Source: a virus
Length of the DNA stretch: 24,639 bases
Reading direction: 5' to 3' (one strand)
IMG/VR virus record: IMGVR_UViG_3300021957_007032
Location: 1 to 24,639 of that record
Both the position numbers and the translations under genes were made by a program. The notes below the pieces were generated by a model. That model was not told where the DNA came from, did no database searches, and worked only from the letters and a program-made list of their open reading frames with translations. Below, one piece after another: positions 1 to 24,639 of the stretch. Each line of letters starts with the position of its first letter. Within the stretch, counting starts at the first letter, position 1.

Positions 1-21
1 CATAACAGTTACTTTAATCAT
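1..21 (-). CDS. Start of a minus-strand gene cut by the window edge
   Basis: Only the first seven codons (MIKVTVM) are inside the window, so the product cannot be named. The start is well supported. An AAAGGAGAG ribosome binding site lies six to seven bases upstream of the ATG at 21-19. A sigma70-like promoter precedes it, and a terminator at 80-110 separates it from the unit to its right. A short beta-strand opening of this kind would fit a glutaredoxin-like or other small nucleotide-metabolism protein next to thyX, but that is a guess. Confidence 0.6.
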
Positions 22-47
22 TAAACTCTCCTTTAATTAACTATACT

Positions 48-78
48 ATTATAATCACACATTTTATACTAAAGTCAA
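48..78 (-). promoter_or_regulatory. Sigma70-like promoter for the truncated left-edge gene
   Basis: On the minus strand TTGACT (78-73) and TATAAT (53-48) are separated by 19 bases. This is a good -10 box with an acceptable -35 at slightly long spacing. The -10 sits within TTATAATAGTATAG, and related TATAAT boxes occur before three other minus-strand genes in the window (2750-2755, 15637-15642, 23047-23052). It lies directly after the terminator at 80-110, as expected for a new transcription unit. Confidence 0.5.
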
Positions 79-79
79 C

Positions 80-120
80 AAAAAAAAGGCCCCTAAGGAC
101 CTTTTTTTATTTTTTTTTTA
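80..120. terminator. Bidirectional intrinsic terminator
   Basis: An inverted repeat pairs AAAAAAAAGG (80-89) with CCTTTTTTTA (100-109). Two further C-G pairs form inside, with a small CTAA loop. A long T run follows on the plus strand (102-120), and the A run gives a T run on the minus strand. It would end the minus-strand transcript carrying thyX and the 38-codon ORF, and insulate the promoter to its left. Confidence 0.75.
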
Positions 121-126
121 ATCGAA

Positions 127-243
127 CTAAGCAGTTTGTTTACATGTGCATTTAGACATTATGCGATAGTTCAGTATTTTATGAACTAAAGCACGTCTTC
201 GTGCTTGAACAAACTTATTCCATTGATATGGTCTGTAAGTCAT
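127..243 (-). CDS. 38-residue basic peptide under a glutamine riboswitch
   Basis: This small ORF begins MTYRPYQWNKFV, continues with a basic stretch (QARRRALVHK), has two Cys near the end (CTCK) and stops at TAG 129-127. The start is backed by one of the strongest ribosome binding sites in the window (GAGGAGGG, about 5-6 bases upstream). A riboswitch-like leader and a following terminator make it a complete unit. In the Downstream-peptide class of glutamine riboswitches the controlled gene is typically a short ORF, and in cyanobacteria it includes the glutamine synthetase inactivating factor IF17. The arginine-rich helix here (residues 13-30) is loosely reminiscent of the IF7/IF17 C-terminal region. 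I cannot show homology by eye, so inhibition of glutamine synthetase is only a hypothesis. I see no membrane segment or signal peptide. Confidence 0.75.
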   Translation of the reverse strand: MTYRPYQWNKFVQARRRALVHKILNYRIMSKCTCKQTA

Positions 244-246
244 TGC

Positions 247-317
247 CACCCTCCTCTTTTTAAAGTTAGGTGCGTTCCTTCAGCGATTGCCTACTTCCGC
301 CCGTGAGGGTGAACGAT
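247..317 (-). promoter_or_regulatory. Glutamine riboswitch (glnA / Downstream-peptide class) with expression platform
   Basis: On the minus strand the RNA reads ATCGTTCACCC (317-307), then GGGCGGAAGTAGGC, then GCTGAAGGAACGC (about 284-272). These are the conserved elements I know for the glutamine aptamer: outer stem CGUUC/GAACG (315-311 with 277-273), a short C/G stem (CCC with GGG), the invariant GGAAGUAGG and the closing GAAGGAACGC. The platform follows at once. The ribosome binding sequence GAGGGTG (253-247) is a perfect 7-base complement of CACCCTC (311-305) in the aptamer 5' arm. Ligand-free RNA could therefore hide the ribosome site, while folding of the aptamer would free it. The element starts at the thyX stop codon. 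Assignment is by recalled consensus, not by a covariance search. Confidence 0.85.
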
Positions 318-949
318 TATGTCTTATTTATTAAATACTTCCACGAAACTGGAGCTATTCTGGATACTTCCTCTCCAAAGTACTCTGACAATTTTTGTAT
401 TTCTAATTGTGCATGTTCTTCTGTTCTTAGTTTATAAATTCTAGCAGCAGCTGCTAAAGATCCTGTTTCTATCCATTCTGTCATCATAGCTTGAGGTAAT
501 ATTGCTCTAGCTTGTTCAGGACAAATACCTTTTGTCAGCATTAACTTATAAGTATCTTCTGTATGTCTAATAGTTTCTTGATAAGCATAACTTATGTCTG
601 TGTCAGGATATATTTCACTAGAAGATCCTTGTTTTTTATTATCCGCAGCTAATCTCCATTGATGTGGAGACCAAAATTCTGGTGTATCTGAAACATATCT
701 TCTACTAGTTTCGTTTCTAGTAATTCCTATCATATGTTTAAACCATTGTCTTGCAACAAATATAGGAGCTTTAATTCTTACCTGATACGTAACTTGAGAA
801 AAAGGAGTCCAATGATCGTGTGTAGCTAAATATCTCAATAGTCCTTCATCTTTATCACTAAAATGTTTGACTTCCTTTGCAAAAGATACTCTTGCTGCGT
901 TTACAACAGAAACATCACTTCCCATACTATCAATCAGGTTTACGTTCAT
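317..949 (-). CDS. thyX: Flavin-dependent thymidylate synthase ThyX
   Basis: ThyX makes dTMP from dUMP using FAD, NADPH and methylene-tetrahydrofolate, supplying thymidine for phage DNA. The 210-residue protein fits the family size. It has the flavin- and substrate-binding core QWFKHMIGITRNETSRRY, where ThyX usually has RHRx7S followed by xRY. Here the triad reads KHM and the spacing to the serine is one residue longer, a variant I associate with marine T4-like phages. A C-terminal EEHAQLEIQKL matches the conserved AQxEIR-type helix. The start overlaps the clpP end by 20 bases. Its last codons carry a late-promoter-like box and its stop codon abuts the riboswitch. Confidence 0.93.
   Translation of the reverse strand: MNVNLIDSMGSDVSVVNAARVSFAKEVKHFSDKDEGLLRYLATHDHWTPFSQVTYQVRIKAPIFVARQWFKHMIGITRNETSRRYVSDTPEFWSPHQWRLAADNKKQGSSSEIYPDTDISYAYQETIRHTEDTYKLMLTKGICPEQARAILPQAMMTEWIETGSLAAAARIYKLRTEEHAQLEIQKLSEYFGEEVSRIAPVSWKYLINKT
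325..332 (-). promoter_or_regulatory. T4-late-like promoter box (AATAAATA)
   Basis: The minus-strand sequence TTTAATAAATAA overlaps the last thyX codons and contains AATAAATA, one mismatch from the T4 late box TATAAATA. Transcription starting about six bases beyond the box would begin almost exactly at the first base of the riboswitch. The same TTTAATAAATAA string precedes the 690-residue gene at 17754-17761. The window encodes a gp55-type late sigma factor that would read such a box. The AT-rich background makes chance matches possible. Confidence 0.45.
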
Positions 950-1514
950 TTACTACCTCGTCTGCTAAGTTATATTTCACAGCTTCATGAGCTGTCATAA
1001 AATTATCTCTATCCATATCTTGTTCTAATTTTTCATATGGATGTCCCGTATGTTTTACATATATATCAGTTAGAACTTTTTTCCATCTTTGTAATTCTCT
1101 AAAAGCTATTTCTACTTCTGTAGCTTGACCCTGAGCTCCTCCTAAAGGTTGATGAATCATGTGTCTACTATTAACAGTTACTAACCTTTTTTTTCCTGCA
1201 CATGCAAGAAGAGATCCCATCGAAGCTGCTTGCCCCGTTACTATTGTAGTAATAGGAGACTGTATGTACATCATAATATCATATATAGCCATACCAGCTA
1301 CAACACTTCCTCCTGGTGAGTTAACATACATATTAATAGGAGCTTTAGGATTTTGTGACTCTAACCACAACAACGTAGCAATAATATGATTAGCCATGTT
1401 TTCTTCTACTACACCGTTTAGAAATAAAATTCTATCTTTTGCTAATCTAGTATAAACATCATATGCTTTTTCTCTTCCATCTTTTTCAATTTCAATTACT
1501 GCTGGAAACGGCAT
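930..1514 (-). CDS. clpP: ATP-dependent Clp protease proteolytic subunit ClpP
   Basis: This is a serine peptidase of the ClpP family (S14), full length at 194 residues. The catalytic triad is intact: Ser98 in GQAASMGS, His121 in MIHQPLGG and Asp170 in DRDNFMTA. The oxyanion-hole region NSPGGSV is at 65-71. Residues 1-20 form the usual axial-loop N terminus, with no signal peptide. No Clp ATPase is visible nearby, so it probably uses host ClpX or ClpA, or works as a stand-alone barrel. Possible roles are altering host protein turnover or processing head or tail proteins. The ATG has a GAGGAG site seven bases upstream. The gene overlaps the upstream glycosyltransferase by 23 bases and thyX by 20. 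Confidence 0.95.
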   Translation of the reverse strand: MPFPAVIEIEKDGREKAYDVYTRLAKDRILFLNGVVEENMANHIIATLLWLESQNPKAPINMYVNSPGGSVVAGMAIYDIMMYIQSPITTIVTGQAASMGSLLACAGKKRLVTVNSRHMIHQPLGGAQGQATEVEIAFRELQRWKKVLTDIYVKHTGHPYEKLEQDMDRDNFMTAHEAVKYNLADEVVNERKPD

Positions 1515-2253
1515 TCAAATACTCCTCTGCTCTTTTATCAAAAACGTTTTCTCTATTCTTTATACTACCTTTTAGGTGTACAATATATCCTTCTTTATAT
1601 CTTTTGTCCATTTGATTCCAATATTCATGCATAGGAGTTATTTTAACTCCTGATTCGTAAACTGCTATATTAAGAGCAGATTGATCATCTGACCAAAGGC
1701 CTTTTTTCTCCAACATATTTTCAACTACATCGTGTGTTAGAAAAGGTCTCATTTTTATTATAGTATTTTTATCCAATAATACTACACCAGTATTAAAATA
1801 ATTTTGTTTGTAGTTTTCTATAAGATGAGATTTTCCTATTCTAGCTAAATGATCTGGTTCTTTTCCAGTGTCAAATATTTTACCCATTCTACTTACAGCA
1901 TGAAAACCTTCATCTGGATAATATTCAAGTATGTTAGGGGAATCAGGATAATAATAAGTGTCTGTATCTAAAAATAATATTCTATCATATTCAAGATACT
2001 TGTCATTTCTAAAAAGTTTTAGTATTTCAAGACAAGGTGAATGATGTTTAGTTTCTGGTATACTTTCACATACATAATCCCAACCAAATCTTTGGGCAGC
2101 TCCACCATTGAAAAGAATTGAATTAGCTTTAACTGTTTCATTTCTTTCTTTTAAAATACTATGTGTAGCAGTAGTTCTTGATTCAACATATTTTTTGTAA
2201 TAGTTTGGATTTATATCAATTTGGATAAGTAATGTTTTTAAATTTTTTGACAT
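1492..2253 (-). CDS. GT8-like glycosyltransferase
   Basis: This 253-residue GT-A fold protein probably transfers a sugar from a nucleotide-sugar donor. The metal-binding DxD is DTD at 96-98 within RILFLDTDTYYY. It is followed by YFNTGVVLLD (152-161), SDDQSALN (188-195) and a C-terminal HLKGS (226-230), which resembles the HxxG metal/phosphate motif of family 8 enzymes. There is no membrane segment. It is the last sugar gene before clpP and overlaps both neighbours. Donor and acceptor cannot be read from the sequence. Confidence 0.8.
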   Translation of the reverse strand: MSKNLKTLLIQIDINPNYYKKYVESRTTATHSILKERNETVKANSILFNGGAAQRFGWDYVCESIPETKHHSPCLEILKLFRNDKYLEYDRILFLDTDTYYYPDSPNILEYYPDEGFHAVSRMGKIFDTGKEPDHLARIGKSHLIENYKQNYFNTGVVLLDKNTIIKMRPFLTHDVVENMLEKKGLWSDDQSALNIAVYESGVKITPMHEYWNQMDKRYKEGYIVHLKGSIKNRENVFDKRAEEYLNAVSSSN

Positions 2254-2479
2254 TTTCTTTTTTAAACTCTATCGCTTTTTTTTCAGTTACACATGTTATA
2301 GTAATATTATTAATATTATTAAAAATACTTTGTAAACCTTTAATTAATTTTTTATTATTGTTCACAAGATAACTCTCACATGAGAGTTTGCTATCATACA
2401 TGTTTTCTGTATTCAACAAAACTTGAATATTATTTTCTACAGAAGATAGATATACAATAGCAACAATAACAAATTTCAT
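2216..2479 (-). CDS. Small probably exported protein, unknown function
   Basis: The product is 87 residues with a short hydrophobic N terminus (MKFVIVAIVYLSSV) that could be a signal peptide or membrane anchor. A polar, asparagine- and lysine-rich body follows, with two cysteines (about residues 34 and 63) that could pair outside the membrane. The start forms a TAATG junction with the upstream DUF2061-like gene, implying coupled translation. The end overlaps the glycosyltransferase start by 38 bases. I do not recognise a family. An envelope or superinfection role would fit the context but is inference. Confidence 0.6.
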   Translation of the reverse strand: MKFVIVAIVYLSSVENNIQVLLNTENMYDSKLSCESYLVNNNKKLIKGLQSIFNNINNITITCVTEKKAIEFKKENVKKFKNITYPN

Positions 2480-2724
2480 TATGTCATATTTTTATTAGTA
2501 ATTTTTTTATAAGCAGAATGTAATACATAGAACCACACTCCATTAATAGCTGGTTCTACTAAAGCTACAGAACCTGCTTCCCACAAACTAGCTCCTGTCA
2601 TTAAACTTACGACAGTCATAGCTATAACAATGTGACCCATTGTATATATTGCAGCAAGCATAACACTGCTACTGCCAATTATTTTTTTAAGTAATTCAAA
2701 AATTCCATTTGTAAATTCAGGCAT
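2479..2724 (-). CDS. DUF2061-like small membrane protein
   Basis: This is an 81-residue protein with two predicted membrane segments (about 19-45 and 48-70). The pattern of a hydrophobic segment, TGASLWEAGSVALVEPAIN and WFYVLH resembles DUF2061 proteins, where a TG and a later glutamate-to-YxxHE stretch are conserved. The function of that family is unknown. The start is strong: AGGAGGT lies about five bases before the ATG and a TATAAT box sits further upstream. The gene therefore heads a short unit with the 87-residue protein. A holin-like role is possible from size and topology, but the DUF2061 pattern makes this less likely. Confidence 0.7.
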   Translation of the reverse strand: MPEFTNGIFELLKKIIGSSSVMLAAIYTMGHIVIAMTVVSLMTGASLWEAGSVALVEPAINGVWFYVLHSAYKKITNKNMT

Positions 2725-2728
2725 ATAG

Positions 2729-2755
2729 ACCTCCTATTTGTTCTATATTATTATA
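2729..2755 (-). promoter_or_regulatory. Promoter -10 box and strong RBS for the membrane-protein unit
   Basis: In the 70-base gap before the DUF2061-like gene, the minus strand has TATAAT (2755-2750) within ACTATAATAATATAG, then AGGAGGT (2735-2729), then the ATG at 2724. No convincing -35 is seen; the best is a weak CTAACT-type hexamer 17 bases upstream. This is one of four TATAAT boxes found in the few minus-strand gaps. Confidence 0.45.
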
Positions 2756-2794
2756 GTAGTTTTTTGAATTAAAGTTAGACACGTGTAACTTTTT

Positions 2795-3355
2795 TTAAGT
2801 TTTTGAATACCAAACGTTTTTACCCATTCTATTCCAATTTGATCCAAAAACTTCTTCTACGCTTTGTTTAACAGGCTTCCACGTAATATCATCTCCACAT
2901 ATGACACCACCTTTTTTAAGTTTACACATATACGATTCTATTTCATTTTTAACAAATGGATACGAATGGTCTGAATCATGAAAGATAAAATCCATACTAT
3001 TATCTGGAATTTGATCTATAACATTTAAAGATCTACCTTTAATTATTTTTATTCTATCTCCCCACTCTTTAGCACCTTCTCTAAATTTAAGTTCATTAGC
3101 ATTGTGGTCCCAAGGAACAAATTGATCTCCTCCTGACCATATAGGTTTTTCATTATACTGCCAATGGTAATCGGGATTGTCATTTTGTACTTCCCATGCA
3201 TCTACAACTGTCATTTGTAGTTTAGTATTTTTCATTAGATGAAAAGTAGTTTCACCAATCTTTACACCTAATTCTAAACCTGTTTCCCATCCATAATGAT
3301 CTGATAACCACCTTAAACATTTCATTCTTGTGCTTGGATTTTTAACTCCTGCCAT
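2795..3355 (-). CDS. Class I SAM-dependent methyltransferase (Methyltransf_24-like)
   Basis: The 186-residue protein has a Rossmann-type methyltransferase layout. A glycine-containing first loop ETGLELGVKIGETT (24-37) is followed by an acidic second strand TVVDAW (49-54). The FIFHDSDHSYPFVKNEIE stretch (123-140) and KKGGVICGDD (147-156) resemble Methyltransf_24/TylF-like enzymes, where the acidic and histidine residues can bind a metal. These enzymes often O-methylate sugars or small molecules. The gene overlaps the following small gene by 14 bases. Methylation of the phage-made glycan is the likely role by context. Confidence 0.8.
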   Translation of the reverse strand: MAGVKNPSTRMKCLRWLSDHYGWETGLELGVKIGETTFHLMKNTKLQMTVVDAWEVQNDNPDYHWQYNEKPIWSGGDQFVPWDHNANELKFREGAKEWGDRIKIIKGRSLNVIDQIPDNSMDFIFHDSDHSYPFVKNEIESYMCKLKKGGVICGDDITWKPVKQSVEEVFGSNWNRMGKNVWYSKT

Positions 3356-3539
3356 TTAATTCTCCTCTTTCTAAATTTCTAAGATCTACTTGTGCTTCGT
3401 TTTCATTCATATAAGGACCTATCAAATCATAACTTCCTTCTTTATCAATTCTATATATGTACCAACTATTATTAGCATATAGGCTTGGATATATTCTATA
3501 CTGAAACCTTTCTGGTTTCGATGAAGATGTAGTTGACAT
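3342..3539 (-). CDS. Small conserved-looking protein of unknown function
   Basis: This 65-residue soluble protein contains FQYRIYPSLYANNSWYIYRI, then a GPYMNENEAQVDLRNLE helix. The pattern of aromatic strands followed by an amphipathic helix resembles small DUF domains of phages. The start has AGGAGAAGG just upstream of ATG 3539-3537, which favours a real gene. It overlaps the methyltransferase by 14 bases and the 80-residue gene upstream by 44 bases. I do not recognise a family. Confidence 0.55.
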   Translation of the reverse strand: MSTTSSSKPERFQYRIYPSLYANNSWYIYRIDKEGSYDLIGPYMNENEAQVDLRNLERGELNGRS

Positions 3540-3738
3540 AACCTTCTCCTTCTACTTTATAAAAACCTTCTCCTTTGTCTAATAACTTATTCCATTCTTC
3601 AATGTCCATTATCTCAGCAAAGTAAGTCCAAGCAATTTCGATAGAATCGTATATAAAAACATTTATATTAGATTGCTGTAAACCTTCGTTAGTTTCTGTT
3701 GATGTAGTTCTTCTTATAAATAATTTTTCTTTATCCAT
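3496..3738 (-). CDS. Small unknown protein, 80 residues
   Basis: This is an acidic, soluble protein with INVFIYDSIEIAWTYFAEI (25-43) and a GEGFYKVEGEGYVNYIFIE strand-rich end. There is no signal peptide or membrane segment. It overlaps the upstream glycosyltransferase by 25 bases and the downstream 65-residue gene by 44 bases in another frame, an unusually long overlap for this window. The ribosome site is weak, so coupling to the upstream gene is likely. I do not recognise a family. Confidence 0.5.
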   Translation of the reverse strand: MDKEKLFIRRTTSTETNEGLQQSNINVFIYDSIEIAWTYFAEIMDIEEWNKLLDKGEGFYKVEGEGYVNYIFIETRKVSV

Positions 3739-4421
3739 TCGTCACTCACTTCTGTTGGATTGGGATTTCCATGGAATACACACACTTTACCTCCGGTAGG
3801 AATATGTGACCCAAACATTTTACTCCTGTCACCAGCATGTTTTCCTCTTTCAGATCCTTTTTTATATGACCACAGCCACTCATCAGGAAAAATATTAAGG
3901 AAATCTGGATAATAATTAACATAGCTTGATATAACATTTTGATCTCCAAAGAAATGTATTTGTTTTTGATAATCGTGCCATTTTTTATAATTTTGCATAT
4001 AGTATTGGTATATTCCTTTACTATTTTTTGTATTGAATCTTATAGCAGAGGAATTATATTCTTTTCCGGGGAGAAGACCGTTGTCAGGCCTGATAAAATC
4101 TCTAGTAACAGCAAAGGATTTATGCTCAAAGAAACAATCGATGTTATCAACAATAACAACGTCAAGATCAAAATATAAATATTCCCCATTTGGTAATACT
4201 CCTTCTTTAAACATTTGAAGTTTGTTCCACCAACCTACTTCGTCTGTATTTAATTCTACAACTTTGTATTTAGGATAAAGATCTATTTGATCTGTCAAAA
4301 CATAAAAATCAAAATCTTTAGTTGTGTTTCTTTTTACCATGTTATACAATCTATGTGTATAATCTTGTCCGTATTTTGTACCCCAATTTACACACACAAC
4401 GTTTGTTTTATCTATAGCCAT
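3714..4421 (-). CDS. Glycosyltransferase, GT-A fold, DxD type
   Basis: This 235-residue putative sugar transferase has the DxD in YFDLDVVIVDN (DLD at 85-87). An upstream GWWNKLQMF helix, FFGDQNVI (157-164) and a late VFHGNPNP (215-222) complete the pattern: the acidic GDQ and the terminal histidine are typical of GT8-like enzymes. No transmembrane segment is seen. It overlaps the pyruvyltransferase-like gene upstream by 10 bases. It probably uses a host nucleotide sugar, with specificity unknown. Confidence 0.8.
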   Translation of the reverse strand: MAIDKTNVVCVNWGTKYGQDYTHRLYNMVKRNTTKDFDFYVLTDQIDLYPKYKVVELNTDEVGWWNKLQMFKEGVLPNGEYLYFDLDVVIVDNIDCFFEHKSFAVTRDFIRPDNGLLPGKEYNSSAIRFNTKNSKGIYQYYMQNYKKWHDYQKQIHFFGDQNVISSYVNYYPDFLNIFPDEWLWSYKKGSERGKHAGDRSKMFGSHIPTGGKVCVFHGNPNPTEVSDEWIKKNYL

Positions 4422-5131
4422 ACCTTACTCGCAAATTCATAATTTAATTTTCTACAATGTTCTAAACTTATTATATTAGGCAAAGTGAAGAATTTTTCTT
4501 TTAATGGTTTTCTAAAATCTGTTTCATAATCTATTTTTACATCTTTGTTTAATAATTTACCCCAATACCAAACATGATATGAAGCAGTTAATATTTTTGA
4601 ATGATGTTTTATTTGATTAACAACATAGTCAATTTTTACCATATTGTTCATATGCTGTCCTTTAATACGTCTTTTAGTAGTTTTGCCACCACCCACTTTT
4701 AATATTTTACCTTTAGCTAATGGAGCAATATTTTTATTACCTTTAGGGTCATCAAAAATTTTATTTAAACAAGATACACATGGTACGAATTGATAAGGAG
4801 TATTAGTTTGTCTTATACCAACTAAGTCAAAATTTAAAAATAATGGATGGTTAAAATATTCTTCGTCTAATCCAGCTCCCCAAATTATTTTCTTTTTAGC
4901 TTTAATTTTTTTTGACCATTCCCATATAATATTGACCCAAGCATCTCCTGAAATAATTCCACCTCCGCCAACAATAAATTTATCACATTCAATACCATTT
5001 GGTATTTTATCTGTTAAATCAAATATTTTTATAGATTTTGAATCTTCAGGATGATAATGATAAGGAGAGCTATACCAATCGCCAGGATTTGATTTGTCTT
5101 TTCTATGTAAGTATACTGTCTTCAGGGTCAT
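4412..5131 (-). CDS. Polysaccharide pyruvyl transferase family protein
   Basis: The 239-residue protein has the layout of this family: NPGDWYSSP near the N terminus (15-23), a glycine turn GGGGI (55-59), WGAGLDEE (84-91), VGIRQ (104-108), and SYHVWYWGKLL (184-194), which matches the conserved S-x-H-x-x-x-x-x-L region near the active site. Family members add ketal pyruvate from PEP to sugars, or act as glycosyltransferase relatives. It is somewhat short for a full enzyme (often 300 residues or more). It would add negative charge to the glycan in this cassette. Confidence 0.75.
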   Translation of the reverse strand: MTLKTVYLHRKDKSNPGDWYSSPYHYHPEDSKSIKIFDLTDKIPNGIECDKFIVGGGGIISGDAWVNIIWEWSKKIKAKKKIIWGAGLDEEYFNHPLFLNFDLVGIRQTNTPYQFVPCVSCLNKIFDDPKGNKNIAPLAKGKILKVGGGKTTKRRIKGQHMNNMVKIDYVVNQIKHHSKILTASYHVWYWGKLLNKDVKIDYETDFRKPLKEKFFTLPNIISLEHCRKLNYEFASKVWL

Positions 5132-5777
5132 TATTAAATTTCCAAATTCCTACTTCGCTATTTGCATTCATTTCGTGTTGATAAGATTTATACATAACAA
5201 GACAATCTTTATACGAAGGAGGAACAGTACAATTTGAGGCTCCTTGAATTAATACCCATTTGTATTTTTTTCTAATACTATCTAAAAATTCTATTCTTAT
5301 ATTATCAGGCCAATGTTGTAATACTTCTTTGACTATTAATAATGTATGACTATTTCCACCTGGTAAGTTATCAAAATGTTCAATTTTTTGAAATATAGCT
5401 TTTGGATTAGTACAATTTAAATCAGCTCTTTCTAAAGCTGTTTCGCTTATATCAAAACCTTTATATTTTAAACTCTGAGGCCATTGTAAATCTTTGTATA
5501 AAAAATAAGGACCACATCCAAAATCATGTACTTCCTCTATATCAAATTTATTAACATGTTGAAATAATATCTTTAACCAAATTTGAGCGTTGTCTGGTAT
5601 TGATCCGGATCCAGCTCCATCTGCTTTTCTCCATCTATTTGTTTTATAGATATTTTCAAATATCTCTTCCATTTTATCATAATCAAATTCTTCGTGATCA
5701 TGACCTGTGGCATTTTGTATGTAAGTTGTTTCTCTGATTTTTTCTAATAAATCTTTATCTACTGATTGCTCGCTCAA
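5103..5777 (-). CDS. Class I SAM-dependent methyltransferase
   Basis: A 224-residue methyltransferase. Motif I is DFGCGP (85-90), motif II is GFDIS (107-111), and KEVLQHWP (150-157) corresponds to the later motif where catalytic or substrate residues lie. The likely start is TTG at 5777, because no in-frame ATG lies upstream before a stop and the first internal ATG is at residue 36. GGAG lies ten bases before the TTG. It overlaps the GT2-like gene by 23 bases. The substrate is probably a sugar or lipid carrier in this cassette, but no residue shows it. Confidence 0.78.
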   Translation of the reverse strand: MSEQSVDKDLLEKIRETTYIQNATGHDHEEFDYDKMEEIFENIYKTNRWRKADGAGSGSIPDNAQIWLKILFQHVNKFDIEEVHDFGCGPYFLYKDLQWPQSLKYKGFDISETALERADLNCTNPKAIFQKIEHFDNLPGGNSHTLLIVKEVLQHWPDNIRIEFLDSIRKKYKWVLIQGASNCTVPPSYKDCLVMYKSYQHEMNANSEVGIWKFNNDPEDSILT

Positions 5778-6414
5778 TTTTTTCTCGCTCCATAGGTATT
5801 AAATATTCTCTTGCCCATTGCATAACAAGTTCGTCTCTATTTGTTATCTTATTATCTCTAGATAACTTTGCTGTACTGTCTCCAATAATTTTTTTAGCTT
5901 TATTTGTTATATTTATTCGTTTTAAAACACCAGCTGCTTTTGCAATTTCAACAGCATAAGTATCAACATGCCAATGTAAAAATATTGGATGTGTCATGTA
6001 TCCCATCAATTCATACCATTGTCTAGTAACCATGAAATGTGGAGCTCCCCCTTTACCTCTTCCATCGTCTGGAACTAAGACACCTATTCTTTTAGGTAAA
6101 CTTAAACATTCATCTTCAGCTATAGTGTCCCAACCTTTAGTTTGCATTGTTTCTGCATCACCTTGCATAAACAAAATATGTCCTCCAGCTTTTTTAGCCA
6201 TAAGATTCCATCCATGATTAGAAAAATAATTACTTCCTATTGTTAAATATTTGTTATCTATCAATCTTTTATACTCAGATAACGTCTCATCATCTGAATT
6301 AAGATAAATGTTAAACTCAAGTTTATTTTCAGAAGTTTTAGTATCTAACATGCTTTCAATCATAGCTGCACACTTTTCTGGTCTTCCTCTAGATGGTGTA
6401 CAGATACTTATCAT
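5755..6414 (-). CDS. GT2-like glycosyltransferase
   Basis: The 219-residue protein opens with MISICTPSRGRPEKC, the strand-loop start typical of family 2 transferases. FNIYLNSDDETLSEY (34-48) corresponds to the first acidic site and ILFMQGDAETMQTKGW (80-95) to a DxD-like metal site (DAE). Cytosolic, with no membrane segment. It overlaps the epimerase end through an ATGA junction and so is translationally coupled to it. Confidence 0.75.
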   Translation of the reverse strand: MISICTPSRGRPEKCAAMIESMLDTKTSENKLEFNIYLNSDDETLSEYKRLIDNKYLTIGSNYFSNHGWNLMAKKAGGHILFMQGDAETMQTKGWDTIAEDECLSLPKRIGVLVPDDGRGKGGAPHFMVTRQWYELMGYMTHPIFLHWHVDTYAVEIAKAAGVLKRINITNKAKKIIGDSTAKLSRDNKITNRDELVMQWAREYLIPMEREKIERAISR

Positions 6415-7427
6415 ATTCTTTTTTCAGTCCATGTTTTTGGTGTTTTGTCATTTATTATTTCTAATGGCAAATGGTATTTAAAAGGTTTAGGATTTTTTCT
6501 AATCCAATCAGCAGTTTTTTTAACAGCTTCTTTAACACTAGTTGTTGTTTTGTAATTTAAATATTCTCTAGCTTTATTTGAAGAACACGTTGCATGTTTT
6601 ACTTCTTGAGGTCTACCGTTACTGTAATAAATTGGATCTTTGTTTAAACCAGTTTCATTAGAACATAAAGAAGCTAGTTCGTTAATTGTTATAGATTCTT
6701 CATCAGGTCCTATGTTAATAATTTCGTTAAAAAGATTTTCTTCTGTTCCCATTTTTTCCAAACATTGTATACAATCGCCGACATATGAAAAACACCTTGT
6801 CTGTGTACCATCTCCGTATATTATTGAAGGTTTACCTTGTAAATTTCTATTTAACATAATAGACATCACGTTTCTAAATGGATCGTCATACTTTTGATGT
6901 TCGCCAACAATATTATGAGGAACAGCAATGTTCCATTCTATTTCGTGTACTTTTCCAAGAACTTTAAGCACCTCCTCAGCTGCGACTTTTGCAATTCCAT
7001 AAGGGTCAACTGGTGCTGGGGACATTTCTTCTGTGAAAGGTGCTTTTTGATTACCATATCTTGCCATAGACGTGCAAAAGACGATTCTTTTGACTCCTGC
7101 TGAGATTGCAGCACTAAAAGTTGTAATTGAAGCTTCGAAGATGTTTCTTGTGATGAAACTAGGAGAGAAAACAGATAAGCCTTCATGAGCAGTAGCAGCA
7201 CAATGATAAAGAAGATCGCAACCTTCCATTGCTTTTTCCATACCTTTAAAATCACAGCAGTCAACGAGGTGAAAATCAACAAATTCTGGAACATTATCTT
7301 CTTCTCCTCCTATAAATGTATCATTGCCTACAACATCAAATCCTAACTGATTCATTCTTACTGCTAAGTGGTGACCTAAAAAACCTCCAACTCCTGTTAT
7401 AAAAACTTTCTTACGTTGATGTTCCAA
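6411..7427 (-). CDS. NAD-dependent sugar epimerase/dehydratase (extended SDR)
   Basis: This 338-residue extended short-chain dehydrogenase has the nucleotide-binding GVGGFLGHH at 12-20. The catalytic residues are Ser120 in CTSMARYG and the YGIAK tetrad (Tyr143, Lys147), with a downstream HNIVGEHQKYDDPFRNV substrate-binding stretch like UDP-glucose 4-epimerase relatives. It would make or epimerise a nucleotide sugar for the nearby transferases. The start appears to be TTG at 7427, since no in-frame ATG exists before the Rossmann strand. The gene overlaps the cupin end by 17 bases. Confidence 0.88.
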   Translation of the reverse strand: MEHQRKKVFITGVGGFLGHHLAVRMNQLGFDVVGNDTFIGGEEDNVPEFVDFHLVDCCDFKGMEKAMEGCDLLYHCAATAHEGLSVFSPSFITRNIFEASITTFSAAISAGVKRIVFCTSMARYGNQKAPFTEEMSPAPVDPYGIAKVAAEEVLKVLGKVHEIEWNIAVPHNIVGEHQKYDDPFRNVMSIMLNRNLQGKPSIIYGDGTQTRCFSYVGDCIQCLEKMGTEENLFNEIINIGPDEESITINELASLCSNETGLNKDPIYYSNGRPQEVKHATCSSNKAREYLNYKTTTSVKEAVKKTADWIRKNPKPFKYHLPLEIINDKTPKTWTEKRI

Positions 7428-7761
7428 TGGTTCTTCTCACTATATCGTCATGGTTAAATTCTGCCCAATATAATTCAAAAGCTACACCATCTTCAAGTCC
7501 TTCAAACTGATGAATCTTGCCAGGCTTTACTTGAGTAAATTGACCTGCTGTCAATATAGTCTCATCAACTAAACCTGACTGCTCGCCATCTTGCCAAACT
7601 CTTACAATCATTTTTCCAGACTCGACGAAAAAACCATTCCACTTATATCTATGTTCATGTTCTGAACATTTAAAGCCTTTTTTATATTCTATTCTATGAA
7701 ACTCAAGAACTCCATTAGCATGTATAAGTTCTGTTTGTCCCCATATTTTTCCTGCTTTCAT
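7411..7761 (-). CDS. Single-domain cupin
   Basis: The 116-residue cupin carries the metal-ligand signature GFKCSEHEHRYKWNGFFVESG (His35 and His37 in the first motif), and GKIHQFEG with His84 in the second. Such cupins include sugar epimerases, isomerases and small sensors. I prefer the ATG at 7761 over one 45 bases upstream: TTAGGAG lies five bases before it, directly at the end of the FkbM gene, and the cupin fold begins there. It probably acts on the nucleotide sugar handled by the epimerase next to it. Confidence 0.75.
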   Translation of the reverse strand: MKAGKIWGQTELIHANGVLEFHRIEYKKGFKCSEHEHRYKWNGFFVESGKMIVRVWQDGEQSGLVDETILTAGQFTQVKPGKIHQFEGLEDGVAFELYWAEFNHDDIVRRTIGTST

Positions 7762-7762
7762 A

Positions 7763-8275
7763 TTAACTCCTAACAAATATGTAATCGTGACCTTGTAGTT
7801 TATCAATTTCTTTTAAAACATAACCCCAACTTTCTAAAATCTCTTGTGAGTTGTTATCATCTCTGTTGATTTCACAACAAATAACGGGATTACATCTTTC
7901 TATAGTCTCTTTAGCTCCTTCTAGAACTTTAGGCTCATAACCTTCTACGTCAAGTTTTATAAAGCCAATATTATTATAGTTAAAACTATCTAATTTTTTT
8001 ATAATAACTTCTCTTTGACCATTTCCTTTTATTCTTCCAGCATTCATTGAAGTAAATCTAGTTGTATTATCATCTCCTAAAGCATGATTATATATCTCAA
8101 GATTATCTTGATACATGTATCTTGGAAATCTAAATTCAAATCCAATCACTTTTTTAAACTCTGGAGTCAAGTTTCTAGCAAACTCACCTCTTCTATAACC
8201 AACATCAATAGCTGTATCAAAATTTGTTACATATGGTTTACACTGTAACCAAGTTCCTAACCAAACGTCTTGCAT
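7763..8275 (-). CDS. FkbM family methyltransferase
   Basis: The 170-residue protein shows the full FkbM pattern. FDTAIDVGYRRGEFARNL (19-36) is the SAM-binding start and VIGFEFRF is at 43-50. The hallmark KKLDSFNYNNIGFIKLDVEG (93-112) leads into EPKVLEGAKETI. FkbM enzymes O-methylate sugars and natural products. It overlaps kdsA by 19 bases and ends at the cupin ribosome site. It is slightly short but complete, and the third methyltransferase of the cassette. Confidence 0.88.
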   Translation of the reverse strand: MQDVWLGTWLQCKPYVTNFDTAIDVGYRRGEFARNLTPEFKKVIGFEFRFPRYMYQDNLEIYNHALGDDNTTRFTSMNAGRIKGNGQREVIIKKLDSFNYNNIGFIKLDVEGYEPKVLEGAKETIERCNPVICCEINRDDNNSQEILESWGYVLKEIDKLQGHDYIFVRS

Positions 8276-9054
8276 TTATCGCTCATTTCTGTAAATAAAT
8301 TTAACTTTTCTATAATAGAAGATAAGTTTTTAATATCAATCATATTTGGTCCATCACTAGGAGCGTTATCGGGATCATCATGTACTTCCATAAAAAAACT
8401 ATCAATACCCATTGCTGCAGCAGCATATGATAATCTCGGAACATAATCTCTATTACCACCTGAACTAGTACCTAAACCTCCAGGTTTTTGAACACTGTGA
8501 GTAACGTCATATACAAATTTGTTATCAAAGTTGTCCATTATATATTGCATACCAGTAAAATCATTTACTAATGTATTATAACCAAAAGATGTTCCTCTCT
8601 CGGTTATCCAAACTTCTTTAGCATCGTCTGTTTTTGAAAGTATACCGTTCATGTCCCAAGGAGCTAGAAATTGTCCTTTTTTAACATTAACAATCATATC
8701 AGACTGACATGCTCTTTGTATAAGGTCTGTTTGTCTACATAAAAAAGCAGGTATTTGTATAACGTCTACAACGCCACTATCTGAAACATCAATTATATTA
8801 TTGTTTTCATGTACATCTGTAAGAAACATCATGTTTGGATAAATTAATTTTAGAGCTTGAAAATCTAACAAAGTTTCTACAATCCCAACACCTCTTTTTC
8901 CACTCATTGAACTTCTGTTGGCTTTATCAAACGATGCTTTATAATATAAGTTTTTTACTTTATTATTTGTTGCCTTTAGAATTGATTCTAATAATTTTTT
9001 TGAATGTTCAAGATTTTCATGTTGACATGGTCCTATAATTAAAGTGTCTATCAT
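8257..9054 (-). CDS. kdsA: 3-deoxy-8-phosphooctulonate (Kdo-8-P) synthase KdsA
   Basis: KdsA condenses arabinose-5-phosphate with PEP to give Kdo-8-phosphate, the precursor of the Kdo sugar joining lipid A to the LPS core and present in some capsules. The 265-residue protein has all family landmarks: YKASFDKANRSS (38-49), TDVHE (79-83), QIPAFLCRQTD (100-110), VKKGQFLAPWDM (124-135) and EVHDDPDNAPSDGPN (223-237). The presumed metal ligands Cys10 (GPC), His186 (THSVQ), Glu223 and Asp234 are all there, so this is the metal-dependent type. It forms ATGA with the nuclease upstream. A phage copy suggests boosting or redirecting Kdo supply for envelope remodelling. Confidence 0.96.
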   Translation of the reverse strand: MIDTLIIGPCQHENLEHSKKLLESILKATNNKVKNLYYKASFDKANRSSMSGKRGVGIVETLLDFQALKLIYPNMMFLTDVHENNNIIDVSDSGVVDVIQIPAFLCRQTDLIQRACQSDMIVNVKKGQFLAPWDMNGILSKTDDAKEVWITERGTSFGYNTLVNDFTGMQYIMDNFDNKFVYDVTHSVQKPGGLGTSSGGNRDYVPRLSYAAAAMGIDSFFMEVHDDPDNAPSDGPNMIDIKNLSSIIEKLNLFTEMSDKCKTFG

Positions 9055-9461
9055 AAAGTTACTAACTCTCTATTTTTTAAATGTTGTTCTTCTATATCAA
9101 CCTTTGATTGACCAAAATAAGCAACAGCGTGGTGCTTATCAATACAATATTGGTTAATAGATTTATCTGCATAGTTTGTTGTTCTCCACATTTCACCTAA
9201 AATTCTTCCAAACTTACCTTTACCATCTTTTTTGGTTTTTATAATAAGACCTTCTTTATCATCACACATTCCTTTGAGAAAATTTTTAGAAGCTAAACCA
9301 TATTTTTTCTCTTCCTTGTCTCTTGTTCTTGATTCAGGTGAATCTATTCCATACATTCTTATTCTTTGTTTCCTAAGCCAAACGCCAAATCCTAAATCAA
9401 TATCAACGTCAATAGTATCACCATCTACAACTCTCAGTAACTTACATTTATACTCAAACAT
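9051..9461 (-). CDS. Staphylococcal-nuclease-like (SNase) nuclease
   Basis: The 136-residue SNase domain has an intact active site: Asp13 and Asp15 in VVDGDT, Arg35, Asp40 and Glu43 in RIRMYGIDSPES, and Arg86 in GKFGRILGE. These correspond to the calcium ligands and the two arginines of the classic enzyme. There is no signal peptide, so it would act inside the cell on DNA or RNA unless released by lysis. The gene lies inside the sugar cassette, joined to its neighbours by TAATG and ATGA junctions, so it is co-expressed with them. Host DNA or RNA breakdown for nucleotides is a reasonable role. Confidence 0.9.
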   Translation of the reverse strand: MFEYKCKLLRVVDGDTIDVDIDLGFGVWLRKQRIRMYGIDSPESRTRDKEEKKYGLASKNFLKGMCDDKEGLIIKTKKDGKGKFGRILGEMWRTTNYADKSINQYCIDKHHAVAYFGQSKVDIEEQHLKNRELVTL

Positions 9462-10228
9462 TATGGTCTCCTTTCAATATCTTCTTCACTCAACTCAGTT
9501 CCAAACCAAGTCTCAATAATTTTAGCAGGTTTTTTTCCTTCATTGTAAGCTTTGTGCCAAGTCAATCTAGGAATATCAGCACTTTGTTTAACATGAAAGT
9601 TCTCAGTTAATTTATCACCGTTTGAATATTCTAAATCTATAGTTACATTTCCTTCTACTATATGCCAATGTTCAGATCTACACGTATGTCTTTGATCACT
9701 TAAACTTTTGCCAGGTTCAATTGTAAGTTCTTTTACAGCCCATCCATTTTGTTCATCTAAAACTCTGTACCATCCCCATGGTCTAATAACAATAGGAGCT
9801 TTAAAATCTTCTAAAATTTTTGAGGATGCATTTTTTTTATCTTTTCCTCCAATTCCAAATTTAAAATTAATATCAAATTCAGATAATAAAGGAGACTCCA
9901 TTTCTGGGATATTTTGTTTAGTTCTATCTCCACCATTCATAAAAATAAGTTCTCCGTCTGGAAACATAGCAGCTGCTCTTAAAATTATATCAATTGCTGA
10001 ATCGTCTGTATCATCAAAACTAGTAGCATAGTTTACATCATGCATAGATTTTAAAATAATTTTTCTTTCAATAAAAGGAAGAAATGGTCTACCTTTTTTT
10101 CTTGTTAACCATTCGTCAGAATTTACTCCTACAAGTAAAAAATCACAATGTTGTTTAGCTGCTTTTACGTAAGCAACGTGTCCTGAATGTATTGGGTCAA
10201 ATCCCCCAGATATTATTCCTATTTTCAT
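9461..10228 (-). CDS. Sugar nucleotidyltransferase fused to a mannose-6-phosphate-isomerase-type cupin
   Basis: Residues 1-142 form a cytidylyltransferase-like domain: GGFDPIHSGH (8-17, HxGH nucleotide site), GVNSDEWLTRKKGRP (34-48), GGDR (99-102) and KNASSKIL (132-139). It resembles the C-terminal half of HldE, which activates heptose phosphates. Residues about 144-255 are a cupin like the type II mannose-6-phosphate isomerase tail: IRPWGWYRVL (148-157), LTIEPGKSLSDQRH (168-181), RSEHWHIVEG (184-193), with His181, His187 and His225 as likely metal ligands. One chain could thus isomerise and activate a sugar phosphate. Both flanks are ATGA/TAATG junctions. The exact sugar is unknown. Confidence 0.85.
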   Translation of the reverse strand: MKIGIISGGFDPIHSGHVAYVKAAKQHCDFLLVGVNSDEWLTRKKGRPFLPFIERKIILKSMHDVNYATSFDDTDDSAIDIILRAAAMFPDGELIFMNGGDRTKQNIPEMESPLLSEFDINFKFGIGGKDKKNASSKILEDFKAPIVIRPWGWYRVLDEQNGWAVKELTIEPGKSLSDQRHTCRSEHWHIVEGNVTIDLEYSNGDKLTENFHVKQSADIPRLTWHKAYNEGKKPAKIIETWFGTELSEEDIERRP

Positions 10229-10860
10229 AAATTAAAATCCCTATCACTTGTTAATGATTTTGTATCACTAACTATTGCACATCTTGGTTGTATTCTTTCT
10301 ATTGTAACACCACATCTATCTGATATATGCATGTCAGCGGCTGTATAACCTTGTTTAAACGCAGATTCAACAAGTTTTTTAGCTGCATGAGGTTTTACAA
10401 TATAAGCATAAGCTCCTTTAGAAGTCTTAACACCTTTTCTTACTTCATAAAATTCTTCTACTTCTAATGCATTTTCTGCATAGTCAGGATTAGGTTCAAA
10501 TCTCCATGCATCTAAATGTAAAATATCTTGGAACTTTACATCAGGAATTGATTTTACAATTCTAGCATCATGTTCTAATATAAGAAAATTTTCGTTTTGT
10601 TTAGCACATTGTTCCCACAGAGAAAAATGTGACATAAAGCATCCTCTGACTCCAGGTTTACTGTTTTTTATTTCATAAAGTTTAGGACCTGGCGAATAAG
10701 GTTTAAGTCCTAATTCTTCAATAGCATGATCTGCTTTTGATGGAACAAATCCATTAACTATCTCTGCACTTATACCATTTTTGATACAAGAAGTTTGAGC
10801 TTCTAAAGCTGAATGCATACTATGCAATATTCCTTCTACCTGTATTATAAATGCCTTCAT
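10225..10860 (-). CDS. GT25 family (LPS-type) glycosyltransferase
   Basis: The 211-residue protein has the GT25 landmarks: GVRGCFMSHFSLWEQC (70-85) and FLILEHDARI (92-101), where bacterial LPS galactosyltransferases have LxxGExGCxxSH and VLEDD. I place the start at 10860 (MKAFIIQVEG), not 33 bases upstream. There it forms an ATGA junction with the gene before it and sits after an AAGGAG site. A possible outer-core or capsule sugar transferase. Confidence 0.82.
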   Translation of the reverse strand: MKAFIIQVEGILHSMHSALEAQTSCIKNGISAEIVNGFVPSKADHAIEELGLKPYSPGPKLYEIKNSKPGVRGCFMSHFSLWEQCAKQNENFLILEHDARIVKSIPDVKFQDILHLDAWRFEPNPDYAENALEVEEFYEVRKGVKTSKGAYAYIVKPHAAKKLVESAFKQGYTAADMHISDRCGVTIERIQPRCAIVSDTKSLTSDRDFNL

Positions 10861-11519
10861 AATCCATACATCTCCTTCAAAGTGTCTTTCCATTGCTTGT
10901 TATAGGGACATTCTCTATATTTTTCAAACCATGGACCTCCATCTGTATAATGAACTATCATTGGATCTTCTTCATAATAACCTGCTAGACTATTCCATTT
11001 GTTTTTTAAACTTCCAATACTATTTGCCCAATTCATTCTATGCAAATACATAGGTGTTTCTTCATTAACTAATTTTGGTGTTAACTTTTCACATTTAGAA
11101 TTGTTAAACAACATGACAGAAGACCAATTTTTTTTAGGATATATGTGTTGCATTTGTCCATCCATCTTCATAGTTGATTTAGGACTATAATCATGTTTAA
11201 CACACCACACATCATGGTCACCTTTAATTTCTTTAAATATGTGTTTCATATCTCCAAAAGCTAGGACATCACAATCCATAAACAACGAATATCCTTCATA
11301 ACCAGATAAGAAAGGGACTAAAAACCTACTAATTGTAAACTCAGTCGAAGCTTTTTTATCTCCTGCTCTCCAATAACATCCTTGCTCTCTCAATTCGTAT
11401 AATTTAAGAGGTATAACTTCTATATTAGGATCATATTTAAGTATTGAATATCTAGCAACTTGATATGCTATATCTTCTCTACTATCCCACCCAATAAAAA
11501 CTTTTAACTTTTTATCCAT
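10857..11519 (-). CDS. Glycosyltransferase, GT-A fold, DxD type
   Basis: The 220-residue transferase starts with KVFIGWDSREDIAYQVARYS, a motif of a GT8-like group common in marine phages and bacteria. The metal site is MDCDVL (DCD at 82-84), preceded by TEFTISRFLVP. GGPWFEKYREC near the C terminus is typical of the same group. The start is taken at 11519, where GGAG lies seven bases upstream, not 36 bases earlier. It overlaps the capsule-like gene upstream by eight bases. Confidence 0.82.
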   Translation of the reverse strand: MDKKLKVFIGWDSREDIAYQVARYSILKYDPNIEVIPLKLYELREQGCYWRAGDKKASTEFTISRFLVPFLSGYEGYSLFMDCDVLAFGDMKHIFKEIKGDHDVWCVKHDYSPKSTMKMDGQMQHIYPKKNWSSVMLFNNSKCEKLTPKLVNEETPMYLHRMNWANSIGSLKNKWNSLAGYYEEDPMIVHYTDGGPWFEKYRECPYNKQWKDTLKEMYGL

Positions 11520-12297
11520 ATGCATTCTCCATTGAAGTTTCCCATGCAAATCCATTATTAAACTCGTGTTTGTGAAATGAATGATACATACAATTGTTGA
11601 TTATTTTTTGTCTGTCAGGCTCTACGTTTAACTTATCTGTTTCTAAATCTTCCATTTTAAAAGAAGCAAAAAAAGCTGGACAGTATTTAAAACTTATTGT
11701 AGGAACACCTTTTATCATAGCATCTATAGCTAAATTAGAACCAAAACTTACTACACAATAAGCATCTCTTAGTTGTTCTTCCCAAGGTGGAGCTTTTTTT
11801 CCTTTAGCAGGTTTAGGTCTTATGACTAAATTTCTACCTGAAAATTCATTAATTGAATGTATTAACTTATTGAGCCAATTTATCTCTTCAAAGGCATCCA
11901 TATATGGTAACGATGGAGGAAGAATAAGAATGTTTTTACTATTCGATTTATTCTCCCTCCAAGGTTGCAACACACTTAGCTCCGGTGGTGTTCTATCATT
12001 TGGTCTATCTAGTAATCTTGTAGGTGCTGTTCCTTTAAAGGTAACTCTTTTCCAAAAAGGACCATAACCATTATCCATATAAAACCAATTTTTATCTTGT
12101 CTTACAGACTCTCTACATACAGCTCCACAACCTCTTAATGTTCCAGTAACGAATAAATTATCCATATCATTAGGAAACGTTGGGTTCCAATCAGGGTTAT
12201 CTTCACATTTAAGATATCTAACATTTTCTTGAGTTAACATGCCAAGCATAACTTGTTTAGCAGGTTTAGGATCTAAAAATGCATAATCTATCCCCAT
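11512..12297 (-). CDS. Capsule-synthesis-like (GT-B) protein, paralog 1
   Basis: The 261-residue protein resembles the C-terminal half of capsule polysaccharide synthesis proteins (KpsC/KpsS-like Kdo transferases). It has LVIRPKPAKGK (157-167), then AYCVVSFGSNLAIDAMIKGVP (179-199), the donor-binding strand and helix of GT-B enzymes. The same pair of motifs recurs in three other proteins of this cassette (13072-14028, 13997-14806, 14779-15630). With kdsA nearby, Kdo transfer is an attractive but unproven role. Confidence 0.72.
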   Translation of the reverse strand: MGIDYAFLDPKPAKQVMLGMLTQENVRYLKCEDNPDWNPTFPNDMDNLFVTGTLRGCGAVCRESVRQDKNWFYMDNGYGPFWKRVTFKGTAPTRLLDRPNDRTPPELSVLQPWRENKSNSKNILILPPSLPYMDAFEEINWLNKLIHSINEFSGRNLVIRPKPAKGKKAPPWEEQLRDAYCVVSFGSNLAIDAMIKGVPTISFKYCPAFFASFKMEDLETDKLNVEPDRQKIINNCMYHSFHKHEFNNGFAWETSMENAYG

Positions 12298-13085
12298 ATT
12301 TGTACTCTTTCTTTTGAGAATCCTACATCCTTACGTCTACCTTTTACATGATCCATATACTCACCTAAGATACCTTTAACAAAAGGATGCATCTTTCTCA
12401 CTTGTGTTTGATCTATTTTTACTTTAGCATTTTTAGCTGGTTGTGATAAATCATATGCTTTACATAATCCTGCGTCTCTCATTTCTCTCATTTCATGATC
12501 CCACACAATACTATCATGCCATCCGAGGTCATTGTATTTCTCAAACATCAAACCTTCATCATACATAGCTCTTATACGTTTAAAGTATTCTTTTGTTTCA
12601 GATAAAGTTGTATCCCATATCATAAAACCACACTCAGCGTATTTGTATCCTCTTTCAAGCAAAGACATAAAACATCCTTCTTTGACCAGTGTGTTAAAAA
12701 ATTCTAATGGAATAGCTTTAACTGGAACCACGTCGCCATCAATCCATCCAATATATCTAGCATCATCTTTTCTATTTTCATAGTGAGCCAATACTGCATA
12801 TACTTTATGACTAAATCTTACATGTTCATATTCAAAACTTTTATATTGTTTATCTCTAGGCTTCTTTCCTGAGTATTTTTCTTTATATTCTTTATAACCT
12901 TTTACTTCCTTATCAAAATCTAACATTTTAATTTTCTTAGGTTGTAGATCTACATTTGTTTCTTGTGCATATGCGTAATGTAGAACACCTTCTGGAAGTG
13001 CTTGATCAAAATAGTGTACGTGATTTCTTCCGTATCTGTCATATCCTGCTTGGTGAAATGTTGTACAAAAACTAAAAGTGTCCAA
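12288..13085 (-). CDS. Putative glycosyltransferase with DGD site
   Basis: The 265-residue protein has YIGWIDGDVVPVKAIP (111-126), a DxD-type metal site (DGD at 116-118), after a FSHKVYAVLAH helix. Further on, ECGFMIWD and GWHDSIVWDHEM resemble the acceptor and acidic regions of GT-A enzymes. The start looks like TTG at 13085, with AAAGGA about eight bases upstream and no in-frame ATG nearby. It separates capsule-like paralog 1 from the other three. Specificity is unknown. Confidence 0.68.
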   Translation of the reverse strand: MDTFSFCTTFHQAGYDRYGRNHVHYFDQALPEGVLHYAYAQETNVDLQPKKIKMLDFDKEVKGYKEYKEKYSGKKPRDKQYKSFEYEHVRFSHKVYAVLAHYENRKDDARYIGWIDGDVVPVKAIPLEFFNTLVKEGCFMSLLERGYKYAECGFMIWDTTLSETKEYFKRIRAMYDEGLMFEKYNDLGWHDSIVWDHEMREMRDAGLCKAYDLSQPAKNAKVKIDQTQVRKMHPFVKGILGEYMDHVKGRRKDVGFSKERVQIWG

Positions 13086-14028
13086 GTGTTTTTCCTTTCT
13101 GTAAATAATAATTAATAGTGGCTGGATTTTCTAACTCATTAATATGCCACGATGTGAAAGCCCAACCACTTAAATGATTGGTTCTATCGTTCCAGTTAAA
13201 TTTTTCAATATTCTCTAACATTTCTAAATTATTCTCACATGCATTATAAGCTATACACCTTTTGTCTAGTGCAAAAGTTGGTATTCCTTCTACAATTGCC
13301 TCAACAGCAGCGCTACTACTATGTGTAACAACAGCGAAAGACCTACGGATTGAATCCAATACTGATCGTCTAGCTCTTTCAGCGTATTCAATATTGACGT
13401 TTTCAAATCCTTCTTTAATGGCTTCTGGACCTCTCCTGTCTGGAGATGGATGTGCTCTGATTGTAATGTTTCTCTTAGTAATCTTTCTAATGTGTTCAAT
13501 TGTATCCCTCGCATATTGCCAATATGGTTTTGTATCATCATATTGCCATCCTTTTTCTGATTGTAGCAAGAATAGAATACTACCATCTTTGTTTATTATA
13601 GGATCTTTTTCTGTAAAGTTAAAATTTTTCTTAAACGTATCATATCTTGAACTGTCCATGTCTTTGTTAAAGAAATCACCTGTTCCAACACAGTCATTCA
13701 AACCTAATCTAAACATACCTGTTTCAGATACATTTAATTTATTTCTTATATAAACAGAATATAAACCTGTGTCTATATGAAAGGTTGGAATGTTTTTTTC
13801 TAATAAATTTTTTTTTAATAATGCTCTGTCAGTTCCTGTTTTTCTCTTTGTAACAGAACCAAACATGAAAGCAACATCAACGTCGTGAGCGTTTTGATCT
13901 TCATTATATACAACTTCGTGATTCAATTGCTCACATGATTTTTGTATCATTTTAAGAGCAGAGAATATTGGATTTTGTAGTGTTCTTTTGCTAGCTTTAA
14001 CTGAGCAGCCAGCGATTTGAATTTTCAT
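13072..14028 (-). CDS. Capsule-synthesis-like (GT-B) protein, paralog 2
   Basis: The 318-residue protein has ITIRAHPSPDRRG (188-200) and VVTHSSSAAVEAIVEGIP (233-250). These are the RxHP and S/T-H-S-S-x-x-x-x-E-A stretches typical of capsule synthesis and related GT-B sugar transferases, where His and Ser contact the donor phosphate. I start at ATG 14028 (MKIQIAG), not at a GTG 15 bases earlier: an AAGG site fits the ATG and it opens a clean first beta strand. It overlaps paralog 3 by 32 bases. Confidence 0.74.
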   Translation of the reverse strand: MKIQIAGCSVKASKRTLQNPIFSALKMIQKSCEQLNHEVVYNEDQNAHDVDVAFMFGSVTKRKTGTDRALLKKNLLEKNIPTFHIDTGLYSVYIRNKLNVSETGMFRLGLNDCVGTGDFFNKDMDSSRYDTFKKNFNFTEKDPIINKDGSILFLLQSEKGWQYDDTKPYWQYARDTIEHIRKITKRNITIRAHPSPDRRGPEAIKEGFENVNIEYAERARRSVLDSIRRSFAVVTHSSSAAVEAIVEGIPTFALDKRCIAYNACENNLEMLENIEKFNWNDRTNHLSGWAFTSWHINELENPATINYYLQKGKTLGHF

Positions 14029-14806
14029 AACATATACCTTCACGCATTTCTTTAATTGAGTATTGCTTATAAGCTAAATTAAAAAACAATTGTTCTCTAT
14101 TAAAGTATTCTGGTTTATTTATCTTGGAGAAATCTCTATTTGTACACCAAGCAGATGGAGCACACCTATGAGTACTAAAAACTGGAACTCCTATCTTTAA
14201 AGCATCTATAGCTACAATACTACCGCTTACAACAACAGCATGTGCATTAGCTAAATCTAAACTAATTTGATTTATACCAGCAACACTTGGACCACTGGTA
14301 CCGTTACCTCTAGGTTTCTTTCTTACTTCAATAGGTCTATTAGTATGACATCTAAGTGCTCTTGTAACATCAAAGATCCATTTATCAACACTTTTTCCAT
14401 GCATATGTTGAGTCATAGTTTCGCTTGAAGGACAAATTACAATTTTATCATGATAGTCAACATATTCAAAAAACTCAATATCATGACCCAACTTTTCAAA
14501 TCTATCTGAAGGTACATCTAATTTTCTATTATCATGTAAACCATTATAACACCATCTCCAGTACGTATTATCCCAATCTTCGTTGTTAGGATCATATCTT
14601 CCACTATATGGCATGTCACAAAAAATAAATCTATCTTTAACCATATATTCTGAATTATTACCAATCAGACCCCACAATACAAACATGTCAGTATTATGTT
14701 CGTTTATTTTTGCTCCTGGATACCCTTGTTCTAAGGCTGCGTATATTCTTTCCATCTTTGGTGATGGTCTTGGTTGGATTAAAGATAAGGTCGGAGTCTG
14801 TTCCAT
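13997..14806 (-). CDS. Capsule-synthesis-like (GT-B) protein, paralog 3
   Basis: The 269-residue relative of the two flanking genes has IEVRKKPRGNG (159-169) in place of RPHP, and AVVVSGSIVAIDALKIGVPVF (190-210) in place of the HSS helix. The histidine and proline of the first motif are changed, so donor specificity may differ or activity may be lost. The ATG has AAGGA six bases upstream. It overlaps paralog 4 by 28 bases. Confidence 0.7.
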   Translation of the reverse strand: MEQTPTLSLIQPRPSPKMERIYAALEQGYPGAKINEHNTDMFVLWGLIGNNSEYMVKDRFIFCDMPYSGRYDPNNEDWDNTYWRWCYNGLHDNRKLDVPSDRFEKLGHDIEFFEYVDYHDKIVICPSSETMTQHMHGKSVDKWIFDVTRALRCHTNRPIEVRKKPRGNGTSGPSVAGINQISLDLANAHAVVVSGSIVAIDALKIGVPVFSTHRCAPSAWCTNRDFSKINKPEYFNREQLFFNLAYKQYSIKEMREGICYENSNRWLLS

Positions 14807-15630
14807 GGAATTCCTTCTTTGATTTCATCTGTCCACCACTCCGTGTGTACGAGTTCATGTAACCACTGAGTTCTATCAACTCTTGGCGGATTTTTGATAT
14901 CTTCCCAGTTACGTATAGATAGAGGATAAGCAATACTAGCAGATCCAGTAAAAATATGTACTCCATCTAAAACAGCCTCCAATGCTGGTCCTGATGAATG
15001 ATTCACTACACACCAAGATCTTTTTAAAATATCATTAAAATTAACTGAGTCGCTTAGACCTGTTGACTTTGGTAAATCAAAATACAATCCAGGTATTTCG
15101 TCTGATATTTTTTTATAATTTGTTACCTTATCTCTTGGATGAGGTCTTATTACTATAGGTTTATCTATATGTTTCCTTATTTGGTCTACGTTATTTTTTA
15201 TCCATATATCTGTAGAAGGCATACCTTTCCACTGTGAACTGTCTTGTCTTTGAGTTGCTATTGTAACAAATTCACCATCTTTTACATAAGGTTTTACTCT
15301 TATATTAAATTTACTGACTCTATCAATGTCAAGATGTTCTTTGTTTGCAAAGTTTGCTAAATTGTTAATACCTCCAATACCAACTCTCCATGTTTTATCT
15401 CTGAAAATACTTCCTACTTCAATTACTATTATTGGTTTATTTTGAGATGTAAAATGATCCCAAACCAATTTATTTTTTCTCATTCTTCCAGTGAATAATA
15501 TTGACCATATGACTGCTACATCAGCATCCATATCATTATACACAACATCTTCAGAACATCCTTCTGCAAATGCTTTAAAAATTGGAGGGCTATTAAGAGC
15601 ACCATAATCTGTAAATAGCGAAACTTTCAT
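14779..15630 (-). CDS. Capsule-synthesis-like (GT-B) protein, paralog 4, head of the sugar cassette
   Basis: The 283-residue protein has VIRPHPRDK (160-168) and CVVNHSSGPALEAVLDGV (207-224), the best-kept donor-site motifs of the four paralogs. The N-terminal half (DVVYNDMDADVAVIWSIL) is like paralogs 2 and 3. It is the first sugar gene in transcription order. No ribosome binding site precedes the ATG; instead TATAAT lies exactly six bases upstream, so the mRNA may begin at the start codon. It probably transfers an acidic sugar to lipid A or a capsule chain. Confidence 0.74.
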   Translation of the reverse strand: MKVSLFTDYGALNSPPIFKAFAEGCSEDVVYNDMDADVAVIWSILFTGRMRKNKLVWDHFTSQNKPIIVIEVGSIFRDKTWRVGIGGINNLANFANKEHLDIDRVSKFNIRVKPYVKDGEFVTIATQRQDSSQWKGMPSTDIWIKNNVDQIRKHIDKPIVIRPHPRDKVTNYKKISDEIPGLYFDLPKSTGLSDSVNFNDILKRSWCVVNHSSGPALEAVLDGVHIFTGSASIAYPLSIRNWEDIKNPPRVDRTQWLHELVHTEWWTDEIKEGIPWNRLRPYL

Positions 15631-15636
15631 AATATA

Positions 15637-15642
15637 ATTATA
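15637..15642 (-). promoter_or_regulatory. TATAAT box directly before the sugar cassette (possible leaderless start)
   Basis: In the 46-base gap between the 690-residue gene and the cassette, the minus strand reads CACTATAATTATATTATG. TATAAT is followed by six bases and the start codon. A TTCAAC hexamer lies 19 bases upstream as a poor -35. No purine-rich ribosome site fits in between. Confidence 0.45.
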
Positions 15643-15676
15643 GTGTTAAAATATATTTTTTGTTGAATTAGTTAAT

Positions 15677-17749
15677 TTATTTCACATGTCTAATATTTTG
15701 AGCTTGATGTATTGGTAACAAAGTAGTGGCTCCTTTTTTACCATCATGAGGTTCAACTTTTGCGTAAGTGTGAGCACCCATTCTCATCATACCATTAAAT
15801 CTTCCAGATTGTTTTTTACCTTTTTCATCTGTATGATCAACATGTACTTGACCACCTCTAGATTTTGCTTTTCTATGAAGTGATTGTAGAGACTTTTTAT
15901 TATCGTTATATGCCTTAGTAGCTTGAGCTTGTTGTTGTTCCATGTTATCCTCGTTAAATGTTACATTGCGCTCATTGTATCTTTTTTTAAGTATAAGGTC
16001 AACAGTATTCTGAATATTTTTTTCTTTTATTCCCAATTCTTTCATTGTTGATTTTCTTAAATTAGAGGGTAGACCTTGAACCAATACCTTAGCTTCATCT
16101 TGGCTCATGGTCTTGAGAGCTGTCATAGCTTTAGGATCTAACTTTCCTGCTCTCATTTTCATATCATTTTTTTTAAGTTTAGCTTTTTCTATTACTAAAT
16201 CAGCAACTTCAGTTTTCATTTCCATCTTCAAGTTTTTCATTTTACTCTTAACATCTTTAGGAGCTGGAAATTGTTTTGCTGTTTTTTTACCTTCTGGTTT
16301 TTGATTGTCATCTAGACCATCTACGTTTTTATCTTGTATTTCATCATGGCCTTCGTAAGTTTTATTTGATATTTCTTCGATAGGTTTATAAAAAGGATTG
16401 TCTCCTGTTAGAATAGATGTAAAATTTATTGTATTTGATTTATCAATTTCTATTTCTTGTTCAAATACTTCTTCAAAAGGTTTACCAAATTTAATTTTAT
16501 TATCAAAAAAATCTTCTTGATATGATCTACCAGCAATTGCTTTGTCTTTAGGAGCATTCATATTCATAGCTTTTATTACTGTAGATCTAGATCTATTATC
16601 ACTTGCTTTTGCCAAAGCTCTAGTATTTGGTGATAATTTTGTGTCCTTAGGACCGTCTTTTACTTCAATAATTGTTGATTCGTCTTGTGAATCTTCACCT
16701 TCCATAGCTTTCATTCTAAATGCTTTACGAACATCAGCTTTAGGTGTTTTTACTATATCACCAATCATGTCCATATTTTTTAACATCTTTCTGAGTTTAG
16801 CTTTAATCATACCTGCAGATGAGGCAGTCATATACATGTCTGGTAACCCTTGTATGTTTACTTTAAAATACATTTCTTCAGTTAATTCAGATTCTGGAGT
16901 AATAAAATCAGCAAATTCTTCTGTAGCTTTTGCTATGCCTGCTATTCTTTTAATTGATGAATGTCTATTTTTATCCATACGATCCTTTAACTTATCTTGA
17001 TTGTCAGGTTTAAATCTATTAGGATCATTTGCACTGATGCCTTGATCCAATCCTTTATCATACAAATCAGAAGATGCTTTTTTAATATATCTATTTTTCA
17101 TATCTCTTGAGATTTCATCAATGTTAGATTCAGTAGCATTTACTTTAGCTTTACGAAGAATTTTTTTAGTAGCCAAATCAAAACCTGTATCTCTTTTTGA
17201 AGATGGTGATTCCATATCTTTTTTATGACCTGATTCTTGACCTGATTTATCTAAATAATTATATATTTTATCTTTAGAAATTTCAGCTAATTTAAATTGA
17301 TCTTTAAACATAATCTTATCCTTACTTGTCTGTATATTTTTTATTTTAGTTTCATTAAAATAATCTGTCCTAGTACTTTTGCCAACGTGAGGTTGTACTT
17401 CTAATTTACCTGGAATATGAGGTTGAGTTTTTTTAACATATTCGTTTGCTTTTTCTATACTACTATGCTTGCTCATTATTCTTCTCGTCTTAGGTGCATT
17501 TGTATTAACAACTGCGTGTGTGTGAGGTATAAGTTTTTCACCTCTTCTTCTTCCTGAATCTCTTGACTCTTTGAATAAATCAAAATGTCCAAATTGTGCT
17601 TCTGCATCTTCGTGTGAGATATATTCTACTTTCAAAAACAAATCTCCATATCTTTCTTTCATCTGTACAGATATTTGAGCTCTTGTAACACCTCTTACTA
17701 ATATAGGAGGTCTTACATTATTTTGAAAATCTACTCTAAAAAGTCTCAT
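15677..17749 (-). CDS. Large lysine-rich protein of unknown function, with duplicated domains
   Basis: The 690-residue, highly charged and probably partly disordered protein has no membrane segment. Two domains look duplicated. An N-terminal unit (about 4-54, from RVDFQNN to AEAQFG) resembles residues 294-345 (YFKVNIQGLP to DVRKAF). A motif LAEISKDKIYNYLDKSG (154-170) recurs as IDEISRDMKNRYIKKAS (210-226), each followed by a lysine-rich helix. I recall EISxxxLxxYxxKA-type motifs in structural or head-associated proteins of marine T4-like phages. A C-terminal module (about 625-688) ends with TTLLPIHQAQ. It follows gp46 by ten bases, with a late-like box and no ribosome site before its ATG. A packaged or virion-associated protein is plausible. 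Confidence 0.8.
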   Translation of the reverse strand: MRLFRVDFQNNVRPPILVRGVTRAQISVQMKERYGDLFLKVEYISHEDAEAQFGHFDLFKESRDSGRRRGEKLIPHTHAVVNTNAPKTRRIMSKHSSIEKANEYVKKTQPHIPGKLEVQPHVGKSTRTDYFNETKIKNIQTSKDKIMFKDQFKLAEISKDKIYNYLDKSGQESGHKKDMESPSSKRDTGFDLATKKILRKAKVNATESNIDEISRDMKNRYIKKASSDLYDKGLDQGISANDPNRFKPDNQDKLKDRMDKNRHSSIKRIAGIAKATEEFADFITPESELTEEMYFKVNIQGLPDMYMTASSAGMIKAKLRKMLKNMDMIGDIVKTPKADVRKAFRMKAMEGEDSQDESTIIEVKDGPKDTKLSPNTRALAKASDNRSRSTVIKAMNMNAPKDKAIAGRSYQEDFFDNKIKFGKPFEEVFEQEIEIDKSNTINFTSILTGDNPFYKPIEEISNKTYEGHDEIQDKNVDGLDDNQKPEGKKTAKQFPAPKDVKSKMKNLKMEMKTEVADLVIEKAKLKKNDMKMRAGKLDPKAMTALKTMSQDEAKVLVQGLPSNLRKSTMKELGIKEKNIQNTVDLILKKRYNERNVTFNEDNMEQQQAQATKAYNDNKKSLQSLHRKAKSRGGQVHVDHTDEKGKKQSGRFNGMMRMGAHTYAKVEPHDGKKGATTLLPIHQAQNIRHVK

Positions 17750-17753
17750 ATGT

Positions 17754-17761
17754 TATTTATT
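17754..17761 (-). promoter_or_regulatory. T4-late-like box before the 690-residue gene
   Basis: The minus strand reads TTTAATAAATAACATATG. AATAAATA differs by one base from TATAAATA, and the ATG follows four bases later. The box overlaps the gp46 stop codon. Initiation at late-promoter spacing would fall at or within a base or two of the ATG. It is identical over 12 bases to the box before the riboswitch. Translation coupled to gp46 is the alternative. Confidence 0.4.
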
Positions 17762-19472
17762 AAACTTTAGAGTCTTTAATATATGAAAAATTACCTTGCT
17801 TATAAAACTCAATTAATGTTTTAAATCTATCTCCTGATTGAGTTTTATGTGAAATTATCCAAACATTTACATCATTCATTTCACCTAAAATATCCCAAAG
17901 TATATCAGTTGCTTCAGCATCCAAAGAACTATCACCTACCTCATCCATAATTAAAAGGTTAGTATTAACTGAGTTCTTTATTTTAGCTATTTCTCTCCAC
18001 GTAAACATTAAAGCTAAATCAATTCTCATCTTTTCACCTTCAGAAAAAGAAGCGTAGCTAAAATTATCTCTATATCTACTTTTAATAATTTCATTAAAAT
18101 TCTCATCTAAATTGAAAGAATAATTAGCACCCATTTTATCCAAATACATGTTAATCATTTTGTTCATAATCGGTAAATATTGTTTAATTATCTTAGCTTT
18201 TATTCCAGTATCTTTTAATAAAACTTTACATACCTCTAAATAATGTTTACGTTCCATTAGTTGAATAGCTTCGTGTTCAACTTTTTTTCTAAGTTCTTTT
18301 AGATTGTGAAGTTCAGCCCTTGCATCGTTTAGAGACTTTGTATCTGCAGTTATGTTTTTATTTTTATTAAGATTAGAAATATAACTTTGCTTAGATCCAA
18401 TTTCAGCTTTTACTTTTGTTGTATTACTATTAGTAAGATAAATTTTTTCTTTAACTATATTATTAATTTTTGTTTGTTCTTTTAACTTCGTTAAGGCATT
18501 ATCTGCTATAGTTATTATTTGATCTGCTTTAGATTTTTTTGTAGTATGAAACTCAATCTGTTGATGTTTATGATCGTCTGTAAGTGGTTGTTCACATTCT
18601 GGACATGTATTTTTTGTAGAATAAAAATCTAGTTTCTTATTGTGATTTTTTAGTTCAGTTTTAACTCTTATCAACTGATGTTCACCTTGTTTTAACTTTT
18701 CTGTTAACACATCGTCAGTTGATATCATGTTAGTATATTTTAGAATATCTGAATCGTATTGTGAAAGTCTTAGTTCTAATAAATTTATTTCAGCAATGGT
18801 TCTTTGTTCTTCTTGTTCTATCTTATCTGTAGATTCTTTAGATCTTGCATCTATATTTTTTATCAAACCATTTTGTGCTGATATTTTAGTTTTATTAACA
18901 TCTTTTTGATAATCATTGTCTTTTATATTCAAATCTAATTCAGATACTTTTGCTCTTAAAATAGTATTCATTTTTGAAAAAACAGTTATATCTAATATTT
19001 CTTCAATGATACCTCTTCTTTCATAATTTGATAAATCCATAAACGATTGATATCTAGCTGAACCAAGTATAACAATTTGTGTAAATGACTTGTAGTTTAA
19101 ACCTATTATGTCTTCTAATTTATCTTGATAATCTCTAAGCGAGGCTTCTTGTACTAAAAGTTCACCTTCTTTATAAATTTCAAATATATTAGGTTTAACA
19201 CCTCTAATTATTTTATAAGCAACTTGATTTACTTTAAGTTCTAATTCAACATGTAAACCTTTTTCATTCACTGTGTTAATCAATTGTGATTTTGAAACAT
19301 TTCTATACGGTCTATTAAAAATAGCAAAACACAAAGCATCCAACATAGTAGATTTACCTGCTCCGTTTGGTCCTGTAATTAATGCAGAAGGTGTTCTACT
19401 TAAAAATAAAGTTTGACCTGTGTTTCCAGTTGATAAGAAGTTCTTATATGTTATTTTATCAAATACTATCAA
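17760..19472 (-). CDS. 46: gp46 recombination endonuclease subunit (SbcC/Rad50-like ATPase)
   Basis: With gp47 this ATPase forms the T4 Mre11/Rad50-like complex that resects DNA ends for recombination-dependent replication and host DNA breakdown. The 570 residues match T4 gp46 (about 560). Walker A is GPNGAGKS (34-41). Coiled coils run about 165-285 and 310-430 around a zinc-hook CPEC (290-293). The ABC signature is FSEGEK (476-481), Walker B is LLIMDE (506-511) and the D-loop is SSLDAEA. The start must be TTG at 19472, since a stop lies closely upstream in frame and no ATG is available; AAGGA lies about eight bases before it. It overlaps gp47 by 14 bases. Confidence 0.96.
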   Translation of the reverse strand: MIVFDKITYKNFLSTGNTGQTLFLSRTPSALITGPNGAGKSTMLDALCFAIFNRPYRNVSKSQLINTVNEKGLHVELELKVNQVAYKIIRGVKPNIFEIYKEGELLVQEASLRDYQDKLEDIIGLNYKSFTQIVILGSARYQSFMDLSNYERRGIIEEILDITVFSKMNTILRAKVSELDLNIKDNDYQKDVNKTKISAQNGLIKNIDARSKESTDKIEQEEQRTIAEINLLELRLSQYDSDILKYTNMISTDDVLTEKLKQGEHQLIRVKTELKNHNKKLDFYSTKNTCPECEQPLTDDHKHQQIEFHTTKKSKADQIITIADNALTKLKEQTKINNIVKEKIYLTNSNTTKVKAEIGSKQSYISNLNKNKNITADTKSLNDARAELHNLKELRKKVEHEAIQLMERKHYLEVCKVLLKDTGIKAKIIKQYLPIMNKMINMYLDKMGANYSFNLDENFNEIIKSRYRDNFSYASFSEGEKMRIDLALMFTWREIAKIKNSVNTNLLIMDEVGDSSLDAEATDILWDILGEMNDVNVWIISHKTQSGDRFKTLIEFYKQGNFSYIKDSKV

Positions 19473-20508
19473 TTTCGTCCATCCTTAGTGCGTCATCATA
19501 AATTTCTAACATTAATTTTTTTATAGCTTCTTTACTATTCTCAGTTGCAACATCATCAATATATTCCTTAATTAAATCTGTTGTTGCTATAACCTTTATC
19601 ATGTCACCTACATTGTCTTCGTTATACTCTTCAAACGATTCAATAATTTTTAACTCAAAAGGATCTTGATGATTAATTTTATCAACAAACTTTTCGAACA
19701 TTTCAAAATCTGATTTTTTTCTAACTATCAATTTTATAAAAGAATTGTTTAACCTATCTATGTTATAATCTGTACCATCTTCCCAATATATTTTATTGAA
19801 AAAAGTATTGTTATTTTGTATAAAATCCATTGATAAATCTGTGGTGTCTAATATCCAAAAACCGTTTTTACCTGTAGCATCGTTCCAATTCATTTGGTAA
19901 GGTGTACCAACGTAATTAATATTTCCTCTTTGTGACTGTGTATGATAATGTCCTGATATTACGTATTTCCATTCATTAAAATCAGATACTTTCAATTCAG
20001 CTCGAGCTGTGTGACCTGGATGCATCAACATACCATCTATTTCAAAATGACCTACTAATACTTCACCACCTTTTTTAATTACATCATTACATTGTTCTTC
20101 GTTTTCTTTACATATCCAGGGCACTAAAGTGAAATTCACACCATCTAGTTCAATATTTGTTGGTTTATCGTAATACTCTATACCGTCTTCATGATTAATA
20201 ATCTGCGATGGTGAGTTATTTTCCAACGAATATCTTAAAGGAATATCGTGGTTACCAATTATACCATAACACTTCATATTTCGTTTCTGTAAATTATTAA
20301 CAAACATCTTTTTCTGAAAAGCCATAGTTTGTAAGTTAATCCACTTTCGGTTATCAAAATAATCACCGGTTTGTATTATTGTTGTTATTTTATGTTTGTC
20401 TATATATGGCCAAAAAACGTCTGTCCAAAATTTCTCTTGCCAATATTGTATTGTCAAATTAGAGTTACGAGCACCAAAATGTGTGTCTCCAACTATCGCT
20501 ATTTTCAT
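19459..20508 (-). CDS. 47: gp47 recombination endonuclease subunit (SbcD/Mre11-like nuclease)
   Basis: This is a metallophosphoesterase nuclease partner of gp46. The 349 residues are close to T4 gp47. Metal-binding motifs appear in order: GDTHFG (7-12), TGDYFDNR (47-54), GNHDIP (85-90), GHFEIDGM and SGHYHTQ. The C-terminal third is acidic and probably docks on gp46. It forms a TAATG junction with the gp55 gene, so the two are coupled. Confidence 0.96.
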   Translation of the reverse strand: MKIAIVGDTHFGARNSNLTIQYWQEKFWTDVFWPYIDKHKITTIIQTGDYFDNRKWINLQTMAFQKKMFVNNLQKRNMKCYGIIGNHDIPLRYSLENNSPSQIINHEDGIEYYDKPTNIELDGVNFTLVPWICKENEEQCNDVIKKGGEVLVGHFEIDGMLMHPGHTARAELKVSDFNEWKYVISGHYHTQSQRGNINYVGTPYQMNWNDATGKNGFWILDTTDLSMDFIQNNNTFFNKIYWEDGTDYNIDRLNNSFIKLIVRKKSDFEMFEKFVDKINHQDPFELKIIESFEEYNEDNVGDMIKVIATTDLIKEYIDDVATENSKEAIKKLMLEIYDDALRMDEIDSI

Positions 20509-21158
20509 TAATTGTCCTTTGGTTCAGCTTCTGATAATGGTGTACCTTTGTACGAATCTCGTTCTGATTTATTCCAACCAGTTTTTAATCTAAATCCTGT
20601 TGATCTTTTAGATATATTCTTTCTTCCTTCTTCTATGTCTCCTAATTTTTGATCAGCAATTGCTTGAGCGTCTGTTGTTTGTTGTGATACAAATTCAGGA
20701 TCGTTCATGTGTGTCAACTCAGCTTTTTGTATAAGTTTCAAATTTAACTCATATTTCTTTTTTTCTTTTTTAATTGTTTGAACCATATGTGAAAACAATA
20801 TTTGTGTTACGTAAGCAAAACCATTATTGAATCTATTACCATCAAATAAATGCATATAATTAACAGCACCTAATATTGCATCTTGTATCATTTCTTCTCT
20901 ATATACATATCCTCTAAAATTAGGTGATAGAGATAATCTCGTGGCCATTTTGATAACACATTGACCTAAATATTTTCCCATTATAGGTCTTTCTTTACCA
21001 TCTGCTATCATTTCTTTACAGTTACGTGCATACGCATCAAGTGCTTTTGTAAATTCTTTGTTATTAACATAGTGCTCACTAGTTGGTTTTAACCTAGTTC
21101 TTTTTTGTTTAACTTTTGGAGGATTATTATGTCCTATTGTTGGTGTTTCTTCACTCAT
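20508..21158 (-). CDS. 55: gp55-type late transcription sigma factor
   Basis: T4 gp55 directs host RNA polymerase to the short TATAAATA late promoters. This 216-residue protein shares the gp55 core: PTSEHYVNNKEFTKALDAYA, then KYLGQCVIKMATRLSLSPNF, then YREEMIQDAILGAVNYMHLF, RFNNGFAYVTQILFSHMVQTI and KKEKKK. The core matches the T4 layout of region 2-like helices. Its first 14 residues contain TIGHNNPP, a short motif I know from the N termini of unrelated phage proteins. It starts two bases after the uvsW stop. Candidate target boxes are at 325-332, 17754-17761 and 23040-23047. Confidence 0.93.
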   Translation of the reverse strand: MSEETPTIGHNNPPKVKQKRTRLKPTSEHYVNNKEFTKALDAYARNCKEMIADGKERPIMGKYLGQCVIKMATRLSLSPNFRGYVYREEMIQDAILGAVNYMHLFDGNRFNNGFAYVTQILFSHMVQTIKKEKKKYELNLKLIQKAELTHMNDPEFVSQQTTDAQAIADQKLGDIEEGRKNISKRSTGFRLKTGWNKSERDSYKGTPLSEAEPKDN

Positions 21159-21160
21159 TG

Positions 21161-22609
21161 TTATAGTTCCAATTTCGAAATTTTAAAATTAAAAGACTCA
21201 TCAACGTAAAATTTTATTCTTTCGTTGGCGTGTCTTAATACAAAATTATCTCTTGCTTTATATTTTAGATTGTCTACAATATCAAACACAGTTGCTTTTC
21301 TACCATCATCAGCTTTTCTCAAAACTCTTCCTATTGATTGAAGAACTTTAATCTTTGATTTAGTTGGATGTGCAAATATTAAATTATGTAAATTTCTAAT
21401 ATTAATACCAGTGCTGAAAACTCCTAATGAAGCTACAATGATGGTATCGTTTTCTTCTGTTAGATATCTTACTGTTTCTCTCAGTTCTTTATCTGTTTCA
21501 CCAGCAACGTAATGTTTATCTTTTTCAGTTTCAATCATACTGAATATTTGCTGGCCATGTGCTAATCTGTTGAATACAACTAATGTATTACCTGGTAAAT
21601 CTCCAGCCATCCTAGCTATAATTTTATTTCTTTTTTCATAATTGATAAGAAAGTCTATTTCTTCTTGGTATTTATACGTACTTACTAACTTACATTGTTC
21701 GTCTTTATATTCTAAAGATAAGACTCTTATATCTAAATCCGATACTTGATCTCTATCTATCAGCTCTTTTGTTGTTATTATTTTACTAAGAGGACCAAAC
21801 AATCCTTTAAGAACTAATTCGTGTGTTTTTGTATCTTGAAGAGTACCTGTTAATCCAATTCTATCTGGACATATTAACATTTTATTCATTATTTTTTGTA
21901 TAGACTTTGACTGTGCATGGTGAACTTCGTCTACTATTATAGAACCAAATTGTGCAAACCAACTTGAAGGCATGTTGTGTATTGATTGCCACGTAGATAT
22001 TATACATCTTGTATTAGTGTCTTTTTCAACACCACTTGTTATTCCATATGGTACATATTTACCATCTGAGTATTGACGAAAATCTCCTTGTAGCTGACTA
22101 ACTAAAGATATTGTCGGAACAACTATTAATATCTTTCTTTCATGTACTTGTTCCCACCACCTACACAAACTATAAGCTATTAAACTTTTTCCAGATGCAG
22201 TAGGTGACAATAACAGAGCTCTTTGTTTTCTTATTGCAATTTTAAAAGCTTCTTTTTGATAATCTCTAAATTGTATTTTTGCTGGTTGTACAACTTTCAA
22301 AAAACCTTCTAACATTTGATCTGTAGCTGGTTGTTCTCTACCAGGAAAGTCAAATTTATTACCTTCAAATTCTACAGCTACTTCTAACTCTTTAGCAAAT
22401 TTAATAATCTCTTCCCACAAACCAGCATAGATAGTAAAATTCTTAAGATTAGCTAATCTTATTTTACCGTCCCAAAATTTGTTACGATACTGAGGTGAAA
22501 ACTTAGCTCCTGGTACTTCAAATGTGAAATAATCAGACAACTGTTGCATGTCGTGTCTGTCACCATCAAAAGTAAGATAGACATCATCTTTCTTTTTAAA
22601 TATTATCAT
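21161..22609 (-). CDS. uvsW: UvsW-type DNA/RNA helicase
   Basis: This superfamily 2 helicase in T4 unwinds R-loops and branched DNA, driving the switch from origin- to recombination-dependent replication. The 482 residues match T4 UvsW. The N-terminal domain contains FSPQYRNKFWDGKI (37-50). RDYQKEA (115-121) is the Q-motif-like site, Walker A is SPTASGKS (135-142), the DEAH-type box is DEVHHAQ (227-233), LTGT is at 253-256 and a late SIGRVLRK is motif VI. It overlaps uvsY by four bases (ATGA). Confidence 0.96.
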   Translation of the reverse strand: MIIFKKKDDVYLTFDGDRHDMQQLSDYFTFEVPGAKFSPQYRNKFWDGKIRLANLKNFTIYAGLWEEIIKFAKELEVAVEFEGNKFDFPGREQPATDQMLEGFLKVVQPAKIQFRDYQKEAFKIAIRKQRALLLSPTASGKSLIAYSLCRWWEQVHERKILIVVPTISLVSQLQGDFRQYSDGKYVPYGITSGVEKDTNTRCIISTWQSIHNMPSSWFAQFGSIIVDEVHHAQSKSIQKIMNKMLICPDRIGLTGTLQDTKTHELVLKGLFGPLSKIITTKELIDRDQVSDLDIRVLSLEYKDEQCKLVSTYKYQEEIDFLINYEKRNKIIARMAGDLPGNTLVVFNRLAHGQQIFSMIETEKDKHYVAGETDKELRETVRYLTEENDTIIVASLGVFSTGINIRNLHNLIFAHPTKSKIKVLQSIGRVLRKADDGRKATVFDIVDNLKYKARDNFVLRHANERIKFYVDESFNFKISKLEL

Positions 22610-23040
22610 AGTTCCCCAGAAGTAAATCTAGTCCAATCAATAGCTGATTTGATAGATTGATTTCTCCATTTAATTTGATCTAGAATATGATTTACACCTT
22701 CAAGCAAAACATCCATATATTCAATTTTTTCTAAAAGTTTTATAACTTCTGGATCTGTATTGACATGTTTATCAATACCTGATTTTGTTTTCAATTTTAA
22801 ATCAAATGGTTTTTCTTTATAAACATCTGATGTAGCTTGTCCTGTATAGTACAACTCTTTATCTTTTCTTACAGTTTCAAGTTTGTGACCTTGAGCTAAT
22901 TTTTTAGATCGTAAATCTAAATATATTCTTAGATATTTGTGATGTAATTTAGGAATATCTACTGCAGCTTGATCGAGATTTCCCTTATCAATTTCTGCAT
23001 CTTTTTCCCATAAATCTAACAGTTCTTCATGTGTAATCAT
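22606..23040 (-). CDS. uvsY: UvsY-like recombination mediator
   Basis: UvsY helps load the UvsX recombinase on gp32-coated single strands. This 144-residue protein has T4 UvsY size and layout: MITHEELLDLWEKDAEIDKG, then LHHKYLRIYLDLRSKK, ELYYTGQATSD (T4: LDYYSG), and a C-terminal helix MDVLLEGVNHILDQIKWRNQSIKSAI like T4's coiled-coil end. Its position directly before uvsW is as in T4-like genomes. The ATG lacks a ribosome site and lies six bases after a TATAAT box, so the transcript may be leaderless. Confidence 0.88.
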   Translation of the reverse strand: MITHEELLDLWEKDAEIDKGNLDQAAVDIPKLHHKYLRIYLDLRSKKLAQGHKLETVRKDKELYYTGQATSDVYKEKPFDLKLKTKSGIDKHVNTDPEVIKLLEKIEYMDVLLEGVNHILDQIKWRNQSIKSAIDWTRFTSGEL

Positions 23041-23047
23041 ATAAATA
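23040..23047 (+). promoter_or_regulatory. Exact T4 late box TATAAATA upstream of phoH
   Basis: TATAAATA at 23040-23047 on the plus strand is a perfect match to the T4 late promoter consensus. Transcription would start near 23053 and give a 5' leader of about 100 bases for phoH. The first base lies in the uvsY start codon on the other strand. One exact 8-mer in AT-rich DNA can be chance, but the position is right. Confidence 0.5.
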
Positions 23048-23052
23048 TTATA
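23047..23052 (-). promoter_or_regulatory. TATAAT box before uvsY (possible leaderless start)
   Basis: The minus strand reads CATACTATAATATTTATATG, with TATAAT exactly six bases before the uvsY ATG. No -35 hexamer is convincing. The layout repeats that at 15637-15642. The box overlaps by one base a late-type box that points the other way. Confidence 0.45.
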
Positions 23053-23091
23053 GTATGATTATCAAAAATGTTTCTACATACTTCAATTCAA

Positions 23092-23126
23092 AAGCGATCG
23101 TGTTTTACGTTCGCTTATTTTTTTTT
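23092..23126 (+). terminator. Terminator-like hairpin in the phoH leader
   Basis: AAGCGA (23092-23097) pairs with TCGCTT (23111-23116). CGT/ACG extends the stem past a T-T mismatch to a GTTTT loop. The stem is followed by A and nine T (23118-23126). This has the form of a plus-strand intrinsic terminator. No plus-strand gene lies before it, so it could attenuate phoH, end a short leader RNA or stop transcription arriving antisense to uvsY. Confidence 0.6.
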
Positions 23127-23151
23127 CAAAACATATTAGGAGAATAACTTA

Positions 23152-23841
23152 ATGGGAAAAGCTAAACGCAAAAAGGAATCTTTTATTAATGAACTACAAA
23201 GCGCAGCCTCCTTCCATATACAACCTAAGAACCCAACACAACAATATCTATTAGAATGTATAGAGAATACATCAATAACTGTAGCAATAGGACCAGCTGG
23301 AACTGGAAAGACGTATTGTACAGGTATGAAAGTTTCTCAATTATTTTTAAAAGGTCAATACGATAAAATAATATTATCCAGAGCTAATGTTTCTGTAGGA
23401 AGAACATTAGGTTTTTTTCCAGGCTCTGTAGAAGAAAAAATGAAACCATGGTTAATGCCAATGACAGATGTTCTCAAACAAGGATTAGGTCATGGTAGAT
23501 TTGAATACATGGAACAAAAAGAAATGATAGAAGTACAACCAATTGAAACTATAAGAGGAAGATCATACAACAATAGCTTAGTTATGGTTGATGAAGCTCA
23601 AAATCTATCAATTGAGGAAATAAAAGCTATTACAACAAGACTAGGTGAAAATTCAAAATTAATCTTGTCAGGAGATCCTGCTCAATCAGATGTAGCTAAG
23701 GGAAATAACTTGTTATACTTTTCACAAATGTGTTCTAAGTACGACATTGATATACCAGTAGTGAGATTTACAGTAAAAGACATTGTGAGATCGGATATTG
23801 TGGCGAGGTTAGTTAAAATGTTTGATAGAGAGAACTTATAA
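23152..23841 (+). CDS. phoH: PhoH-like P-loop ATPase
   Basis: PhoH-family proteins are ATPases, some with RNA helicase or RNase links, and are very common in marine phages. The 229 residues include Walker A GPAGTGKT (47-54), SRANVSVGRTLGFFPGSVEE (about 80-99), PIETIRGRSYNN, Walker B LVMVDEAQN and LILSGDPAQSD. It lacks the N-terminal PIN or KH additions of longer relatives. It is the only plus-strand gene in the window. AGGAG lies nine bases before the ATG. Its last six bases overlap the end of the convergent minus-strand gene. Its role in phosphate stress is unproven. Confidence 0.95.
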   Translation: MGKAKRKKESFINELQSAASFHIQPKNPTQQYLLECIENTSITVAIGPAGTGKTYCTGMKVSQLFLKGQYDKIILSRANVSVGRTLGFFPGSVEEKMKPWLMPMTDVLKQGLGHGRFEYMEQKEMIEVQPIETIRGRSYNNSLVMVDEAQNLSIEEIKAITTRLGENSKLILSGDPAQSDVAKGNNLLYFSQMCSKYDIDIPVVRFTVKDIVRSDIVARLVKMFDRENL

Positions 23842-24237
23842 ACTATCAGAATCCCAAGATCTTTCGGATTCATTCCATGAAAATATTGTATTGGAATCAT
23901 CTGTAGGCATACTTACAGGTGGTTCCCATAAACATGTAGTTTCATTTAGTGTCCAAGATGCATGAGGTTGAGGCACATAAAAAGCATCTCTATCTTCATC
24001 GTAAATATAGCCAATACCTGCATAATTTTTACGTAAAGGTGTACCGCCACCACTATGCACATTGCCATATGTATTAAAGGATGTTTGTTTCCAAATAGCC
24101 CAACCGGTTAAATTAGTTAAAAACGCTATTCCATTTATTTCTTGTTCAACACCATTACTATCTAGTAATTCGTTGTTATGTACAGAGAGTACTTCTATAA
24201 CTTTTGAATTTAAACCTATTTTTGCAAAATACGCCAT
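23836..24237 (-). CDS. Conserved marine-phage tail-type small protein
   Basis: The 133-residue protein has a layout I recognise from many marine T4-like phages. MAYFAKIGLNSKVIEV is followed by ELLDSNGVEQEINGIAFL, WKQTSFNTYGN, LRKNYAGIGYIYDEDRDAFYVPQP, SWTLNETTCLWEPP and a final FSWNESERSWDS with repeated tryptophans. Such proteins usually sit beside tail-fibre and glycine-rich genes and are thought to be virion-associated, though their function is not established. The gene forms a TAATG junction with the glycine-rich gene upstream. Its end overlaps phoH by six bases on the opposite strand. Confidence 0.8.
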   Translation of the reverse strand: MAYFAKIGLNSKVIEVLSVHNNELLDSNGVEQEINGIAFLTNLTGWAIWKQTSFNTYGNVHSGGGTPLRKNYAGIGYIYDEDRDAFYVPQPHASWTLNETTCLWEPPVSMPTDDSNTIFSWNESERSWDSDSL

Positions 24238-24639
24238 TATACTGTGTAACTCCCAGAACTTGTAAATTTTATAATTGTATAATCGCCACTGGTAGTGACA
24301 GTAGGAGAACCACTACTTGTGCTTGTGTAACTTGATGTAAACACTTTTAAAATTACAACTCCTGATCCACCAGAAAAAGCAGGATTTGATGTACGTGCTC
24401 CTCCTGCACCTCCTCCAGTGTTAACTGTGCCACTACTACCTACTGTGCCAGAACTACTATTGTAAGAATCACCGTTTCCACCTCCACCAAGACCACCAGG
24501 ATTATAACCTGTGCCAGATCTATTATTTTCAATAGTACCACTACCACCGCCTGCATAATATACAGAACTTCCAGTAATTGTATTAGCTACTCCTACACCA
24601 CCTTCACCTCCAGATGCTGGTGTATTTCCGTCAGCGCCA
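24237..24639 (-). CDS. C-terminal part of a glycine-rich fibre/adhesin-like protein
   Basis: The window holds the last 133 codons; the 5' part lies beyond the right edge. The sequence is mostly Gly, Ser, Thr and Asn with short repeats such as GGEGGVGVA, AGGGSGT, NPGGLGGGGNG and TGGGAGGAR. It then ends with a strand-rich tail GGSGVVILKVF and TIIKFTSSGSYTV. That ending is typical of glycine-rich domains in phage tail and host-recognition proteins. The stop codon overlaps the next start (TAATG). It may contact host surface sugars, an interesting parallel with the sugar cassette. Confidence 0.75.
   Translation of the reverse strand, partial: GADGNTPASGGEGGVGVANTITGSSVYYAGGGSGTIENNRSGTGYNPGGLGGGGNGDSYNSSSGTVGSSGTVNTGGGAGGARTSNPAFSGGSGVVILKVFTSSYTSTSSGSPTVTTSGDYTIIKFTSSGSYTV

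Follow-up and report, generated by a model that had tools for sequence, protein, structure and literature searches.

Most descriptions of glutamine riboswitches come from cyanobacteria. Glutamine motifs were reported to reduce expression upon nitrogen depletion (PMC2864571), and in cyanobacteria synthesis of the glutamine synthetase inhibitor IF17 is stimulated by high glutamine (reviewed in PMC7760959). Phage glutamine riboswitches have already been published for Melnitz EXVC044M and Mosig EXVC030M, and the Melnitz riboswitch was proposed to control ssrA (PMC9004378); in pelagimyophages, a study using a different program found no riboswitches (PMC7029224). We searched open-licence papers and found no description of a phage cassette that couples such a riboswitch to a micropeptide.

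Here, we analyzed a 24,639-nucleotide stretch of viral DNA (the window), which belongs to a marine T4-like phage (GC 30-32%). Its UvsW and gp46 lie at about the same distance (42-47%) from those of cyanophages, Melnitz and, for UvsW, Mosig; the best score is with Melnitz. The window also contains a long one-strand gene run (3714-15630) of apparent glycosyltransferases, methyltransferases, a nucleotidyltransferase and a sugar epimerase, forming a large sugar-modification block. On the minus strand, we found that the Rfam model of the glutamine riboswitch (glnA, RF01739) matches positions 317-269 over its full length (model 1-53) with 56.6 bits as compared to a gathering score of 35 (E 3.2e-10), and this is the sole Rfam match above threshold in the whole window. 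Stem P1 of the aptamer is formed by 315-311 paired with 277-273. The match supports the proposal of an earlier note, made from the letters alone, that a putative phage-borne glutamine riboswitch lies after thyX.

The order of features on the minus strand is thyX (317-949; phrog_85 thymidylate synthase, stop codon 319-317), the aptamer (269-317), the Shine-Dalgarno (SD) sequence AGAGGAGGG (249-257), a 38-codon ORF (127-243), an intrinsic terminator (81-108; 12-pair stem followed by a T-run) and a sigma-70-like promoter (51-78; consensus match only) that marks where the unit ends and would serve the following gene. The unit is self-contained and spans about 250 bases. The strong ribosome-binding site, short basic ORF and terminator that the earlier note had assigned to an independent unit are all there, and many related phages agree; the span of 127-332 that it gave fits the distance from the promoter box to the stop codon, but the aptamer proper occupies only 269-317.

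The unit starts with a T4 late-promoter-like box, AATAAATA (325-332, minus strand), which lies inside the terminal bases of thyX, 9 nt before the first base of P1, and agrees with TATAAATA at seven of eight positions. The window also encodes the expected user of this box, a gp55-like late sigma factor (20508-21158, minus strand; phrog_234 late sigma transcription factor, E 1.7e-41), so both marks of a T4-type late promoter, a positioned TATAAATA-like box and a gp55-type sigma factor in the same phage, are present. To the late-promoter-like box of the earlier note we can add a positional enrichment across the group: a TAAATA core ends 6-10 nt upstream of the aptamer in 154 of the 187 phage units listed, as compared to a mean of 1.95 and a maximum of 7 units expected from dinucleotide shuffles, and the TAAATA stretch was absent from every search pattern used to collect the units. 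Many of the units without TAAATA at that offset belong to the Melnitz type or contain the second aptamer of a tandem. Tandem glutamine aptamers occur in phage contigs L028, L076, L081, L364, L374, L383, L392 and L402, where the second copy has no late box of its own. Transcription of the cassette is likely late, and given the position of the box and the gp55-like sigma factor, a late mRNA should begin almost directly with the aptamer.

The five bases directly 3' of P1 pair with the SD region. This hairpin (247-272, minus strand), drawn from covariation and folding, joins CACCU (272-268) with GGGUG (251-247) and has an inner stem of 265-262 with 257-254. Among the 170 units listed, the pairing is CACCU/GGGUG in 70, CACUU/GAGUG in 88 and CACUU/AAGUG in 12, with no crossed cases; some scan patterns fixed the 5' side of this pairing, while the SD side was never fixed. 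Among the loci up to L118, nearly all of which came from a scan without 5'-side bias, the corresponding counts are 47 for CACCU/GGGUG, 9 for CACUU/GAGUG and 4 for the AAGUG kind. Both CACCU and CACUU states are found inside three ORF families, including the window type, and whole-leader exchange between phages could make the independent covariation events fewer than they appear. When eight leaders were folded, the shared SD hairpin had a probability of 0.96-1.0 in seven of them. The exception is the window leader, in which folding favours a longer helix of the aptamer 5' strand with the SD and start codon over the shared hairpin. Folding of the window also predicts a switch of the P2 5' arm with the SD (ACCCUC/GAGGGU); L278 does not conserve it, and we kept it as a lineage-specific extra. 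Control of translation through SD access is, as a prediction from these leaders, well supported.

The ORF behind AGAGGAGGG (ATG at 243, stop codon 129-127) encodes a basic micropeptide, MTYRPYQWNKFVQARRRALVHKILNYRIMSKCTCKQTA, with nine Lys/Arg and no acidic residues, and AlphaFold predicts a single helix from residue 5 to residue 32; for a peptide of a 65-aa family found behind the same aptamer, pLDDT is 62. The window peptide has no match in Pfam (including DUF4278, the YRG-motif family PF14105), PHROGs, NCBIfam or PDB sequences; a weak PF14105 match is present in another phage unit, L035. We found the window-type peptide in 11 further contigs, each with an aptamer and a late-type box upstream, in a scan that used 20 bases of the window ORF and did not require the aptamer. 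In six window-type variants the core MxYRPxQWxxFxxARxRAxVHKILNYR is invariant, with its HKILNYR part imposed by the search pattern for L466-L472 and with L278, L302, L306 and L338 also found via the leader; the tails are variable and some carry a C-x-C motif. The gene neighbourhoods of the window-type cassette vary, with thyX upstream in the window and an unrelated 382-codon ORF in L278. In the neighbouring contig L002, the aptamer is unchanged and the peptide identical, with one synonymous change in the first 28 codons, whereas the flanking non-coding sequence has diverged and the terminator stem differs in sequence yet still forms a hairpin. Inside the peptide gene, an inverted repeat (GCACG-NNNN-CGTGC, window 183-205) is kept in nearly all window-type variants; it could reflect the codons used for ARxRA, or form a hairpin in the RNA.

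Beyond the window type, pattern scans of viral contigs gave at least 192 non-redundant phage aptamer units, at least 177 of which then have an ORF (counted if at least 22 codons; median 50 aa) from several ORF families. A same-strand gene begins within <60 nt after the short ORF in only 7 of 153 cases. In phage contigs L058, L077, L086 and L111, the ORF behind the aptamer has 76 aa (KQLVxDQRF...), and a similar 77-aa ORF takes this place in L146 and L232, contigs binned as a Rickettsiales MAG. In SAR11- and SAR86-type genomes (L126, L144, L151 and other marine bacterial loci), RF01739 lies, often in tandem, before apparent glutamine synthetase and ammonium transporter genes, names that are our reading of the sequence. 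RF01739 is present in 29 of 60 genomes of the order of a SAR11-type genome, with up to eight copies each; neither the window-type nor the 65-aa peptide had a homolog in the same 60 genomes in a search run without a positive control.

In Melnitz, RF01739 (L119, 2499-2547) is followed by an unannotated 32-codon ORF, MTLYQQWCYLKAQKEYRRRQKILMYFRIRLKG, and within 2499-2668 this ORF lies on the strand opposite the annotated MelnitzEXVC044M_89. The annotated tmRNA feature of the Melnitz record overlaps the aptamer; the Rfam tmRNA models stop short of it, at 2446 and 2491. The position of the riboswitch 3' of the tmRNA and its anti-SD pairing favour the micropeptide over ssrA as its target, and it probably does not regulate the tmRNA. 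In Mosig, RF01739 is preceded by CATAAATA, a late-type box, and followed by a 51-codon ORF; the SD pairing deviates in sequence (CUCUUU with AAAGGAG), and the principle is retained. Similarity between the window and Melnitz peptides is not above that of shuffled sequences, so we treat it as resemblance only. Pelagiphages HTVC104P, HTVC023P and HTVC103P (L242, L243, L246) encode a 51-aa relative of the Mosig peptide; there was no RF01739 match near it in any of the three, and none elsewhere in the HTVC104P and HTVC023P genomes.

Taken together, these data suggest that the window unit is a translational glutamine switch that is transcribed late and is probably turned ON by glutamine. Transcription by the late sigma factor of the phage would start just past AATAAATA, so that a short mRNA begins with the aptamer. 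In the absence of glutamine, the CACCU/GGGUG hairpin, and in the window phage also the longer helix with the aptamer 5' strand, would hide the SD. When glutamine is bound, as the aptamer is predicted to allow, P1 would close, the conserved CA 3' of P1 would join the bound fold, the hairpin would open and the micropeptide would be translated. The basic single-helix peptide would then act on a target in the host or the phage; by analogy with IF17, which glutamine induces in cyanobacteria, host nitrogen assimilation is the most plausible class. Starting from what computation gives directly (the aptamer, the late box, the covarying SD pairing, the recurrence and the conserved ORF), we consider a late-transcribed glutamine ON cassette with a micropeptide the best explanation as a whole and a reasonably probable one. 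A nitrogen target of the peptide, argued from the ligand and from analogy, is tentative. We are similarly doubtful of the broader reading in which marine T4-like phages share one cassette (late promoter, aptamer, SD hairpin) with apparently unrelated micropeptides, each of which would reprogram host nitrogen assimilation above a glutamine threshold.

Since the SD hairpin starts at the base after P1 and does not overlap it, both ON and OFF switches can be drawn. In an OFF switch, glutamine-bound P1 would stack on the SD hairpin and stabilize it, and peptide synthesis would be confined to low glutamine, where it might, for instance, ease a nitrogen shortage while phage is being produced; that P1 and the hairpin can form together would suit this arrangement, as would the rise of host glnA, gltBD and amt transcripts in pelagiphage infection (PMC12753301). 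However, the CA of the conserved aptamer flank also starts the anti-SD strand, and related elements are reported as ON under nitrogen sufficiency, both in the drop in expression with glutamine motifs (PMC2864571) and in the synthesis of IF17 (PMC7760959), so we judge the ON direction likely and the OFF direction unlikely. What the peptide does could also differ from our reading: glutamine might rise as virion protein synthesis slows and trigger lysis or act as a late-timing signal, with the peptide acting on the phage programme or the membrane and not on nitrogen metabolism. The late promoter is compatible with such a signal, on whose role in lysis timing the Melnitz paper speculated (PMC9004378), as are the helical, strongly basic character of the peptide and its aromatic and hydrophobic residues, but the peptide has no holin-like or membrane-protein family match in Pfam or PHROGs and several apparently unrelated ORF families lie behind the same switch, which makes it improbable.

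That the riboswitch serves a neighbouring gene (in Melnitz the tmRNA, in the window thyX or the gene that follows) and the short ORF is incidental follows the published account of Melnitz, with its overlapping tmRNA annotation (PMC9004378). We think this very unlikely: the aptamer lies 3' of thyX in the window and, in Melnitz, 3' of where the tmRNA models end, the anti-SD strand covaries with the SD of the short ORF itself, third codon positions in the 50-aa family change far more than second positions (15593 vs 6407), and in the window a terminator and a new promoter follow the ORF. The differing gene neighbourhoods of the cassettes might also be expected of a decayed, non-functional aptamer copy left by recombination, but we give this almost no weight, as the aptamer core is intact at 56.6 bits and both aptamer and peptide are the same in the window and L002 despite diverged non-coding flanks.

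The recurrence of the cassette, the position of its late promoter and the covarying SD pairing go beyond what the earlier note observed. That many marine phages carry this cassette, with several distinct tiny proteins, suggests that phages read the nitrogen state of the host late in infection. If the late-transcribed glutamine switch is correct, marine phages would possess an RNA that senses host nitrogen state directly and links it to late gene expression, and the published phage glutamine riboswitches would control overlooked micropeptides; Mosig in SAR11 and Melnitz in OM43 are ready experimental systems for peptide function.

Compared with other glutamine-responsive systems, the window unit has in common with Downstream-peptide RNA (RF01704; PMC2864571) the notion that short ORFs are governed by a glutamine-type RNA. 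The earlier note had proposed kinship with that class, but the RF01704 model gives no match in the window even at E<=10, and membership is not supported. The proposed glutamine-controlled synthesis of a small basic protein also resembles gifB/IF17 of cyanobacteria, whose product is Arg-rich (PMC7760959), and an IF7-like ORF does lie behind RF01739 in L128. The phage peptides show no sequence relation to IF7 (gifA), and kinship with the glutamine synthetase inhibitors IF7/IF17 is not supported: there is no NCBIfam match for the window, Melnitz-type, 50-aa or 63-aa peptides, and an apparent motif in the 63-65 aa family failed in hhalign (probability <1% for three phage groups). With the glnA-type riboswitch RF01739, the window RNA shares aptamer sequence and structure, and short ORFs behind RF01739 are also found in cyanobacteria; in contrast, the window unit is phage-borne, lies behind a T4-type late promoter and has a compact SD hairpin that starts at the end of P1. 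The closest systems are Melnitz and Mosig. Their peptides are not demonstrably homologous to that of the window, and in Melnitz the riboswitch was published as a control of ssrA with its ORF left unannotated; like the window, both have a single-copy RF01739, an SD hairpin and a short basic ORF in that order, and both riboswitches fit the same plan as the window unit.
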